Source: a virus
Reading direction: 5' to 3' (one strand)
Virus record (IMG/VR): IMGVR_UViG_3300020281_000001
Coordinates: 1 to 64,000 of that record
DNA length: 64,000 nt
A program made the translations under genes and the position numbers. The notes under the pieces are model-generated. The model saw only the letters and a program-made list of their open reading frames with translations. It was not told the DNA's origin and did no database searches. Each line of letters starts with the position of its first letter. The stretch's first letter is position 1. This document shows, piece after piece, positions 1-64,000 of this stretch.

Positions 1-2118
1 AATATTACAATAACAGGTACATTATCAGCAAACGGTAGCACTGGTACATCAGGTTATGTATTAAGTTCTCAAGGTGCAGGTGCTGCTCAATGGTTAGACC
101 TTACAACAGTAGCAGATAAATATGATTTAAACGCAACACAAAGTGTTAACGATGTTAACTTGAATTTAGTATCTACATCAACAGGTGATGACTCTACAGT
201 TAAACTTGTTGCTGGTAATAATATAACACTTACACGAGATAGTGCTACACAAGTTACTATAGAAGCTGCAACAGCAGGTGTTACTACTGTAAGTTCAACA
301 GATCCTGATACTATAACAGTAGCAAACGGAAGTTCAACCCCAGCGTTAACAGCTGTAACAGCTGCAGTAAGTGGTAGTTCACCTAATTTAGCTACAGGTG
401 CTCAAATACAAACAGCTATTGATAATGCGCTTATTGGATCTGTAGAGTTTAAAGGTGGATTTAATGCAGGTACAGGCGCAATAGATGGTGGTGGTAATTT
501 AACAACAGGTGCATCAAGAGTTGCAATTGCTGTAGGTGATTTATATGTAGTTACAACAGCGGGTGATTTTTATGGTAGCGAACCACTTGGTGTTGGTGAT
601 CAAGTAATATGTAAAACAGCTGCAAGCGTTGGAGCTTCTACAGTTAATGATTGGACAACAGTTGAATCTAATGTAGTACCTGCAACAGCTGGCGCAACAG
701 ATGCTGGTACAACTAAAGGTGTAGCAAGTTTTGATAACCAAATGTTTGCTGCTACAGCAGATGGTTTTGTAACATCAACAACGTTAAATAGTGTTAATGT
801 AACAGTACAATCAGTACTTGGTGTAAACAAATACTTTGTAGATGGTAATCAACAAGAAGATATGTATCTTGCTAGAGCCACTACATTTTTTATAAATCAA
901 GATGACAATAGTAACGATAATCATCCATTAGTAGTAAGCACAACTACACCTTCGCCTACACCATATACATCTGGTTTAGTTTATTTATTAGACAATGCTG
1001 TAGTAACACAAGTTAATTATGTTAACACAACAAATTTTAATGCAGCAACAACAAGAAGAATAAGGGTAACATTACCACAAGGATCTCCTGTTTTATATTA
1101 TGTTTGTAATTATCACACTGGTATGGGTGGTAATATTTTTGCTACAGCAACAGGTACAGGTGTTACACAAGTATCAACAGGTGCTGGTTTAACAGGTGGT
1201 CCAATAACAGGCACAGGTACTATATCACCTGATTATACTACAGCAAACAATATAATACTTGCGGCACCTAATGTCTTAGGTACAGTTGTTAATAATGATA
1301 AAATTATAGTAAATGATTCTACTGCAGGAAATGAAGTAAAAGAAGTTACATTATCAACACTTAAAACTTATATTGGTGCAGGTACAGGTACTGTAACCGG
1401 TACAGGTACAGCAAACCAATTAGCTAAATGGAGTGCAACAAGTGCAATAGCAGATTCTAGCATACAAGACACTGGTAGTTTAGTTACTATTAGTAATCCT
1501 ACAAATGTTACAGGAAAAATAACAGCACAAGCAGATTTAGAACTTGATGCAGATTTAATTGATATAAACGGAAACACAGGTACAGCTGGTCAATTATTAT
1601 CATCACTTGGTACAGGTAATGGTGTTGATTGGATTGATGCTCCAGTTAGTTATACTAATTGGGTATTAGAAGGAGATAATGTAACAACTGTAGATGTAAC
1701 AGATGGTTTACGTGTAGATTTTCAAGGTGATACTGGAATTACAACAAGCGTAACTGCTGGTACACCTAATGTACTTAAAATAGATTTAGATGACACAGCT
1801 GTTACACCAGGTAGTTATACTAATGCAAGTATAACAGTTGATCAACAAGGTAGACTTACAGCTGCATCAACAGGTTCAGGTGGTGGGTTATCTACAAGAA
1901 CAGTAATGAATTTTACAGGTGATGGTAGTGATACGGGTTCAACTGGAACTTTTGCATTAACACCAACACCTTCTAGTACAGCTTACACTGATGTATATAT
2001 ATCAGGTGTTTATCAACAAAAAAATAGTTATTCTTTAGCAAATGGAAACGAAATAGTTTTCAGCGCAGCACCACCTGTAACAGCAACAAATGGAATAGAA
2101 ATAATTATATACTCATAA
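1..2118 (+). CDS. Tail fibre/adhesin with cupredoxin-like domain, 5' end outside window
   Basis: The frame is open from base 1, so the gene is truncated by the window edge; a TTG at 160 is not its true start. The 705 visible residues are Thr/Gly/Ser-rich beta-repeat sequence typical of phage fibres, such as GTANQLAKWSATSAIADSS near codon 475 and a VDQQGRLTAAS motif near the C terminus. An embedded segment looks like a cupredoxin: His308 (NDNHPLVV) followed by Cys369, His372 and Met375 (YYVCNYHTGMGG), the order of a type 1 copper site. It probably forms part of the receptor-binding apparatus. The next gene starts right after the stop. Fibre identity is well supported by composition and context; copper binding is inferred. 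Confidence 0.75.
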   Translation, partial: NITITGTLSANGSTGTSGYVLSSQGAGAAQWLDLTTVADKYDLNATQSVNDVNLNLVSTSTGDDSTVKLVAGNNITLTRDSATQVTIEAATAGVTTVSSTDPDTITVANGSSTPALTAVTAAVSGSSPNLATGAQIQTAIDNALIGSVEFKGGFNAGTGAIDGGGNLTTGASRVAIAVGDLYVVTTAGDFYGSEPLGVGDQVICKTAASVGASTVNDWTTVESNVVPATAGATDAGTTKGVASFDNQMFAATADGFVTSTTLNSVNVTVQSVLGVNKYFVDGNQQEDMYLARATTFFINQDDNSNDNHPLVVSTTTPSPTPYTSGLVYLLDNAVVTQVNYVNTTNFNAATTRRIRVTLPQGSPVLYYVCNYHTGMGGNIFATATGTGVTQVSTGAGLTGGPITGTGTISPDYTTANNIILAAPNVLGTVVNNDKIIVNDSTAGNEVKEVTLSTLKTYIGAGTGTVTGTGTANQLAKWSATSAIADSSIQDTGSLVTISNPTNVTGKITAQADLELDADLIDINGNTGTAGQLLSSLGTGNGVDWIDAPVSYTNWVLEGDNVTTVDVTDGLRVDFQGDTGITTSVTAGTPNVLKIDLDDTAVTPGSYTNASITVDQQGRLTAASTGSGGGLSTRTVMNFTGDGSDTGSTGTFALTPTPSSTAYTDVYISGVYQQKNSYSLANGNEIVFSAAPPVTATNGIEIIIYS

Positions 2119-3822
2119 ATGGCCATTACTAAAATAACAACAGATAATATAGATCTTAGTGGTAACACTACAGCTTTAACTTTTCCTTCAGGCGGCACTG
2201 TTGATGGTAATTTAAATGCAGTTGATTTTCTTATTGTAGCTGGAGGTGGTGGGCTTGGAAGAGCTGACCAAGGTTGGTATGGCGGAGGCGGTGGAGGCGG
2301 AGGCTTTAGAACTTCTATATCTAGCGATGGTAATGGAGGTGGACAAGCCGCTGATAATGCTTTAAGTCTTTCCACAGGTGTTGCTTATACTGTAACTGTT
2401 GGTGCTGGTGGTGGCGGTGGTGTAGGTGGCGATACTCCAGGAACTACAGGTGGAGATTCATCAATATCAGGATCAGGTATATCTACTATAACATCTAAAG
2501 GTGGAGGCGGTGGAGGTACATATGACCCCGGTACAAATAAAAATGGTTTAGATGGTGGTTCCGGTGGTGGTGGTGGTGGTAATGATGGAATTACTACTGG
2601 AGGTGCTGCATTAACAAGCCCAACTATTATGGGTTACGCAGGAGGTGATCACCCTGCAGGTAGTGGAACAAGTGGTGCTGGAGGTGGTGGTGCTGGAAGC
2701 GCAGGTCAAGATGGTGCGCAAGGATCTGGAGGAGGAACTGGTGGAGCTGGCGGTGCTGCTAAAGCTTCAAACATTACAGGTTCTGCTGTATATTATGCCG
2801 CTGGAGGTGGTGGAAGATATGGTTACTCTAGTCCAGTTAATGGAGCTGCTGGTGCAAACGCAACTGGTGCAGCTAATTCTGGAGATGGTGGAACTGCTAC
2901 AAGCGCCTCTGGTGACGGTAAAGCAGGTATAATAATATTAAAATATAGTTCAGCTTTTACAGCAACATACTCTGCAGGCGCAGGTGGTTCAGCTAATGCA
3001 GAGGTAACAATAGGTAATAATAAATATATAGAAATAACAGGTGGAACAGGTACTGTTACTTTTTCAGGTACAGAAGTAATCGGTAGACCAGGTGCACCTA
3101 CAGAAGGAATATTAAGAGATAATGTAACAACTGGTGCTTTAGAGTTTTATAATGGATCTATATGGAAAAAAATAAGAGGTACACTTGTAAGAGCTTGTAC
3201 AACATCAACGTGCAATTATCCTACAGGTGCTGGATGTCAAGCTTTATATCAATTTAATGATAATATAAATGACACTTGTGGAAATTATAATGGTGTATCA
3301 AGCAGTAATATAACATATGCAGCTGGTAAATATAGTAATGCAGCACAACTTAATGGATCAAGTTCTAATATATTTTTACCAGATAATTCTAATTTTGATT
3401 TAACAGCATCTCAAAGCATAAGTTTGTGGATTAACTCTAATAACTCAGGTAATGCTTGGTTGTTTCAAAAAGGTAATCCTGAATCTTATGGACTTTGGAC
3501 AAATGGTTCTATTTTATATTTTACATTATATAATCCTTCATATTCACAACTTACTACTTCATCAATTACTCTTAATACATGGTATCATGTTGTATTAACT
3601 GTTGATTCTGCAGGAACTGGTTGTATATTATATTTAAATGGAGTTGTAGCAGATTCAAACACTTTTGGTTCTGCTGTAAATACTAATACTAGCGATGTAA
3701 GAATAGGATCATATCAAGGTGGATCACTTTTTTGGAATGGAGCTATAGATCAACTTAGATATTTTAATACAACTTTATCTTCATCTCAAGTAACAGAATT
3801 ATACAATGAAGTAGGGTGTTAA
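2119..3822 (+). CDS. Glycine-rich adhesin with C-terminal LamG lectin-like domain
   Basis: A 567-residue protein beginning with MAITKITTDNIDLSG, an N-terminal block resembling those of the next two fibre genes (M-A-x-T-K...IDL). Residues about 36-285 are a glycine-rich adhesin region opening with DFLIVAGGGG and containing repeated GGGG blocks, as in phage tail-tip adhesins. Residues about 360-567 fit a concanavalin A/LamG jelly roll (ALYQFNDNINDTCG, NTWYHVVLTVD, GAIDQLRYFNTTLSSSQV). It likely binds surface glycans of the host. The ATG directly abuts the upstream stop, suggesting translational coupling. The exact receptor cannot be read from sequence. Confidence 0.75.
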   Translation: MAITKITTDNIDLSGNTTALTFPSGGTVDGNLNAVDFLIVAGGGGLGRADQGWYGGGGGGGGFRTSISSDGNGGGQAADNALSLSTGVAYTVTVGAGGGGGVGGDTPGTTGGDSSISGSGISTITSKGGGGGGTYDPGTNKNGLDGGSGGGGGGNDGITTGGAALTSPTIMGYAGGDHPAGSGTSGAGGGGAGSAGQDGAQGSGGGTGGAGGAAKASNITGSAVYYAAGGGGRYGYSSPVNGAAGANATGAANSGDGGTATSASGDGKAGIIILKYSSAFTATYSAGAGGSANAEVTIGNNKYIEITGGTGTVTFSGTEVIGRPGAPTEGILRDNVTTGALEFYNGSIWKKIRGTLVRACTTSTCNYPTGAGCQALYQFNDNINDTCGNYNGVSSSNITYAAGKYSNAAQLNGSSSNIFLPDNSNFDLTASQSISLWINSNNSGNAWLFQKGNPESYGLWTNGSILYFTLYNPSYSQLTTSSITLNTWYHVVLTVDSAGTGCILYLNGVVADSNTFGSAVNTNTSDVRIGSYQGGSLFWNGAIDQLRYFNTTLSSSQVTELYNEVGC

Positions 3823-3832
3823 AAATTAAAAT

Positions 3833-4771
3833 ATGGCAACAACAAAAGTAATAAACGATCTTATTGATTTAAATCAGACTGGTAATACACAAGGTTTAAA
3901 AGGTTGTGTAGGAACAACAGCTCAGCAACCAGCTTCAGATGAAGGTGCACTTAGAACAAATACAGATTTAACATCAGGTAATTCTAATAGTGCTATGCAA
4001 TTTTATAAAAACCCAGGTAATTTAACAAATACTGGATGGGTTACACTTACTAACAACGATATAGTTCCAGATCCTGTAACAAGTAGTTTAGAAGTTTATT
4101 TAAGTGTGTTTGATTCTACATCTACAGCGAATTTTACAAGCGGTACTAATGCAGCAAATACTACATGGGTAGATATATCAAGTAGCGGTACAAGTAGAGA
4201 TGGTTATTTTGATGTATTTAGTGGAACTAATGCATTTGATTGGGATGCTACAAATAAAATAATAACAACTAACAGTACAACAAAATTATATCACTCTATG
4301 CCAAGTGGTTATGGAAGTAGTTTTACTACAGAACTTTGGTTTAAAATACCAGCATCATCAACTGATGGTTATGTTCAAAGCGATACTCAATATTATTCAG
4401 CTGGTTATGCAAACTACATACAAGCGCCAGGTGGTGCTGATATGCAATGGGCTAGTTATACTGGAGGACCTGATTATTATAATCCAGGTATTGATGTAAC
4501 TACTGGAGTTTGGCATCAACTAGTGATGAGTTATGATAGCAATAGTAGATATGGTTGGATTGATGGCGCATTAGTTGCAAGTGATACTAGAGGATCTGGT
4601 AAAACAGCTGCAGGAGCTAATGCACAAATAAATTGGGGATGGTTTAGTTGGGCAAGTAGCACTACTTTTGTAGGTGATTTAGGAATAATAAGGGTTTATA
4701 CAGATAAATTAACAGATGCAGAAGTTTTACAAAACTGGAATGCAAACAAAGGAGATTTTGGATTAAGTTAA
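3833..4771 (+). CDS. LamG-domain fibre protein
   Basis: A 312-residue protein starting MATTKVINDLIDLNQTG, the docking-type N terminus shared with its neighbours. A linker follows, then a C-terminal LamG/concanavalin-like domain (FTTELWFKIP, GVWHQLVMSYDS, LGIIRVYTDKLTDAEVLQ). It ends with the NWNANKGDFG tail often seen in marine phage lectin-fold proteins. It lies 10 bp after the adhesin gene and 4 bp before the next fibre gene, so the three are probably co-transcribed. The role as a carbohydrate-binding virion protein is inferred from the fold and location. Confidence 0.75.
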   Translation: MATTKVINDLIDLNQTGNTQGLKGCVGTTAQQPASDEGALRTNTDLTSGNSNSAMQFYKNPGNLTNTGWVTLTNNDIVPDPVTSSLEVYLSVFDSTSTANFTSGTNAANTTWVDISSSGTSRDGYFDVFSGTNAFDWDATNKIITTNSTTKLYHSMPSGYGSSFTTELWFKIPASSTDGYVQSDTQYYSAGYANYIQAPGGADMQWASYTGGPDYYNPGIDVTTGVWHQLVMSYDSNSRYGWIDGALVASDTRGSGKTAAGANAQINWGWFSWASSTTFVGDLGIIRVYTDKLTDAEVLQNWNANKGDFGLS

Positions 4772-4775
4772 AATT

Positions 4776-5924
4776 ATGGCAAACACAAAAATATTAACAC
4801 CGGATTTAATAGATCTTACAGCGGTTAATAATAGCGCTGGTACAGTATTACCAAAAGGACTTACTGCAGGAAGACCTAGCAGTCCTTCTAATGGTGAGTT
4901 TAGATATAATACTACAAATAAATTAATAGAGTTTTATGATGGTGTTCAGTGGGTAGAACTTAGTGATACTATTTATGCTGATAATTTTTTTAATACAGTA
5001 TTATATGGAGGTACAGGTTCTGCTCAATCTATCACAGGAGCAGGTTTTCAACCGGATTTTGTTTGGACAAAAAATTATCTTGCTACTGCTTCTCATTATT
5101 TGTTTGATAGTGTTAGAGGTGTAGGAAAAGAAATTTACTCTGATTTAACCGCTGTTGAGTACACTGATTCTACAACAGTAACTTCTTTTGATTCAGATGG
5201 ATTTAGTGTAGGAACAGGCACTGGTGTTAACAATAGTAGTAACTCTTACGTTGCCTGGCAATGGAAAGCCGGAGGAGCTGCAGTGTCAAATCCAAATGGA
5301 TCTACAAGTTCAACTATATCTGTTAATACAGACTCTCAATTTAGTATAGTTAAAAGCTCAAGTGCAGCAAATTTTTTAGAACTAGGTCATGGTTTAAATG
5401 GTAGACCAGATATGATTTTTGTTAAAAGTCTTACATCTACCGCTTATTGGATGGTTTATCATAGTGCAATAGGTGAAGGAAGAAGATTAAAATTAAATGA
5501 TACAGATGCCGCTACAGCTGACACATACGCTTTTCCTAAGGTAACTAATACAACTTTTAATTTTAATATTAGTAGTTCAAATCAAGAATATATTTGTTAT
5601 TGTTGGAAAGCGGTAACAGGTTATTCTGCTTTTGGTTTTTATACTGGAAATGGTTCAACAACAGGGCCAGTTGTAACAACAGGCTTTGAGCCTGCTTGGG
5701 TATTAATAAAAAATACTGCAGTAGTTAGTGATTGGGCTATATTTGATGATAAAAGAAATACATCTAATCCTCGAGACACGGCACTTTGGCCTAATGATAA
5801 TTTACAGCAAGGTACTTATACGTACGGAATAAACTTTACTGATACAGGTTTTGAAGTTATAGATAGTGATAGTGATTTAAATGGATCAGGTAATCAAATA
5901 GTATATATGGCTTTTGCTAAATAG
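4776..5924 (+). CDS. Fibre/virion protein with repeated aromatic-rich beta domain
   Basis: A 382-residue protein with N terminus MANTKILTPDLIDLTAVNNS, again the M-A-x-T-K docking block. A short GRPSSPSNGEFRYNTT segment and VQWVEL follow, as in many marine phage fibres. The rest holds a two-part beta domain: GFQPDFVWTKN...YVAWQWKAGG and GFEPAWVLIKN...IVYMAFAK, which looks like an internal duplication of a GF-x-P-x-x-V/W-x-x-K unit. It probably forms a distal fibre head. It is the last gene of the rightward fibre run; after it comes a 70-bp A/T-rich gap. Confidence 0.65.
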   Translation: MANTKILTPDLIDLTAVNNSAGTVLPKGLTAGRPSSPSNGEFRYNTTNKLIEFYDGVQWVELSDTIYADNFFNTVLYGGTGSAQSITGAGFQPDFVWTKNYLATASHYLFDSVRGVGKEIYSDLTAVEYTDSTTVTSFDSDGFSVGTGTGVNNSSNSYVAWQWKAGGAAVSNPNGSTSSTISVNTDSQFSIVKSSSAANFLELGHGLNGRPDMIFVKSLTSTAYWMVYHSAIGEGRRLKLNDTDAATADTYAFPKVTNTTFNFNISSSNQEYICYCWKAVTGYSAFGFYTGNGSTTGPVVTTGFEPAWVLIKNTAVVSDWAIFDDKRNTSNPRDTALWPNDNLQQGTYTYGINFTDTGFEVIDSDSDLNGSGNQIVYMAFAK

Positions 5925-5994
5925 TTAAAAACCAAAAAAAACAAGTAACTATATATTTTATAACCAAATGTCAAACAATTAAAACCCAAACCTT

Positions 5995-6282
5995 ATGACA
6001 CTATATTACCAGACTAGTTCGTGGAGTAGTCAACCACAAGTTTCAGAAAAAACAAAAACCCTTTGGAAACATGTAGCCGAAAAGAAAAATTGGCGAATAA
6101 CCCAACTACCTAACGGTTTTTATCAAACTGAATACCAAGATCCTGAAGCTGAAGAGTGGATAGATGTAACCCGTAGAGAAACACTTGAAGGTGCAGAAGA
6201 AGCGGTAATAGCTTCTGTAGACCATTACAAGAAAAAAATAGAGTTTTTAAACGGACCAAAAGTCGTTAAAACCTTTAAATAA
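5995..6282 (+). CDS. Small hypothetical protein upstream of groEL
   Basis: A 95-residue soluble, charged protein (MTLYYQTSSWSSQPQVSEK...). The middle (NWRITQLPNGFYQTEY, then EEWIDVTRRETLEGAEEAV) reads like a small alpha/beta domain rather than a fibre. No signal peptide or membrane segment is visible. It sits 32 bp before groEL in the same orientation and may share its transcript. I do not recognise the family. The ATG follows an A-rich tract (CAATTAAAACCCAAACCTT) with no Shine-Dalgarno sequence. Confidence 0.55.
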   Translation: MTLYYQTSSWSSQPQVSEKTKTLWKHVAEKKNWRITQLPNGFYQTEYQDPEAEEWIDVTRRETLEGAEEAVIASVDHYKKKIEFLNGPKVVKTFK

Positions 6283-6314
6283 AATTCAATAAATAAAATT
6301 AAATTTAATTAAAT

Positions 6315-7877
6315 ATGTCAGACTTAATAGTCAAAAATCTTAATTTTGGGCAGGTAGCTCAAAGTCAAGTATTTAAAGGAATTGATAAACTAACACAAGC
6401 CGTTAGCTCTACTTTAGGAGCTAGCGGTAAATGTGTGTTACTTGAAGATGATCAAGGTAATCCTATAATAACAAAAGATGGTGTTACTGTTGCTAATTCA
6501 ATAACTTTATTAGATCCAGTAGAAAATATGGGCGCAAGGCTTTTAAAAGAAGCTGCACGTAAAACAGTAAATGAAGCTGGTGATGGAACAACAACAGCCA
6601 CCGTTTTAGCTCACGCTATATTAAAAGAAGCAGAAAATTTAGAAATAAATACTAGAGAATTAAAACAAGGTATAAATTCTGCTCTTATAAAAGTATTAAA
6701 ATATTTAGAAAAAAATACTTTACCTGTAAAAGGTGATATGATAGATCAAATAGCTACTATATCTACAAATAATGAACCTAAACTTGGTAAAATAATTGGT
6801 GATGCTTTTAGATCTGTTGGTCAAACAGGTGTTGTAATGATGGAACATTCATCACTTCCTGAAACAAATGTTGATTTAGTTGATGGTGTTCAATATGATA
6901 AAGGTTTAACAAACCAACATTTTATTACAAATAAAGCTAAAAAAACTGCAGAGTTAGAAAAACCTGCTGTTTTACTTATAGAATCACCAGTTGAAAATAT
7001 CAGACAAATACAGTCTGTATTAGAACATGTTATAAAAAAGAACATACCTTTATTAATTATTGCTGATGTAGAAGCGCCTGTCATGGCAACACTTGCTATG
7101 AACAAAACAAAAGGTAATATTAAAGTTAATATTATTAATGCGCCTACATTTGGTGTTAATAAACGTGAAACATTAGATGATTTAGCTATGCTTACTGGAG
7201 CTACTGTCATCAATGAAGATCTTGGAGATGATATGGATTTAATTCAACCTGAATTTTTAGGTAGTTGTTTAAAATCTATAACTAATGAAAAAGATACCAT
7301 AATACAAGTTGGTGAACCAAATGAAGCTGTAACAAAAGCTATTGAAGCAGTAAAAAAAGAACTCGCTAATAAACCTAATCCAGCACATGTAATAAGATTA
7401 GAAAAAAGATTAGCAAGGCTATCAGCTAAAATTGCAGTAGTTAAAGTTGGTGCAAACTCTGATATAGAGTTAAAAGAAAAAGCAGATAGAATAGAAGACG
7501 CAATATGTGCTACAAAAGCAGCTATTAAAGAAGGTATTGTACCTGGTGGTGGTATTGCTTTGCTAAATGCTTCAGAAGAAATTAAAACAAAAAATATAGC
7601 TGAACAAGTACTTTTAAATGCTATAACATATCCTTTTAAAGTTATTTTAAATAATGCTGGTATTGATTGTAAAAGTTTACCTGAATTAATTGGTAAAATA
7701 CAAGGTAGAGGATTAAATGTAGTTACAGGTGAAAATGTAGATATGATTAAAGCTGGAATTATAGACCCATTACTTGTAACAAAAAGTGCTTTAACAAATG
7801 CTGTATCAGTAGCAACAACAATATTATCAACCGATTGTGTAATTAATAACATAAGAACTAATGAAAGCAATAGGTAA
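6315..7877 (+). CDS. groEL: Phage-encoded chaperonin GroEL
   Basis: A 520-residue group I chaperonin. The ATP-site motifs are intact: ITKDGVTVA near residue 55, [11 protein letters not shown] near residue 93, and [22 protein letters not shown] near residue 395, which carries the Asp needed for hydrolysis in bacterial GroEL. The apical domain is divergent, and the C terminus lacks the GGM repeat tail common in cellular GroEL. The protein would form ATP-driven folding rings, presumably for phage proteins such as capsid or fibres. It overlaps groES by 17 bp, so the two are translationally linked. A few large phages encode GroEL; a virus-adapted substrate range is inferred. Confidence 0.95.
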
Positions 7878-8121
7878 TAATATAATTATTAAACCAGAAA
7901 AAGTAACTACTGAAAAAACAAAAGGTGGTTTATTAATAGTTGAAAAAGACAGAGAAGATTTAAGATATAGAAAAGCTCAAATTGTTTCTGTTAGTGATGA
8001 AATTAAAGTATTAAAAAAAGACAATATAATATATTATGATAAAGCTGCTGGTCATGGTATAGAGTTTAATAAAGAAAAATTTATTGTTATTAAGTTACAA
8101 GATGTTGTAGTTGTATTATGA
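7861..8121 (+). CDS. groES: Co-chaperonin GroES (cpn10)
   Basis: An 86-residue cpn10 protein. It has the N-terminal [20 protein letters not shown] segment, which includes the mobile loop that docks on GroEL. The conserved pattern of a Gly-rich roof and C-terminal hydrophobic strand (KFIVIKLQDVVVVL) follows. It caps the GroEL ring. The gene overlaps the 3' end of groEL and shares an ATGA overlap with the next gene. Its length is slightly under the usual 95-97 residues of bacterial GroES. Confidence 0.92.
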   Translation: MKAIGNNIIIKPEKVTTEKTKGGLLIVEKDREDLRYRKAQIVSVSDEIKVLKKDNIIYYDKAAGHGIEFNKEKFIVIKLQDVVVVL

Positions 8122-8564
8122 AAAAAGTTAATGCAAGTGACATCAGGGATTTAAACTTATTAAAACATTATAGGTTAATCCGTAAATGGGCTTGCAGAAA
8201 CAATAATTTAAACGATGCAGATTTAGAGTTATTGATATACTTTGACTGTATGGATTTATTTACTAAACAAGATTTTAAAATCGGTACTTATGCGTATAGT
8301 TGGGATAACAGGCGCTGGAACAAAATGGTAAAAAACAATTGGATTGTGACGTGGAGACAACGAAACAGAACAACACAAAAGTACAATATCTATAAAGTTT
8401 CTTTCAAGTGTAAACAACTAATTGCTAGAATGTACCGTATTATGTTAGGTGAAGAAGATTTACCTACAAGTAAAAGAAGAAACCCTATAATGAGGGGAAA
8501 AACATACACAGATAAAGTTTTAATAACTGCAATACATAATCTTAATAAAGACAAAACAAGATGA
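8118..8564 (+). CDS. Winged-helix-like DNA-binding protein
   Basis: A 148-residue basic protein. Residues about 30-100 (LELLIYFDCMDLFTKQDF, then WNKMVKNNWIVTWRQ and YNIYKVSFKCKQLI) follow the layout of a winged-helix domain: a helix pair, a recognition helix, then a beta wing ending in a leucine-rich strand. The basic C terminus (TSKRRNPIMRGK) would suit DNA contact. It is coupled to groES by ATGA overlap and to the next gene in the same way. A role as regulator of late or structural genes is possible but not shown. Confidence 0.6.
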   Translation: MKKVNASDIRDLNLLKHYRLIRKWACRNNNLNDADLELLIYFDCMDLFTKQDFKIGTYAYSWDNRRWNKMVKNNWIVTWRQRNRTTQKYNIYKVSFKCKQLIARMYRIMLGEEDLPTSKRRNPIMRGKTYTDKVLITAIHNLNKDKTR

Positions 8565-8905
8565 AAAAAGACGCACTTTTACAAATGGGTATGGTAGATC
8601 CAAGTAAAGAAATAAACCCCATAAGTACTGTTAATCCAAATATACAAACCCAACTGCCACCCCAGTCAAACACTATGGGTAGTGCTAATCCAGTTTTTAG
8701 TGATAAAACACAATTTGCTGCTAATGCAATTTATGGTAATGATGTAAATAGACAAGCATCTATGTCTAATTTAAGTTCAATGAGTGGATTAACAAAGTTA
8801 GATGATTCTTCAGACTCTCCATTAGAAGGTAATGCTTTTACAAAAGCTATGGCAGATACTGGTGGTGATTACGAAAAAGCACAAGAAATATTAAAAAATA
8901 AATAA
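8561..8905 (+). CDS. Hypothetical 114-aa protein
   Basis: A polar protein rich in Asn, Ser, Gln and Pro, starting MKKDALLQMGMVDPSKEI and ending TKAMADTGGDYEKAQEILK. The last 25 residues could form a helix; the middle looks disordered. It overlaps the winged-helix gene by ATGA and ends 2 bp before the next start. I do not recognise the family. Its place among small structural-type genes suggests a virion-associated or assembly role, but this is only context. Confidence 0.55.
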   Translation: MKKDALLQMGMVDPSKEINPISTVNPNIQTQLPPQSNTMGSANPVFSDKTQFAANAIYGNDVNRQASMSNLSSMSGLTKLDDSSDSPLEGNAFTKAMADTGGDYEKAQEILKNK

Positions 8906-8907
8906 TT

Positions 8908-9123
8908 ATGAACTCACCACTTAATAAAGAAGGATTTCCAGAAGTACCAAAAGCAAAACAAGGTAAGTTTACTAAATGGGTAAAAAGCAACATGCCTGGT
9001 AAAGATACTTGTAGTGCTGCTTCATCAATAATGCAAAACAAAGATAAATATTCTAAAAATGTAGTAGCTATGGCAAACTATGCTAACAATTTTGGATGTA
9101 AAAATAAAAAATCAAAAAAATGA
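8908..9123 (+). CDS. Small basic hypothetical protein with two cysteines
   Basis: A 71-residue lysine-rich protein (MNSPLNKEGFPEVPKAKQGK...). The core KDTCSAASSIMQNKDKYSK, with a later GCKNKK tail, resembles a small helical domain recurrent in marine phage genomes, where a TCSAA motif and a KNFGC-like end are conserved. This is remembered family context, not a search. It overlaps the following gene by 4 bp. Function unknown. Confidence 0.55.
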   Translation: MNSPLNKEGFPEVPKAKQGKFTKWVKSNMPGKDTCSAASSIMQNKDKYSKNVVAMANYANNFGCKNKKSKK

Positions 9124-9335
9124 AACACGATCCAGGTTATAACAAAGCAAGTAAAAACAAAAAAGTTGGTATAGTTGGAGAATCTCATATATGGGATGGC
9201 CCTTTAAATCAAACAGGTAGAATACATGGAGTAGGTTCTAGTTCAGGTATTACTGGTATGGAAGTATCTAAAGCTCCTTGTGGCCCAAATGCTTATCAAG
9301 TAAAGTTTCCTATAACTAAGTTAGTACAAGGATAA
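9120..9335 (+). CDS. Small hypothetical protein
   Basis: A 71-residue protein (MKHDPGYNKASKNKKVGIVG...), Gly- and Ser-rich in the centre (RIHGVGSSSGITGMEVSK) and ending VKFPITKLVQG. It has no membrane segment or clear motif. The start overlaps the previous stop (ATGA), and the next gene begins 2 bp after it. It is supported by operon-like packing rather than homology. Confidence 0.5.
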   Translation: MKHDPGYNKASKNKKVGIVGESHIWDGPLNQTGRIHGVGSSSGITGMEVSKAPCGPNAYQVKFPITKLVQG

Positions 9336-9336
9336 A

Positions 9337-9492
9337 ATGGCAATTTCAGATATTAAACTATTAGCTATTAATGGTATAGCTCTTGCTGTATCAATGACAC
9401 ATATAGAAGTTTCACTTAAAATAATTCTTTTATTAGTAACTATAGGATACACTGTATCTAAATGGGTAAAATTAAAAGACAATAAAAAATAA
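9337..9492 (+). CDS. Small membrane protein, holin-like
   Basis: A 51-residue ORF: MAISDIKLLAINGIALAVSM, then a segment VSLKIILLLVTIGYTVSKWV, and a lysine-rich end. Two hydrophobic stretches (about residues 8-20 and 25-42) suggest a two-TM hairpin of holin size. It lies 2 bp after the previous stop and 4 bp before the next start, in the same strand order. A true holin candidate is also present at 11987, so this could be a second lysis or membrane factor. Confidence 0.6.
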   Translation: MAISDIKLLAINGIALAVSMTHIEVSLKIILLLVTIGYTVSKWVKLKDNKK

Positions 9493-9495
9493 ATT

Positions 9496-9732
9496 ATGGA
9501 AAAAGGACACTATGGCCATTACACAGGTAATGCTAGACACTCACACACCCCAATAACAAAAACAAATGTTCATGCTGCTGAAAGAGATGATGCAGCTCAT
9601 ATTTCTTATTTAAAAAGAGATATTGATTATGATGCAAAACACGGTCATAGTGATATTGACATGACAGCTGATGAAAAGCATATTTCTAAGTTGGCTGGTG
9701 ATATAAAATATGATTCTAAAAAATACAAATAA
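9496..9732 (+). CDS. Hypothetical His/Asp-rich protein
   Basis: A 78-residue polar protein rich in His, Asp and Lys (MEKGHYGHYTGNARHSHTPI). It holds two related stretches, DAAHISYLKRDIDYDAKHGH and DEKHISKLAGDIKYDSKKY, which look like an internal duplication of an HIS-x-L-x-x-D-I-x-Y-D unit. Metal binding is possible from the His content but not shown. It is packed 2 bp before the next gene. Function unknown. Confidence 0.55.
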   Translation: MEKGHYGHYTGNARHSHTPITKTNVHAAERDDAAHISYLKRDIDYDAKHGHSDIDMTADEKHISKLAGDIKYDSKKYK

Positions 9733-9734
9733 TC

Positions 9735-10613
9735 ATGCCAAAACAACCATTTTATAAAATAGGTAGCGTTTTTAATCAAATAGGTAATACTAAACAAGAT
9801 CCAAACAAAGGTGAAGGTCCTGATTACAAAACATATACTGATCCTAAAACAAACACAAAAGGTAAATTAGATTCCGGTAGATCTTATGCTGAAGCATATA
9901 AAATTGCTAAAGATAAAGGCTTAACTGTTCCTGGTGAAAGTCAAAAACAATATAGTGATTTTGCTAAAAAACAATTAGCTAATTATAGAGAAACAGGTGT
10001 ATGGATGAGTAGAAAAGATTTAGGATTTCAAGATAGATATGACACCGATGGTAGAAACACTACTAGTTCTTCAGGTGGAAACGCAAGCAATAAAGCTATT
10101 GATTCTTCAAGTAAAGTAAACATTGATCCTTCTAAATATATGAAAGATTATTCTAAAAACTTAATTGGTCCTGATCCTATGAAAGTAAAAACCAACTTAA
10201 CTAGTGGTAAAGAAAAAGGTTTAGTACGTAGAGCTTTACAAGGTAAATTTGAAGGTGAATTAGTTGATAAAAACTTAGCTAGACTAGGAACTGGAAGAGC
10301 TGGAAAACAATTTATAAGATCTCTAAAAAAAGAAAGTGCAGCAGAGGGAATGACTGGAAGAGAAAGAAGATTACAAAAACAATTAGCTAAAGCTACAGCT
10401 AATATGGCAGCCGCTGGCGGATCTGTAACTAAATCAAGAGATGGTAAAGTTATAAATAGATCAAATACTGGTAATATAGGTATTAATGCTGATGCTGCTT
10501 TTAAAGGTAGAGCTAGAAGAAAAGCTTTTAGAGCTGTAAAAAGAGCAAACAGAATATCTAGTAGAATGAAAGCTTACGAAGGAGATAATTATTCTAGAGC
10601 TTTTGAAAAATAA
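9735..10613 (+). CDS. Hypothetical 292-aa basic protein
   Basis: The protein starts MPKQPFYKIGSVFNQIGNTK and has a low-complexity N-terminal half. The C-terminal half (from about residue 155) is strongly basic and helical: GLVRRALQGKFEGE, GMTGRERRLQKQLAKATANM, and ARRKAFRAVKRANRISSRM. This could contact DNA or act inside the capsid. No enzyme motif is seen. It is the last gene before a 90-bp gap containing G+C-rich hairpins. Confidence 0.6.
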   Translation: MPKQPFYKIGSVFNQIGNTKQDPNKGEGPDYKTYTDPKTNTKGKLDSGRSYAEAYKIAKDKGLTVPGESQKQYSDFAKKQLANYRETGVWMSRKDLGFQDRYDTDGRNTTSSSGGNASNKAIDSSSKVNIDPSKYMKDYSKNLIGPDPMKVKTNLTSGKEKGLVRRALQGKFEGELVDKNLARLGTGRAGKQFIRSLKKESAAEGMTGRERRLQKQLAKATANMAAAGGSVTKSRDGKVINRSNTGNIGINADAAFKGRARRKAFRAVKRANRISSRMKAYEGDNYSRAFEK

Positions 10614-10614
10614 T

Positions 10615-10664
10615 CCCGTGTGGACTGGGTTATAATATAGTCGCGGGTGGAGAGAACGCACCCG
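10615..10664 (+). promoter_or_regulatory. G+C-rich overlapping hairpins, possible terminator or leader switch
   Basis: This short stretch is much richer in G+C than its surroundings. Hairpin 1 pairs CCCG (10615-10618) with CGGG (10644-10647) and GACT (10623-10626) with AGTC (10639-10642). Hairpin 2 pairs CGGGTG (10644-10649) with CACCCG (10659-10664). Both use the same GGG, so they exclude each other. No T-run follows at once, so a simple intrinsic terminator is unlikely. Control of the downstream 10832 gene is inferred. Confidence 0.4.
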
Positions 10665-10705
10665 GATCAATCGTTACATGTTTTTAGATTTTTAAATATA
10701 AAGAT

Positions 10706-10774
10706 ATGAGCAAATACGAATATATATATAGAGGTATTAGTTATACTCCTAAAAACAATAAAAAACAGAATTAG
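10706..10774 (+). CDS. Putative 22-aa micropeptide
   Basis: A short ORF reading MSKYEYIYRGISYTPKNNKK plus two residues. The Y-x-Y-R-G-x-x-Y-x-P pattern recalls the short beta-hairpin family around DUF4278 (KYTYRGVSYEY-type). It lies between the hairpins and the A/C-rich leader. At 22 codons it may be chance; the motif is the only support. Confidence 0.3.
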   Translation: MSKYEYIYRGISYTPKNNKKQN

Positions 10775-10779
10775 AACTG

Positions 10780-10831
10780 TATAAATCTAACCAATAACAA
10801 TAACAACAACAATAACAAAAACAAAAACAAA
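10780..10831 (+). promoter_or_regulatory. Unstructured CAA-rich 5' leader
   Basis: Directly before the ATG at 10832 is about 35 bp of repeated AACAA/AACAAT units with no G and no Shine-Dalgarno sequence. Such unstructured A/C-rich leaders favour ribosome entry when no anti-SD pairing is used, as in Bacteroidota. This suggests high expression of the following gene. The expression claim is inference. Confidence 0.4.
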
Positions 10832-11227
10832 ATGGCAAAATTTATAAAATTTCCAATAGTTAAAGATAGCGCGGCTCAGCCACTAGGCCCATCTTATGAT
10901 GTTTTAATTAACATTGAAGATATAGCTAAAATCGCAGCTACAGGTAACACTGGACAAAATGCAAAAACTTTAGTTGTTAGCTACAAGCAATCAGCTATTG
11001 GCACACCAGACGCTACAAATCCAAAAACAGCTACGTTTGCTGTTCATGCAGATACTGATGGATCTGTAAACCCAACGCTTACTACTGGTCAACCTAATAC
11101 TATTTACAATGCGGTAAATAAAGCATTAACTGCTAACCCAGGTGGTGTTTCTTCTACTGTACAACTAGGTAAAGATCAAGCGGCTACTCCGCTACAAATG
11201 TACTTTAGTGCAGTAACATACGCATAG
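10832..11227 (+). CDS. Putative abundant virion protein, 131 aa
   Basis: The protein starts MAKFIKFPIVKDSAAQPLGP and is compact, Ala/Thr-rich and beta-type, with no cysteine and no charged low-complexity tract. It has its own long A/C-rich leader and an isolated position, which suggest strong expression, as for a decoration or minor capsid protein. Relative to its neighbours it has somewhat more G+C at third positions. I do not recognise a family; the virion role is inferred. Confidence 0.6.
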   Translation: MAKFIKFPIVKDSAAQPLGPSYDVLINIEDIAKIAATGNTGQNAKTLVVSYKQSAIGTPDATNPKTATFAVHADTDGSVNPTLTTGQPNTIYNAVNKALTANPGGVSSTVQLGKDQAATPLQMYFSAVTYA

Positions 11228-11231
11228 TATT

Positions 11232-11387
11232 ATGAAGTCACAAGGATTAGGCGATTCAATAGAAAAGTTTACTACTAAAACAGGTATTAAGACCATTGTT
11301 GATAAAGTCAGCGAAGGTCTTAATATTCCTTGTGGTTGTCAATCACGTAAAGAAGCGTTGAATAAAATGTTTCCATATAAACAATAA
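11232..11387 (+). CDS. Small Cys-containing hypothetical protein
   Basis: A 51-residue ORF (MKSQGLGDSIEKFTTKTGIK) with a C-terminal NIPCGCQSRKEALNKMFPYK motif. A CGC...ALN-MFP ending is recurrent in small phage proteins near structural genes. The stop TAA shares its last base with the next ATG (TAATG). The cysteine pair could bind metal, but two cysteines alone are not a site. Function unknown. Confidence 0.6.
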   Translation: MKSQGLGDSIEKFTTKTGIKTIVDKVSEGLNIPCGCQSRKEALNKMFPYKQ

Positions 11388-11692
11388 TGGCTTTTAAAAT
11401 AAATAGACCTTATCCTAATTATTCTACTCCAATACATGAAGTAGCTTTAGAAGAAGGTGTTTTAGGTAAAGCGGATAGAAATGGAAATATATTAATTAAT
11501 AAAAAAATAACAGATCCAAAGCAAAGAGAAGATGTTATCAAACATGAAGAAGTACATATCAAACAAATGAAAGATGGTATTTTAGATTATGACGATAAAT
11601 ATGTTTATTATAGAGGTAAACGTTATGCCAGATCAAAAATGAAAGAGGGTAGTCCAACTTTGCAATGGGAAAAAGATGCAAATAAAAAATAA
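11387..11692 (+). CDS. HExxH metallopeptidase-like protein
   Basis: A 101-residue protein with the zincin motif in DVIKHEEVHIKQMKDGILDY (HEEVH, about residues 56-60). It is followed by YDDKYVYYRGKRYARSK. The short length and the helix carrying HExxH resemble minimal phage-encoded zincins of the DUF4157 type. It could process a head or tail protein or act on host envelope. The third zinc ligand is not obvious. The gene is tightly packed between neighbours. Confidence 0.6.
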   Translation: MAFKINRPYPNYSTPIHEVALEEGVLGKADRNGNILINKKITDPKQREDVIKHEEVHIKQMKDGILDYDDKYVYYRGKRYARSKMKEGSPTLQWEKDANKK

Positions 11693-11696
11693 TAAA

Positions 11697-11984
11697 ATGG
11701 GAAAAGGAAATAAATCAGTAAGTCAAGTACATCCTATAATGAAGCACATGAGTAACAGTGCTTTTAGACAAGAAGGTGTAGCTCAAGAAAAAAAAGATCT
11801 TATGGAAGATATGCCAGTAGATAAAGATGCAACTAGCAGAGGTATGTCTAAATATGGTCCACTTAAAGCTCATCATCCTATGAAAAAAATGGGTAGTATG
11901 AAAAAAGATGGTCTGCCTAAACACGGTCAACCATTTCATGCTTATGGAAAACCACCTATGAATAAATTAGGTTATAAAGAATAG
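11697..11984 (+). CDS. Basic Met/His/Lys-rich hypothetical protein
   Basis: I choose the ATG at 11697 (MGKGNKSVSQVHPIMKHMSN) because it lies 4 bp after the previous stop; an upstream in-frame ATG would overlap that gene. The 95-residue product is rich in Lys, Met, His and Gly (KAHHPMKKMGSMKKDGLPKH) and probably unstructured. No motif is recognised. Its basic nature suits a small DNA-associated or head-interior protein, but this is speculation from composition. Confidence 0.55.
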   Translation: MGKGNKSVSQVHPIMKHMSNSAFRQEGVAQEKKDLMEDMPVDKDATSRGMSKYGPLKAHHPMKKMGSMKKDGLPKHGQPFHAYGKPPMNKLGYKE

Positions 11985-11986
11985 AC

Positions 11987-12367
11987 ATGTGGAAATTACT
12001 ACTAGGTCTTCTTAAAGGAGGTGATGGTAGAAAATCTGTCGCTGGAGGTTTAGCTTGGGAAATAAGAGAAGCCATTAAAGGTAAAGAACTTGATCCAGAA
12101 AAATTAATAGAATTACAAACAAAAATCAATATGGTTGAAGCCTCGCATAGAACTTTATTTGTTGCGGGGTGGCGACCTTTTGTAGGTTGGATATGTGGTT
12201 TTGCTTTAGCGTATAATTTTGTTATTCGTGATTTATTTATATGGATTACAAAATCAACAGACGTACCACCACCACTACAAATGGAACATTTAATGACTGT
12301 ACTATTAGGTATGTTAGGATTAGGTGGACTTAGAACTTATGAAAAAATAAAAGACAAAGTAAAATAA
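11987..12367 (+). CDS. 3-TM holin family protein
   Basis: A 126-residue protein matching the gene-transfer-agent/phage 3-TM holin pattern: a short N-terminal helix, a conserved SHRTLFVAGWRPFVGWICGF block (residues 53-72) and LAYNFVIRDLF. A final GMLGLGGLRTYEKIKDK follows. These proteins sit in the inner membrane and permit lysis. It lies 2 bp after the previous gene, far from the M15 peptidase at 42401, so lysis genes are split. Family assignment is good; holin activity is inferred. Confidence 0.8.
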   Translation: MWKLLLGLLKGGDGRKSVAGGLAWEIREAIKGKELDPEKLIELQTKINMVEASHRTLFVAGWRPFVGWICGFALAYNFVIRDLFIWITKSTDVPPPLQMEHLMTVLLGMLGLGGLRTYEKIKDKVK

Positions 12368-12369
12368 AA

Positions 12370-12981
12370 ATGGGATATTATCAAAATAATTTAAGTGATT
12401 TTGCAACCGGTGGAATAGAGTTGCAAGAATCTAAAACACTAAAAGCAGCTGCATTAAGTAATTTATCTACTAATACTATAGCTGGTTTACCAGCAAGTAG
12501 TAGCGCTATTGTATATGCCACTGGAGGTACATATCCTGGAGCTGCTAGTCTTGAAACAGTAAGTATACCAAGAGGTGTTACTTTAGGCGCAACGTTTTTA
12601 GTTGCTACAGATGGAGCTGGTGCGGTAACTAGTGTTACTGTTGCAAACCAAGGACCAAATGTTGGTGGTTCTGGACAAACAATAGAATTTAGTTTAGCCT
12701 CATTAAATTTAGCTTTTGGTTCAACAGGAATAACAGGAGCTCTTACAGCTACTATTGCTGGAGGTGATTTAGAAAGACCAAGCGGTATATTTAATGAGAA
12801 AAAACCTGCTTTATATGTAGGAGGTACAGGTGATATAAAATTAACGTTAGCGTCTGACTCACAACCTATAATAGTAAAAAGTATAGCAGCAAGCACAATT
12901 TTACCCTTTGCTGTATCAAGGGTATATAATTTAACAAGTGATACAGAAACAACAGCAACAGAAATTATAGCGCTGTTATAA
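12370..12981 (+). CDS. Putative virion protein, 203 aa
   Basis: The protein starts MGYYQNNLSDFATGGIELQE and has a beta-rich Gly/Thr/Ala composition. A repeated GVTLGATFLVATDGAGAVTS and TIEFSLASLNLAFGST texture is typical of small phage structural proteins. The C-terminal half contains KLTLASDSQPIIVKSIAAS. It sits between the holin and the packaging module. No enzymatic motif is present. A head decoration or fibre-accessory role is possible. Confidence 0.6.
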   Translation: MGYYQNNLSDFATGGIELQESKTLKAAALSNLSTNTIAGLPASSSAIVYATGGTYPGAASLETVSIPRGVTLGATFLVATDGAGAVTSVTVANQGPNVGGSGQTIEFSLASLNLAFGSTGITGALTATIAGGDLERPSGIFNEKKPALYVGGTGDIKLTLASDSQPIIVKSIAASTILPFAVSRVYNLTSDTETTATEIIALL

Positions 12982-13009
12982 CAATAATTATTAATTTAAA
13001 TTTAATCAA

Positions 13010-13276
13010 ATGACAAAAAAAACAAAAGAAGCTAAAAAGCTTACAGATAATCAACTAGCTACTATTAGAAAACAACAAGAAGAAATTGCTCAAATATTAA
13101 AAGATGTGGGGTTTTTAGAAACTCAAAAACACGGATTACTACACAAATATGCAGGCGTTGTGGAAAAAGTAGAAGAGTTTAAAGTAGAATTAGAAAAAGA
13201 ATATGGTGCTGTAAATATTAACTTAGAAGACGGTACATGTACGCCTATAGAAGAAAAAACAAAAAAAAGTGAGTAA
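13010..13276 (+). CDS. Coiled-coil hypothetical protein, 88 aa
   Basis: A highly charged, helical protein (MTKKTKEAKKLTDNQLATIR). Heptad-like runs QEEIAQILKDVGFLETQKH and VVEKVEEFKVELEKEYG suggest a coiled coil over residues 15-70, then a short strand INLEDGTCTPIEE. Similar small coiled-coil proteins often precede head genes in marine phages. It overlaps the next gene by 8 bp. Function unknown. Confidence 0.65.
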   Translation: MTKKTKEAKKLTDNQLATIRKQQEEIAQILKDVGFLETQKHGLLHKYAGVVEKVEEFKVELEKEYGAVNINLEDGTCTPIEEKTKKSE

Positions 13277-13496
13277 TGTTATAAGAAAAATCAGTATTGG
13301 ATCTGATTATAAAAATGACGCTATGCACTATGCTGTAGGCCAACAAGTATATGGTGGTCATACTATTTCACATATATTATGTGATGAAGAAAGTCAATCA
13401 TATAATATTTTTATAAAAAAAGACGATGAGGTATTGCCTTGGAAAAAATTTAATTCTCAAATGGCAGTATCTGTTGAATATGATTTAGAATATTAA
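13269..13496 (+). CDS. Small beta-type hypothetical protein, GTG start
   Basis: A 75-residue protein (SNVIRKISIGSDYKNDAMHY after the initiator). The GTG at 13269 lies inside the end of the preceding gene, and the stop shares one base with the next ATG, giving a tightly coupled trio. The sequence AVGQQVYGGHTISHILCDEE looks like a small beta barrel. No motif is recognised. A later ATG (at DAMHY) is an alternative start. Confidence 0.6.
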   Translation: MSNVIRKISIGSDYKNDAMHYAVGQQVYGGHTISHILCDEESQSYNIFIKKDDEVLPWKKFNSQMAVSVEYDLEY

Positions 13497-14098
13497 TGAA
13501 TAGTATATATCAATTTATTATAAAACCTGTAGGTGAAAGATATAATAATAAATTAAAAATAAACAATACAGAACTTATACTTAATTCAAGCATATCAAAT
13601 CATAAATTTATAAATAGACACGCTGAAGTAGTTTCTGTTCCTCTTGCTTATAAAACAAACATAAAAAAGGGTGACACAATTATAGTACATCATAATTTAT
13701 TTAGAAGATATTATAATTTAAAAGGCAAATCAGTAAATAGCACTAAGTTTTTTAAGGACGATTTATATTTTGCACACCCATCTCAAGTTTATATGTATTA
13801 TAAAAAAGAGTGGAAAACAAACGCTGATTATTGTTTTGTAAAACCAGTATTAGAAAAAGATACATATAAAAATACTAAATTAGTAAAAAATACTGGAATA
13901 TTAAAATATACAAATAGCACATTAGAAGCCCTTAAAATTAATACAGGAGATCTCGTTGGGTTTAAAAGTAATAGAGAGTTTGAGTTTATTATAGATAATG
14001 AACTTTTATATTGTATGGAATCAAATGATATTTTATTTAAATATGGAAACAAACAAAACAAAAAAACGTATAATCCAAGCTGGGCAAAAAGCAGTTGA
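13496..14098 (+). CDS. Tandem cpn10-like (double GroES-fold) protein
   Basis: A 200-residue protein in which two halves each read like a divergent cpn10. First half: IIKPVGERYNN...AEVVSVPLAYKTNIKKGDTI, then VHHNLFR. Second half: FVKPVLEKDTYKNTKLVKNT, GILKYTN, INTGDLVGFKSNREFEFIID and ESNDILFKYG, closely following the GD-V-F...EF-IDGE...DIL layout of GroES. It is separate from the true groES at 7861 and lies just before the terminase genes. It may be an assembly co-chaperone akin to T4 gp31 in role. The fold call is by pattern; function is inferred. Confidence 0.6.
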   Translation: MNSIYQFIIKPVGERYNNKLKINNTELILNSSISNHKFINRHAEVVSVPLAYKTNIKKGDTIIVHHNLFRRYYNLKGKSVNSTKFFKDDLYFAHPSQVYMYYKKEWKTNADYCFVKPVLEKDTYKNTKLVKNTGILKYTNSTLEALKINTGDLVGFKSNREFEFIIDNELLYCMESNDILFKYGNKQNKKTYNPSWAKSS

Positions 14099-14315
14099 AG
14101 AATTAATAAAAGTAGCTAAAGAAAAAATTGTAGATTCAGAAGATGATGTATCAGCTGATAGATTAAAAAACGCAGCTGCTACAAAAAAACTAGCTATATT
14201 TGATGCTTTTGAAATATTATCAAGAATTGAAGAAGAAGAAAATATAATTAATTCTATTAATAAAAACACTAAAGCTTCTAGTTTTGGAGGCTTTGCTGAA
14301 GGAAGATCAAGATAA
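14043..14315 (+). CDS. Putative terminase small subunit
   Basis: I start at the ATG 14043 (METNKTKKRIIQAGQKAVEE), which overlaps the preceding gene by 56 bp; an earlier in-frame ATG adds a fully overlapping tail. The 90-residue helical protein (ADRLKNAAATKKLAIFDAFE, ILSRIEEEEN) lies directly before the large terminase, and the stop shares an A with its ATG. Position, size and helical character fit a small packaging subunit that recognises DNA. No HTH is clear. Confidence 0.55.
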   Translation: METNKTKKRIIQAGQKAVEELIKVAKEKIVDSEDDVSADRLKNAAATKKLAIFDAFEILSRIEEEENIINSINKNTKASSFGGFAEGRSR

Positions 14316-16537
14316 TGTATACAAACACTTTATATAAAATTTTACCTGATCATATAAAACCTAAAATTATAAAAAATAATAATAGGTATAAAAAATGGAA
14401 ACCAGGTTATAACAAAGAACATGATGTTGTTGTTATAAGTAAAACAGGTAAAATAGGTGAGATATATGAAGTACAAAATTTAAAAATAGCTTTACCTTTA
14501 GTTGAAAAAGCTTATAAAAGATCTAAAAATAAAACAGATCAATACTGGGAAATATTTGAATACCCTAAAGAATTATCAAAACTTAAAACAGTTTTTGATT
14601 GGAATCAAACATCATTAGATTTTAAAAACACTTGGTATGACTATATTGATGAAGAATTTAAAAGACGTGAAGAAGGCTTTTGTTTCTATAACAATGGTGT
14701 TCCTACTTATATTACTGGTTCTCATTATATGTACTTGCAGTGGACAAAAATTGATGTTGGGAACGCAGAGTTTAGAGAAGCCAACAGAATTTTCTTTATC
14801 TTCTGGGAGGCATGTAAGTTGGATACCAGGTCATATGGATTGTGCTATCTCAAGAATAGAAGATCCGGATTTTCATTTATGGCTTCGTCAGAATTGGTAC
14901 ATCAGGCAACAATATCAAGTGATTCACGGTATGGGATACTTTCAAAGACTGGAGCTGATGCAAAGAAAATGTTTACAGACAAAGTTGTACCAATATCTGT
15001 CAACTACCCATTTTTCTTTAAACCCATTCAGGACGGTATGGATCGCCCCAAAACTGAATTGGCATACAGGGTACCGGCCTCAAAATTCACAAGGCGAAAG
15101 ATTGATCAGAACGAACGTCCCGAGGAACTCGTTGGGCTCGACACCACGATCGACTGGAAGAACACCGGTGATAACTCGTACGACGGGGAGAAACTCAAAT
15201 TACTCGCCCATGATGAATCGGGTAAATGGGAGAGACCAGACAACATCCTCAACAACTGGAGGGTCACGAAGACGACATTAAGATTAGGTAGTAGAATTAT
15301 AGGTAGATGTATGATGGGTTCTACATCTAATGCTTTAGATAAAGGAGGTAATAATTTTAAAAAACTGTATGATGCATCAGATGTCACAAAAAGAAACCGC
15401 AACGGACAGACTAATTCAGGATTATATAGTTTGTTCATACCTATGGAATGGAATTACGAAGGATACCTTAACGCTTATGGGTTTCCTGTATTCGAAACTC
15501 CAAAAAAACCAGTCAAAAGTATTGATGGATCCAACATTGACATCGGTGTTATCTCACACTGGGAAAATGAAGTTGAAGGATTAAAAAACGATCAAGATGG
15601 TTTAAACGAATTTTATCGTCAGTTTCCACGAACAGAAAAACATGCTTTTAGAGATGAAGCAAAACAATCTTTATTTAATCTAACTAAAATTTATGAACAA
15701 ATTGATTATAATGAAGATTTAAAAAACACTAATGTAATTACAAAAGGTAATTTTCAATGGGAAAATGGAATTAAAGATACTAGAGTTATATTTATACCTA
15801 ATAATAATGGTAGGTTTTTAATTTCATGGGTACCAAACAGTGATTTACAAAATAAATATATTATAAAAAACGGTATAAAATATCCAGGAAATGATCATAC
15901 AGGCGCATTTGGTTGTGATCCATATGATATTTCAGGAACTGTTGATGGTAGAGGATCTAAAGCTTCTTTACACGGTTTAACTAAGTTTTCAATGGAAGAT
16001 GTACCACCTAATTTATTTTTTTTAGAATATATTGCAAGGCCTCAAACAGCGGAAATATTTTTTGAAGATGTTTTAATGGCTTTAGTTTTTTATGGTATGC
16101 CATTACTTGCAGAAAATAATAAACCTAGATTATTATATTATTTAAAAAGAAGAGGTTATAGAGGATATTCTATGAATCGTCCTGATAAAGTATATAATAA
16201 ATTATCTATTACCGAAAGAGAAATAGGTGGTATACCTAATTCAAGTGAAGATATAAAACAAGCACATGCTGCTGCAATAGAAGACTATATTGAAAATTTT
16301 ATTGGATTTAACAATGAAAGATATGGTGATATGTATTTTCAAAGAACACTAGAAGATTGGGCTAAGTTTAATATGAATAATAGAACTAAACATGATGCTT
16401 CAATAAGTTCTGGTTTAGCTATTATGGCTTGTAATAAAAATAGATACACGCCTACAGTAAAAAGAACTATAAATAATTTACCTTTAGACTTTAAAAAGTA
16501 TAATAATAAAGGAGTAACTTCAAAAATACTAAATTAA
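14315..16537 (+). CDS. terL: Terminase large subunit
   Basis: A 740-residue ATPase-nuclease that packages DNA into proheads. A variant Walker A is seen in CYLKNRRSGFSFMASSE (near residue 180) and a Walker B in LKLLAHDESGKW (near residue 300). The nuclease domain begins around GAFGCDPYDISGT (near residue 532), with an RNase H-like acidic residue. It is long for a terminase. Bases about 14765-15295 are strikingly G+C-rich at third positions compared with the flanks, with the frame intact. It follows the small subunit directly and abuts the portal gene. Confidence 0.92.
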   Translation: MYTNTLYKILPDHIKPKIIKNNNRYKKWKPGYNKEHDVVVISKTGKIGEIYEVQNLKIALPLVEKAYKRSKNKTDQYWEIFEYPKELSKLKTVFDWNQTSLDFKNTWYDYIDEEFKRREEGFCFYNNGVPTYITGSHYMYLQWTKIDVGNAEFREANRIFFIFWEACKLDTRSYGLCYLKNRRSGFSFMASSELVHQATISSDSRYGILSKTGADAKKMFTDKVVPISVNYPFFFKPIQDGMDRPKTELAYRVPASKFTRRKIDQNERPEELVGLDTTIDWKNTGDNSYDGEKLKLLAHDESGKWERPDNILNNWRVTKTTLRLGSRIIGRCMMGSTSNALDKGGNNFKKLYDASDVTKRNRNGQTNSGLYSLFIPMEWNYEGYLNAYGFPVFETPKKPVKSIDGSNIDIGVISHWENEVEGLKNDQDGLNEFYRQFPRTEKHAFRDEAKQSLFNLTKIYEQIDYNEDLKNTNVITKGNFQWENGIKDTRVIFIPNNNGRFLISWVPNSDLQNKYIIKNGIKYPGNDHTGAFGCDPYDISGTVDGRGSKASLHGLTKFSMEDVPPNLFFLEYIARPQTAEIFFEDVLMALVFYGMPLLAENNKPRLLYYLKRRGYRGYSMNRPDKVYNKLSITEREIGGIPNSSEDIKQAHAAAIEDYIENFIGFNNERYGDMYFQRTLEDWAKFNMNNRTKHDASISSGLAIMACNKNRYTPTVKRTINNLPLDFKKYNNKGVTSKILN

Positions 16538-18954
16538 TGGTTAATATTAACTATAACAGTGCTTTTCCAGATCAGGTGGTACCTGAAGAAGAGAAAAAGT
16601 CAAAAGAGTATGGTTTACAAGTAGCCCAAGCAATTGAATATGAGTGGTTTAAAAACTCTAGTGGTCAAAATAGATATATTAATAATTTTCAAAATTTTAA
16701 TAGATTAAGACTTTATGCTAGAGGAGAACAACCAGTACAAAAATATAAAGATGAATTAGCTATAAATGGTGATTTATCTTATTTGAATTTAGATTGGAAA
16801 CCTGTTCCTATATTATCTAAGTTTGTAGATATAGTAGTAAATGGTATGACACAAAAAGGTTATGAAATAAAATCTTTTGCTCAAGATCCATTTGCTATAA
16901 AAAATAAAACTACATTTGCTCAAAACGCTATAAGAGATATTGAAAATAAAGAAATGATTGAAGCATTACAAGCTCAATTAGGTCCTAATGCTAATTTGTT
17001 TGCGTCAGCATCACCAGATGATTTACCTGGAACCACAGAAGAATTGGATCTTTATTTACAATTAAACTTTAAACAAAGTGTTGAAGTAGCAGAAGAAGAA
17101 GTTATAAATAATATTTTAGATTATAACAAGTATGATCAAGTAAAAAAACAATTAGCTTATGATCTTACTGTTTTAGGTATAGGTTGTGTTAAAACTGATT
17201 TTAATTTATCAGAAGGAATAACTATAGACTATGTAAATCCAGCTAATTTAGTATATTCATATACTGATGATCCTAACTTTGAAGATATATATTATGTAGG
17301 TGAAGTTAAAAGTATGTCTTTGTCAGAAGTTAAAAGACAGTTTCCTTATTTAACAGATGCAGAATTAGAAGAAATACAAAAATATCCAGGTAGAAATACA
17401 TATTTAGAAAATACTTGGTGGGGTCAAGATACTAAAGATCAAGTACAAATACTTTATTTTGAATATAAAACATATCAAGATCAAGTTTTTAAAATAAAAC
17501 AAACTGAACAAGGTTTAGAAAAAACATTAGAAAAACCAGATACATTTAATCCTCCACCTAGTGATAATTTCAATAGAATATCAAGATCAATAGAAGTATT
17601 ATATAGTGGTGCTAAAGTTTTAGGATTAGGTAATAATATTTTAAAATGGGAGTTAAGTGAAAACATGACTAGACCTTTTGGTGATACAACTAAAGTTAAT
17701 ATGAATTATGTTATTAGCTCACCTAGAATGTATCAAGGTCGTATAGAATCTATTGTAAGTAAAACTGTTGGTTTTGCAGATATGATTCAGTTAACTCATT
17801 TAAAATTACAACAAGTAATATCAAGATTAGTACCTGATGGTGTTTATTTAGATGTTGATGGATTAGCAGAAGTTGATTTAGGTAATGGAACAAATTATAA
17901 TCCTGCTGAAGCATTAAATATGTATTTTCAAACAGGTAGCGTAGTAGGAAGATCTTTAACTCAAGATGGTGATTTAAATAGAGGTAAGGTGCCTGTACAA
18001 GAATTACAAACCTCTTCCGGTATGTCTAAAATACAGTCGATGATACAAACTTATCAATATTATTTACAAATGATAAGAGATGTAACCGGACTTAATGAAG
18101 CAAGAGATGGCAGTACACCTGATAAAAACGCTTTAGTTGGGTTACAAAAACTAGCAGCTGCTAATTCTAATACAGCTACTAGACATGTATTACAAGCTTT
18201 AATGTATTTAACTGTAAGAATTTGTGAAAATATTAGTTTAAGAGTATCAGACATGTTACAGTTTCCAACAACTAAACAGTCTTTGATAAACAGTATAAAT
18301 GGTTTTAATACATCAACATTACAAGAAATTGAAAAATTATCTTTACATGATTTTGGAATATTTTTAGAACTTGAACCTGATGAAGAAGAAAAAGCTCAAC
18401 TAGAACAAAGTATACAAATTGCATTGCAAGCTAAAAATATAGGTTTAGAAGATGCTATAGATTTAAGAGAAATAAAAAATATTAAACTTGCTAATCAAAT
18501 GCTTAAATTAAGACAAAAACAAAAGCAAGAAAAAGATAGAGCTCAACAATTAGAAAATATACAAGCACAAGCAAATGCTAACGCCCAGTCAGCTGAAAAA
18601 GCAGCCATGGCAGAAGTACAAAAAAATCAAGCATTAGCTGATACAGAGGTTCAAATAGAACAAGCAAAATCTCAATTTGAAATACAACGTATGGAGCAAG
18701 AAGCATTAATTAAAAAACAATTAATGGCTGAAGAATTTAGATATAACATACAACTTGAAGAAATGAGATCTCAAACAAAACGTCAAAAAGAAACGGAAAT
18801 AGAAGATAGAAAAGATAAACGCATACAAATGCAAGGAACTCAAGAGAGTGAATTAATAAATCAAAGACAAAATGATACATTACCTATAAATTTTGAAAGT
18901 GCTGGTAATGATAATTTAGATGGGTTTGGTTTAGAGCAGTTTGCTCCACAATAG
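16537..18954 (+). CDS. Portal protein
   Basis: An 805-residue podovirus-type portal. The N terminus (AQAIEYEWFKNSSGQNRYIN) and RLYARGEQPVQKYKDE are followed by LDWKPVPILSKFVDIVVNGM, the segment typical of large portal proteins in marine podoviruses. The C-terminal ~150 residues are Gln/Glu/Lys-rich and coiled-coil (QANANAQSAEKAAMAEVQ), probably a long barrel or internal crown. It forms the dodecameric DNA channel at the head vertex. The start ATG overlaps the terL stop by one base. No frameshift is seen. Confidence 0.9.
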   Translation: MVNINYNSAFPDQVVPEEEKKSKEYGLQVAQAIEYEWFKNSSGQNRYINNFQNFNRLRLYARGEQPVQKYKDELAINGDLSYLNLDWKPVPILSKFVDIVVNGMTQKGYEIKSFAQDPFAIKNKTTFAQNAIRDIENKEMIEALQAQLGPNANLFASASPDDLPGTTEELDLYLQLNFKQSVEVAEEEVINNILDYNKYDQVKKQLAYDLTVLGIGCVKTDFNLSEGITIDYVNPANLVYSYTDDPNFEDIYYVGEVKSMSLSEVKRQFPYLTDAELEEIQKYPGRNTYLENTWWGQDTKDQVQILYFEYKTYQDQVFKIKQTEQGLEKTLEKPDTFNPPPSDNFNRISRSIEVLYSGAKVLGLGNNILKWELSENMTRPFGDTTKVNMNYVISSPRMYQGRIESIVSKTVGFADMIQLTHLKLQQVISRLVPDGVYLDVDGLAEVDLGNGTNYNPAEALNMYFQTGSVVGRSLTQDGDLNRGKVPVQELQTSSGMSKIQSMIQTYQYYLQMIRDVTGLNEARDGSTPDKNALVGLQKLAAANSNTATRHVLQALMYLTVRICENISLRVSDMLQFPTTKQSLINSINGFNTSTLQEIEKLSLHDFGIFLELEPDEEEKAQLEQSIQIALQAKNIGLEDAIDLREIKNIKLANQMLKLRQKQKQEKDRAQQLENIQAQANANAQSAEKAAMAEVQKNQALADTEVQIEQAKSQFEIQRMEQEALIKKQLMAEEFRYNIQLEEMRSQTKRQKETEIEDRKDKRIQMQGTQESELINQRQNDTLPINFESAGNDNLDGFGLEQFAPQ

Positions 18955-18979
18955 ATTATTAATTTTATATTATTATATT

Positions 18980-20260
18980 ATGTCACAAAAAGAAGAAACA
19001 ATGGTTGAAGAACCTGTAAAAGAAACTAAACAAGAACAAATTGTAGATACTACACCTCCAAAAGAAGAAGGTAGTTTTAAAATAAAAAAAGTTGTTAAAC
19101 CAAAACAATTAGGTGAAGAAAAAATAATCCCTGATTTAATAAAAGTAGATTTAACTAAAAAACCAAAAGAAGATGCCATTCCAGTCGGAGAAACAAAGAA
19201 GGTGGATGTGGGCGAACAAGCCGGAGATAGCTCTAAGGTGGACGAACAAATACAAAGCACCAACGAAAATGTTACAGATAAAAAAGAATCTGAAGAAATA
19301 AAAGAAGAGTCTGATTCACCTTTACAATTAATAACAGATGAAGAAGATAACACTGACGAGACAAGAGTGGCAGGAAGCGATGAAACTACCACTACCTCAC
19401 AGGAACAAGAAAAAGTATTACAGGAAACTGAAACACAAAAGTTACCTGAAAACATAGAAAAATTAATAAAATTCATGGAAGAAACAGGTGGTAATATACA
19501 AGATTACGCCCGTTTAAATGCTGATTATACAAATATAAATAATGATGTATTACTTCATGAATATTATAAACAAGCTAAACCTCATTTAGATGCTGAAGAA
19601 AGAAACTTTATAATTGAAGATTCTTTTAGATTTGACGCTGAGGTGGATGATGAGCGAGATATAAAAAAGAAAAAACTTGCTTATAAAGAAGAGATAGCGA
19701 AAGCCAAAAACTATTTAGAGGGCCTAAAAACAAAGTATTATGACGAAATCAAGTTGAGACCCGGCATAACACAGGACCAACAAAAAGCGACTGACTTTTT
19801 TAATCGCTATAATGAAGAACAAAAAGTACGTAAAGCTAGTCATGAAAGGTTTGTATCTGAAACAAAAAACCTTCTCAACGAAGAATTCAAAGGTTTTGAT
19901 TTTAAATTAGGAGATAAAAAATTCAGATATGGTATTAAAGACCCTTCATCAGTGGCCAAAAGTCAAAGTGATATATCAACCTTTATTAAGACGTTCTTAA
20001 ATGAAAAAGGTGATGTAACTGACGCAAAAGGATACCACAAAGCTTTATTTACCGCACGTAATGCTGATACTATTGCTAATCACTTTTATGAGCAAGGAAA
20101 AACCGATGCAATAAAAGAACAAATAGCTAAATCAAAAAATATATCAACTGAACCTCGTAAAACAGCTTCAGGTGAATTATTTGTTAATGGTTTAAGAGTA
20201 AAAGCAATTAGTGGCGTTGATTCTTCAAAATTAAAAATAAAGAAAAGAACGTTTAATTAA
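18980..20260 (+). CDS. Scaffolding-type protein
   Basis: I start at ATG 18980 (MSQKEETMVEEPVKETKQEQ), since the in-frame ATG at 18941 would lie in the portal gene. The 426-residue protein is very acidic in its first 170 residues (runs of Glu, Asp, Thr, Lys). A helical region (EEIAKAKNYLEGLKTKYYDE) and a basic C-terminal end (KLKIKKRTFN) follow. An acidic, coiled protein between portal and capsid genes is the usual place and make-up of a scaffold. Several stretches (about 19165-19260, 19350-19400, 19640-19800) have raised G+C. Confidence 0.75.
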   Translation: MSQKEETMVEEPVKETKQEQIVDTTPPKEEGSFKIKKVVKPKQLGEEKIIPDLIKVDLTKKPKEDAIPVGETKKVDVGEQAGDSSKVDEQIQSTNENVTDKKESEEIKEESDSPLQLITDEEDNTDETRVAGSDETTTTSQEQEKVLQETETQKLPENIEKLIKFMEETGGNIQDYARLNADYTNINNDVLLHEYYKQAKPHLDAEERNFIIEDSFRFDAEVDDERDIKKKKLAYKEEIAKAKNYLEGLKTKYYDEIKLRPGITQDQQKATDFFNRYNEEQKVRKASHERFVSETKNLLNEEFKGFDFKLGDKKFRYGIKDPSSVAKSQSDISTFIKTFLNEKGDVTDAKGYHKALFTARNADTIANHFYEQGKTDAIKEQIAKSKNISTEPRKTASGELFVNGLRVKAISGVDSSKLKIKKRTFN

Positions 20261-20277
20261 AAATAAATAAATAAATT

Positions 20278-21726
20278 ATGGGAATTTTAACTCCACAATT
20301 TGGTTCAATAGTTCCTGCTCCTAATCAGCAGCTATTAGCCAGTAATTACTTATCTTTTACAGATGGTAATAATGATTTTGCGCAGCAATATCTACCTGAG
20401 ATATATGAGCAAGAAGTAGAAAGATATGGAAATAGAACTCTTTCTGGTTTTTTACGTATGGTAGGTGCTGAAATGCCTATGACTTCAGATCAAGTTGTTT
20501 GGTCAGAACAAAATAGACTACATATTGCGTATGATAATTGTACTCACAACGGAACAAGAAGAGTAACTGTTCCAGCTCCTACTTCTCCAGGTGTAACTAG
20601 AAATGTTATTTCACCCGGTTCAACAGTAGTTTTATTAGATGATCAAGGTGCAGAGCTTAAAGGTGTTGTAACTGATTCAGATACTGCAAACGGTCACGTT
20701 GACGTAGCTCCTTACACAGCACAAACTTTAGCTAGCATTAATGCAAATAAATTTAAAATATTTGTATATGGTTCAGAGTTTCTTAAAGGTGCATCTACAT
20801 CTAATGCCGCTGCAGGTGCTATAACAGGTAATACTTCTGTTCAACCACAAATAACTGTAACTCCTGCTTTTCAACAATACAACAATTCACCTATCATAAT
20901 TAGAAACGTTTATACAATAAACGGATCTGATATGGCTCAAATAGGTTGGGTTGAAGTTGCTACAGAAGACGGAACTACAGGTTATTTATGGTATTTAAAA
21001 GCTGAGTCTGAAACAAGACTTAGATTTGAAGATTATTTAGAAATGGTATGTGTTGAAGGTGAAAAAGCTGTTAACATTGGAGCTGGTGATGCATTTGCTG
21101 CTGGTTTCAAAGGTACTGAAGGTCTTTTTGCTGCTATCTCTACAAGAGGTAACGTAGAAGTAGGATTTTCTGCGGCTTCTGGTTTAGATGACTTTGATGC
21201 AATACTTAAAAACCTAGATACTCAAGGTGCTATTGAAGAAAATATGTTATTCTTACAAAGATCTACAGCTTTAGATTTTGATAATATGTTATCTAATGTA
21301 TCTTATGGTAGCAACGGTGGTACTGCTTATGGATTATTTGAAAACTCAGAAGAAATGGCTTTAAATCTTGGATTTAGTGGTTTCAGAAGAGGTTCATATG
21401 ACTTCTACAAAACTGATTGGAAATACTTAAATGATGCTTCTACAAGAGGTGCTATTGATGGTACTCAATCAATTGAAGGTGTATTAATCCCCGCTGGTAC
21501 TTCAACTGTTTATGACCAAATTTTAGGTACCAACATTAGAAGACCATTCTTACACGTTAGATATAGAGCTTCTCAAACAGAAGACAGACGTATGAAGTCT
21601 TGGTTAACTGGATCAGCTGGAGGTGCTTACACTTCTAATCTTGATGCTATGGAAGTAAACTTCCTATCAGAAAGATGTTTAGTAACTCAAGCTGCAAATA
21701 ACTTTGTATTATTCAAAGGTATTTAA
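20278..21726 (+). CDS. Major capsid protein
   Basis: A 482-residue protein (MGILTPQFGSIVPAPNQQLL). It occupies the canonical place after portal and scaffold and has an evenly folded composition with few low-complexity parts. The region EVERYGNRTLSGFLRMVGAE and the C-terminal RPFLHVRYRASQTEDRRMKS fit an HK97-fold capsid of marine podovirus-like phages. Its codons use slightly more C at third positions than most genes here, consistent with high expression. It is followed by a hairpin at 21743. HK97 fold is inferred from context. Confidence 0.85.
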   Translation: MGILTPQFGSIVPAPNQQLLASNYLSFTDGNNDFAQQYLPEIYEQEVERYGNRTLSGFLRMVGAEMPMTSDQVVWSEQNRLHIAYDNCTHNGTRRVTVPAPTSPGVTRNVISPGSTVVLLDDQGAELKGVVTDSDTANGHVDVAPYTAQTLASINANKFKIFVYGSEFLKGASTSNAAAGAITGNTSVQPQITVTPAFQQYNNSPIIIRNVYTINGSDMAQIGWVEVATEDGTTGYLWYLKAESETRLRFEDYLEMVCVEGEKAVNIGAGDAFAAGFKGTEGLFAAISTRGNVEVGFSAASGLDDFDAILKNLDTQGAIEENMLFLQRSTALDFDNMLSNVSYGSNGGTAYGLFENSEEMALNLGFSGFRRGSYDFYKTDWKYLNDASTRGAIDGTQSIEGVLIPAGTSTVYDQILGTNIRRPFLHVRYRASQTEDRRMKSWLTGSAGGAYTSNLDAMEVNFLSERCLVTQAANNFVLFKGI

Positions 21727-21737
21727 TTTTTTAGTAA

Positions 21738-21770
21738 AGAAAGGAGCATCTTAATGGTGCTCCTGCCTTT
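21738..21770 (+). terminator. Hairpin after the capsid gene
   Basis: GGAGCATC (21743-21750) pairs with GGTGCTCC (21756-21763) as an 8-bp stem with one G-U pair and a TTAAT loop. The following bases are TGCCTTT, so the T-run is weak; partial termination or 3' end stabilisation of capsid mRNA is likely. Confidence 0.6.
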
Positions 21771-21797
21771 ACATTAACTATTTAATTATATTATATC

Positions 21798-22568
21798 ATG
21801 AAAACAAAAATTGAAAAATCAGCTGTTAAAGATAGCTGGGAAGTAAAAGATAGAACATATGTTTTAACTGGACCTTATAGTCCTTTAACATACAAAATAC
21901 CATCAAGACACACAACTAGGCATTCACTATTGTGGTATGATGAAAAAAATAAAGAACAAAGAGAAATTAGATATGCAACTAATCAAAACTCTCCTTTTAA
22001 AGATGAACAAAAAGGAGAAGCAACATTAGGCCATATAATATTTAGAGATGGTTCTTTATTTGTAAAAAAAGAAGATCAAGCTCTTCAAAAAATATTATCT
22101 TTATATCACCCTTTAAAAAATAAAAGATATAGAGAAGTTGATGAAGTAATAGAAGCTGAAGATGATTTAATAGATCTTGAAATGGAAATAGATGCTTTAA
22201 ATATGGCAAGAACAGTTGATATTGATCAAGCAGAAGCTATATTAAGAGTAGAGGTTGGATCTAAGGTATCTGAAATGAGTTCTAAGGAAATTAAAAGAGA
22301 TTTATTAGTGTTTGCTAAAAAGAACGCAAAGCTGTTTTTAGATTTAGCTAACGATGATAATGTTCAATTAAGAAACTTTGCAATAAAAGCAACTGAAGCA
22401 GGTATAATAACCTTAAGTTCAGATCAAAAAACTTTCCACTGGGCATCTAATAATAAAAAATTAATGACCGTACCATTTGATGAACACCCATATTCAGCAA
22501 TGGCACAATTTTTTAAGACAGATGAAGGACTTGATATATACAAGTCTATAGAGAAAAAACTTTCTTAA
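21798..22568 (+). CDS. Hypothetical protein in head module, 256 aa
   Basis: The protein starts MKTKIEKSAVKDSWEVKDRT. The N-terminal half is beta-type (LLWYDEKNKEQREIRYATNQ). The C-terminal half is helical and acidic (VIEAEDDLIDLEMEIDALNM, MSSKEIKRDLLVFAKKNAKL). It lies alone between two hairpins, after the capsid gene. I do not recognise a named family. A head vertex or assembly role is plausible from location. Confidence 0.65.
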   Translation: MKTKIEKSAVKDSWEVKDRTYVLTGPYSPLTYKIPSRHTTRHSLLWYDEKNKEQREIRYATNQNSPFKDEQKGEATLGHIIFRDGSLFVKKEDQALQKILSLYHPLKNKRYREVDEVIEAEDDLIDLEMEIDALNMARTVDIDQAEAILRVEVGSKVSEMSSKEIKRDLLVFAKKNAKLFLDLANDDNVQLRNFAIKATEAGIITLSSDQKTFHWASNNKKLMTVPFDEHPYSAMAQFFKTDEGLDIYKSIEKKLS

Positions 22569-22582
22569 TATGTAATACTAAT

Positions 22583-22612
22583 AAGGGAGGTGTAACGCCT
22601 CCTTTATTATAA
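22583..22612 (+). terminator. Rho-independent terminator-like hairpin
   Basis: GGAGGTG (22586-22592) pairs with CGCCTCC (22596-22602) around a TAA loop, extended by weak A-T/G-T pairs, and followed by TTTATTATAATAAAAA. This is a better intrinsic terminator than the one after the capsid gene. Confidence 0.7.
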
Positions 22613-22624
22613 TAAAAAATACAC

Positions 22625-23383
22625 ATGGCTATAAACGTAAATACGGTATATCAAACTGTTTTACTTATACTAAATAAAGAACAAAGAGGTTATATAACAC
22701 CAACTGAGTTTAATAGTTTAGGAACACAAGTACAACTAGAAATATTTGAAAAATATTTTGAAGACATGAACCAGCAAATACGTGTTCCACAAACAGACAC
22801 AGATTATGCTGATAGAGTAAAAAATTTAGATGAAAAAATAGCTATATTTAAAACATTTGGTAACGCTTCTTATGTTACCTCAGGTACACTTTCTTATTGG
22901 GTACCACCAACTTCAGACTCATATGGTAACACTGTAGATCTTTATAGATTAGGTACAGTTTTATATAATAATGAAACAGAAGTACAAAGATTAGATAGAC
23001 AAGAGTTTTATCAAGTAGACAAGTCTTTGTTAACAAAACCTTCAACAACTTTTCCTGCATATTTATATGAAGATAATAAACTATATGTTAAACCAACAAC
23101 TATAGTTACAGATGGTGATATACAGTTAGATTATATTAGAAAACCTAATAATCCAATATGGGGTTTTGATGTAGGTACTCTGGGTCAATATGTATATAAT
23201 AACGCTGATTATAATCCAACAAACGCACCAACAGGTTCTCGTAATTTTGAGTTACATGAATCAGAACAAACTAATGTTATACTTCAAATTTTAAAATATG
23301 CTGGAGTTATAATAAGAGATCCACAAATAGTACAAGATGCTTCACAGCAAGTTGCTATAAATGAACAGAACGAAAAAATATAA
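22625..23383 (+). CDS. Head-tail connector/adaptor-like protein
   Basis: A 252-residue protein (MAINVNTVYQTVLLILNKEQ). Early residues RGYITPTEFNSLGTQVQLEI, then YLYEDNKLYVKPTTIV and DIQLDYIRKPNNP, form the pattern of a marine podovirus connector that follows the capsid gene. It likely attaches the portal to the tail tube. The next gene begins 6 bp after the stop. The assignment rests on order and pattern, not on a search. Confidence 0.6.
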   Translation: MAINVNTVYQTVLLILNKEQRGYITPTEFNSLGTQVQLEIFEKYFEDMNQQIRVPQTDTDYADRVKNLDEKIAIFKTFGNASYVTSGTLSYWVPPTSDSYGNTVDLYRLGTVLYNNETEVQRLDRQEFYQVDKSLLTKPSTTFPAYLYEDNKLYVKPTTIVTDGDIQLDYIRKPNNPIWGFDVGTLGQYVYNNADYNPTNAPTGSRNFELHESEQTNVILQILKYAGVIIRDPQIVQDASQQVAINEQNEKI

Positions 23384-23389
23384 TAAACT

Positions 23390-24613
23390 ATGTCACAACC
23401 AAACGGAGGTTTAATTACTGAGACAAACGCACAATATTATGCAGGAAGTCAAATTTTTATTGCTACTGAAAATCAAACTATTTTTAAAGCTACTTTTGAT
23501 ACAGATATAACATTTGGAAGTTCTGATCCTACAAAAGAAGCATATAATGATAATAATTTTAGATTATATACAAGTTCAACAGGAGCAACAGGTACGTTTA
23601 CAGAATATACAACAGATTATACAGTAGTAAATAATACATTTACGTTACCAGCTCAAGCTGCTGGTACTTATGTAGTTATACAGCTTTTAACTCAAGGTGG
23701 TGGTAATTATGGTAACAAAGATGCTTTAGGTAAAGTTGTACAAGAAAATTATAATAGTTATTCATACATAAGAGTTGCAGAGCTTGTAACAAATTTTTTA
23801 GTAGCTTATGTAGGGGCTGGTAAGCTTATACCTAGTGTTAAAAGAACAGATGTTATTTTTCACACTAAAAGAGCTTTACAAGAATTTAGCTATGATACTT
23901 TAAGAAGTATTAAATCTCAAGAACTTACTATACCAGATAGTTTAAGTGTTCCAATACCTCAAGACTACGTTAATTATGTTAATGTTTCTTGGATAGATGA
24001 AAACGGTTTAAAACACCCTATTTATCCTAATTCATTAACAATTAATCCTTATAGTAAACCTATTCAAGATACTAATGGTGTTGCCACACAAGATAATGAT
24101 GGTAGAAATTTAAGTGGTACTTCATTAACAGAAGAAAGATACAGAGAACAAAATAATGAAATATTACAAGAAATAAGAGATGATATAACAGGTAGACTTA
24201 TATCAGATGGTTTATATGGTTATTACGGATATGGTTTATATGGTTATGGTCAAATGTATGGATTACAACCAGAAAGAGCTCAAATGAACGGTTGGTTTAC
24301 TATTAATGATAGAGATGGTAAGTTTTCTTTTTCTAGTGATTTAAAAGAAAAATTAATTGTTTTAGAATATGTTTCAGATGGTCTTGCATATGATCAAGAC
24401 ATGCGAGTTCCAAAGCTAGCAGAAGAAGCTGTATACGCTTATTTAAGTCACGCAATATTAGCAAGTAGAATAAATCAACCTGAATATATAATAAGAAGAT
24501 TACAAAAAGAAAAAAGTGCAAAACTAAGAAACGCAAAAATAAGATTATCTAATATAAAATCTAATGAGTTTATTCAGATTATGAGAGGTAAATCTAAATG
24601 GCTTAAAAACTAA
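23390..24613 (+). CDS. Tail-tube/connector structural protein, 407 aa
   Basis: The N-terminal ~110 residues form a beta domain (ATFDTDITFGSSDPTKEAYN), like the T7 tail fibre/tubular N-terminal fold. A linker and a helical adaptor region follow (NFLVAYVGAGKLIPSVKRTD, ALQEFSYDTLRSIKSQELTI). A Tyr/Gly-rich loop (YGYYGYGLYGYGQMYG) lies near residue 275. The order (capsid, connector, this, very large tail protein) fits a T7-like tail tubular A protein. It ends 5 bp before the next gene. Confidence 0.65.
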   Translation: MSQPNGGLITETNAQYYAGSQIFIATENQTIFKATFDTDITFGSSDPTKEAYNDNNFRLYTSSTGATGTFTEYTTDYTVVNNTFTLPAQAAGTYVVIQLLTQGGGNYGNKDALGKVVQENYNSYSYIRVAELVTNFLVAYVGAGKLIPSVKRTDVIFHTKRALQEFSYDTLRSIKSQELTIPDSLSVPIPQDYVNYVNVSWIDENGLKHPIYPNSLTINPYSKPIQDTNGVATQDNDGRNLSGTSLTEERYREQNNEILQEIRDDITGRLISDGLYGYYGYGLYGYGQMYGLQPERAQMNGWFTINDRDGKFSFSSDLKEKLIVLEYVSDGLAYDQDMRVPKLAEEAVYAYLSHAILASRINQPEYIIRRLQKEKSAKLRNAKIRLSNIKSNEFIQIMRGKSKWLKN

Positions 24614-24618
24614 ATTAA

Positions 24619-27600
24619 ATGGCAGAAGTTAAAAATGCTTTTATTAAGTCCAAAATGAATAAAGACCTGGATGCCAGGCTTTTACCAAATGGTGAATATC
24701 GTGAAGGAGTTAATATACAAGTAAGTAAATCAGAAGGTGCCGACGTTGGAGCGTTAGAAAATGTATTAGGTAATATTGAAATACAAGATTATAGAACTTT
24801 AAGTGGTTGTAACTGTGACTTAGAAACAATTGGTTTTTATACAGACGAAGTGAGTACGAACATATATATATTCCTAACTGACTATGATGAAACAGTAAAC
24901 ACAAATACATATACATATACACCACAATCACTTAATTATTCTACTACAGCTAATAATTATGTGTATGTTTATAACGTAGCTACAGGTGTTTCTACTAAAT
25001 TATTAAGTGGTGCGTTTTTAAATTTTTCTAAAAACAAACCAATTATAGGTGTTAACTTGTTAGAAAATATTTTATTTTGGACTGACAATAGAAATCAACC
25101 AAGAAGAATAGATGTAACTAAAGAAGCAGGATATTATACAACAGAAGACCAAATATCTGTTGCAACGTATGCTCCTTTTCAACCTATAAATTTATATTAC
25201 AAAAGAGAATCAGCATTTTTACCTAATGGAGGTTCAGCTATCACAGATGGTATAACTTCTACAGGAAGTAGTACTATATTAATAACATCTGATAATCGTT
25301 TAGGTATTGCTGCTACATTAGGAACAGATCCTAAAACTTTAGTAGGAGCTACTATTACAGCTGTAGATGCAAACGGTGCAACTGTACCTGGTATACCAGC
25401 TAACTCAGTATTACAAAGTTTTGCTAATGGTAATCAAATGACTATAATTGATGTTGCTAACATAGCGGCTGGTACACCTTTAGCAACTGTAACTCAAGAT
25501 ATACCTTCTGGTACTACTATATATTTTAATCAGAACACTCTTACCAATATATCTACACCTAACTATTATGTAACCAGCATGTTAGATGCTAGTAGTAAAA
25601 TGAATCCAGGTGGAACATATAATGCAGATTATCCTGGTCTAACAACAAATCCTAATTATAACCCTAAGTTTAATGGAGATCCTGATTTTTTAGAGGATAA
25701 ATTTGTAAAGTTTAGTTATAGATTTAAATATGATACAGGTGAATATTCTATTATGGCACCATTTACGCAAGCTGCTTTTATACCTAAACAAGATGGTTAT
25801 TTTTTAAATAATACAACTCCTACAGGTATGACTACTGATGAACAATCTACGTTCAGAAGTACGGTAGTTGATTTTATGGAAAATAAAGTTAATAATATTA
25901 TATTACAAATACCTACACCATTAGATGAAAACAATAATCATATACCTGCTAATGAGCTGTTTACAAAGTTAAAAATTGAAGAAATAGAAATACTATATAA
26001 AGAATCAGATGCTTTAGCTGTTCAAGTAGTAGATGCTATATCCTGGGAAGGAACTGGTGGTTATGCAGAACTTGGTGGTGCTGGTAATGTAATACCTTTT
26101 AATTATCAAAGTACTAAACCTTATAAAACTTTACCTGAAAGCGAATTAATAAGAGTTTATGATAAAGCACCTGTTAGAGCTTTAGGACAAGAAATAATAA
26201 GTAATAGAGTTGTATATAGTAACTTTCAAAACAAACACACGCCGCCAGAAACTTTAAACTATAATGTAGCTGTATCAGAAAAATATACAAATTTTGTAAC
26301 AGATGATCCTACTGTTCCGGCTCCTCTTTATAAAACATCATCTAGAGAGTATCCAATGCACACTATTAAACAAAATAGAAACTATCAAGTTGGTGTTGTT
26401 TTATCTGATAAATATGGTAGATCATCTACTACAATATTATCATCAGCAACAAGTCAAGGAACAGATGAAGATAATTTAACTTTATTAGGTGATACAATAT
26501 ATTTTCCTTATAATACCGTATCTAGTACTAATAATGCAGATAATAATATAAACACATGGCCAGGAGATTCTATTAAAGTATTATTTAATGAGATCATACC
26601 TGAATTTCAAGCTAACACACAAAGCGGTTGGCCAGGTTTATATAATGGTGATCCTACAAGTGCAAGTTATAATCCTTTAGGTTGGTATAGTTATAAAATA
26701 GTGGTTAAACAAACAGAGCAAGATTATTATAATGTGTATCTTCCTGGTTTAATGAATTTTTATCCTCCTGTTACAGATGATCCAGATGTAGCTGGATCTG
26801 TGTCTTATATAACTTTATTAAATGATAATATAAATAAAGTACCAAGAGATCTTACAGAAGTAGGTCCAGAACAAAAACAATTTAGAAGTTCTGTTCGTTT
26901 ATTTGGTAGAGTAGCACCTTCTTCAATAGCTCAACCTTTAAATAATTATCAATTTAACCCTATAAACACAGCTACAAATATTGCTTTACCTGATACAGTT
27001 GCTACAATTAGTGATCAAAATGATTTGTTTGATAATACTACCAATATAAAGTTTGGATCTATATATCAAACAGCTTCTAACCCATCAATGGCTAGAGTAT
27101 CTATAAATCAAGCTGTTGGATCTACAGTTCCTGCTTCAGGTACAACAGCTGTTAATACTTGGTTAAGTATATATGAAACAATACCTACTGAATCAAGATT
27201 AGATATATATTGGGAAACATCTACAACAGGTACAATAGCCGAGCTAAATGAAGCTATACAAACAACAGCAGGTATAAAAGGATTTACAACAGATACAAGT
27301 AGTAATCCACCATCTAGCTGGACATTTAATTTATTTGAAGATATAGCTCCTGGTCAATCTCCTAATGTGGTTTATAGTGGAAGTTATGCTACAGCTGTGG
27401 CTAAACCATTTTTCCCTTATACTGAAGATGCTGCAGGATTAAAAACAGTAGTACAAAACAGTAATATAGCTGGAGCAGTTGCTACATCTGGAACTGCTAT
27501 GCCAACAACACAACAACCTGGTTTTCAAGTTGTTAATAACAACGGTGAAGATGTTTCTAATAAATTTAAATTAGTAAAAAACTCAAGCGTATCGCCTGTT

Positions 27601-30141
27601 AGTTATCAAATATTTATAAACGATTCTTATTTTTATTTTGGTGAAGAATCTATTGATAATGATAGCTTTACTTTTACTTTTGAAGTAGAAAATTTAGATG
27701 GTAATGCTTCAACAAACCCTAACTTTGGAACTAAAACAATATTAACCTTTGATCAAAGATTATTAAACAAATCTCCTATAATACAAAATTGTCCTGCAAC
27801 AGGTGTAGTAGGAACAGATGCTGGTATTATAGACTTATTTACATTAAATGCTGTAAACGGTACAGCTGATGTGTCTAAACAATATGATGATCTTACTTGG
27901 GGTATTGCATATGGTTTAAATCAAACAAGCGGTTTTGCACCAACTATACCAGCATCAGCTACAGATGGTTTACCTGAAATAAAAATTGTACCAGGTAGTA
28001 ATGGATCTGCAACAATAAAAGATGAATCTGGTTTATTAAACATAAGTTATCCTATAACAGTGGCTGTTACAGACGCAGGCGCTACAGATAATACATATCC
28101 ATTACCAAATGGTAATCCTACAACTACTTGTTCGTTTACAATAAATGGTAGTAATGGTTACGAATCAGATGTTTTAAATGCTGACTTTTTTGCTGCTAAA
28201 AATGTAGCTATTAATTTAGGCTCTGAATCATCTATTTTTGGTTGGGGTCAGTCTACTAGTCAAGGGTTTTTTGATCCAGACACTATTGGTTGGCAACAAA
28301 ACGTAGGAAGTTTAACACCTAAATTTGAAGGTAGTGGAGCTAATCCTACTACAAGTGGTGCTGTATATGAGCTTACTACAAGTGTTAGTAATTGTCCTGT
28401 TTCTGCAATGTTAGATTCATGGAATTTTTATAATACAAACAGAAACGCTAATATAAGACCTGGTTCAGGTATTAGAAATGGTTTAGCTGGATCTGCTGCT
28501 GGAGAAAGAAATGATCAAACCTCAAGCGCTACAGGTGGTACACCCGCTGTAGGATTAACATCAGGAACAGCTTATATAATTGTAGATTATGAATTAAATA
28601 ATTATTTAGATGTACCAACTGGTGGATCTGGAAGGTATCAACCATCAGTTATATGGCCTACTAAATTACAATATAGAGAAAATGGTAATGATCCTTGGTC
28701 AGATGCATATGATGTTGAAGGAAAATTAATTAAATTTGGTGGTTCACAAATAAATAATGAGAATATAACTACAAGTGTAGATTCTTTATTTAGAAATACA
28801 GGTATTATAGATAAATCAAATGAAGCAAGAGATTCAGATAATTTTTTCAATGTTACCGATGCATTTCAATGTACATATACAGGTCAACAAAATAGTGGTA
28901 ATATTGCTGTTAACACAACAGGTAGAAAAATATTTGCAATAGGTAGAAACTCAGCTTATAGAGAAAGTAATGGTCAAGCGCCATCAAATGCTCCAGATAG
29001 ATATGGAGAATATAGATTAGTTGTAAGATACCCTTATGGAGATAATATAAAATCAGATTTAGCTTCTGCACCTCCTTTTAATATGCCTGGATTTAACGCA
29101 GGTAATAAAATTATACCTACTTTCTCTCAATTTAATACATGTCCTGGTGTATTTAGTGGTAATGTAGAAGTTACACAATATATGTCGTACAATCAAGCAA
29201 CTAAAAATCAACAAGTTTATTTAAGTTATGGAGATTTTTATAATCCTGAGCAATTATTAAATACATATGTAAATATAGGTGGCACTTCAACCAAAACAAC
29301 AAATATTAGTAATCCAGTATCTTATGAATATAGAATAAGTGAAGCATATGACACAAGAGAAATGGCTGCTTGTCAAACACCTAGTATATTAGTATATGCA
29401 AGAGAGTGGGCATTTAGATATATATCTCAACTGTTTACTGATCCTGCATTAACTTCGCCTTATATTCCTGGTACTTCAGGGGATAAATATTTTTCATACA
29501 GCGGTGTTAATAATGATGATTTAAATGTAGTTTGGGGTAATGAAAATGCTAATTCAGAAAATGGTGGATCACCAACTCCAACAAGCTCTTCATCATCTAC
29601 ATCACAATATAGTAGAACAGGTCAACCTTTTACAAGAAAATGGACAGCTCAATTTAGTAATACAGGTAAAAAAGTAATGCAAACAGCTGAACCTTGTATT
29701 GGTAATAGCTCATTAAACACAGCAACTAATTTTAGGTCGTTAAGTGATGCACAAAGATTACCGTGTAGCACGCCTGCAGGTGGTGTTCAATATGGTAAAA
29801 TGAATTTATACAACATGAGTAATTTAGGTAATAACCAATTTTTTGTTGTATTTTCTGATACTACATCAAGCGGACAAGTATTAATGAATTTTTTAACCGG
29901 TGTATCAGCTGTAAAAAATGTATCTTATTCTGTTACTAGTTCTACAGATTCGTTAGTAGTTTTTGATGGTGATAGTCCATATGCTCAATTGTTAGATATT
30001 GCTTTAGATGTAAATAATACAACTGTTTTATGGCAAACTTTTAATGGTTTTGATAGAATTACTTTTGATAATACAACAACTGACTTATCAGGTGTTGGTT
30101 TTCCTCAAAATCCATCTAACTTTTATTGGGTAATAACCTAA
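24619..30141 (+). CDS. Giant tail (nozzle-type) structural protein, 1840 aa
   Basis: The N terminus KSKMNKDLDARLLPNGEYRE, followed by GVNIQVSKSEGADVGALENV, is a widespread signature of large podovirus tail proteins that play a T7 gp12 nozzle-like part. Most of the rest is beta-rich Asn/Thr/Ser sequence with embedded Ig-like or cadherin-like stretches (LTFDQRLLNKSPIIQNCPAT, PITVAVTDAGA). No enzymatic motif is obvious. It presumably builds the tail nozzle with extra surface domains. It is the second largest gene in the window. Confidence 0.75.
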   Translation: MAEVKNAFIKSKMNKDLDARLLPNGEYREGVNIQVSKSEGADVGALENVLGNIEIQDYRTLSGCNCDLETIGFYTDEVSTNIYIFLTDYDETVNTNTYTYTPQSLNYSTTANNYVYVYNVATGVSTKLLSGAFLNFSKNKPIIGVNLLENILFWTDNRNQPRRIDVTKEAGYYTTEDQISVATYAPFQPINLYYKRESAFLPNGGSAITDGITSTGSSTILITSDNRLGIAATLGTDPKTLVGATITAVDANGATVPGIPANSVLQSFANGNQMTIIDVANIAAGTPLATVTQDIPSGTTIYFNQNTLTNISTPNYYVTSMLDASSKMNPGGTYNADYPGLTTNPNYNPKFNGDPDFLEDKFVKFSYRFKYDTGEYSIMAPFTQAAFIPKQDGYFLNNTTPTGMTTDEQSTFRSTVVDFMENKVNNIILQIPTPLDENNNHIPANELFTKLKIEEIEILYKESDALAVQVVDAISWEGTGGYAELGGAGNVIPFNYQSTKPYKTLPESELIRVYDKAPVRALGQEIISNRVVYSNFQNKHTPPETLNYNVAVSEKYTNFVTDDPTVPAPLYKTSSREYPMHTIKQNRNYQVGVVLSDKYGRSSTTILSSATSQGTDEDNLTLLGDTIYFPYNTVSSTNNADNNINTWPGDSIKVLFNEIIPEFQANTQSGWPGLYNGDPTSASYNPLGWYSYKIVVKQTEQDYYNVYLPGLMNFYPPVTDDPDVAGSVSYITLLNDNINKVPRDLTEVGPEQKQFRSSVRLFGRVAPSSIAQPLNNYQFNPINTATNIALPDTVATISDQNDLFDNTTNIKFGSIYQTASNPSMARVSINQAVGSTVPASGTTAVNTWLSIYETIPTESRLDIYWETSTTGTIAELNEAIQTTAGIKGFTTDTSSNPPSSWTFNLFEDIAPGQSPNVVYSGSYATAVAKPFFPYTEDAAGLKTVVQNSNIAGAVATSGTAMPTTQQPGFQVVNNNGEDVSNKFKLVKNSSVSPVSYQIFINDSYFYFGEESIDNDSFTFTFEVENLDGNASTNPNFGTKTILTFDQRLLNKSPIIQNCPATGVVGTDAGIIDLFTLNAVNGTADVSKQYDDLTWGIAYGLNQTSGFAPTIPASATDGLPEIKIVPGSNGSATIKDESGLLNISYPITVAVTDAGATDNTYPLPNGNPTTTCSFTINGSNGYESDVLNADFFAAKNVAINLGSESSIFGWGQSTSQGFFDPDTIGWQQNVGSLTPKFEGSGANPTTSGAVYELTTSVSNCPVSAMLDSWNFYNTNRNANIRPGSGIRNGLAGSAAGERNDQTSSATGGTPAVGLTSGTAYIIVDYELNNYLDVPTGGSGRYQPSVIWPTKLQYRENGNDPWSDAYDVEGKLIKFGGSQINNENITTSVDSLFRNTGIIDKSNEARDSDNFFNVTDAFQCTYTGQQNSGNIAVNTTGRKIFAIGRNSAYRESNGQAPSNAPDRYGEYRLVVRYPYGDNIKSDLASAPPFNMPGFNAGNKIIPTFSQFNTCPGVFSGNVEVTQYMSYNQATKNQQVYLSYGDFYNPEQLLNTYVNIGGTSTKTTNISNPVSYEYRISEAYDTREMAACQTPSILVYAREWAFRYISQLFTDPALTSPYIPGTSGDKYFSYSGVNNDDLNVVWGNENANSENGGSPTPTSSSSSTSQYSRTGQPFTRKWTAQFSNTGKKVMQTAEPCIGNSSLNTATNFRSLSDAQRLPCSTPAGGVQYGKMNLYNMSNLGNNQFFVVFSDTTSSGQVLMNFLTGVSAVKNVSYSVTSSTDSLVVFDGDSPYAQLLDIALDVNNTTVLWQTFNGFDRITFDNTTTDLSGVGFPQNPSNFYWVIT

Positions 30142-30174
30142 GTAATAAGATAAATAAATAAGTAATAATAAGTT

Positions 30175-31650
30175 ATGGCAGCAACTATAGAGGTAAAATA
30201 TTTTAATAGTTTTATACTTCGTAAAACCGCAACAGATGGATCACAACCTTCTGCTGTAGGGTGGAATGGCTCTAGAGGTGATGCTACTTTAGGTACTTTA
30301 CCTAACAATATGTATAACTGGGCAGTAGAAGAAGCAAGAATTAGAGGTGGATATAATAATACTTATGTTGGCCAAGGAGTAAAAGCATTTTTAGTTGAAG
30401 ACAGCCCTAATGCTTCATTTAGAATTAATTCACTTATTTATTCAGGTATATTTAATTCAAGAACAGGTATAAACGATACTAATGTATTTTCAGTAGGTGA
30501 AGATATAATTAAAAGTGTAGATCCGGCAAATGGTAGTATACAAAAAATTTATGCAGAAGATACTAACTTAATTATATTTCAAGAAAAGAAAATAAGTAGA
30601 GCATTAATAGATAAAGATGCTATTTATTCTGCAGAAGGTAATGCAACTATAACATCTGGGCCTAATGTAATAGGCCAAATACAAGCTTATGTAGGTAACT
30701 TTGGTATAAGTAAAAACCCTGAAAGCTTTGCTGTATACGGTAGAAGAAAATATTTTACTGACAAAGATAGAAATGCTGTAATGAGATTATCACAAGATGG
30801 TTTAACCGAGATCTCTAATTATGGTATGATTGATTTCTTTAGAGATCAATTTGGTACATTAGGTACTACAGGTAAACTACAAGGTGGTTGGGATATATAT
30901 AATAAGCAATATGTTTTATCTATACAACCATCTAATACTGAAATAGAATATAAAACATTATCTTTTGATGAAACAGTACAAGGTTGGACTAGTTTATATA
31001 GTTATAAACCTGGTATGATGTTAAGTTTAAGAAATAAATTTTATACAACAGGACCATCTGCTGTTGGTAGTTCAGATACAGCTGGTTTATATCAACATTA
31101 TATAGATACACAACCTAGATGTAATTTTTATGGAACACAGGGTAAAGCATCTATAGAATTTATTTTTAATCCTAATGTTAGTGTATCTAAAGTATTTAAA
31201 ACAATAAACTACGAAGGTAGTAACGGTTGGCAAGTAGATAGTTTTATATCAGATTCTACAGGTATAGGATATACTAATATTGATTTTGACAACTTTAGCA
31301 CAGTAAATACTAATGATAGTATTAGTTTTATATATAGTTTTAACGAGGGTTCATATGATAATCATGGTAACACATTTGTTAATACTACAACTACACCTAT
31401 TACAGCCAACACTACACCGCTTATACCACCAATTAACTATGCTGGTTTTACTAGAAAAGAAAATAAATACATGGCTAATTTAGTAAATAACAGTACAGCT
31501 GCTCCTGGAGAAGTTATATTTGGTAATAAAATGACGGGTATTAAAGGGTATTTTGCAACAGTTAAAATATCTACAGATACTTTAACAGATCCAGGAGGTA
31601 TGAAAGAACTTTTTGCAGCTTCTTCAGATTATGTAGAATCTGCATATTAA
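30175..31650 (+). CDS. Tail structural protein, 491 aa
   Basis: A beta-propeller-like protein (MAATIEVKYFNSFILRKTAT). Segments YAEDTNLIIFQEKKISRALI, FAVYGRRKYFTDKDRNAVMR and LQGGWDIYNKQYVLSIQPSN resemble the C-terminal part of T7 gp12-type nozzle proteins. The split into two genes (24619 and this) suggests a two-component nozzle. An A/T-rich 33-bp gap precedes the ATG without a Shine-Dalgarno sequence. Structural role well supported by context, precise position inferred. Confidence 0.65.
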   Translation: MAATIEVKYFNSFILRKTATDGSQPSAVGWNGSRGDATLGTLPNNMYNWAVEEARIRGGYNNTYVGQGVKAFLVEDSPNASFRINSLIYSGIFNSRTGINDTNVFSVGEDIIKSVDPANGSIQKIYAEDTNLIIFQEKKISRALIDKDAIYSAEGNATITSGPNVIGQIQAYVGNFGISKNPESFAVYGRRKYFTDKDRNAVMRLSQDGLTEISNYGMIDFFRDQFGTLGTTGKLQGGWDIYNKQYVLSIQPSNTEIEYKTLSFDETVQGWTSLYSYKPGMMLSLRNKFYTTGPSAVGSSDTAGLYQHYIDTQPRCNFYGTQGKASIEFIFNPNVSVSKVFKTINYEGSNGWQVDSFISDSTGIGYTNIDFDNFSTVNTNDSISFIYSFNEGSYDNHGNTFVNTTTTPITANTTPLIPPINYAGFTRKENKYMANLVNNSTAAPGEVIFGNKMTGIKGYFATVKISTDTLTDPGGMKELFAASSDYVESAY

Positions 31651-31659
31651 ACTAATTAA

Positions 31660-32067
31660 ATGAAATTTAATATACGTAAACTTACAGAAAACGATTGGGA
31701 TACATTAGTATCTTGGTGGGATGCTTGGCCCACGTGGGTTAATCCTCCTAAAGATTTTTTACCTGATAACGGAACAGGTGGATTAATAATAGAAAAAAAT
31801 AATATACCTATAGTTGCAGGGTTTTTATATTTTACAAATTCTGCAGCTGTTTTATTAGAGTGGATTATATCTAATCCAGAATATAAAGAAAAAGATAGAA
31901 AAGAAGCTATTGAAACATTAATACAATCAGCAGAAATATTTTGTAAAAACAATAATAAAAAGTATATGTTTTCTATAGGTAGAAATAAGTCATTAATAAA
32001 TATACATAAAAAACTTAATTGGAGTATAGATGAAAAAGCATCTTACGAAATAACAAAACAAATATAA
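31660..32067 (+). CDS. GNAT-type N-acetyltransferase-like protein
   Basis: A 135-residue protein of small GNAT size. It opens MKFNIRKLTENDWDTLVSWW (beta1-alpha1) and continues GGLIIEKNNIPIVAGFLYF (beta2-3), then LEWIISNPEYKEKDRKEAIE and ETLIQSAEIFCKNNNKKYMF. A late NKSLINIHKKLNW segment is the usual GNAT end. The acetyl-CoA loop (R/Q-x-x-G-x-G/A) is degenerate. Such genes occur within tail modules of marine phages and may modify a virion or host protein. Activity is uncertain. Confidence 0.65.
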   Translation: MKFNIRKLTENDWDTLVSWWDAWPTWVNPPKDFLPDNGTGGLIIEKNNIPIVAGFLYFTNSAAVLLEWIISNPEYKEKDRKEAIETLIQSAEIFCKNNNKKYMFSIGRNKSLINIHKKLNWSIDEKASYEITKQI

Positions 32068-32068
32068 T

Positions 32069-33052
32069 ATGGGAGTAGTAACAGCAATAACCGCAGGGGC
32101 TGCTTTAGTTTCAGCAGGAACTGCTGTAGCAGGAGCAGTTAGCTCTGGTAAAAGAGCTAAAAGAGCAGGTAGAAAAGCAGCAAGATTAGAAGATAAACTT
32201 GAAAGTTTAGAAAAAAGCAGACAAGCTATTATAAACCCATTTGAAGGCGTAACTAGTTTATCTAGTATGATATATAATACTAGCAATGAACTTTCAAATC
32301 CTTATAATAATCTAGGTGTAGCAACTCAAGCAGCTGAATTTCAAGCAGAAGAAGCTGATATTGCTTTAGCAAATACGCTAGATGCGTTACAAGCTAGTGG
32401 TGCATCGGCTGGTGGAGCTACCGCTTTAGCGCAAGCTGCATTACAAAGTAAAAGAGGTGTTAGTGCTAGTATAGAAAAACAAGAAGCTTATAATCAAAAA
32501 CTAAGAGCTGATGGAGAAGTTAACTTACAATCAGCAAGAATGAATGAAGCTATTAGAGTTCAAAGCCAACAACTAGGTGAAGCAAGAAGATTACAACAAG
32601 CAGATGTAGCGGGAAGAGAGTTTGTGTATGGTGAAAAAGAAAGAAGAGAAGGTGAACAATTAAATAGAGTACAAGCGCAAATAACCGGCGCTCAACAACA
32701 ACAAGTTGCTGCGCGAGCTAGTAAAGCTGATTATATAAGCGCTGGAATTAGTTCTGTTGGAAATATAGCAACATCTTTAGCTGGTGCAGGTGGTAGCGGT
32801 GGATCTGATGGTCCTTTTGGTGTTAGCGGTGTGCCTTCTGATAGAAGATTAAAAAAGAATATTAAATTAATTGGAATATCACCATCAGGTATTAATATTT
32901 ATAATTTTAAATATAAAAATAATAAATTTGGTAAAGGTGTGTTTCAAGGTGTTATGTCTGATGAAATACCTGAAAATGCAGTAATTAAACATTCAAGTGG
33001 GTATGACAAAGTAGATTACTCAAAAATTGATGTTAATTTTAATAAAGTATAA
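32069..33052 (+). CDS. Internal virion protein (T7 gp14-like) with S74-type C-terminal motif
   Basis: A 327-residue protein. The N terminus (GVVTAITAGAALVSAGTAVA) is a hydrophobic Ala/Gly helix, followed by long Ala/Gln/Arg helices (residues 30-235), as in podovirus internal or ejection proteins. From residue 257 a SDRRLKKNIKLIGISPSGIN block and a VFQGVMSDEIPENAV segment match the start of peptidase S74-like intramolecular chaperone domains, but the domain is short (71 residues). It likely enters the host envelope during ejection. The gene follows the GNAT gene by 1 bp. Confidence 0.75.
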   Translation: MGVVTAITAGAALVSAGTAVAGAVSSGKRAKRAGRKAARLEDKLESLEKSRQAIINPFEGVTSLSSMIYNTSNELSNPYNNLGVATQAAEFQAEEADIALANTLDALQASGASAGGATALAQAALQSKRGVSASIEKQEAYNQKLRADGEVNLQSARMNEAIRVQSQQLGEARRLQQADVAGREFVYGEKERREGEQLNRVQAQITGAQQQQVAARASKADYISAGISSVGNIATSLAGAGGSGGSDGPFGVSGVPSDRRLKKNIKLIGISPSGINIYNFKYKNNKFGKGVFQGVMSDEIPENAVIKHSSGYDKVDYSKIDVNFNKV

Positions 33053-33054
33053 CA

Positions 33055-34653
33055 ATGGCAAGACAATATTATAAATCAGGCGCTTATGAAAATCCAGTAG
33101 CAGTTATAGATAGAGAAGCAGATATGATCTATGCTAATACTATTAGAAATATTGGTGCTGTTACAGCTGGTATTATTGATAAACAAGTAGAGCAAGAAAC
33201 TGAAAGACAAAGAATTGCAAATGAACAAATGAAGTGGACTATGGATTGGACAATGCAAAACCAAGACAAGTACTTAGATCAACTTCAAAAAGCTGGTAAT
33301 AAAAACCCACAGCTTACTGCTATGTTTATGGAGCAAATAAATATGATGGGTGATTTAGCCGGAAGAGCTAGACAAGCTTCTACACCTGAAGAACAAAGAG
33401 CATTGTTAAACGAAGTTGGTACATATAAACAACGTTTAAGCGCTGGAGCCACAAACGTACAACTTATGAACGACGCAATAAAAGTTTTTACAGATGATAC
33501 TCAAGGAGCATTAAACACAGAGGGTAATTTAAATTTAAACAATCCTAAAGCTTTAGAGTGGGGTAAAAAAATGGCTATTACAACAGGTATGAATCCAGGT
33601 ACTATGACTTGGTTTGTAGATAAAGATGGTGATTGGTCTGTAAGACATGAAGGTGAAAGACTTGAATCTCCAACTGAAACTAAAGCATCTTTATTTTTTG
33701 GTTATGAGCCAGGTATTATACCTGAAAGCACAAATGAAATGCAAGATATTTTAGAAAACAAAATAAAAGCTATTAATGCTAAAACAGGTAAAGTTGATGA
33801 TCAATTTTTAATGGGTCAAATGATTGATGGGGTAATGGCTCCTAGTGTAACATATGTTAAAACAAGCGAAGATGGTATGTTACAACCAGTTTATAAAACA
33901 AACATGGAAATGATCGCTCAACAATTAGCACCTCAAGCAGAAGCTGTAGCATTAAGTTATGCTAAAGAATATAACACAGCTGAAGCTTTTTGGGATAGTT
34001 TACCTAAAAGTATTAAAAATGAAATGATGAAAAAACATGGGGTAGGCGAAGATTTACAAGTGGGTAATTTTCAAATGCCTAATGGTGTAGCAACTAAACT
34101 AAATAGATCATCAACACAAGCTATTATAGAAGGTTTACAATTAAAAGCATTAACTCAAGTACCTAAAATGAGGTTAGCTGGTAACCCAATAAAGGATCCT
34201 AATGTTAAATCTTCAAAAGGAGGTAGTATTACGGGTAATAAAATAACTTTACAAGACTTAGTAAATTTAGCTAATAAAACACCACAGCAACAAGTTGCAC
34301 ATATAGAGTCTGCGCTTGATTCTGATACTCAAGAAATAGCTTATAATCCGCAAAATAATACTATAACTGTTTCTGAAAAAGTAGAAGTTACAGAAGGAGA
34401 AGGAAGAGATAAAGTTACAAAAGAAGAATATCAAGATACTGTATATTATTTAAACGATCCAAGTGGTGATAGTATACCAGGTGCAACTGGAGACAGAGTA
34501 GAAGGTAGAAACCAGTGGTTAAACAGAATGGCTGAATTATATGCAGGTAATACTGAAAATGGTAGAAAATTATTATTAGATTTTAGAAATAGTATTACAG
34601 GTGTAGATCCTAATTCTGGTGTTTTTATTAAAAGAGGATTTTTAGATAAATAA
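33055..34653 (+). CDS. Internal/ejection protein, 532 aa
   Basis: A mostly helical protein (MARQYYKSGAYENPVAVIDR). Coiled-coil sequence runs over residues 25-150 (VEQETERQRIANEQMKWTMD, LAGRARQASTPEEQRALLNE) and a mixed C-terminal half follows. Its place between the gp14-like protein and the 2107-residue protein fits the middle member of the three T7-like core proteins (gp14, gp15, gp16). The stop overlaps the next ATG (TAATG). No enzyme motif is seen. Confidence 0.65.
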   Translation: MARQYYKSGAYENPVAVIDREADMIYANTIRNIGAVTAGIIDKQVEQETERQRIANEQMKWTMDWTMQNQDKYLDQLQKAGNKNPQLTAMFMEQINMMGDLAGRARQASTPEEQRALLNEVGTYKQRLSAGATNVQLMNDAIKVFTDDTQGALNTEGNLNLNNPKALEWGKKMAITTGMNPGTMTWFVDKDGDWSVRHEGERLESPTETKASLFFGYEPGIIPESTNEMQDILENKIKAINAKTGKVDDQFLMGQMIDGVMAPSVTYVKTSEDGMLQPVYKTNMEMIAQQLAPQAEAVALSYAKEYNTAEAFWDSLPKSIKNEMMKKHGVGEDLQVGNFQMPNGVATKLNRSSTQAIIEGLQLKALTQVPKMRLAGNPIKDPNVKSSKGGSITGNKITLQDLVNLANKTPQQQVAHIESALDSDTQEIAYNPQNNTITVSEKVEVTEGEGRDKVTKEEYQDTVYYLNDPSGDSIPGATGDRVEGRNQWLNRMAELYAGNTENGRKLLLDFRNSITGVDPNSGVFIKRGFLDK

Positions 34654-37600
34654 TGAAAGAACTATATAACTCGCTATATAATCAAGGTTTATATACAGGT
34701 ACGTTTGAACAATTTCAATCAGACTATGGTGGTGAAAATTATCAAGAGTTATATAATAAATTAAATGATAATGATTATTATACAGGTAGCTTTGATCAAT
34801 TTAATATTGATTATGATCCAAATATAACTGAAAAAGAAGAAACAATAACAGCTGAGGTAGATGATAAAACAAAAGATGGTGTATCTGAAATTAAAATAAA
34901 TGGTAATATTACAACTCGTAATAGTGCTGCTAATACAATAAATGCTATTGAAAATATAGAAGATTTTAATAAATTAAATATTGAAATTAACAACGATAAT
35001 GAAATAAGTAATCTTTATACACAAAAACAAAAAGATTTAGAACAAAAAGATATTAATATATTTAAAAGTTTTGGAGCTTATGCTGGAAGCGGAATATCCA
35101 AGTTCTTTGAAGGTTTAGGAGAAACACAAGATGCTTTAATTTACGGCGCAGCTACTCTTTTTAATCCAGACATGGATAAAGAAGAAAAGTTATTATTAAA
35201 AGATAGTATAAAAAAAGGTTATATAACGCCATCATATAGTGCTAGAATACCTACACAAGAATTAGAAAACGCAACAAAGTTTTTTGACAACTATAAAAGA
35301 AAAACAGAAAGTAAAAATATTTTAGACGCTGTTGATAAAGGTAATTATTTAGAAGCAGCAGAATTAACTGTAGGAGGAGCTTTAGAATCTATTCCTTCTA
35401 TAGCTTTGGTTTTTGGTGGTGGTGGTGGTTTAACTCTTTTAGCAACAAGTGTTTCAGGTAATAAGTTTGCAGAAGAATTTGAAAACAACCCTGATGAATC
35501 ATTAGGTACATTATATGCTAATGCTGCAGGTACAGGAATAGTAGAATCTTCTTTTGAATTAGTAACAAGAGGTTTGTTAAAACAAGCTGGTATAATTGGT
35601 GGTGTTAAAGGTAAAGATGTAGCTCAACAGTTTTTAAAAGATGGTGCAAAAGATCTTGTTAAAAAAGTTGGTTGGTTTGCTGGAGCAACAGGGGCTGAGG
35701 GTTTATCAGAGGCTTCAACTGAACTCGCAACAATGTATATTGATGCATATGGTATACCAATAGCTGGTGGTCTTGGTAGTATAGGAGGTTTAAACAGAAA
35801 ATCTGATTTTACTGTTGATTTTTCTGAAGGTAAGTATGGAGAAGGAATAGTAAGACTTTTTGACTCTTTTATGATAGGTTCTTTTGTAGGAGGAAATTTT
35901 CAAAGTGTAGCTGCTGTAGGTAACACTAGGAGTGCAGCTAGAAATAGAGCAGAAACATTATTAACACCTGCTTCAATAAAAAAAATATATGCAGATGGTG
36001 CAACGCAACTTTCTGAAATATATAAAGATTTAAATAATCCTGATATATCGGTTCAAGCTAAAAAAATATTACAACAAAAAGCAGAACAAATAGAACAAGA
36101 TATAGCTAGAGTTAAAAAAGAAACTTCAAAAGCTTTAAATAATTTAACTAAAGATGAATTAATAGAAAATTTTAAATATGTAGAACAGATACAAAAAAAT
36201 GTTGAAGCATATAATTCATTACCAGATAAAAGAAAATCAACTGGTAGAATACTTAGAAAAAATATACAAGAAGCACAACAAGCGCAACAAGATTTATTTG
36301 AACAAGCGGCACAAAGAGAACTACAAAAAAATATAGAATTTGCTAAAACTCAAAGTGAAGAAGTAACTGGTAGAAAAACAAAAATTATAGAAACGTTTGA
36401 AGAAGTTAGAAAAGAATATGGAGATGAAGCTGCTGCTACTAATGCTTTTTTTGATCCTTCTACAGGTGATATAGTTATTAATAAAGAAATTGCTTCTAAA
36501 ACAAAAGCTGTTTCTGTTGGTAGCCATGAATTATTACATGGAATTTTGCAACAATTATCTTTATCTGATCCATCAATTATAACAGGTGAAGGAGGATTTT
36601 TAGAAACATTAAATGATAATCAAAGACAAGTTTTAGAAAAAAGAATTAAAGATAATGGATATACTAAAAAATATTTAAAAGCTAATCCTGATGAATATCT
36701 TACTCAGTTTTCTGATGCTATTAATGAAAACGAAATAGTTTTTGAAGAAAATTTATTTACTAAAATAGGAAATATTTTTACACCAATTTTAAGAAGATTA
36801 GGTTTTAATAAAATAAAGTTTAATACAGGTAAAGATGTATATGACTTTATGAAAGAATATAATAAAAGTATTAAACAAGGTAAATTAACTGGTGCTATAA
36901 AAGAAGTATTACCAGATAAAACTAAAACTAAAAAAGGAGGATTAAAGTTTTCAAGATCTGCAGATATAGATGCATTAGTAGGCCCTAAAACTGATGGCCA
37001 ATATACATTAACTAAAGCTGAATGGGATGCGGGTAAAGCAGATGAAACATTATCTAAAGTATTTCCTAAACTTCAGGGTTTAATTGAAAGTAAAATACCT
37101 ATAGATAGGCCACCTGGTTTTTCACAAGAAGATTTTGTAAGCGGTACTGTAGAAGAATTAATACCACATATAAGAAACTTTAACCCAGAACAAAACAATA
37201 GTTTATCTGGTTGGATTAACTCACAGCTACAAAACAAAATAGGTAATGTATTTAAAAAAGGTGAAGCTGCTACTAAAGAAGTATTTGAAGACGATGTAAC
37301 TGAAGCTAGAGGTGTAACTGAAGTACAGGAAACAGTTGAAGAGGTAACACCAGAAACACAAACGGCTTCTAAATTAAGAAAAATAGTTGGTGTAGAAAGA
37401 AAAAGAGGTTTAGAAATAGCACGTAATATTGTTAAAGGTAAACTACCTGATCTTAGTGATAAAAAACTTAGAAGTCAAATAAACAGACAGGCAAGAGATG
37501 AATATCTTACTGAAATTAGAGATTTATTAAATGACTTAACTGATAATCAAAAACTTGAAATAGTTAAAACATTACCAATACAAGACTTAGTTAAGTTAGA

Positions 37601-40600
37601 AAGGTTACAAAAAGATAAAATATTTGCTAAATTAGTAGCAAACAATATTAGCCCTACACAAGTTGATAAAGCAATTGAAGAGGGTAAATTACCTAAAGGT
37701 ACAAATAGATTATCTGGGCCTAAACTATATGAAAGACTTGATGTTACTGCAGAACAAGTTGCAGACTTTTTTACAAGTAAAAAACGTAATGCTTTTGCAG
37801 GTGTAATAGCTGAAAACTTAGTTAAAGACGCTTTACCAGAAGTTACAGCTGAAACAGAATCAAAACAAAGAAGAGCAAGAGCTGAAGAAGCACAAGGTAG
37901 AAAAGTATCAGAAAAAGATAGAGAACAATTATTAGAAAAAGTAGAACGAGATCCTGGTCTTAAATACTCTATAACTAAAGAAGCTAAAGAAATATTAAAA
38001 CTAGCCGCTGTTAAAGATAAGTATAATGATTTTAAAACTACAAATGATGTTGATATTTATATTGAAGATATAAAAAAATTAGCAAAATTATTTAAAACAG
38101 ATGATTATAATATATTAAATAGTAGTGTTCTTCAGTTTACAAAAGATGTTATTAAAGATCCTAAAATAAGAAAAGATTTAAGAGAAAAATTAAAAAAATT
38201 AAAATTAAAAGCAACAATAGGTAGAACTGCACCTAGTAAAACTTTTGGTAATAATCCTCAAACTTTATTAAAAAATATTAATAATTCAGAAAGAACTAAA
38301 AAATATAATGATAAACATCGTAAGGTTTTTATTGCTACAATTAAACAAATGAAAAAACTTATTGATAGTGATAAAAGTTTAGCTTTACCTTTAGTATATT
38401 TTATGGAAAATTCTATAAATGAAAGAACAAATCCTCTTTCATTAGGTGCAATGTTTTTAGGTGGAGATCTTAATGCTAAAAAAGTTAATAATAAGTTTTT
38501 TGAATATGATCATTCTTTTCCTCAAACACAAGCAATGAGGTTAATTATGGATGGTATTTTAACAAATAAAGGTAAAGATTTTCAAAAAAATTTAGACAGA
38601 GTTTTAGATAATTATTATTTAATAGCATTAAGTAAAGCTGATCAAAATAAAGTAAATAAATCTGGTCAAAGTAGAAAGTTAAGTGAAAATGAAAGATGGT
38701 TTGATAGACTTATTAAAGCCGATGTAGATTTAAGTAAATATAAGTATGCTGGGCCCGAATATGAAACCATACAAGATTTTATAAATGATGTTAAAATAAC
38801 ACCTGAATTAGCTAAATCAAAATTAGCTGCATCTAAATATAATGATAAAATATTACCACCTACAGATAGACTAAAAGGTTTGTATACTAACAATATGGTA
38901 TTAAATAAAATGGCTGAAGTTGATAACGCTAGTGTAAAAGAAGAATTACAGTTTAGTAAATCAGCTGATTTAAGTAAAGGTTTTAATGAAATACTAGAAA
39001 AGAAAACAGGTATTGCTGCAGATAAAACATATTCTAAAGTAAAAGCACAAGTAGTTGGTGCTAATAAAGGTAGATTTAATTTCTTTATACCACCATCAGC
39101 TGAAGATTTTGTAGGTTTATTATATAAAACATTAAGTAAAAATAAACTTGGTGATAGCCAAATGGCTTGGTATAAGGCACATTTATTAAATCCTTTTGCA
39201 AGAGCAATGGATAACTTAACTAGAGATAGAGTTGCTTTAATGAATGATTTTAAAGCATTAAAAAAAGAATTAAAAGTTGTACCTAAAACATTAAAGAAAA
39301 AAATACCAGGTGAAGGCTTTACACAAGAACAAGCAGTAAGAGTTTATATATGGGATCAACAAGCTATGGATATTCCAGGTATGGAAGAAGCAGATGTTAA
39401 AGAACTAGTAGACTTTGTAAATAGTAAACAAGATTTAAAATTGTTTGCTGACCAGTTAATTGCATTACAAAAAGGTGATTTATATGCTGCACCACGAGAA
39501 GGTTGGAATGCTGGTACTATTACAACTGATTTAATAGAAGGTATTAATACAACTAAAAGAGCAAAATATTTAGAAGTATGGCAACAAAATGTAGATGAAA
39601 TATTTAGCCAAGAAAACTTAAATAAGCTCGAAGCTATATATGGTAAAGGATATAGAGGTGCATTAGAAAATATACTTAAACGTATGCAAACTGGAAGAAA
39701 TAGAACTTTTCCAGGAGATTCATTAACAGGTAGATTTACAGATTGGTTAAGTAACTCTATTGGTGCTATTATGTTTTTTAATATGAGATCAGCTGTACTT
39801 CAAACAATATCTACAGTTAACTTTATAAATTTTAGAGACAATAATATTTTAGCAGCATCAAAAGCTTTTGCTAATCAACCACAGTTTTGGGCTGACTTTA
39901 AAAAATTATTTAATTCAGACTTTTTAGTAGATAGAAGAGCTGGTCTTAAGTTAAATGTACAAGAAGCTGATATTGCTGAGCTTGCTAAAAAAGGTGGTGT
40001 AAGAGGTGTTATTAGTGAATTATTAAGATTAGGATTTTTACCTACACAATTAGCAGATAGTTTTGCTATTGCATCTGGTGGTTCTACTTTTTATAGAAAT
40101 AGAATAAAAACTTTAGAAAAACAAGGGTTAACAGCTAAAGAAGCAGAAAAACAAGCATTTCAAGATTTTAGAGAAATTGCAGAAGAGTCTCAACAATCAA
40201 GTAGACCTGATAGAATTAGTCAACAACAAGCAGGACCATTAGGACGTATTATATTAGCTTTTCAAAATACTCCAATGCAATATGCTAGATTAATTAAAAA
40301 AGCCGCTAGTGATCTTAGAAATGGCCGAGGGGATGCAAAGACTAATATATCTAAAATATTGTATTATGGTTTTGTACAAAACTTAATATTTAACGCATTA
40401 CAACAAGCTGCTTTTGCTTTAGGTTTTGGTGATACCGAAGAAGAAGAAGAAAAAAGAGAGAAAAAATATAGTAGTATATTAAATAGTATGGCAGATAGTA
40501 TTATAAGAGGTACCGGTGTTGCTGGTGTTGTATTTGCTACTATAAAAAATACACTAATTAAATTAGAAAAAGAAAGTAAAAAGAAATCACCTAAATATCA

Positions 40601-40976
40601 AGATGCTGTATTAGAGCTAGCTCAAGCATCACCACCTTTAGGATCCAAAATAAGAAAAATACAGTCAGCAGGTAGATCTTATTCGTGGAATAAAAAAGAA
40701 ATGTTAGAAAAAGGCTGGTCTATAGATAATCCAGCTTATTTAGCAGCAGGTCAAGTTATAGCTGCAACAACCAACATACCACTAGATAGAGCATTTAAAA
40801 AAATTGATAATATTAGAAACTCAAGTAGATCAGATTTAGAAGCTTGGCAAAGAATAGCTTTAATAGCAGGTTGGTCTGATTGGGATTTAGGTATTAAAGA
40901 TGTTAAAACTAAGTCTAAAAAAACCAAAAAAACAAAACGTATAATAAAGAAAAAATCTAAAAAGAAAAAATTTTAA
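34653..40976 (+). CDS. Giant polyvalent ejection protein with zincin motif, 2107 aa
   Basis: The N terminus carries two repeats of L-Y-N-x-L...Y-T-G-x-F-x-Q-F (residues about 5-27 and 32-54), a short unit common in phage ejection proteins. A zinc-metallopeptidase motif HELLH spans residues 625-629 (VGSHELLHGIL). Residues about 480-575 and 900-1150 are charged and helical. Near 1290 an EYDHSFPQTQAM stretch resembles a small nuclease-like core, though this is weak. The C-terminal third (MFFNMRSAVLQTISTVNF, AFQNTPMQYARLIKKAA) resembles large polyvalent-protein associated domains. It is probably ejected into the host with the DNA, like T7 gp16. The last 30 residues are Lys-rich. Confidence 0.75.
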   Translation: MKELYNSLYNQGLYTGTFEQFQSDYGGENYQELYNKLNDNDYYTGSFDQFNIDYDPNITEKEETITAEVDDKTKDGVSEIKINGNITTRNSAANTINAIENIEDFNKLNIEINNDNEISNLYTQKQKDLEQKDINIFKSFGAYAGSGISKFFEGLGETQDALIYGAATLFNPDMDKEEKLLLKDSIKKGYITPSYSARIPTQELENATKFFDNYKRKTESKNILDAVDKGNYLEAAELTVGGALESIPSIALVFGGGGGLTLLATSVSGNKFAEEFENNPDESLGTLYANAAGTGIVESSFELVTRGLLKQAGIIGGVKGKDVAQQFLKDGAKDLVKKVGWFAGATGAEGLSEASTELATMYIDAYGIPIAGGLGSIGGLNRKSDFTVDFSEGKYGEGIVRLFDSFMIGSFVGGNFQSVAAVGNTRSAARNRAETLLTPASIKKIYADGATQLSEIYKDLNNPDISVQAKKILQQKAEQIEQDIARVKKETSKALNNLTKDELIENFKYVEQIQKNVEAYNSLPDKRKSTGRILRKNIQEAQQAQQDLFEQAAQRELQKNIEFAKTQSEEVTGRKTKIIETFEEVRKEYGDEAAATNAFFDPSTGDIVINKEIASKTKAVSVGSHELLHGILQQLSLSDPSIITGEGGFLETLNDNQRQVLEKRIKDNGYTKKYLKANPDEYLTQFSDAINENEIVFEENLFTKIGNIFTPILRRLGFNKIKFNTGKDVYDFMKEYNKSIKQGKLTGAIKEVLPDKTKTKKGGLKFSRSADIDALVGPKTDGQYTLTKAEWDAGKADETLSKVFPKLQGLIESKIPIDRPPGFSQEDFVSGTVEELIPHIRNFNPEQNNSLSGWINSQLQNKIGNVFKKGEAATKEVFEDDVTEARGVTEVQETVEEVTPETQTASKLRKIVGVERKRGLEIARNIVKGKLPDLSDKKLRSQINRQARDEYLTEIRDLLNDLTDNQKLEIVKTLPIQDLVKLERLQKDKIFAKLVANNISPTQVDKAIEEGKLPKGTNRLSGPKLYERLDVTAEQVADFFTSKKRNAFAGVIAENLVKDALPEVTAETESKQRRARAEEAQGRKVSEKDREQLLEKVERDPGLKYSITKEAKEILKLAAVKDKYNDFKTTNDVDIYIEDIKKLAKLFKTDDYNILNSSVLQFTKDVIKDPKIRKDLREKLKKLKLKATIGRTAPSKTFGNNPQTLLKNINNSERTKKYNDKHRKVFIATIKQMKKLIDSDKSLALPLVYFMENSINERTNPLSLGAMFLGGDLNAKKVNNKFFEYDHSFPQTQAMRLIMDGILTNKGKDFQKNLDRVLDNYYLIALSKADQNKVNKSGQSRKLSENERWFDRLIKADVDLSKYKYAGPEYETIQDFINDVKITPELAKSKLAASKYNDKILPPTDRLKGLYTNNMVLNKMAEVDNASVKEELQFSKSADLSKGFNEILEKKTGIAADKTYSKVKAQVVGANKGRFNFFIPPSAEDFVGLLYKTLSKNKLGDSQMAWYKAHLLNPFARAMDNLTRDRVALMNDFKALKKELKVVPKTLKKKIPGEGFTQEQAVRVYIWDQQAMDIPGMEEADVKELVDFVNSKQDLKLFADQLIALQKGDLYAAPREGWNAGTITTDLIEGINTTKRAKYLEVWQQNVDEIFSQENLNKLEAIYGKGYRGALENILKRMQTGRNRTFPGDSLTGRFTDWLSNSIGAIMFFNMRSAVLQTISTVNFINFRDNNILAASKAFANQPQFWADFKKLFNSDFLVDRRAGLKLNVQEADIAELAKKGGVRGVISELLRLGFLPTQLADSFAIASGGSTFYRNRIKTLEKQGLTAKEAEKQAFQDFREIAEESQQSSRPDRISQQQAGPLGRIILAFQNTPMQYARLIKKAASDLRNGRGDAKTNISKILYYGFVQNLIFNALQQAAFALGFGDTEEEEEKREKKYSSILNSMADSIIRGTGVAGVVFATIKNTLIKLEKESKKKSPKYQDAVLELAQASPPLGSKIRKIQSAGRSYSWNKKEMLEKGWSIDNPAYLAAGQVIAATTNIPLDRAFKKIDNIRNSSRSDLEAWQRIALIAGWSDWDLGIKDVKTKSKKTKKTKRIIKKKSKKKKF

Positions 40977-41390
40977 ATGATAAAAAACGGAAGACAAAAA
41001 GACATAAGACATTACGTAGGTGCAATAGGTATATTTATATTTGTTGTAGGTATATTAACATTTTTATCGTTTCATGAAATACCTACAGTAAATAAAGATA
41101 TTATTGTATCTATTATAGGTATGATCGTCGGTAGCTTGTCCGTTGTAATTATGACAGTTATAGGACGAAACCCAGATGAAGTTAACGAACTTAAAAAAGC
41201 TAACGAAGGTTTAACTTCTAAAGTTGAGCATTTAGTACAACAAAAAGATGAGTTAGAAAAAATGCTTATAACAGTACAAACTAATATAATAGATCAATTA
41301 ACTATGTTAGGATCAAATGCTTTTGATACTATATATCATCCGAAAAAATGTGTATGTGGTAAACAAAGCTGTAAATGTGAAGGAGAATAA
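40977..41390 (+). CDS. Two-TM membrane protein with coiled coil, holin/spanin-like
   Basis: A 137-residue protein. Two hydrophobic helices (VGAIGIFIFVVGILTFL and VSIIGMIVGSLSVVIMTVIG) span about residues 14-30 and 44-63. A coiled coil (KKANEGLTSKVEHLVQQKDE) and a Cys-rich end (CVCGKQSCKC) follow. Its position before small basic genes and the M15 peptidase suggests a lysis role. The CxC pair could bind metal or form disulphides. It abuts the giant gene by one base. Confidence 0.65.
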   Translation: MIKNGRQKDIRHYVGAIGIFIFVVGILTFLSFHEIPTVNKDIIVSIIGMIVGSLSVVIMTVIGRNPDEVNELKKANEGLTSKVEHLVQQKDELEKMLITVQTNIIDQLTMLGSNAFDTIYHPKKCVCGKQSCKCEGE

Positions 41391-41392
41391 TT

Positions 41393-41677
41393 ATGGCATA
41401 TAAAAATCCAATAAATATTACAGAAAAAGCTTATGAAAAATCTAATAGAAAGATGCGTAGTGAGCATAAAAAAGATACTGGTAGAACATTAGGTACTAGA
41501 CAAACTAGTGGTAAAGGTAAACGTAGAGTTTCTTTTGCTTGTAGATTTGCAGGTATGAAAGCTAGTATGACAGATAAAAGTGGTGGACCGAGCAAATATG
41601 CTATGGCATTAAAAAAATGGGGTTTTGCTAATAGAAGTGAAGCTCGTAGTTTTTGTAATAAAAATAAAGAAAAATAA
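41393..41677 (+). CDS. Small basic protein of a marine-phage family, 94 aa
   Basis: A lysine/arginine-rich protein with the core VSFACRFAGMKASMTDKSGG, PSKYAMALKKWGFANRSEAR and a final SFCNKNK. This FACRFAGMK...LKKWGF...FC arrangement recurs in small proteins of marine phages and bacteria (family name not certain). Two cysteines are conserved in position. It starts 2 bp after the previous stop. Function unknown; DNA binding is a guess from charge. Confidence 0.65.
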   Translation: MAYKNPINITEKAYEKSNRKMRSEHKKDTGRTLGTRQTSGKGKRRVSFACRFAGMKASMTDKSGGPSKYAMALKKWGFANRSEARSFCNKNKEK

Positions 41678-41678
41678 A

Positions 41679-41822
41679 ATGGGAAAAATAAGTGGACCTT
41701 GTAAAGCAGCGGCTAAAAGAAAATTTAAAGTTTGGCCAAGTGCGTATGCTTCTGGATGGGGTGTAAGATGTACTAAAGCTGGTGGGCCTGGTAAAATGGG
41801 TAAATCAAAAAAGAAAAAGTAA
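41679..41822 (+). CDS. Very basic 47-aa protein
   Basis: The ATG at 41679 gives MGKISGPCKAAAKRKFKVWP and SAYASGWGVRCTKAGG with a lysine tail. The KFKVWPSAYAS motif is widespread in tiny phage-encoded basic proteins. The longer in-frame ORF from 41625 would lie inside the preceding gene and is not chosen. The stop overlaps the next ATG by one base (TAATG). Function unknown. Confidence 0.65.
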   Translation: MGKISGPCKAAAKRKFKVWPSAYASGWGVRCTKAGGPGKMGKSKKKK

Positions 41823-41941
41823 TGGATAAAAATTTAAAATCAGTTGTAGCTGAATTAAAAAAAGCATCACGTATGCATGCTGCTCAAGCAAAAAAAATTG
41901 AAAAGCATATTAAAGCTATGCAAAAATCATATAAAAAATAA
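41822..41941 (+). CDS. Lysine-rich 39-aa helical peptide
   Basis: The ORF reads MDKNLKSVVAELKKASRMHA and ends AMQKSYKK, a single amphipathic basic helix. TAATG overlaps with both neighbours make it part of a strict chain of tiny genes. No family recognised. Coding status is supported by the packing and consistent strand. Confidence 0.6.
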   Translation: MDKNLKSVVAELKKASRMHAAQAKKIEKHIKAMQKSYKK

Positions 41942-42033
41942 TGGGATATAAAAGTGCTGCTCAACGAAAAGCTGTACACGCTAAGAAAGCCGAGCAAAAA
42001 AAGAAAAAGAAAAGAAAAAGAAAAAGAAAATAA
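41941..42033 (+). CDS. Poly-Lys/Arg 30-aa peptide
   Basis: The ORF reads MGYKSAAQRKAVHAKKAEQK and ends in a run of ten Lys/Arg residues. It starts within the stop of the previous gene. The Q-R-K-A-V-H-A-K pattern is seen in other small phage peptides from memory. The composition would suit nucleic acid binding. Short, so coding status rests on gene packing. Confidence 0.5.
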   Translation: MGYKSAAQRKAVHAKKAEQKKKKKRKRKRK

Positions 42034-42035
42034 TC

Positions 42036-42404
42036 ATGGCATATAACCAACCGTCTTCACCTTTTACTTGTTGGGAAGGATACGAAAGAGTACCAGGTAC
42101 GTCTGAGTTTTCTAAAGGTAGTTGTAGAAAAATATCTTCTAGTAATTCACCGGCTACAAAAAAACAAAAAGGTGGTGGTACAACTAAAACTTGTTTGCCT
42201 TACTCTAAAATTAAAAACATGAGTAAAGAACAAAGACAAAAGCTTATTAATGCTAAAAAAGCATCAGGAGCAAAAGGTAAATATAAAAGATCATCTAAAA
42301 CAAATGTTAAAGGCGCAAGAAAAAAAGGTGCTACATTAAGAGATTGGTTTGAAAAAGAAGACTGGAGAAGAGTAGATGATCCTAGTAAAAAATGTGGAGA
42401 ATGA
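42036..42404 (+). CDS. Basic protein with C-terminal LRDWF...DWRRVDDPS motif
   Basis: A 122-residue protein. The N terminus is Cys-containing (FTCWEGYERVPGTSEFSKGS). The centre is a Lys/Ser/Gly-rich basic linker, and the end ATLRDWFEKEDWRRVDDPSK plus KCG is a conserved tail in marine phage and host-associated small proteins. Three or four cysteines are present. It overlaps the M15 peptidase start by ATGA. Function unknown; family pattern recognised but not named with certainty. Confidence 0.65.
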   Translation: MAYNQPSSPFTCWEGYERVPGTSEFSKGSCRKISSSNSPATKKQKGGGTTKTCLPYSKIKNMSKEQRQKLINAKKASGAKGKYKRSSKTNVKGARKKGATLRDWFEKEDWRRVDDPSKKCGE

Positions 42405-42754
42405 AATATTTTACAATAACAGAGTTTGATTCACCAGATGTAGTTGGTAGTGGTAAATTAATGAATGAAGATTTTTTAGAAAAATTAGATTTAGTAAGAG
42501 CTAAGTTTGATAAACCTATAAAAATAAACAGTGGTGTAAGAACAGAAGAACATAATAAAAAAGTAGGAGGAAAATATAATTCTTCACATCTAACAGGTTA
42601 TGCAGCTGATTTACATTGTAATAATTCTAAAGATAGATATGAATTGTTAATATGTTTATTAGATGTAGGTTTCAATAGAATAGGTATAGGTAATACCTTT
42701 ATACATGTAGATTCAGATCCGGAAAAAACAAAAAATGTGATTTGGACATATTAA
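42401..42754 (+). CDS. Peptidase M15-family endolysin
   Basis: I start at ATG 42401 (MKYFTITEFDSPDVVG), which overlaps the previous stop by 4 bp; an upstream ATG at 42392 adds only MWR. The 117-residue protein has the M15 zinc motifs: SSHLTGYAADLH (S-x-H-x-x-G-x-A-x-D) near residue 65 and FIHVD near residue 105. INSGVRTEEHN precedes them. It would cleave peptide cross-bridges of peptidoglycan at lysis. It ends the rightward genes, 55 bp before a strong terminator hairpin. Confidence 0.85.
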   Translation: MKYFTITEFDSPDVVGSGKLMNEDFLEKLDLVRAKFDKPIKINSGVRTEEHNKKVGGKYNSSHLTGYAADLHCNNSKDRYELLICLLDVGFNRIGIGNTFIHVDSDPEKTKNVIWTY

Positions 42755-42806
42755 ATTAGAAAAAGGAACACGATAAAATGGGATTCCACCCCCAAAGTTC
42801 CTGCAT

Positions 42807-42840
42807 AAAGGGAGGTCTTAATTGATCTCCCTTTATTATT
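42807..42840. terminator. Bidirectional terminator between convergent gene blocks
   Basis: AAAGGGAGGTC (42807-42817) pairs with GATCTCCCTTT (42824-42834), an 11-bp stem with one G-T pair and a 6-base loop. A/T-rich runs sit on both sides. The rightward M15 gene ends at 42754 and the leftward nrdA ends at 42841, so it is placed to stop both transcripts. Its sequence resembles the hairpin at 22583. Confidence 0.8.
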
Positions 42841-44559
42841 TTAACCATCACAAGCTAAACAGTTTTCATCCATAGCAGAAGCAGCAATATCACCTCTAAG
42901 AACTGATTCAGTTCTCATATAATATAAAGTTTTAATACCTTTTTTCCATGCATCAAAATGTACTTTATTAATCCATTTAGGTGTTGCTTCAGAAGGAAAA
43001 GCTAAGTTTAAAGATACAGATTGATCAACATACTGTTGTCTTAGTCCTGCTTGATTAATTAATTCTAATTGATTTATTTCTTTAAATGTTTTAAAAACTT
43101 CTTTAGCCGATACGCCGTTAGTAAAGACAATAGAATCAAGCTCATCAATACCTTGGACTGAACCACCATCTTCCAAAATTTTATCCCAAACTTCACTTGT
43201 ATTTAATTTATGTTTTCTTAATAACTTTATTAATGTAGGGTTTTTTCTTATAAATGTACCTTTAGCTGATTGTTCTGTAAAAACATTAGCTGCCCATGGT
43301 TCAACACCGGGTGATATATTACCAGATAATTTAGAATTACTTACTGTTGGGGCTATAGCTCTAAGATGAGTATTTCGCATACCAGTTCCTACACACCATA
43401 AAGGTTCTCCATAAGTTTCAGCTAAGTTTCTACTTGCTCGATCAGATTCTATTTTTATTTGACTAAATATTTTTCTAGTTTCATACTGTGCTAACAAACC
43501 TTCAAAAGGTATATTTTTTTCTTGTAAATATGTATGCCAACCTAATACACCTAAACCTAAAGCTCTACCTTTTTCAGCAGATCTTACAGAGTTTTCAAAA
43601 CCTATTTTACCTTTAGCTTTTTGTATAAACTCTTCTAATACACCATCTAAAAACCATATTGAATCATATATAATATTAGTGTTTTTCCATTCATCATATT
43701 TTGCTAAGTTTAAACTAGATAAACAACAAACAAAACTATGAGATTCATCTGTTTGTAATACTATTTCACTACATATATTAGTCATATGTACTTTTAAACT
43801 GTTTTTCTTATATGCTTCTGGATTAGCTTTGTTTGTATTTCCTTTAAATAGGATATATGGCTCTCCAGTTGCTTTACGTTTTTGGAGTAACTTACTCCAT
43901 TTATTTCTTGCTTGTTTATCTCCTTGTTCAAGTCTTCGCATAAACTTATCCCCAATGACAGCACACTGGTGCAAGTTAAGAGATTGTCTATTGACATCTC
44001 CTTTAGGTTCTCTAATTTCCAACCACTCGAGGAAATCACTATGTTCAATATTGATATTAACGCTTGCAGCTCCTCTTCTAACGGAGCCTTGATTGGTTGC
44101 GAGTATAGTTGAGTCGTATATTTTGCAAAAAGGGACAACACCGTCAGAAGTTCCATTACCTGTAATTTTAGATCCGGCAGGGCGTATCATATTAATGCCT
44201 ATACCTACACCGCCGCCGTGTTTTGCAAGTAGCATCATTTCTAAATTTTTCTTTCCTATATCATTTATACTATCAGCAACATCAATACCAAAGCAGCTTA
44301 TTGGTAAACCTCTATCTGTACCTGTGTTTGATAATACAGGTGAAGCTAAACAAAGCCAACCGTTCCATATATATTCAAAAAATCTATCAGCTAGCTCTGG
44401 TTTATATAAACGTCTTGCTACTGTTTTAGCTACACGCATATAAGCATCACGCGGTGATTCACCATTAAATAAATATCCTCCTGATATTGTTTGTTTGTAT
44501 ATATCATTATTACCCCAAGAAGGATAGTCTTCACCCTTTACCCAATTATTATTCCACAT
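42841..44559 (-). CDS. nrdA: Ribonucleotide reductase class I, large subunit
   Basis: A 572-residue NrdA-type protein that reduces NDPs to dNDPs for phage DNA synthesis. Catalytic features are visible: Cys89 (LPISCFGI), the N-x-C-x-E triad (TNICSEIV), the second redox Cys (VCCLSSLNL), the radical-transfer Tyr pair (TLYYMRT) and the C-terminal Cys pair (CLACDG). No N-terminal ATP cone is present, so the activity-site domain of cellular enzymes is lacking. Bases about 43880-44220 have higher G+C. It overlaps the upstream secreted-protein gene by 11 bp. Confidence 0.92.
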   Translation of the reverse strand: MWNNNWVKGEDYPSWGNNDIYKQTISGGYLFNGESPRDAYMRVAKTVARRLYKPELADRFFEYIWNGWLCLASPVLSNTGTDRGLPISCFGIDVADSINDIGKKNLEMMLLAKHGGGVGIGINMIRPAGSKITGNGTSDGVVPFCKIYDSTILATNQGSVRRGAASVNINIEHSDFLEWLEIREPKGDVNRQSLNLHQCAVIGDKFMRRLEQGDKQARNKWSKLLQKRKATGEPYILFKGNTNKANPEAYKKNSLKVHMTNICSEIVLQTDESHSFVCCLSSLNLAKYDEWKNTNIIYDSIWFLDGVLEEFIQKAKGKIGFENSVRSAEKGRALGLGVLGWHTYLQEKNIPFEGLLAQYETRKIFSQIKIESDRASRNLAETYGEPLWCVGTGMRNTHLRAIAPTVSNSKLSGNISPGVEPWAANVFTEQSAKGTFIRKNPTLIKLLRKHKLNTSEVWDKILEDGGSVQGIDELDSIVFTNGVSAKEVFKTFKEINQLELINQAGLRQQYVDQSVSLNLAFPSEATPKWINKVHFDAWKKGIKTLYYMRTESVLRGDIAASAMDENCLACDG

Positions 44560-44923
44560 GGTTTAAATTTAAAGTTGCTTTTGTTAATTCTGCCATAGTA
44601 TTTATATCACCAGTATAAGTAGCTATTATTTTTTTATTTTCTAACATGCGATATGTTATGTTTACTTTCCACCTATTATCATGATTTATAAGTTTAGTAT
44701 CAATAGCGTAATCGCTTGTTATTTTAACTATTTTTTCTACTACAGCTGAAGGATCTCCAAAACTAAAAGTGTATATTTCTAATATATCATCTTTTTCATT
44801 ATATGTAAAAACTTTATACCAGTATGAATGTGGTGTAGACCATATACCTTCAAACTTTTGTAAAGGACTTTGACTGAATAAAGTTGTTGTAAAAAATAAA
44901 AATAATATTATTAAATTTTTCAT
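44549..44923 (-). CDS. Secreted protein with flavobacterial-type signal peptide
   Basis: A 124-residue protein beginning MKNLIILFLFFTTTLFSQSP: a short basic start, hydrophobic core and F-S-Q cleavage end, a form very common in Flavobacteriia. The mature part (KFEGIWSTPHSYWYKVFTYN...EIYTFSFGD) looks like a small lipocalin- or DUF-like beta barrel. It would be exported to the periplasm. In a phage this may be host-derived. It shares one base with the next upstream gene and overlaps nrdA by 11 bp. Confidence 0.7.
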   Translation of the reverse strand: MKNLIILFLFFTTTLFSQSPLQKFEGIWSTPHSYWYKVFTYNEKDDILEIYTFSFGDPSAVVEKIVKITSDYAIDTKLINHDNRWKVNITYRMLENKKIIATYTGDINTMAELTKATLNLNHVE

Positions 44924-45150
44924 TATGTTTCTAATTTTTTTTCATTTGATTTATCTTGTAGTTTTTTCATTTTTTCTACAAGTTTATTCCACTCATCTTC
45001 ACCCATAAACATTTGTAAAGAGCTTAGTGTTCCATTAGCTAAAGTTTCTAATTTAGAAACATCTTGTATTAATCTTTGTAATACCCTGCTAATAGCTTGT
45101 ATTTTTTTATCTGTTTCATTTAATTTACCTATTAATTTACTTTCTTTCAT
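44923..45150 (-). CDS. Coiled-coil hypothetical protein, 75 aa
   Basis: A helical, charged protein (MKESKLIGKLNETDKKIQAI) with a central LQRLIQDVSKLETLANGTLS and an end rich in Lys and Glu. It has no TM segment. It is coupled by overlap on both sides within the nrd operon. No family recognised; it might be a small chaperone or anchor. Confidence 0.6.
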   Translation of the reverse strand: MKESKLIGKLNETDKKIQAISRVLQRLIQDVSKLETLANGTLSSLQMFMGEDEWNKLVEKMKKLQDKSNEKKLET

Positions 45151-45497
45151 TGCATTGAATATATTGTGTAACCTACAATTACATTAACATTTACTAAAAC
45201 TAAATTCCATTGTTTTGCTACCCACACTTGAGGTATGGAAATTAAACCTCCTAAAATATAACAAACTACACCTATATTTCCTTGTGGTAATAAATAAGGG
45301 CCTATCATAATAAAAGCTGTACCCATATATCCTAATCTATTTGCTATTCTTTCTTTTGCACTTAATCTTCTATCATGCACTAATAATCTTAAAAAAGATC
45401 TTTTCCATCTAAACTCACAACGCATACAAGTTTTTTTATATTCGTGTTTAAATTTAGAATCTTTTTTTGTTTTTTTACATATATTACAAGTTCTCAT
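45147..45497 (-). CDS. Zinc-ribbon membrane protein
   Basis: A 116-residue protein with an N-terminal C-x2-C...C-x2-C zinc ribbon (CNICKKTKKDSKF and CMRCEFRWK). Two or three membrane helices follow (LGYMGTAFIMIGPYLL, IGVVCYILGGLISIPQ and VLVNVNVIVGYTIY). The ribbon-plus-TM form is unusual in early phage genes and may target a membrane complex. It overlaps both neighbours by a few bases. Function unknown. Confidence 0.65.
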   Translation of the reverse strand: MRTCNICKKTKKDSKFKHEYKKTCMRCEFRWKRSFLRLLVHDRRLSAKERIANRLGYMGTAFIMIGPYLLPQGNIGVVCYILGGLISIPQVWVAKQWNLVLVNVNVIVGYTIYSMQ

Positions 45498-46059
45498 ATT
45501 TATAAAACATTACAAAAACCTTTCTACTTTTTTTAAATTCATTAGGATATTTACTATGAAAATAACTACATGGATAAGATAAAAGTCTATTTTTTTTACC
45601 TTCAATAACAGTTTTTAATTGCCATTTATTTATATCGTTTGCATCTTCTTGTAACATCCTATTAGCTTCTTCAACTCCTTTATTGTTTGGAAATTTATCT
45701 CCATATATATTGTGTGACCAAAATGCAGTACCGTTTAATTTTTTAGTAATATTATCAGATAAATATAAAACTAATGCTCTATCTGGTTTTTCTTTATATA
45801 CTCCAGAATAACTATCATTGTGTATTCGCCAATCGTTATCTTGATTTTTTTTTGCTTCTCTAAAAAAAGAAAAACAATTAATTATTTTTTTATTTTCTAT
45901 TAATTGTAATCTTTTACAAATATAATCTACAAACTCATTAGTAGCATTTTTTATCCAAAAGCTTTTACCTGGCGTATCTACTTTTTCAAAATTTTTAAGA
46001 TCTTTTATTACAAAATTAAAAACTTTTTTGTCTAAAAAATCATCTATAAAATAAATCAT
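45484..46059 (-). CDS. 2-oxoglutarate/Fe(II) oxygenase-like protein
   Basis: A 191-residue protein with the double-stranded beta-helix pattern of 2OG-Fe(II) dioxygenases. H-x-D occurs in WRIHNDSYSG, a central strand is RALVLYLSD, then GTAFWSH, and the distal His and Arg occur in SYFHSKYPNEFKKSRKVF. Such enzymes hydroxylate proteins or nucleic acids. In this context a nucleotide, DNA or host target is possible. It overlaps the upstream zinc-finger gene by ATGA. The family call is by motif order; the substrate is unknown. Confidence 0.7.
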   Translation of the reverse strand: MIYFIDDFLDKKVFNFVIKDLKNFEKVDTPGKSFWIKNATNEFVDYICKRLQLIENKKIINCFSFFREAKKNQDNDWRIHNDSYSGVYKEKPDRALVLYLSDNITKKLNGTAFWSHNIYGDKFPNNKGVEEANRMLQEDANDINKWQLKTVIEGKKNRLLSYPCSYFHSKYPNEFKKSRKVFVMFYKYENL

Positions 46060-46214
46060 TTGTTATATATTTTTAAAGATTCTTTTTCTGATAAAGCTTT
46101 TTCATGATTAAATCCACCGTTTTTTAAATAAGGATAAAAATGTTTTTCTTCCCAGTGATCTCTATATTCAACACCACTAGGAAACTCTGCATCACATTGA
46201 CTACATTTTATCAT
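46056..46214 (-). CDS. Single C2H2 zinc-finger miniprotein, 52 aa
   Basis: A short ORF starting MIKCSQCDAEFPSGVEYRDH and WEEKHF. The pattern C-x2-C-x12-H-x4-H is a classical-like C2H2 finger. A FYPYLKNGGFNHEKALSEKE tail follows. It lies between nrdB and the oxygenase, with an ATGA overlap to the latter. A single finger suggests protein or nucleic acid contact. Coding status is good because motif, length and packing agree. Confidence 0.65.
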   Translation of the reverse strand: MIKCSQCDAEFPSGVEYRDHWEEKHFYPYLKNGGFNHEKALSEKESLKIYNK

Positions 46215-46222
46215 ATTTCTTT

Positions 46223-47191
46223 TTACCATATATCATCGAAGTCTTCACCTTCGTTAGCTTTTGAATAATCCGTTGGTCTAACAGCAAAAAAATCAGTGTG
46301 AGTATGACCACCAGTAAGATGATAAAACCAGTCGAGGTTTTTTGCTCCTGATTTATCATACGTAAAGTGCTCCCGTTCGTCCCTGTAACCGAGCTCCACG
46401 AGTTTTTCATTGAGTCTTTTTCTGATAAATTGTTTGAGATCGTATGATTTAAGGTTTTCAATGTCTCCTTGTTCAAACATTTTGTCGATATATTTTTCTT
46501 CTGCTTTAAGCATTGTGTGTGCTGCATTAATAACATCTTTTTTACATTTATTTAAAAGAGAATTATCTTCTTGACACATATGTCTAAATAATTTACAACC
46601 CATTTTAGAGTGTAATGATTCATCTCTTACAGACCATTTCATTTGTTGACCTATACCTTTTAAAAGATTTCTGAGTTGAAAACTATATAAAACAGCAAAT
46701 GCAGAATAAAGACTAACACCTTCAGCAAAGGCACTAAATATTGCAATGCTTCTTGCAATTCCAGTAGTGTTGTTTCCATCATAACTAATTAAATTATCAA
46801 AGCGTTCCATAGTTGCTTCGTCTTGTAAAAATGCTTCAAAATTTTCAAGACCTAACGTTTCATTTAAATAAGAATAAGCTACAGCATGTATTGTTTCTTG
46901 TGATCCAAACATCATAGCCATTTGTTGTATTTCATGTTTAGGAAACCAACTAACTACTTTCTGTGTCCAATAATCAGATACAGCACACTCTGTTTGTGCA
47001 AATCCTAATAATATATTACCTACTAAATTTTTTTCACTTTCAGTAAGTTTTTCTTGCCAATCTTTTACATCACTCGACATAGGTATTTCTGTGTGTAACC
47101 AAAAAGCTTGAGCTTGTTTTAACCACCCATCATTATAATATTCAGGGTACTCAAAAGGTTTATAATGTACTCTTGGATCAAATAATCCCAT
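46223..47191 (-). CDS. nrdB: Ribonucleotide reductase class I, small subunit
   Basis: A 322-residue R2 protein. Metal ligands are visible in TECAVSDYW, GSQETIHAVAYSYL (E-x-x-H with the radical Tyr four residues after the His), SAFAEGVSLY and VRDESLHSKMG (E-x-x-H). It houses the diiron-tyrosyl radical that activates NrdA. It ends with an acidic tail (NEGEDFDDIW), the usual NrdA-binding peptide. Bases about 46340-46460 are locally G+C-rich. The gene is separated from nrdA by five small genes. Confidence 0.93.
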   Translation of the reverse strand: MGLFDPRVHYKPFEYPEYYNDGWLKQAQAFWLHTEIPMSSDVKDWQEKLTESEKNLVGNILLGFAQTECAVSDYWTQKVVSWFPKHEIQQMAMMFGSQETIHAVAYSYLNETLGLENFEAFLQDEATMERFDNLISYDGNNTTGIARSIAIFSAFAEGVSLYSAFAVLYSFQLRNLLKGIGQQMKWSVRDESLHSKMGCKLFRHMCQEDNSLLNKCKKDVINAAHTMLKAEEKYIDKMFEQGDIENLKSYDLKQFIRKRLNEKLVELGYRDEREHFTYDKSGAKNLDWFYHLTGGHTHTDFFAVRPTDYSKANEGEDFDDIW

Positions 47192-47193
47192 AA

Positions 47194-47439
47194 TTATTTT
47201 TTTAATTTATATGGACGAGATTTTGGATAACGCTTGTTATCAAACAAATAATGTCTATATGTTAATCTAACTTGTGGATTAAATGGCCTTAAACCTTGAT
47301 CAAAATTCATTTGATCTTGATCAAAATCTCCATCGTTATTTAACGGTATATCATATGTTGCTCTTGCTTCAACAAACATTTGTCCACCCGCACATGAGGT
47401 TAATAATGTTATTATACTTAAGTAAAATAATTTTTTCAT
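47194..47439 (-). CDS. Small lipoprotein
   Basis: An 81-residue protein with signal peptide MKKLFYLSIITLLTSCAGG. The lipobox is LLTSC (Cys16), followed by GG, as in lipoproteins of Bacteroidota. The mature part (VEARATYDIPLNNDGDFDQD...RLTYRHYLFDNKRYPKSRPY) is charged and beta-like. It would be anchored in the cell envelope; superinfection immunity or envelope change is possible. It ends 2 bp before the nrdB start. Confidence 0.75.
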   Translation of the reverse strand: MKKLFYLSIITLLTSCAGGQMFVEARATYDIPLNNDGDFDQDQMNFDQGLRPFNPQVRLTYRHYLFDNKRYPKSRPYKLKK

Positions 47440-47449
47440 AATATTTAAT

Positions 47450-47596
47450 TTAATCTTTAAAAATTTCTATACAAAGATCAACAAACGGTAAATAAATTAC
47501 GTGCTGTGTTGAATCTGGTTGTGCGTAAGATCTTACTCCTACTAATATTCCAGGATAAAAACCTAATGTTAATTCCCAACTTTTTCCTTTAAACAT
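47450..47596 (-). CDS. Hypothetical 48-aa protein
   Basis: The ORF reads MFKGKSWELTLGFYPGILVG and VRSYAQPDSTQHVIYLPFVD, then LCIEIFKD. It has the look of a compact beta domain and starts 1 bp from the stop of its upstream neighbour. The G-F-Y-P-G-I-L-x-G-x-R motif recurs in small phage proteins from memory. Coding status is plausible by packing. Confidence 0.55.
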   Translation of the reverse strand: MFKGKSWELTLGFYPGILVGVRSYAQPDSTQHVIYLPFVDLCIEIFKD

Positions 47597-47597
47597 T

Positions 47598-47768
47598 TTA
47601 GTTACATTTTATATTAAACTTTTCTTGCATTTCAACAAGATCCTTATATAGTACAAAACCTTTACATTCAATCCTCCATTTAACCCATTTATCTATTTGT
47701 CTTTCAGCATATTTACGTCTAGCTAATTGTTTTTGGTTTCTTGTATCAGCTTTATTGTTATATCGCAT
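47598..47768 (-). CDS. Hypothetical basic 56-aa protein
   Basis: The ORF reads MRYNNKADTRNQKQLARRKY and AERQIDKWVKWRIECKGFVL. It is helical and basic. It overlaps the 3' end of the resolvase-like gene by 46 bp, which is more than usual here, so the true start may be further in. It fills a gap that would otherwise be non-coding. Confidence 0.45.
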   Translation of the reverse strand: MRYNNKADTRNQKQLARRKYAERQIDKWVKWRIECKGFVLYKDLVEMQEKFNIKCN

Positions 47769-48172
47769 TCTTTTTGATTTTGTGGTTTATACAGAGTAAC
47801 ACCAGGTAGATGATCTACTACATATCTTTTAAACATTTTCCAACGTAAAGGAAAGCTCTCATTAGCTCTACCTTTTGTTTCTATTATAAAACCTTTACCT
47901 ATAAAATCTGGTGTATATTTAATATTAAGTATTTTTTTATTACCTCTATTTTTATATTCTCCTTTACTATTACCACATCTTTCATAGGATTTATGAGGAA
48001 AATCAAATCCTGAAAATATTTCATATGTTTGACCCTCATAAACTACAGGTATTTTAGCTTTTTTTAAAGCTAAATACATATACTTTTCAAGTCCTGAAGA
48101 AAAAGTAATACCATCAATAGATATTTTTTTAGACTGTACAGGACCTCTTTTTTTACGGCGAAACTTTTTCAT
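47723..48172 (-). CDS. T7 endonuclease I-like PD-(D/E)XK nuclease
   Basis: A 149-residue basic protein. Catalytic elements appear in order: Glu in TFSSGLEKYMYLALKKAKI (residues 24-42), Asp in IKYTPDFIG and E-x-K in FIIETKGRANESFPLRWKMF. This matches phage Holliday-junction or debranching nucleases of the T7 gp3 type, which resolve branched DNA before packaging. It overlaps the MazG-like gene upstream by 20 bp. Family assignment good; substrate inferred. Confidence 0.75.
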   Translation of the reverse strand: MKKFRRKKRGPVQSKKISIDGITFSSGLEKYMYLALKKAKIPVVYEGQTYEIFSGFDFPHKSYERCGNSKGEYKNRGNKKILNIKYTPDFIGKGFIIETKGRANESFPLRWKMFKRYVVDHLPGVTLYKPQNQKECDITIKLIQETKNN

Positions 48173-48398
48173 AGTCTACTTCTATTTGATCTTGTAGACA
48201 TTGTTTAGCTGCTTCAATATATAATAAAGCATCCATTATTTCCTCTTGTACATCTACTAAAAACTCGTGTAGTCCTTTTTTACCTTCTTTAACTTCAGAC
48301 ATCATTGTACGGCCGTATTTTTTTTGGCCAACTAAACTACGTTGATCCATTTTTCTAATAACAGATCTTACTATTTCATCTTTTGTATTTAATTTCAT
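48153..48398 (-). CDS. Small MazG-like/helical phosphohydrolase-type protein
   Basis: An 81-residue helical protein. KYGRTMMSEVKEGKKGLHEF and DVQEEIMDALLYIEAAKQCL fit a reduced all-alpha NTP pyrophosphohydrolase: an E-E-x-x-D metal site on the second helix. Only one acidic pair is visible, so it may be a minimal or inactive form. The gene lies between the resolvase-like and the MazG fusion genes and is likely co-expressed for nucleotide metabolism. Confidence 0.6.
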   Translation of the reverse strand: MKLNTKDEIVRSVIRKMDQRSLVGQKKYGRTMMSEVKEGKKGLHEFLVDVQEEIMDALLYIEAAKQCLQDQIEVDYEKVSP

Positions 48399-48399
48399 A

Positions 48400-49176
48400 T
48401 TATTTATCTTTTACAAATGTTCCATTAATCATTTTACCTGTTCTATTTTTTATTTCACTATAAGCTGTAGATATACAGGTTTCTATATCTACATTTCTCA
48501 TGTGGGCTAAATTAGTTAACACAACAATTATATCACCTATAGCATCTATAACTTCTTTTTGATCATCTTTTAATAATGCTTTAGCTAGTTCACCCGACTC
48601 TTCCATTAACTTTATATATTGTGTATTAACATCACCTTTGTTATATAAACCTCTTTGTTTAGCCCAATCTCTTATAAGATCAAATACATAAGTATCTGTG
48701 TTACTTATATATAAAGGTGTATGATCAGTATTTAAAAAAGCTTCATAATAAGCTTTATTATAAATATAACTTCTTTGATCATTATACATAGATTTTTTAG
48801 AATTAGCTATTATCCACTTAATTGTTTTATCTGTAACATTAAACTCACCGTGTGAAGTAATCCATTTTAAATTATTTTTTACTTTTTCTAATTCATTGGG
48901 TAGTTCTTCTAACGAACAAGGAAAAGTAGAAGTTTGTTCTGTAATATTTACTTTCATTTTATTAGAATTAATTAAATTATTGTAGCCTTGTCTATCAATT
49001 TTATAGCCATAAGACTTTTGAAGTTCTATCTCCTTTTCAGATATATAATCTATATCTTCACTAGTTTCAAGAACTTCATACTCTCCTTCTTTATATCCCT
49101 GTATAAGTGTAACTCTTGTATTAAGATTACGTGTTACACCTATTTTTTTACCGGGTATATGATATAAGTAATACAT
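48400..49176 (-). CDS. GIY-YIG-like domain fused to MazG pyrophosphohydrolase
   Basis: A 258-residue protein. The N terminus (MYYLYHIPGKKIGVTRNLNT) resembles a GIY-YIG-type fold with a later Glu (EKEIELQKSYGY). Residues about 165-255 are a MazG domain: QYIKLMEESGELAKALLKDD with E-E-x-x-E, then EVIDAIGDIIVVLTNLAHM with E-x-x-D. MazG proteins hydrolyse NTPs or dNTPs and are common in marine phages. The nuclease-like part may be degenerate. The gene lies 2 bp before the next small gene. Confidence 0.7.
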   Translation of the reverse strand: MYYLYHIPGKKIGVTRNLNTRVTLIQGYKEGEYEVLETSEDIDYISEKEIELQKSYGYKIDRQGYNNLINSNKMKVNITEQTSTFPCSLEELPNELEKVKNNLKWITSHGEFNVTDKTIKWIIANSKKSMYNDQRSYIYNKAYYEAFLNTDHTPLYISNTDTYVFDLIRDWAKQRGLYNKGDVNTQYIKLMEESGELAKALLKDDQKEVIDAIGDIIVVLTNLAHMRNVDIETCISTAYSEIKNRTGKMINGTFVKDK

Positions 49177-49181
49177 ACTTT

Positions 49182-49835
49182 TTATTTAATTTTATTGTTA
49201 TATAAATGTAGGTTATGAGCAAAATGATAATATGTTCCAACCGGTACATTAATACGTTGAGAAACAAGTTGTTGTAACATTGAAAAACAATACTGATCAT
49301 TACAAAAACCATACCAAAGATCATTAGATCTCATAAGTACAGACATGTTTAATTTATTATTAACTATGCTAAATTGTACAGCATAAGTACAAGGTGTATC
49401 TTTTTGATATTTACTTATTTCTTTGCCATCATAAATACTTATTGCTGCTTGTCTAGTATCTTTAACTTCTTTCAACATACCTACAACATGATCTAGTTGA
49501 TAGTTTCTACTCCATTGATAACCATAATTAGATCTACACTTACCTTCTGAGTCTTGCATTTTTTCCCATATGGGAGGTATTGAACCATATATTTCACCTA
49601 ATTGAGATATATGAGGATCCTCTGTTAAATACCACTCCCACTCAGCTTTCGCATAATCTTTATTCCATTTTCTTTCTTTATGAGTAATATCTACATCTGT
49701 TGGATTTTCTATATAAAACCCTATATTAAATAAAGCTTTAGTATCACCATATTTTATACCGTCTTTAATTATTTTTTTATAAAAATATTTAAAAACTTTG
49801 TCTGCATTTAAAAAACTATTTTTCACGTTTGTCAT
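49182..49835 (-). CDS. Thymidylate synthase/dUMP hydroxymethylase-like enzyme
   Basis: A 217-residue ThyA-fold protein. The catalytic Cys lies in KDTPCTYAVQFSI, then LMRSNDLWYGFCNDQYCFSM (the R-S-x-D phosphate motif and an Asn in the base-recognition position, which favours dUMP) and a final HNLHLY. It is shorter than E. coli ThyA (264 residues), and the usual C-terminal closing segment is missing. It could make dTMP or a hydroxymethylated base. It overlaps the upstream gene by 20 bp. Confidence 0.75.
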   Translation of the reverse strand: MTNVKNSFLNADKVFKYFYKKIIKDGIKYGDTKALFNIGFYIENPTDVDITHKERKWNKDYAKAEWEWYLTEDPHISQLGEIYGSIPPIWEKMQDSEGKCRSNYGYQWSRNYQLDHVVGMLKEVKDTRQAAISIYDGKEISKYQKDTPCTYAVQFSIVNNKLNMSVLMRSNDLWYGFCNDQYCFSMLQQLVSQRINVPVGTYYHFAHNLHLYNNKIK

Positions 49836-50088
49836 AATAATATTTACACATTTGATAGTAAGCTTGCATTACATTGTCTTTAGTATAAATTGAAGGTGAT
49901 ACATGAGGTACTTCACCTTTTTTATACGGTCCTAAACTTACTGTAATATACCACTTTCCTTTCTCACCATCAACAGGTTTATGTGATATTCTTATATTTT
50001 TATTAACACAATACCTGTACCATTCATTTTCTTTATTACTTGCTGAATAATTAGGTAGCGGGTTTGCGTATTTATTTTTTAATCCCAT
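49816..50088 (-). CDS. Hypothetical 90-aa protein
   Basis: A compact, Tyr/Lys-rich protein (MGLKNKYANPLPNYSASNKE). The central KWYITVSLGPYKKGEVPHVS and the helix NVMQAYYQMCKYYYDK suggest an alpha/beta fold. It sits between the thymidylate synthase-like and helicase genes, overlapping both. No motif is recognised. It may assist nucleotide or replication enzymes. Confidence 0.6.
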   Translation of the reverse strand: MGLKNKYANPLPNYSASNKENEWYRYCVNKNIRISHKPVDGEKGKWYITVSLGPYKKGEVPHVSPSIYTKDNVMQAYYQMCKYYYDKREK

Positions 50089-51794
50089 GGCATTACATCT
50101 ATTATATCTTTGTTTACTTCATGTGGTATAAAACAACCTGATTTAGGTTCCCATTTAAATATAGCTTCAGCTCCATTTTCACCTAAATTTTGAAATTTAA
50201 CTTTTAAAACTTTAGCTTTAACTGTTTTGTTTTCATAATCTCTATGAACTAGTATACCATGGTAACTAGCATCATACCATTCACCACCACCTTTTATGTT
50301 ATACATATTAGGTTCTTCTATTTTACCGTCTTTATCTCTATACATTTTAGTTGGGTGTGCTACAATAAAAACTAATACATCAAATTTTTTAGCAAACACT
50401 TCTATTTTTGTAAGATATTCCATTGTATATTTATTAACATCATCTGTTTTACAATCAACATCTCTTATTTTATTAAATGGATCTATAACTAAACATTTAA
50501 TACCTTTTCTTTTTACAAGCTCTGCACCTTTTTTTAATACAGCTTCTAAAGTATATCTTTCCATATCAATAAAAAAGAAATTATCATTTATATGTTCTGA
50601 TACTTTTTTCCATTGTTTTGTATTAATATCTCCAGGTGTTGGCATATCTTGCCATACTTTACGCATAAGTTTATGTGCGTGTAAATATGTAGGTGCATTT
50701 TCAGGTGATGCAAAAGCTGTTTTCCATTTATAATTTATATTGTATCCAACCACAAGTTGATCCACAAAATCAGACTTCCCAGAAGAAGGTATCCCAGTAA
50801 CAGTAATAAACTGTCCGGTATAAGTTGAAAAAATTTTGTCAAAATTAGATAAACCGGCTTGATAACCAGGTTTAAAACCATGTTGTACAAAGTCTGTAAT
50901 TTCTGTTTCAATATCTTTGAATGTTGTAACATTTTCCAAAGGAACGGGTTTTCCTTTTGAAATCGTGCTGAGAAAGTTTTCTTTTCCATGTTTTAATAAA
51001 TATTCATTAGCGTCTTTACAATCTTTAAAATCTACTATAAAACAAACTTCAGCACCTAAACGTCTAATAAGCTCTTGTTGTAAAGCTTGACCAGCTTCAT
51101 CATTATCAACTGCTAATATTATTTTTTCTTTATTATCAAAATAATCTATACAGTTGTCTAAATAATCTAAATTGTTTGAATTTAAAGTAGCTCCATTAGG
51201 AACAGATATAACGTTAGGTATACCGGCTTCGTGAAAAGATAAAACGTCCATTTCTCCTTCTACAATATAACATTCATTATATCCGATAACACTATCAATA
51301 TTATAAAATATTTTTTCTGCTCCTTTATAAAGTTTAAAGTTTTTTCTACCATCTCTATATTTTATATTAACAAGCTCACCGCCCATCATATAATTAAATT
51401 TAATGGTGTTTTCTTTTTTGTTAGTTTGTGGCATATACTCAGGACCCTCAGAGACATTTAAGTCTTCAAGGGTTTTCTGAGATATACCTCTGCTTTTAAA
51501 CCAATTAACTATTTTAGATCCTACAGGTTTATGGGTTTTTGTAGAGAAATCTGGACGAATATAATTTTTTTCACTATCACCTTTACGCTTGTAGGTATGT
51601 AGTTGATAAGTTTTATTGCAGTTATGACATGTACCAAGACCACGTTCCCAATCATAGGAAGAACATTTTTTCTTTCTATTTTCAGGTTTTCTATGTTCGT
51701 GAGACCACGGGCATACGCCTTGTGTGGCCTTTGTGTCTAGACTATATTGATTAAAGTTATCAATCAAAAATCCATTGATCTCTGTTGTCTGCAT
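50079..51794 (-). CDS. T7 gp4-like primase-helicase
   Basis: A 571-residue replication protein. The N-terminal zinc-binding domain uses Cys28, Cys44 and Cys56/Cys59 plus His32/34 (GVCPWSHEH, GTCHNCNK). A TOPRIM fold follows with IVEGEMDVLSFHEAG and IILAVDNDEAG. The C-terminal RecA-like helicase has Walker A TGIPSSGKSD (near residue 335) and Walker B CLVIDPFN. It primes and unwinds the phage replication fork. Bases about 50740-50990 have higher G+C. No phage DNA polymerase is found nearby, so it must work with a host polymerase. Confidence 0.9.
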   Translation of the reverse strand: MQTTEINGFLIDNFNQYSLDTKATQGVCPWSHEHRKPENRKKKCSSYDWERGLGTCHNCNKTYQLHTYKRKGDSEKNYIRPDFSTKTHKPVGSKIVNWFKSRGISQKTLEDLNVSEGPEYMPQTNKKENTIKFNYMMGGELVNIKYRDGRKNFKLYKGAEKIFYNIDSVIGYNECYIVEGEMDVLSFHEAGIPNVISVPNGATLNSNNLDYLDNCIDYFDNKEKIILAVDNDEAGQALQQELIRRLGAEVCFIVDFKDCKDANEYLLKHGKENFLSTISKGKPVPLENVTTFKDIETEITDFVQHGFKPGYQAGLSNFDKIFSTYTGQFITVTGIPSSGKSDFVDQLVVGYNINYKWKTAFASPENAPTYLHAHKLMRKVWQDMPTPGDINTKQWKKVSEHINDNFFFIDMERYTLEAVLKKGAELVKRKGIKCLVIDPFNKIRDVDCKTDDVNKYTMEYLTKIEVFAKKFDVLVFIVAHPTKMYRDKDGKIEEPNMYNIKGGGEWYDASYHGILVHRDYENKTVKAKVLKVKFQNLGENGAEAIFKWEPKSGCFIPHEVNKDIIDVMPWD

Positions 51795-51825
51795 GTATTT
51801 ATTATCCTATTTGTATCGTATTTAA

Positions 51826-52134
51826 TTAGAATGGTAAGTCATCTTCAACTGGAGCTGGTTCAGACTTTGGTTTACTAGGCTCAGTTTTAGGTGCGGCACT
51901 TACATTATCTCCATTTGTCCACACAACTTTGACATTACCTAAATAAACTTTATCTACTTTAGCTTCTCTTTCTTCTTTAGTTTGTTCAACTATTACAGGA
52001 CCATTGTTTCCAAATTGATCGATCTCATCATTTATTGTTATGCTTATAGGTAAATACTTACCTTTAGCTCCTACAATAATTTTATCCTTTGGGATATTAT
52101 TTAAATTGATACTTGTTTTTAATATTGATGCCAT
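51826..52134 (-). CDS. Single-stranded DNA-binding protein-like, 102 aa
   Basis: A small protein with a beta-rich N-terminal part (ILKTSINLNNIPKDKIIVGA and KGKYLPISITIND), a Pro/Ala/Lys linker and the acidic C-terminal tip DDLPF, typical of SSB proteins that recruit partner enzymes. An OB fold is plausible but not certain. The position between helicase and recombination genes supports this. Stop and start overlap the next upstream gene by one base. Confidence 0.7.
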   Translation of the reverse strand: MASILKTSINLNNIPKDKIIVGAKGKYLPISITINDEIDQFGNNGPVIVEQTKEEREAKVDKVYLGNVKVVWTNGDNVSAAPKTEPSKPKSEPAPVEDDLPF

Positions 52135-52343
52135 TATGCTGTTTTTAAATTTAAGTTTTGAAACATTTTACGTAATTTTCTTGTAGTTAAAGGAGTATCC
52201 TTTAATCTACGTCTAAAGTTATCTGCTACCTTTGAATAAGGGTGATAACCATCTAATGTACTCGGATTTTTATAGAACTCAGCTAAAGGAAACCGTCTAC
52301 CTGTTAGTGTACAAAGCTTAGTACTTCTTTTTACTCTTGCCAT
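52134..52343 (-). CDS. Small basic hypothetical protein, 69 aa
   Basis: I start at MARVKRSTKLCTLTGRRFPL (52343) because it lies 1 bp from the exonuclease stop; the longer ORF to 52382 runs into that gene. The protein is Arg/Lys-rich, with a helical C-terminal half (VADNFRRRLKDTPLTTRKLR). The LCTLTGRRFPLAEFY segment recalls zinc-poor phage proteins of unknown role next to SSB genes. It may bind DNA. Confidence 0.6.
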   Translation of the reverse strand: MARVKRSTKLCTLTGRRFPLAEFYKNPSTLDGYHPYSKVADNFRRRLKDTPLTTRKLRKMFQNLNLKTA

Positions 52344-52344
52344 A

Positions 52345-53076
52345 TTATAGAATTTCAGTTTTAAAAAATTGTTTAGGATCAAAATCTTTAGTTTTAAAAA
52401 ATAGTTTATACTGCGCTACTGCCTCTTGTACTTTACGTTGACCCTTTTCGTAAAATTCTTGAGAACATTCACAGATTTTAATTTGGTGAGTTACTTTATC
52501 TATAACTATAAATATCATTTCATAATTAAATAATTGATTATAAATATAAGCTTGGCTATCATAATTATATCTTGATGCTGAAAATTTAAATTTATCTATA
52601 TCAGAAGTAGTTTTTAAATCTACTATTAATCTTTCATCATGATTAATTATATCTGCTTTACCTTTCCACATTTCACCTTCAATTTCTTTTATACCAGGTC
52701 TTTCATATTCTACTTTACCTGATCTTATAAGGTCTTGACAGACTTTGTTATCCATTACTATTTTCACCATTAGCTCTATTTGATCAACTTCATGTTGTAA
52801 TAAACAAAGTTCACCATTAGAGATCTCTTTATACGCTTTTGTGTTCCTTGTAGTAGACTCAACTATTTTAAATTTTTTTAGTTTGTCTGGTTCTAAAATA
52901 GCGGTATGAAAATAACCACCAATTAAAAAAGCTGGTCTAGCTACAGAGGGAGTATGTAACGCTAAAGGATTTTTTAATAAAGTAGAAATATCAGAGTTGC
53001 TTAAATACTGTTGGCCAAATGACCCGTAATAGTGTTCATCTATTTCTAACTTTTTTAAAATATCACTTTCGTTCAT
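52345..53076 (-). CDS. Phage exonuclease, PD-(D/E)XK (RecE/RecB-like)
   Basis: A 243-residue nuclease. The N-terminal HTAILEPDKLKKFKIVEST is a hallmark of exonuclease VIII-like proteins. The catalytic core is MWKGKADIINHDERLIVDLK: Asp, then D-L-K with TT. A motif YNYDSQAYIYNQ follows. It would resect double-stranded ends for the neighbouring ERF annealing protein, as in lambda Exo/Bet-type pairs. The ERF gene lies directly upstream on the same strand. Confidence 0.8.
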   Translation of the reverse strand: MNESDILKKLEIDEHYYGSFGQQYLSNSDISTLLKNPLALHTPSVARPAFLIGGYFHTAILEPDKLKKFKIVESTTRNTKAYKEISNGELCLLQHEVDQIELMVKIVMDNKVCQDLIRSGKVEYERPGIKEIEGEMWKGKADIINHDERLIVDLKTTSDIDKFKFSASRYNYDSQAYIYNQLFNYEMIFIVIDKVTHQIKICECSQEFYEKGQRKVQEAVAQYKLFFKTKDFDPKQFFKTEIL

Positions 53077-53592
53077 TTATAAAGTTGTTAGTTCTTCTTC
53101 TAATTGTTTTGTTAAATTATATTTTGCTTTAATAGCTTCTATTTTTCCACCGGATTTAATAAATTGTTTTGCTTTAGCAATTTGATCTATAGACATATTC
53201 TTAGAGTGATCGTTAACAGCATCACTATCTTGAGTATCATCTATTAAAAATAAATTACCTAACGCATATTTTTTACCGTAACTAGAAGCAGATCCAAATT
53301 GCTGAGGTGTTTGCATACCTTTTTGCATAAGATCTACACCAACTAAAGCTGTAGCTGTAATTGTTTCTTCACCATCAGAAATAGTTGCTTGACTCTCAAT
53401 AATAGGCATAGGATCACTAGCAATTAAATTTTCATTTAGTGTTACAGTAACTCCTAATTCTAATAAAAAGGGTTTTGTTGCTTCGAGAATGTCTTCGGCT
53501 GATCTAAAGTAGTATTTGCCGAATGAATTAAATCTTGATTTTTTAGATTTAAATTTAGTTTGTATGGTTGCTAACTTGTCGTTAATATTCAT
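53077..53592 (-). CDS. ERF-family single-strand annealing protein
   Basis: A 171-residue protein. The ERF signature is seen in YYFRSAEDILEATKPFLLEL and QQFGSASSYGKKYALGNLFL followed by IDDTQDSDAV. These proteins anneal single strands during recombination-dependent replication. The gene ends 1 bp before the exonuclease start, forming a clear recombination pair. Its C terminus has a helical KFIKSGGKIEAIK region. Confidence 0.85.
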   Translation of the reverse strand: MNINDKLATIQTKFKSKKSRFNSFGKYYFRSAEDILEATKPFLLELGVTVTLNENLIASDPMPIIESQATISDGEETITATALVGVDLMQKGMQTPQQFGSASSYGKKYALGNLFLIDDTQDSDAVNDHSKNMSIDQIAKAKQFIKSGGKIEAIKAKYNLTKQLEEELTTL

Positions 53593-53634
53593 AGGTTTTA
53601 AGGGTTTTAGTTAATAATATAATTATACTGTAAA

Positions 53635-54387
53635 TTACAAATAATCAAGTACTTGTGAATGATCTACATTTTCTATAAGCTTCTGAACAGCTTGCTTTTT
53701 TATTTCTGAAATTCTAACATAAGCGCTAGTTCCTTCAATTTTAATTTTGCTTGCTATTTCTTTAGCAGAATGTTTATCACAATCAAGGCCATATGATAAT
53801 CTTAAAACTTCATATTCATTTTTACTTAAATGTTTTTGCATTAAGCTTTTTAAATATAAATTTAAAATTACTAAATTATATGGCTCTGATTGGTCAGGTA
53901 TTTGGTAAACCATATCTTCATCGCTGGTTTGTGTTTTAGCATCTATACTTAAAAATATAGAATTAAAAAACATTTCAACCATTTTTTTATCTCGAGGATT
54001 ATTTCTTATCTCATTCATTTTATGCTCTGGTATCCTAATATTTCCTCGGTTTGTATCGATAGCTCTTCTTATACTACCTTTAATTCGTTTAAAGAAAAAA
54101 GATTTTAAAGTTTTTTCTTTATCTTTTGAGTCTTTTAATAAAGTATAATCAAGCTTGTCAACTGCTTTAGTTAATCCAATTGAACCTTCCTGTATAAAAT
54201 CTGTTATATCCATAACGCCTGATGCTTGTTGTGAAGTAGAAAACTTACGTGCTATATTTTCTACTAACGGTAAAAACTTTATTATTAATTCGTCTCTTGT
54301 ATAGTCTAATATATTTTTATTTTTTGTTTGGCTGATCTTAACATCTTGTTTATATCGAATATAATTTTGAACATTATATTTCTTCAT
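53635..54387 (-). CDS. Sigma-70 family RNA polymerase sigma factor
   Basis: A 250-residue sigma factor. Region 2 is clear: LIIKFLPLVENIARKF, DFIQEGSIGLTKAVDKLDYT and a promoter-melting helix RIKGSIRRAID (residues about 30-112). A region 4 HTH lies near the C terminus: LSKNEYEVLRLSYGLDCDKH, SAKEIASKIKIEGTSAYVRI. It would redirect host RNA polymerase to phage promoters, for example the 30-bp repeated sites found at 56.3-60.2 kb or the late genes. It overlaps the HTH gene upstream by 14 bp. A phage sigma of this type is known in some phages; its target here is inferred. Confidence 0.88.
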   Translation of the reverse strand: MKKYNVQNYIRYKQDVKISQTKNKNILDYTRDELIIKFLPLVENIARKFSTSQQASGVMDITDFIQEGSIGLTKAVDKLDYTLLKDSKDKEKTLKSFFFKRIKGSIRRAIDTNRGNIRIPEHKMNEIRNNPRDKKMVEMFFNSIFLSIDAKTQTSDEDMVYQIPDQSEPYNLVILNLYLKSLMQKHLSKNEYEVLRLSYGLDCDKHSAKEIASKIKIEGTSAYVRISEIKKQAVQKLIENVDHSQVLDYL

Positions 54388-54973
54388 TTAATTTATGTTT
54401 TTCCAGCTTCAATTTATTACATACATTTCTGTATATAGTTCTTTTAGATACATTTAATAATTTAGATACAGCAGACCATGTTATTTTTTTACCTAAAAAA
54501 TTAAGATCCAACATACATTGATATATATCTTGTTGGTTTATACTTTTTGATCTACCAACTAACCTACCTACAATTTTTAATTTTTCTATTGTGCTAAGAC
54601 CTGTTGATTGTTTAAAAATAACTTTCCTAATTCTATTATTAGGAGGTCTATCAAAAACAACATCTAAATTATTAAGCATATCTAATAAAAATTTTTCTTT
54701 AATATCAAAGGTAATAAAATTATTTCTTTTATCTGTTATATACTCAGCTATTTTTTTAAACTTAGTTTTGTTCATATCAGGATTTAAATATCTTAAGACT
54801 AACAAATGCCATTTAAGTGATTTAAAACTATTTATTTTAGCTTTACTTTTAAAAAGCTGATAACATTCATAAGTACCATTTTCATAATACTTTCCCCAAT
54901 TATAAACATGTGTTGGTTTATCATTTATAGGATCTCTATTATATATAACCCTATTGTCATTTAAATATTTCAT
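54374..54973 (-). CDS. HTH-domain protein upstream of sigma gene
   Basis: I prefer ATG 54973 (MKYLNDNRVIYNRDPINDKP, 199 residues); a GTG at 54988 adds five residues but lies inside the palindromic element. The C-terminal region ITWSAVSKLLNVSKRTIYRN is a clear HTH of resolvase or sigma-like type. The N-terminal 130 residues are basic and unrecognised. The gene overlaps the sigma factor gene by 14 bp and has a GTGACA...TGTCAC element 9 bp before it. A regulator of phage transcription is likely. Confidence 0.7.
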   Translation of the reverse strand: MKYLNDNRVIYNRDPINDKPTHVYNWGKYYENGTYECYQLFKSKAKINSFKSLKWHLLVLRYLNPDMNKTKFKKIAEYITDKRNNFITFDIKEKFLLDMLNNLDVVFDRPPNNRIRKVIFKQSTGLSTIEKLKIVGRLVGRSKSINQQDIYQCMLDLNFLGKKITWSAVSKLLNVSKRTIYRNVCNKLKLEKHKLNEEI

Positions 54974-54981
54974 ATTTCTAT

Positions 54982-55029
54982 GTGACACTAGCTTATTACT
55001 CTTTATATACTACTATTACCTTTTGTCAC
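54982..55029 (-). promoter_or_regulatory. 48-bp GTGACA/TGTCAC element, copy 1
   Basis: On the minus strand it reads GTGACA, 20 bases, AAGAGTAA, 8 bases, TGTCAC. It lies 9 bp upstream of the HTH gene start. A second copy with the same core and right-arm spacing occurs at 60370-60415 before the late genes. The palindromic arms suggest binding by a dimeric regulator. Confidence 0.55.
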
Positions 55030-55250
55030 TTATTTAATTTCTCAAACTTTTTAAGTTTTTTAGAATATTTTTGTATTAATTCAGCTTTACGTTTCACATT
55101 ATCCCAATGATATAGTTGGTCCATGCCAAACATATTTGTATTATTACTAACATTTTTTAATACATAATTAGTTATGTCTAATCTAAGTTGATATATAGAT
55201 TTCCATAAATATTCCCTATGTTCTGCTCTTCTGTTTCTTATTTTTAACAT
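55026..55250 (-). CDS. Hypothetical 74-aa basic protein
   Basis: A helical basic protein (MLKIRNRRAEHREYLWKSIY). The second half KRKAELIQKYSKKLKKFEKL is Lys-rich and coiled-coil-like. Its stop TGA lies within the palindromic element. No family is recognised. The next upstream ORF overlaps it by 35 bp. Confidence 0.5.
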   Translation of the reverse strand: MLKIRNRRAEHREYLWKSIYQLRLDITNYVLKNVSNNTNMFGMDQLYHWDNVKRKAELIQKYSKKLKKFEKLNK

Positions 55251-55329
55251 TTTTTTTAGTTTTACGTTTATCGTTTATATTAAATAAATTTACTTTAATT
55301 AAATGTTTATATAATTGAGTTCTTGACAT
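55216..55329 (-). CDS. Putative 37-aa basic peptide
   Basis: The ORF reads MSRTQLYKHLIKVNLFNIND and then a KRKTKK...KNKKQKSRT tail. It fills the gap between 55250 and 55339 and overlaps the following gene by 35 bp. The length is small and homology unknown, so coding status is uncertain. Confidence 0.35.
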   Translation of the reverse strand: MSRTQLYKHLIKVNLFNINDKRKTKKNVKNKKQKSRT

Positions 55330-55338
55330 ATAATAATT

Positions 55339-55587
55339 TTATATATTATCTAACTTATTATTTAAGATTTCTAATTTTCTTTTAATAATCGTCGCTTTTT
55401 TATAATCTTCCTTATCAACATACTTACTAAGTAAATGATTTAATCTATCAATTTCCATAGCCAAGACCTCCTTTTCAGAAGGTCTATATATTTCTAAGGT
55501 TTCATGGTTGTCATAATAGTTAACTATTTTATCTAGTACTATTTCTGCAACTCTATGAGCTAGAGTTTCTAACTCCTTGTTAGTCAT
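55339..55587 (-). CDS. UVR-domain-like helical protein, 82 aa
   Basis: An 82-residue helical protein. The C-terminal LLSKYVDKEDYKKATIIKRK fits a UVR-like helical hairpin (E/D-x-Y-x-x-A...R), the small module of UvrB/UvrC and ClpC partners. The N-terminal LETLAHRVAEIVLDKIVNYY is another helix. It overlaps the next gene's end by 8 bp. Function is probably as a protein-binding module. Confidence 0.55.
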   Translation of the reverse strand: MTNKELETLAHRVAEIVLDKIVNYYDNHETLEIYRPSEKEVLAMEIDRLNHLLSKYVDKEDYKKATIIKRKLEILNNKLDNI

Positions 55588-56032
55588 TATTTTTTAATTT
55601 ATATTTTTTAATTAATTCATCAGCTGTACCTACAAAGATACATTCTTTTTGCCATACATTATATATAGAGATGTAAGTTTCTTCACCATCTTTCGGATAT
55701 AAAGTATAAATAAATTCTTCACCATAATCACCGATTTCACCATCACACTCATATAAATATGAATTACCAACTCTATCTTTAAATTTGTTTACTAGTTGCG
55801 CCGCGAAACAACCCGGACCATTAGCAAACTCACCCATTTTAACTTTGCCTGATATTCCATTACCCATTTTTATAGGCCCTGCAAACTCAGCAAGCTTGAC
55901 ACCTACCCATTCAGGATAACCATCATATTGTTGATACATATTTACTATTGCTTTTTTAGGCATTTTATGGCCTTCTGCAAATGATATACCTTTTTGTCTT
56001 GGTATTACTCTAGTTAAACTTCTTGTTCCCAT
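55580..56032 (-). CDS. Hypothetical protein, 150 aa
   Basis: I start at ATG 56032 (MGTRSLTRVIPRQKGISFAE); the longer reading frame to 56176 translates the tRNA gene and must be rejected. The central VNMYQQYDGYPEWVGVKLAE and YLYECDGEIGDYGEEFIYTL segments are a pattern of a widely distributed phage and bacterial protein that I cannot name. It begins 21 bp downstream of the tRNA and probably shares its transcript. Confidence 0.7.
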   Translation of the reverse strand: MGTRSLTRVIPRQKGISFAEGHKMPKKAIVNMYQQYDGYPEWVGVKLAEFAGPIKMGNGISGKVKMGEFANGPGCFAAQLVNKFKDRVGNSYLYECDGEIGDYGEEFIYTLYPKDGEETYISIYNVWQKECIFVGTADELIKKYKLKNND

Positions 56033-56052
56033 TATATTTGATTTAAAATTAG

Positions 56053-56125
<73 letters not shown>

Positions 56126-56132
56126 ATATTTT

Positions 56133-56290
56133 GGAGACGAATGAAACAGGAATGATTTCGTGGTCGCGACTATCACTACTTTCTGTTTATATCATCTTTC
56201 CGACCTACAACCTAATTCACTGTGGGCTCACTTCTGAACGAAGTTACATCGCCTCCCTTAGATTATCTACAGCCGTTCCTGACTATCTCC
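56133..56290 (-). ncRNA. Structured RNA of ~158 nt upstream of tRNA-fMet
   Basis: No ORF fits, and the G+C is higher than around it. Perfect complementary blocks nest as follows in genome coordinates: GGAGA 56133-56137 with TCTCC 56286-56290; CAGGAA 56147-56152 with TTCCTG 56276-56281; inside these, GGTCG 56162-56166 with CGACC 56201-56205, and CTGT 56220-56223 with ACAG 56269-56272, GGG 56224-56226 with CCC 56255-56257, ACTTC 56230-56234 with GAAGT 56240-56244. This gives a closing stem and two branches. A 30-bp promoter-like site ends 16 bp upstream. The function is unknown. Confidence 0.6.
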
Positions 56291-56306
56291 ATATTTTTTA
56301 CATTTA

Positions 56307-56336
56307 TATTATCTATTTATCTTCGTATTTACTTTG
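56307..56336 (-). promoter_or_regulatory. Phage promoter-like repeat, site G
   Basis: On the minus strand: CAAAGTAAATACG, 8 bases, TAGATAATA. It overlaps the 3' end of the gene at 56313 and points to the structured RNA and tRNA-fMet 16 bp downstream. Confidence 0.7.
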
Positions 56337-56594
56337 AAGCTCATTCCAAACATCGTATTCAGGATTTTCTGGTTCATCGTTATGAAGTAAATTTAAAATA
56401 TATTTCCATGTTTTAAGATCTCGTTTATATGAGTTTAAACCTTTTTCTAATAGTTCTATACTTATTCTTCCATCATCAGAGCCATTTGCTATCTCTTGCA
56501 TTGTTCTTTGTATATCATCTTTTAAATAATATATTTTAGCATGAGCTTTGTTTATTGCTCTGGTTTTTATTTCCTCATCTATATTTTTATCCAT
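56313..56594 (-). CDS. Hypothetical helical protein, 93 aa
   Basis: A charged helical protein (MDKNIDEEIKTRAINKAHAK). It has YYLKDDIQRTMQEIANGSDD and a second helix SYKRDLKTWKYILNLLHNDE. Its stop codon lies inside promoter repeat G, showing how tightly coding and control sequence are packed. It overlaps the next upstream gene by 16 bp. No family is recognised. Confidence 0.6.
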   Translation of the reverse strand: MDKNIDEEIKTRAINKAHAKIYYLKDDIQRTMQEIANGSDDGRISIELLEKGLNSYKRDLKTWKYILNLLHNDEPENPEYDVWNELQSKYEDK

Positions 56595-56761
56595 GTTAGT
56601 CCTTTTAAATTAAACCATTTATTAATTCCTTTAATCTGAATTACATTGTTTTCTTCATCTAATTCTTCTCTGATTTTATATCCAAACGATGGAGGTAAAT
56701 CACCTAATAAATATCCTTTATATTTTCCTTTATTAGTTTTTAGTATTGTTTTGTTTATCAT
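56579..56761 (-). CDS. Hypothetical 60-aa protein
   Basis: I choose the ATG at 56761 (MINKTILKTNKGKYKGYLLG), since an ATG at 56785 would overlap the DnaA-like gene further. The protein has a beta character (PPSFGYKIREELDEENNVIQ, IKGINKWFNLKGLTWI). It probably forms a small barrel. No motif is known. Confidence 0.5.
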   Translation of the reverse strand: MINKTILKTNKGKYKGYLLGDLPPSFGYKIREELDEENNVIQIKGINKWFNLKGLTWIKI

Positions 56762-57245
56762 TATATTTTTTATTCTTATCATCAACTATTGTTTTAAGCT
56801 GATCTCTGAGCCTTTTTTCAAACTTATGACCCATACTACCTAACTTAGTTAATATTGTGTTAGTGAACCTATAAAGCTCCTTATTTTGTAAAAGCTTTAT
56901 CCTGTATCTATCTTTATAAAAACCTTCAGGTTCTTGATACTTTTTATTAGATTTAATTCTATTCTGTAAACGTGTTTTTAAAGTAGTATAGACTAAGAAA
57001 TATTCTTTTTCCCAAAACTCATTAATGATATTGTCAAATGTTTTAAGGCCATGAAGCACTGTTGCATGATCTTTATTTACTTGTTTACCAATTGACTCTA
57101 ATGACTCATAGGTCAAGTCTCTACATAATCTGTAATAAATACACCTCATATAGATTACATCTCTTTTCCTAGTTTTAATGTCAATTGATCTATTAAATGC
57201 ACTTTCAACAGACTTTTTAATTGTGATAGAGCTTATTGTTTTCAT
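56733..57245 (-). CDS. DnaA domain IV-like protein
   Basis: A 170-residue protein. Residues about 28-75 match the DNA-binding domain IV of DnaA: RDVIYMRCIYYRLCRDLTYE, SLESIGKQVNKDHATVLHGL. The H-A-T-V-L-H-G signature recognises DnaA boxes in the cellular protein. There is no AAA+ ATPase domain, so it is a stand-alone binding domain with a basic helical tail. It might mark the phage origin or compete for host DnaA sites. Such truncated DnaA proteins occur in some phages of Bacteroidota. Confidence 0.75.
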   Translation of the reverse strand: MKTISSITIKKSVESAFNRSIDIKTRKRDVIYMRCIYYRLCRDLTYESLESIGKQVNKDHATVLHGLKTFDNIINEFWEKEYFLVYTTLKTRLQNRIKSNKKYQEPEGFYKDRYRIKLLQNKELYRFTNTILTKLGSMGHKFEKRLRDQLKTIVDDKNKKYNDKQNNTKN

Positions 57246-57393
57246 TATTATATTTTCTATTTTTAATTTGATTTTTTATATATATTTCAGCTTGTGATTT
57301 AGTGCTGAAATCTTTATAACCGAAAAATATAGGACCATCTTTCCACATGGCCCTATATTCATTATTAATTGTTGTTTTAATACAATACCTCAT
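57217..57393 (-). CDS. Hypothetical 58-aa protein
   Basis: The ORF starts MRYCIKTTINNEYRAMWKDG and continues PIFFGYKDFSTKSQAEIYIK, like a small mixed alpha/beta domain. It overlaps the DnaA-like gene start by 29 bp and shares an ATGA overlap with the gene upstream. Coding status is supported by the unbroken chain of overlapping genes. Confidence 0.5.
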   Translation of the reverse strand: MRYCIKTTINNEYRAMWKDGPIFFGYKDFSTKSQAEIYIKNQIKNRKYNNENNKLYHN

Positions 57394-57533
57394 AGCTTTA
57401 CATCGCCTTCAGGTGGATACTCAAATTTATTTCTACGTCTTTTGCTCGGATCTTTTTCTTTAGGTATTTTATAACCTACAATTGGGTTGATACCTAGATC
57501 CCACCAATTATCCGGTAATTTTCTATTTGTCAT
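57390..57533 (-). CDS. Hypothetical 47-aa protein
   Basis: The ORF reads MTNRKLPDNWWDLGINPIVG, then YKIPKEKDPSKRRRNKFEYP. Trp-rich start and basic middle. ATGA overlaps with the following gene, and its ATG overlaps the upstream gene's end by 11 bp. No family is recognised. Confidence 0.5.
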   Translation of the reverse strand: MTNRKLPDNWWDLGINPIVGYKIPKEKDPSKRRRNKFEYPPEGDVKL

Positions 57534-57648
57534 TTTGTAATTCTTTTAGTTTTTCTTTAAATATTATTATTATTTGTTCTCTTGACATTGTTGTATGTTC
57601 AAGCCAATATAAGACTTCTTGAATACAGTCTATTTCAGATCTCTCCAT
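57523..57648 (-). CDS. Hypothetical 41-aa helical peptide
   Basis: The ORF reads MERSEIDCIQEVLYWLEHTT and MSREQIIIIFKEKLKELQND. It looks like two amphipathic helices. It overlaps neighbours on both sides by about 11-14 bp. Small but consistent with the packed gene chain. Confidence 0.45.
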   Translation of the reverse strand: MERSEIDCIQEVLYWLEHTTMSREQIIIIFKEKLKELQNDK

Positions 57649-57889
57649 AGTCTTTACTTCTAATTAAGTTGTTAAACTCTATTGGATGCATTGATTTAAT
57701 TGATTTGACAATAGCTCTGTTAAAGTCTCTTGATCTTCGCCTGTAGTCTTCACTTGTACACCACTTAATCCAAGATCTTGATCTAGTGCAAGAACGATAC
57801 TTAGCCTCATAGGCCAAGCATCTATCTAATTGCTCTTGCATTTCTTCTACGGTTTTACCGTTTGCATATTTGTTGTTGTCTACTTTCAT
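57635..57889 (-). CDS. Hypothetical 84-aa protein
   Basis: The protein starts MKVDNNKYANGKTVEEMQEQ. A helical, Arg-rich middle (AYEAKYRSCTRSRSWIKWCT, SEDYRRRSRDFNRAIVKSIK) has two Cys. It shares one base with the stop of the small membrane peptide upstream. The basic helices suggest nucleic acid contact. Function unknown. Confidence 0.55.
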   Translation of the reverse strand: MKVDNNKYANGKTVEEMQEQLDRCLAYEAKYRSCTRSRSWIKWCTSEDYRRRSRDFNRAIVKSIKSMHPIEFNNLIRSKDYGEI

Positions 57890-57984
57890 TATATACTTTT
57901 AACAACCTCAATCATTGCAATCAACCATAATGGTGATACAATAATAAATGCTATGATTCTTATTTTATTTATTAGTTTATTCAT
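57889..57984 (-). CDS. 31-aa single-TM peptide
   Basis: The ORF reads MNKLINKIRIIAFIIVSPLW and LIAMIEVVKSI, one membrane helix after a basic start. It is the first gene after promoter repeat A, 26 bp downstream. Its stop overlaps the next ATG (TAATG). A small membrane-active early peptide is possible. Confidence 0.5.
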   Translation of the reverse strand: MNKLINKIRIIAFIIVSPLWLIAMIEVVKSI

Positions 57985-58010
57985 ATTTTATTTTATTTAA
58001 TTTATATCTA

Positions 58011-58040
58011 TATTATCTATGTTGTAACGTATTTACTTTG
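58011..58040 (-). promoter_or_regulatory. Phage promoter-like repeat, site A
   Basis: On the minus strand: CAAAGTAAATACG, 8 bases, TAGATAATA. The stop codon of the gene at 58033 lies within it. The next start (57984) is 26 bp downstream. Confidence 0.7.
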
Positions 58041-58197
58041 ACTCAACCCAGTTTATTAATGTTCGTTTACAAGCTTCTCTTTGATCTTCATTGAGATCAT
58101 AGTATCCATCACAATCAAATTTATGTTTTGCAATACCATGTAATCCTATTTCAATATAAGCTCTATAACTATTTAGATTTTTCAATTGTTCATTCAT
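58033..58197 (-). CDS. Hypothetical 54-aa protein
   Basis: I choose the ATG at 58197 (MNEQLKNLNSYRAYIEIGLH), 1 bp after the upstream stop, rather than the longer frame from 58245, which overlaps that gene. The end is GYYDLNEDQREACKRTLINW. The sequence has two short helices and a Cys. The stop lies within promoter repeat A. No family is recognised. Confidence 0.5.
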   Translation of the reverse strand: MNEQLKNLNSYRAYIEIGLHGIAKHKFDCDGYYDLNEDQREACKRTLINWVESK

Positions 58198-58198
58198 T

Positions 58199-58438
58199 TT
58201 ATTTATTTTGAGGCCAATATTCATCTTTCCACTGACCGTTTTCAATTACAGTCAAACCAAGTTCACTTGCTGCATAATTAATATGCTTGGTAGTTGTTGG
58301 GCTTGACGTCATACCTCTTACATTCCATTTAAGTTTGTAAAGATAGTCTCCAATTATCTCAGCAACGTGTGTATCATATGAATATATGTCGTTACCGATT
58401 TGTTTTAAATTTACTTTATATCTATCAAAAGTTTTCAT
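58199..58438 (-). CDS. Hypothetical 79-aa protein
   Basis: The protein starts MKTFDRYKVNLKQIGNDIYS. The YDTHVAEIIGDYLYKLKWNV and GMTSSPTTTKHINYAASELG blocks are a pattern seen in other phage small proteins (T-T-T-K-H-I-N-Y-A), though I cannot name the family. A beta-strand pair followed by a helix is likely. Confidence 0.6.
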   Translation of the reverse strand: MKTFDRYKVNLKQIGNDIYSYDTHVAEIIGDYLYKLKWNVRGMTSSPTTTKHINYAASELGLTVIENGQWKDEYWPQNK

Positions 58439-58439
58439 A

Positions 58440-58613
58440 TTATTTATATTTTTGAATTAATTTATTTATATCTTTTAAGTTTGAAAAATGATAATGATAT
58501 ATAATTTCTTTTTTATAATTGAAGACAGTGAAGTCATACATTTTAAATTTTGATGAATAATATATTTCAAATGATGTTTGTGTTTTTGGGTTTGAGTTAA
58601 AGTAGTTGTTCAT
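58440..58613 (-). CDS. Hypothetical 57-aa protein
   Basis: The ORF reads MNNYFNSNPKTQTSFEIYYS, SKFKMYDFTVFNYKKEIIYH and a YHFSNLKDINKLIQKYK end: beta strands then a helix. It is the first gene after promoter repeat B, 15 bp downstream. This placement supports coding. Confidence 0.5.
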   Translation of the reverse strand: MNNYFNSNPKTQTSFEIYYSSKFKMYDFTVFNYKKEIIYHYHFSNLKDINKLIQKYK

Positions 58614-58628
58614 GTTTTTATTTTAACA

Positions 58629-58658
58629 TATTATCTACATTATAACGTATTTAGTTTG
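58629..58658 (-). promoter_or_regulatory. Phage promoter-like repeat, site B
   Basis: On the minus strand: CAAACTAAATACG, 8 bases (TTATAATG), TAGATAATA. It matches the consensus exactly and lies 15 bp before the ATG at 58613. Confidence 0.75.
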
Positions 58659-58665
58659 TATTGTT

Positions 58666-59040
58666 TTATATTATACCTTTATCTAATTTAACTTGTGTTT
58701 CATTTATATTTTCTTCTATCCACTCAAGGACTTCATCTTCAGGTAAAAACTTATCTAAATCTGATATATGTATTTTAACATCAAATCCAACATCTTGAAC
58801 TGTTTCAACTATCCTTTTTATTACAGTTTCAAAACTAGGTTCATAGTAATAAACATCTGTTTCCCAATTAATATTAGTTGTGTCATTTGTTATTATATGC
58901 ACTTCATAATCATCAGCTGTGTACCATGGCTCAACTGATAGATTTCCAGCTCGCCAACCAAAAGATTGATCTGCTATTTGTATTTCATTTACTTCATAAA
59001 CATCTTCTAGATGCTTTATTAATTTTTCTATATGATCCAT
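58666..59040 (-). CDS. Hypothetical acidic protein, 124 aa
   Basis: An acidic alpha/beta protein (MDHIEKLIKHLEDVYEVNEI). The YEVHIITNDTTNINWETDVY and VIKRIVETVQDVGFDVKIHI stretches alternate strands and helices. The net charge is strongly negative, which could mimic DNA or bind a basic host protein; this is conjecture. It shares one base with the next upstream gene. Confidence 0.6.
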   Translation of the reverse strand: MDHIEKLIKHLEDVYEVNEIQIADQSFGWRAGNLSVEPWYTADDYEVHIITNDTTNINWETDVYYYEPSFETVIKRIVETVQDVGFDVKIHISDLDKFLPEDEVLEWIEENINETQVKLDKGII

Positions 59041-59240
59041 TATAATTCTATTTTATTTATTAATTTATATATTTTATCTATTTTTTCTATTAATTCTTCT
59101 TTAGTGTATATACTATCAACATATTTTATATCTTGTTTAAGACATGATACTTTTGCTAATATTACACCAATTGCCTTACATCTTTCATAATTTTTTTCTG
59201 TTTCTTCGTAGTATAATTCTTGATAAATGTTTTTTTTCAT
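59040..59240 (-). CDS. Hypothetical 66-aa protein
   Basis: A helical protein (MKKNIYQELYYEETEKNYER). CKAIGVILAKVSCLKQDIKY and YTKEELIEKIDKIYKLINK follow. It is the first gene after promoter repeat C, 17 bp downstream. Two Cys are present. No known motif. Confidence 0.55.
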   Translation of the reverse strand: MKKNIYQELYYEETEKNYERCKAIGVILAKVSCLKQDIKYVDSIYTKEELIEKIDKIYKLINKIEL

Positions 59241-59257
59241 TGTGTTTTATTTAATTA

Positions 59258-59287
59258 TATTATCTTGTTATTTAAGTATTTAGTTTG
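59258..59287 (-). promoter_or_regulatory. Phage promoter-like repeat, site C
   Basis: On the minus strand: CAAACTAAATACT, 8 bases, AAGATAATA. One base of the left block differs from the consensus. It is 17 bp before the ATG at 59240. Confidence 0.65.
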
Positions 59288-59289
59288 TA

Positions 59290-59460
59290 TTATCCTATTA
59301 ATTCTAATTGTTTTTTAATTTGTTTTAAAGCTTTGTGACTTGCTTTTGCATTTTGCCAAATTTCATAATCCGCTTTTAATTTCTCTAGTTGGTGTATAGT
59401 AACTTTTGCATTTAATAATATGTCTTGTGCTTGTTTTCTATTTATTTTTTTAGTTGTCAT
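59290..59460 (-). CDS. Hypothetical 56-aa helical protein
   Basis: The ORF reads MTTKKINRKQAQDILLNAKV and TIHQLEKLKADYEIWQNAKA, ending KALKQIKKQLELIG. It is strongly helical and basic, likely a coiled coil. It ends 2 bp upstream of promoter repeat C. Coding status is supported by length and tight fit. Confidence 0.5.
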   Translation of the reverse strand: MTTKKINRKQAQDILLNAKVTIHQLEKLKADYEIWQNAKASHKALKQIKKQLELIG

Positions 59461-59464
59461 ATTT

Positions 59465-59575
59465 TTATTTATTTATTAATTTTAATAATATATCTCTTAA
59501 ATCTTCTCTATAATCATTAGTGTTTAAATAATCATATAAATGTTCAATTAATATTTTTTTATCTTTTTTATTCAT
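59465..59575 (-). CDS. Hypothetical 36-aa peptide
   Basis: The ORF reads MNKKDKKILIEHLYDYLNTN and DYREDLRDILLKLINK. It resembles a small helical bundle. It overlaps the upstream gene by 8 bp and ends 4 bp before the next start. No family known. Confidence 0.4.
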   Translation of the reverse strand: MNKKDKKILIEHLYDYLNTNDYREDLRDILLKLINK

Positions 59576-59726
59576 ATATTCTAATGTCTTTAAGATGTAT
59601 TTTAAATATATTTGACATTGTATCTGTTATTGTTTCTTTAGTGTTATCATTATAAATGAGATTTAAATTCCATTTGTTAATTAATAACGATCCAGTTATA
59701 TTCCAATCAATTACTTTTTTATTCAT
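59568..59726 (-). CDS. Hypothetical 52-aa protein
   Basis: I start at ATG 59726 (MNKKVIDWNITGSLLINKWN); the longer frame to 59795 translates the tRNA-like element and is rejected. A mixed strand and helix protein with a LNLIYNDNTKETITDTMSNI segment. It lies 15 bp downstream of the tRNA-like gene and would be on the same transcript. Confidence 0.5.
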   Translation of the reverse strand: MNKKVIDWNITGSLLINKWNLNLIYNDNTKETITDTMSNIFKIHLKDIRIYE

Positions 59727-59741
59727 ATTATTATATTTTAG

Positions 59742-59805
59742 TGAGTGAGGTGGGAATCGAACCCACAAATCGCATGTCTGGTCGGCGTGCTCCAAGTGCT
59801 CACTC
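59742..59805 (-). tRNA. tRNA-like gene with shortened D/anticodon part
   Basis: The acceptor stem GAGUGAG/CUCACUC and the T arm GUGGG-UUCGAUU-CCCAC are perfect, and discriminator A follows. Only 32 nt lie between them, about 10 fewer than in a normal tRNA. A partial stem GCACG/CAUGC can form there, but the loop lacks the U33/purine37 context of an anticodon. It is probably a degenerate tRNA or a tRNA-like RNA. Promoter repeat D ends 5 bp upstream of the 5' end. Confidence 0.45.
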
Positions 59806-59810
59806 GTGTA

Positions 59811-59840
59811 TATTATCTAGTTGAAATCGTTTTTAGTTAA
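59811..59840 (-). promoter_or_regulatory. Phage promoter-like repeat, site D
   Basis: On the minus strand: TTAACTAAAAACG, 8 bases, TAGATAATA. It directly precedes the tRNA-like gene. The stop codon of the gene at 59837 overlaps its upstream end. Confidence 0.65.
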
Positions 59841-59977
59841 ACTATTGAATAATATATTTCGTTTAAATTATAATATTCTTTTATTTCACTTTCGATCATT
59901 TCTTTGTCATTTGACCCAATTAAATATAATTCGTCAATATAATTATTATTTTGTTGATTATAAATTTTAATAGTCAT
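59837..59977 (-). CDS. Hypothetical 46-aa acidic protein
   Basis: The ORF reads MTIKIYNQQNNNYIDELYLI and GSNDKEMIESEIKEYYNLNE. It is Tyr/Asn/Glu-rich and acidic. It is the first gene after promoter repeat E, 27 bp downstream. No family is recognised. Confidence 0.5.
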   Translation of the reverse strand: MTIKIYNQQNNNYIDELYLIGSNDKEMIESEIKEYYNLNEIYYSIV

Positions 59978-60004
59978 TTTATAATTTTTATTTATTTTCG
60001 TTTA

Positions 60005-60034
60005 TATTATCTTATATATTTCGTATTTAGTTTA
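60005..60034 (-). promoter_or_regulatory. Phage promoter-like repeat, site E
   Basis: On the minus strand: TAAACTAAATACG, 8 bases, AAGATAATA. It lies 27 bp before the ATG at 59977. Confidence 0.7.
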
Positions 60035-60152
60035 AAGGTGTAATTTTATTTATTAATATAAATTTATTAAATAGTATACCGCGTGACACATTGTCATATA
60101 AAATACTTTTTATTGTCATATTGTCATTACGAGATTTTAAAACAAAATACAT
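60027..60152 (-). CDS. Possible 41-aa ORF
   Basis: The ORF reads MYFVLKSRNDNMTIKSILYD and NVSRGILFNKFILINKITPL. Its ATG is only 5 bp from promoter repeat F, which would make the message nearly leaderless, and it spans several TTGTCA half-sites. Coding is doubtful; the stretch may be purely regulatory. Confidence 0.3.
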   Translation of the reverse strand: MYFVLKSRNDNMTIKSILYDNVSRGILFNKFILINKITPLN

Positions 60153-60256
60153 CTTTATATTATCTACATAATATCGTTTTTAGTTTGTCGCCAGCCAAAA
60201 ACCATGCCAAACCTATAAAATATGACAAATTGTCAAAACTTTTTGTCAAAATGTCA
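60084..60256. repeat. Cluster of eight TGACA/TGTCA half-sites
   Basis: Half-sites lie at 60084-60088, 60091-60096, 60113-60118, 60121-60126, 60223-60228, 60230-60235, 60243-60248 and 60252-60256. Two pairs are inverted: TGACACATTGTCA and TGACAAATTGTCA. The same pentamer forms the arms of the GTGACA/TGTCAC elements. It is a probable operator array or replication-origin iteron set. Confidence 0.55.
60158..60187 (-). promoter_or_regulatory. Phage promoter-like repeat, site F
   Basis: On the minus strand: CAAACTAAAAACG, 8 bases, TAGATAATA. It is the rightmost and presumably first leftward promoter, next to the late-gene control region. Confidence 0.7.
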
Positions 60257-60497
60257 CAAAAAAGGGGGCCCTGGGCCAAAACAAAGTCGTTTACGTAAAG
60301 TGTTGATAGTCAGTAAGTTACGCGGAATGCAAATACTCTATGCTTATAACCACTAAATACGAGCAAGTGGTGACACTAGCTACTAATGATACTAAGAGTA
60401 ACTACCTTATGTCACCTTTATAGTAAATAAACTAGCTTTTGCGTAAAAACTGTGTGTTTTCTGTAAGTATATTAAGTATACACAAACGTAAAAAATT
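60188..60497. other. Non-coding control region between divergent gene blocks
   Basis: About 310 bp without a convincing gene. It contains four of the TGACA/TGTCA half-sites, a G/C block AAGGGGGCCCTGGGCC near 60262-60277, an A/T-poorer stretch around 60290-60345 and the 46-bp element at 60370. An A/T-rich run before 60498 (TTAAGTATACACAAACG) could hold the late promoter. No DnaA box consensus was recognised with certainty. It is the natural place for the origin or packaging site. Confidence 0.55.
60370..60415 (+). promoter_or_regulatory. 46-bp GTGACA/TGTCAC element, copy 2
   Basis: On the plus strand: GTGACA, 18 bases, AAGAGTAA, 8 bases, TGTCAC. It lies 82 bp before the first rightward gene at 60498. 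Core and right-arm spacing are the same as in copy 1, while the arm-flanking sequences CTAGCT and ACCTT are exchanged relative to the core. Confidence 0.55.
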
Positions 60498-60602
60498 ATG
60501 GCGACAGATATATATATAGGAAGCATACAACCAACTGCATTTTACGTAGGTACAGATGCAATAAGTGAGATTTATATAGGTGACATACTAGTTTATTCAT
60601 AA
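60498..60602 (+). CDS. 34-aa virion peptide, first gene of the fibre operon
   Basis: The ORF reads MATDIYIGSIQPTAFYVGTD and AISEIYIGDILVYS. The I-Y-I-G-D-I-L-V-Y motif is a small unit found widely at phage fibre genes (often Y-L-G-D-T-L-V-Y). Its stop abuts the ATG of the large fibre gene. It is too short for standard calls but well supported by motif and packing. Confidence 0.65.
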   Translation: MATDIYIGSIQPTAFYVGTDAISEIYIGDILVYS

Positions 60603-63281
60603 ATGGCCATTATATATAAGTATCCTTCGGATGAAATTACTCTAAATGATTACCTAATTGGGACAGATCAAAGCGAAGAAAACGTAACACGTAGTTTTAA
60701 AGTATCTGAAGTGGTTAATACTATTTTAGCTTCACTGAATAATAGCACAGTAACATCGGTAACTGGGGCTGATTCAAAATTTATATCATTTACAGGCGGG
60801 CCTATTACAACGTCGGGTACCCTTACTGCGAGTCTGTCTGCCACCGGCACTCCCTCATCACTCACCTACTTGAGAGGAGATGGGACTTGGGCACTACCGG
60901 GTCCCACGCCAACGGACATTACCACAATAACAAGTGGTAATACATTAACCACCGATACAGAATCTTGGAATTTTACTGGTACAGGCGTTACAGCTAATGT
61001 ATCTAGTAATGATCAAGTAACTGTTGACATACCAGGTGTAGGTACTTTTGTAGATTCTGTTTTAGACGGAATAGGTATTACAACAACAGGTGATACAACA
61101 ACAAACCCATCAACTGGTAATGTTACAATAACTAATAACTTGTATCAATTAAGAGCTGGTGGTAACACAACGTTGTCTAGCACAACAGGTAATATAACAA
61201 TAAGTACGGTTAAAAATGCTGGTACTGTAATTTCTGTAAATTCATCTATAGGTACAGAAGTAACAGATGCAACTACAAACGCAAAACTTGAAATTGATTT
61301 AACAGGTAGTAATAATTATATTAGAACAGTTAACGAAGAAGGTGGACAAGATGTTTTTGCAACAATAACAGAAGATGATTTATTACCATATAATCAATTA
61401 ACATCTAGTAATGTTAAAACCAGTAGAGCAGGTAATATAACACAAGACATGCTTTCTGCAATCAAAACATATATTGATAACGCAGATAAAAATAAAGTGG
61501 CTAACGTAGAGCCAAGTGGTTATACAACTACAGCTAAGGCAATGCAAATGGTAACGCTTACTATTACAGAATATAACCAAATAGTAACAAAAGATCCTAA
61601 TACTATATATTTAATTGTAGGTGCAGGTACAGCACACACTGTAACACTTAATAGAATTTTAAATATAACAGATACAGGTACCGGTGGAACAGCAAGCCCA
61701 TCAAATTATAATGTAAGTACAACAATTAATAGTAATCCAGGTACATCTATAACTGGTGTTAATGGTACGCCTTATAATTTTGCAACATCATTTACAGCTT
61801 TAAACGGATATAGCATTTCATCAGGCCCTACGTTTTCACCTACAACACCTATAACAGGTACTATAAGTGGTAGTGCTACACTTAACCAAACAATAACAGC
61901 AAGTATAACTCCACCTATAAGTAGTTGTACAATGAGTGTACAGGTAGTTAATGTAATCAGTGGTAATGCAGCAGGTACTGCAACAATAACCCCACCATCT
62001 CCATTAACAGATACTACGTCTTGTGGAGGTACAAGTACATTTAATGCATCAGCTTCTTTTAATGCATCAGTTGCAAGCGGAAGTGTTGGTTGGTCAACAA
62101 GTCCAACTGGTCCATTTGTAACCCCTGCTAGTTTATCGTTTACTAATAATGGACAATCAAATGAACCTATATATGTAGGTGGTTCTTTAAATTATATAAA
62201 CTATAGTGTTGATTTAGTTGTAACCAATAATGTTACTGTAACAGGATCAGGCGCTGGAACACCAACTTATACATTAGGTTTTACTGGTAATTCATCTCAA
62301 TCTTCTAGTATTTCACAAGCAGGTGGAACAATAAGTGCCGCACTAAGTGGTTTAACACAAGGTGCTTCTTATTCCTTTACACTAAATTCAAATCAACCTA
62401 GTATTAATGAAGCAAATTATGCTTGGACAACACCAATCACAGCTACGTTTACCCCATCAAGTGGAACAATAAGTGGTGCAAATGCAACTGTAAACGTTAC
62501 ATTAACTGGACAAATAACATATACACAACCACCTCAACTACAATACAGAAAATTAGATGCAACAGCTGTAATGAATGCAGCTATATCAGGTAGTCAATAT
62601 AGTTTAGTAAGTGCTGTGCAAACACCATCGCCTGCATCTTCAGGTACGTATACATATACAACACCTTCGTTTCAAGCTAGTGGTGGGTATTTCTTTAATC
62701 CTAGTGCACCTACAGTAAGCATGTCACCTATAGGTAGTAATGGTACTGTTACGTTTAATGTAACTGGTGGTCAAAGTGGTAGTGGAACAAGCAGTGGTGA
62801 TCCATTAATAGAAAATAATCCTACAATAACAGGTTCAGCTACAATGACACCTATAACAGTGACTATAAAAGTAACTTATACTTTAAATAGTAATGCTACA
62901 TATTCTGTACAATTCAATGGTGCAACATCACCTCCACCGTTTACCGTATATGGAAGCGGTAGTCAACAAACAACAAGTTTTGCAGTAACATCATCTAACA
63001 CAGTTAGTTTCTCACTAAGCAGAACAGGTTCTTCTTGGTGTGATAGTACTAATACTTGTGTTGGAGGTCAACTTTATACACCAACTTGTGGTGCACAATA
63101 TCAATGTCCAGCTTCTGTTCCTGAAGGTAGTGGATCTTGGCAAGCTAAATTAAATGGCACAGGAGTAAATCCTTATCTTGAAACATGGACAGCAGGTAGT
63201 ACTAATTTAAGTTATAGATCAGGTCAATTTGCAGCAATGAATAATAATGATACGTGTGAAATAGTAATAATAGAAAATTAA
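60603..63281 (+). CDS. Large modular fibre protein, 892 aa
   Basis: The N terminus MAIIYKYPSDEITLNDYLIG and FISFTGGPITTSGTLTASLS, then TPSSLTYLRGDGTW, are the standard base of marine phage fibres. From residue 340 at least four beta-sandwich-like repeats follow, with CTMSVQVVNVISGNAAGTAT, YTLGFTGNSSQSSSISQAGG and YSVQFNGATSPPPFTVYG as recurring starts. They end in a Cys-rich tip (WCDSTNTCVGGQ). It is paralogous to the next gene over its first 100 residues. Bases about 60810-60930 are G+C-rich. Confidence 0.75.
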   Translation: MAIIYKYPSDEITLNDYLIGTDQSEENVTRSFKVSEVVNTILASLNNSTVTSVTGADSKFISFTGGPITTSGTLTASLSATGTPSSLTYLRGDGTWALPGPTPTDITTITSGNTLTTDTESWNFTGTGVTANVSSNDQVTVDIPGVGTFVDSVLDGIGITTTGDTTTNPSTGNVTITNNLYQLRAGGNTTLSSTTGNITISTVKNAGTVISVNSSIGTEVTDATTNAKLEIDLTGSNNYIRTVNEEGGQDVFATITEDDLLPYNQLTSSNVKTSRAGNITQDMLSAIKTYIDNADKNKVANVEPSGYTTTAKAMQMVTLTITEYNQIVTKDPNTIYLIVGAGTAHTVTLNRILNITDTGTGGTASPSNYNVSTTINSNPGTSITGVNGTPYNFATSFTALNGYSISSGPTFSPTTPITGTISGSATLNQTITASITPPISSCTMSVQVVNVISGNAAGTATITPPSPLTDTTSCGGTSTFNASASFNASVASGSVGWSTSPTGPFVTPASLSFTNNGQSNEPIYVGGSLNYINYSVDLVVTNNVTVTGSGAGTPTYTLGFTGNSSQSSSISQAGGTISAALSGLTQGASYSFTLNSNQPSINEANYAWTTPITATFTPSSGTISGANATVNVTLTGQITYTQPPQLQYRKLDATAVMNAAISGSQYSLVSAVQTPSPASSGTYTYTTPSFQASGGYFFNPSAPTVSMSPIGSNGTVTFNVTGGQSGSGTSSGDPLIENNPTITGSATMTPITVTIKVTYTLNSNATYSVQFNGATSPPPFTVYGSGSQQTTSFAVTSSNTVSFSLSRTGSSWCDSTNTCVGGQLYTPTCGAQYQCPASVPEGSGSWQAKLNGTGVNPYLETWTAGSTNLSYRSGQFAAMNNNDTCEIVIIEN

Positions 63282-63287
63282 AAAAAT

Positions 63288-64000
63288 ATGGCAATAATAT
63301 ATAGTTATCCAAACGCAGCAACGCCTACAACAAATGATGTTCTTCTTGGAACTAAAATGGATAATGATAAAGAAACAAAAGGTTTTACTATAGCTAGTTT
63401 AGCCGCGTTAGTTTCTGTTACATCAGGTACAGGTACAGTTACAAGTGTAGCTACTGCCGACTCAACATTTATAAGTATAACAGGTGGACCTATAACAAGC
63501 AGTGGTACTTTAACTGCATCACTGTCTGCAACAGGTACTCCATCTGATACAACATTTTTAAGAGGTGATAACACTTGGTCACCTGCAACAAGTACAGGAT
63601 CACCTAATATTGCTGTGTTAGACGAAGGGTCAAGTATAACAAGCGCTGTAACTTCTTTAAATTTTACAGGTGGTGGTGTAACCGCAACTGTAGGTGCAAG
63701 CAATGATGTAACTGTAAACATACCTTCAGTAACAGGTGCTGTAACAAGTATTATAGGTGGTGATGGTATAAGCGTAGATCAAGCAACAGGTAATGTAACT
63801 GTTACAAACACAGGTGTATTATCTCTTGTAGCTGGATCAAATATAAACTTATCACCAGTTAGTGGTTTAGGTAATGTAACAATAAATGCAGAAAACAATC
63901 CAGGTACAGTACAAAGTGTATTACCAGGTGATGGTTTGGTGTTAGGATCTGGAACAAATACATCTAATCCAAACATTGCTGTTAGTTATATAGGTTCTAA
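63288..64000 (+). CDS. Fibre protein, 3' end outside window
   Basis: An ATG at 63288 starts a frame still open at the window edge (237 codons visible). MAIIYSYPNAATPTTNDVLL, FISITGGPITSSGTLTASLS and TPSDTTFLRGDNTW closely parallel the gene before it, so the two are tandem duplicates at the N terminus. Later text (VTNTGVLSLVAGSNINLSPV) is repetitive beta-fibre sequence. The fragment at 1-2118 could be another member or the rest of this gene; the frames do not join directly. Confidence 0.75.
   Translation, partial: MAIIYSYPNAATPTTNDVLLGTKMDNDKETKGFTIASLAALVSVTSGTGTVTSVATADSTFISITGGPITSSGTLTASLSATGTPSDTTFLRGDNTWSPATSTGSPNIAVLDEGSSITSAVTSLNFTGGGVTATVGASNDVTVNIPSVTGAVTSIIGGDGISVDQATGNVTVTNTGVLSLVAGSNINLSPVSGLGNVTINAENNPGTVQSVLPGDGLVLGSGTNTSNPNIAVSYIGS

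Follow-up and report, generated by a model that had tools for sequence, protein, structure and literature searches.

We found that the non-coding stretch directly upstream of an initiator tRNA gene near 56 kb of the window (the whole stretch of DNA analysed here, 64,000 nucleotides of a virus record of 65,441 bases) encodes an RNA with a pseudoknotted core, and comparison with related sequences confirms that this is a real structured RNA. It belongs to a new class of phage RNAs, the newness lying in the class and in its modular build; the general fact that phages carry RNAs near tRNAs is already known. Our favoured reading is that this new pseudoknotted family probably acts in trans, as a stable scaffold that is freed by RNase P and shows exchangeable cargo, likely as a bait or decoy. 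The closest terminase to that of the window (62%) comes from a podovirus-like genome from Manatee Spring, followed by those of Flavobacterium, Cellulophaga, Tenacibaculum and Maribacter phages, and because the terminase matches those of flavobacterial phages we infer a flavobacterial host. The Manatee Spring phage (MW202828) was set aside as a source of a relative of the RNA, its genome having no tRNA. The window also encodes a GroEL-like protein at 6315-7877, and MW202828 likewise has a GroEL-like gene, plus a GroES-like gene. The genes near 56 kb, the tRNA-fMet and the structured RNA all lie on the minus strand, and the parts of the RNA and its immediate neighbours are given here in 5′ to 3′ order:

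56306..56330, minus strand: promoter-like motif AAATACGAAGATAAATAGATAATAT (AAATACGA-N10-ATAATAT), ending 14-15 nt before S1
56132..56291, minus strand: structured RNA, S1 to S1′, limits as set here
56285..56291, minus strand: S1 closing stem, 5′ strand TGGAGAT
56276..56281, minus strand: S2, 5′ strand CAGGAA
56201..56275, minus strand: J insert (CGGCTGTAGATAAT...GTTGTAGGTCG), the variable branch that separates S2 from the core and holds module B
56216..56257, minus strand: module B, GGGAGGCGATGTAACTTCGTTCAGAAGTGAGCCCACAGTGAA, inside the J insert
56197..56200, minus strand: GAAA joining segment, of which AAA is invariant
56192..56196, minus strand: H3 pseudoknot helix, 5′ strand GATGA
56182..56191, minus strand: invariant loop TATAAACAGA
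56153..56181, minus strand: second variable hairpin AAGTAGTGATAGTCGCGACCACGAAATCA
56147..56152, minus strand: S2, 3′ strand TTCCTG
56140..56144, minus strand: H3 pseudoknot helix, 3′ strand TCATT
56132..56138, minus strand: S1 closing stem, 3′ strand GTCTCCA
56053..56125, minus strand: tRNA-fMet, with U1 and C72 mismatched and an anticodon stem containing three G:C pairs

The elements run in the order S1, S2, J branch, AAA, H3, TATAAACAGA, variable hairpin, S2′, two nucleotides, H3′ and S1′, with about 24 invariant positions in the core, and since H3 crosses S2 this core is a pseudoknot. An earlier reading, made from the sequence alone, had proposed a two-part closing stem with two internal branches. 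Both stems lie where it placed them, on the minus strand, and its 5 bp of S1 stand, S1 really being 7 bp with one U-G; the simple closing-stem fold, however, has to give way to the pseudoknot, since the third helix (GATGA/TCATT) had been overlooked, and the branches taken as part of the RNA are in fact exchangeable modules outside the conserved core. The second variable hairpin of the window recurs in the relative L110 and, with two changes, in L047. In L196 and L223 the loop variant GATAAACAGA replaces TATAAACAGA, and these variants also form H3 (GACGG/CCGTC in L223).

Single-sequence folding of the window RNA was unremarkable: the minus-strand minimum free energy (MFE) had z = -0.72, there was no significant folding stability on either strand, and S1 and S2 were absent from the MFE structure because a pseudoknot cannot be predicted by this kind of folding. 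We therefore judged the structure by comparison. For H3, sites were picked by the loop motif and the S2 sequence motifs alone and the helix was then scored at a fixed offset; a perfect 5-bp H3 was present in 25/26 of these sites, in eight different helix sequences (5′ strands GATGA, GACAA, GACAG, GGTGA, GATAG, GGCAG, GGCAA and GGCGA, each with its complement), and the sole site without it, L136, was rejected as coding sequence. The near-identical contig L003 differs within the RNA solely by a T->C change in H3′ (TCATC), which keeps the pair. Across an alignment of 17 distinct cores, standard pairs filled 272/272 cells (79% in shuffled controls; 31-50% with partners slid), the covariation score reached 0.678 (0.246 shuffled; 0.08-0.15 slid) and 10/16 pairs changed on both sides. 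All 5 counted pairs of S1 vary on both sides in these cores, the S1 pair counts leaning toward pairing because the best-pairing register was taken in each sequence; S2 was anchored by its motif and H3 by its fixed offset, and position 2 of S2 and H3 are free of this bias.

Compensation in the two stems, GGAGA/TCTCC and CAGGAA/TTCCTG, was the check that the sequence-only reading had itself put forward, with uncompensated changes at paired positions as the observation that would speak against it. Both helices vary with compensation (S1 to GGAGG/CCTCC, GGAAGTG/CACTTCC and others; S2 to CTGGAA/TTCCAG), and uncompensated change of that kind was not what we saw in the relatives. The window RNA has all the features by which the new family is recognised, namely S1, S2, a crossing H3 with compensatory change and the invariant TATAAACAGA. 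The explanation that there is no structured RNA here, and that chance complementarity within a tRNA leader produced the stems, would sit well with the z value of the single-sequence folding; it is refuted by the compensation of all three helices across divergent contigs from two phage lineages, and we consider its probability negligible.

The RNA had been described as unrecognised, and Rfam 15 indeed gives no match at it, at gathering or permissive thresholds, or at its position in seven relatives, tRNA being the one family reported at or above the gathering threshold. A scan with the primase gene led to 80 loci in related phages; tRNA-fMet lies upstream of primase in 21/47 of the loci listed (most of them with a long upstream flank), and the tRNA-fMet of relatives is preceded by AAAG-NNNN-TATAAACAGA and then TTCC(A/T)G, a sequence that recurs among them. 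Further members came from two scans for patterns in the viral collection, many matches being dropped as coding coincidences without the fold, and about 25 distinct members remained in viral contigs, a count that depends on the motif used and so misses divergent members. Every member comes from a metagenomic contig, and the searches turned up no isolate that carries the RNA. Three candidates from a permissive fold scan (L114, L041 and L031) were AT-rich false positives in which the motif was absent. A nucleotide search of 50,697 phage records with the window RNA returned no match, and HTVC011P and MT837725, weak matches to relatives, do not have the fold. Among 84,980 species genomes there was no host copy and three matches in all, of which two (L184, L185) fail the fold and the third is a compact form found in marine phages. 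Flavobacterium elemo phages were also rejected, as they carry a different tRNA-Met/Ile with other short RNA-like flanks; in one of them (L007, 8510-8800) these non-coding flanks contain possible stems, GGCAGAAT..ATTCTGTC, in sequence unrelated to the window RNA. Among open-licence papers we found none that describes this RNA or phage RNAs built of nested modules.

Members of the family, about 75-260 nt long, occur in two settings: the RNA islands of flavobacterial podovirus-like phages, and, in the compact form, an unrelated marine phage group. The islands consist of tRNAs, tRNA-like RNAs and other RNAs; they are non-coding, lie several kilobases upstream of primase and have a G+C content of about 0.40-0.50 vs about 0.30 in their surroundings. 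Directly downstream of the RNA there is a tRNA-fMet in the window and in L010, L011, L025, L047 and L110, a tRNA-like RNA in L028, L125, L141, L143, L144 and L223, a tRNA with anticodon TCC in L092 and L109, and another RNA module in further members; some relatives sit between a tRNA-fMet and a tRNA-Gly. Adjacency to an initiator tRNA, emphasised in the sequence-only reading, is thus common, being true of the window and about five relatives, but does not define the family, other members adjoining tRNA-like RNAs or mRNA. Two copies of the RNA are present in L047 and single copies in all others. Just upstream of the complete copy in L110 there is a truncated copy of its 5′ part (5620-5690; GGGAAAAGTCTGGAAACC), which is a trace of duplication or recombination.

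The promoter-like site just upstream of the RNA was borne out, at 14-15 nt from S1; the count of seven such sites was not, the relaxed form of the motif (AAATACG-N9/10-ATAATA) occurring five times on the minus strand of the window, upstream of genes (51823, 56330, 58034, 58652 and 60028). The window contains the strict motif twice (expected number 0.00), many relatives have it upstream of genes, and the relaxed motif was found in dozens of them; the phage's own sigma factor (53635-54387) may read it. By inspection, the neighbouring tRNA indeed has the features of an initiator (CAU anticodon, 1:72 mismatch, anticodon stem closed by three G:C pairs), and the RNA ends 6-7 nt before it, in agreement with the 7 nt first given. 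We found no terminator between the two.

The window RNA is the first RNA after the phage promoter motif, and we reasoned that the primary transcript would start just before S1 and continue through tRNA-fMet. A cut by RNase P at the tRNA 5′ end would then free the RNA from the mRNA, a release that established tRNA biology makes plausible, and because there is a promoter upstream, no terminator before the tRNA and tRNA processing to detach the RNA from the mRNA, the freed RNA would act in trans. The pseudoknot core, being fixed while its loops accept arbitrary structured cargo, could serve as a scaffold that resists nucleases, gives the 5′ end its stability and presents the modules as cargo. This cargo would most likely act as a bait or decoy, drawing host factors that bind or cleave RNA; we give the decoy role first place because fast-changing cargo suggests contact with changing host factors. 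Both roles, stabiliser and decoy, are suggested by the architecture. If this account is true, it would provide a new RNA class with a well-supported pseudoknot and show modular evolution of phage RNAs in a concrete form that can be tested. It might also account for the retention of RNA islands around phage tRNA genes, and the RNAs might represent a novel type of anti-defence molecule.

The compact form is about 80 nt long, stands first in an mRNA, without a tRNA, and lies in a recombination/replication cluster whose neighbours include an exonuclease, an Erf-like and an SSB-like gene. One of the contigs that carry it is binned as a gammaproteobacterial MAG. We did not find a terminator between it and the ribosome-binding site that follows. 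The promoter of this setting was identified by eye, and in L138 a sigma-70 scan performed no better than chance. As the compact form has no cargo, the core must have a value of its own that cargo scaffolding leaves unexplained, and the same core might there stabilise the mRNA 5′ end. It is also this setting that speaks for a cis-acting leader, in which the pseudoknot would sense a ligand or protein and regulate the following transcript as a riboswitch-like 5′ UTR: in several marine contigs about 10-25 nt separate the compact form from the downstream ribosome-binding site of an mRNA for a protein of about 85-97 aa, and its pseudoknot, which is H-type-like and has an invariant A-rich loop, is in the general style of small aptamers. 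We nevertheless regard a leader as distinctly improbable for the family, given that a tRNA precedes any mRNA in the window and some five relatives, so that processing would sever the RNA from it, that the downstream neighbour varies between members, and that the paired region of the compact form does not include the Shine-Dalgarno.

A self-cleaving ribozyme that matures the tRNA or divides the transcript could be imagined from the small pseudoknotted core, its roughly 24 invariant positions and the phage tRNA next door. The helix order S1 S2 H3 S2′ H3′ S1′ is presumably not that of HDV, however, J is an additional branch, and nothing corresponds to P1.1; no Rfam ribozyme model, those of HDV type included, matches the RNA. 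The nearest likeness is to the HDV-like theta ribozymes of phages, which also adjoin phage tRNAs (PMC10879173), although the window RNA differs in helix order and the RNAs of the family usually precede the tRNA, some having no tRNA at all, and a ribozyme has on this evidence little chance of being the answer. Phage RNA mimicry of the antitoxin pseudoknot ToxI is established (PMC3475682), and the window RNA, a compact pseudoknot on a phage transcript, might similarly mimic a type III antitoxin and neutralise a host ToxN-like ribonuclease. Against this, it has no tandem-repeat array (L047 alone has two copies), no host copy exists in the species genomes searched, the window neighbours searched contain no match to a toxin family (ToxN/CptN/TenpN), and no Rfam family matches, which counts only as far as Rfam covers type III antitoxins; we rate such mimicry as very unlikely. 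GOLLD and ROOL are structured non-coding RNAs of phages and prophages that occur near tRNAs and are of unknown function, and one of them, GOLLD env-38, comes from a marine sample and lies downstream of a Met-tRNA (PMC12286853). The window RNA is likewise a structured phage RNA near a tRNA. GOLLD and ROOL, however, measure about 650-800+ nt and have Rfam covariance models, none of which matches the RNA; the family studied here, at its much shorter length, falls outside their size range (several hundred nt, ornate, multi-pseudoknot, cage-forming) and has an unrelated pseudoknot core and swappable modules. None of GOLLD, ROOL, the theta ribozymes or the ToxI mimic has the core of the window RNA.

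Two loops of the core, J and the hairpin after TATAAACAGA, take variable inserts of 11 nt to well over 100 nt while the core stays unchanged; in L025, L101 and L092, J is a mere 11-nt GAAA-capped hairpin. The 42-nt module B occurs in four scaffolds, the window RNA and three others: a tRNA-like RNA (L270), another scaffold (L269, L271) and a plain stem before tRNA-fMet (L044, L272, L273). In L047 and L110 a different module, M, stands at B's point of the same branch. Modules are also nested (D(C), E(C), D(E) and a tRNA-like RNA with E(C)), as in A(D(C)) at L028 1200-1380, A(D(V)) at L196 1-210 and, five deep, A(D(E(V(C)))) on the reverse strand of L143 (5717-5960), the module boundaries being set by eye and with regular expressions. 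We know of no other case of module-in-module RNA with the same module on different scaffolds, tRNA-like ones included. The inner helix of module D, at the joint to its cargo, has 91% of cells paired vs 55% with shuffled partners (at most 70% among 2000 shuffles), which means that modules fit structurally at their junctions rather than being joined at random. It thus appears that phages put small RNAs together in the manner of a construction kit. The inserts could instead be selfish hairpin elements that hop into phage RNA loops and are tolerated there without function, which the recurrence of the same modules in several scaffolds and inside each other, and the copy of the element's 5′ part ahead of it in L110, would suit. 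This seems unlikely to us: insertion points match inside stems, helices are continuous and compensated over the junctions, D and E retain long stretches of conserved flank around a changed inner cargo, and no target duplications were noticed in an unsystematic look.

The islands also hold 28 tRNA-like elements that ARAGORN does not call, with a 7-bp acceptor, a T arm and a D-loop-like GG, and with a variable interior, mostly 34-130 nt, instead of normal D and anticodon arms (carriers include L020, L028, L030-L032, L034, L036, L041, L046, L048, L052, L055, L056, L061, L120, L122, L124, L125, L141, L143 and L145, among others). G3:U70, the alanine identity pair, is present in 22/28 of them vs 2/21 ordinary tRNAs, and the tmRNA model of Rfam gives one of them 37.5 bits, short of the threshold of 47. 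It is this sister scaffold, not the window RNA, that resembles the tRNA-like domain of tmRNA, sharing its acceptor stem, T arm, D-loop-like GG and, mostly, G3:U70, but with short modules as its interior and no tag reading frame identified; the elements look like tmRNA-type tRNA-like domains serving as scaffolds for RNA modules. More speculatively, marine flavobacterial phages may combine small RNAs from at least two stable scaffolds (the pseudoknot and an alanine-type tRNA-like minihelix) with modules shuffled between scaffolds and phages, as fast-evolving RNA baits or decoys against their hosts, an extension that we hold to be possible though not yet probable. Several islands (L016-L019, L024-L032, L038, L042 and L065) contain more conserved modules without an Rfam match, for example GTATGTGGTGCC..ACGGAAGTGTATTAC and GCGGCATACTGGTCA..AATACTAGTTAACTACC. 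The window itself has one further element of tRNA-like form:

59742-59805, minus strand: 64-nt tRNA-like element GAGTGAG...CTCACTC, with T arm GTGGGTTCGATTCCCAC

ARAGORN makes no call at this element and its T-arm fragment alone matches Rfam tmRNA (15.5 bits); it directly follows the promoter-like AGATAATATACAC.
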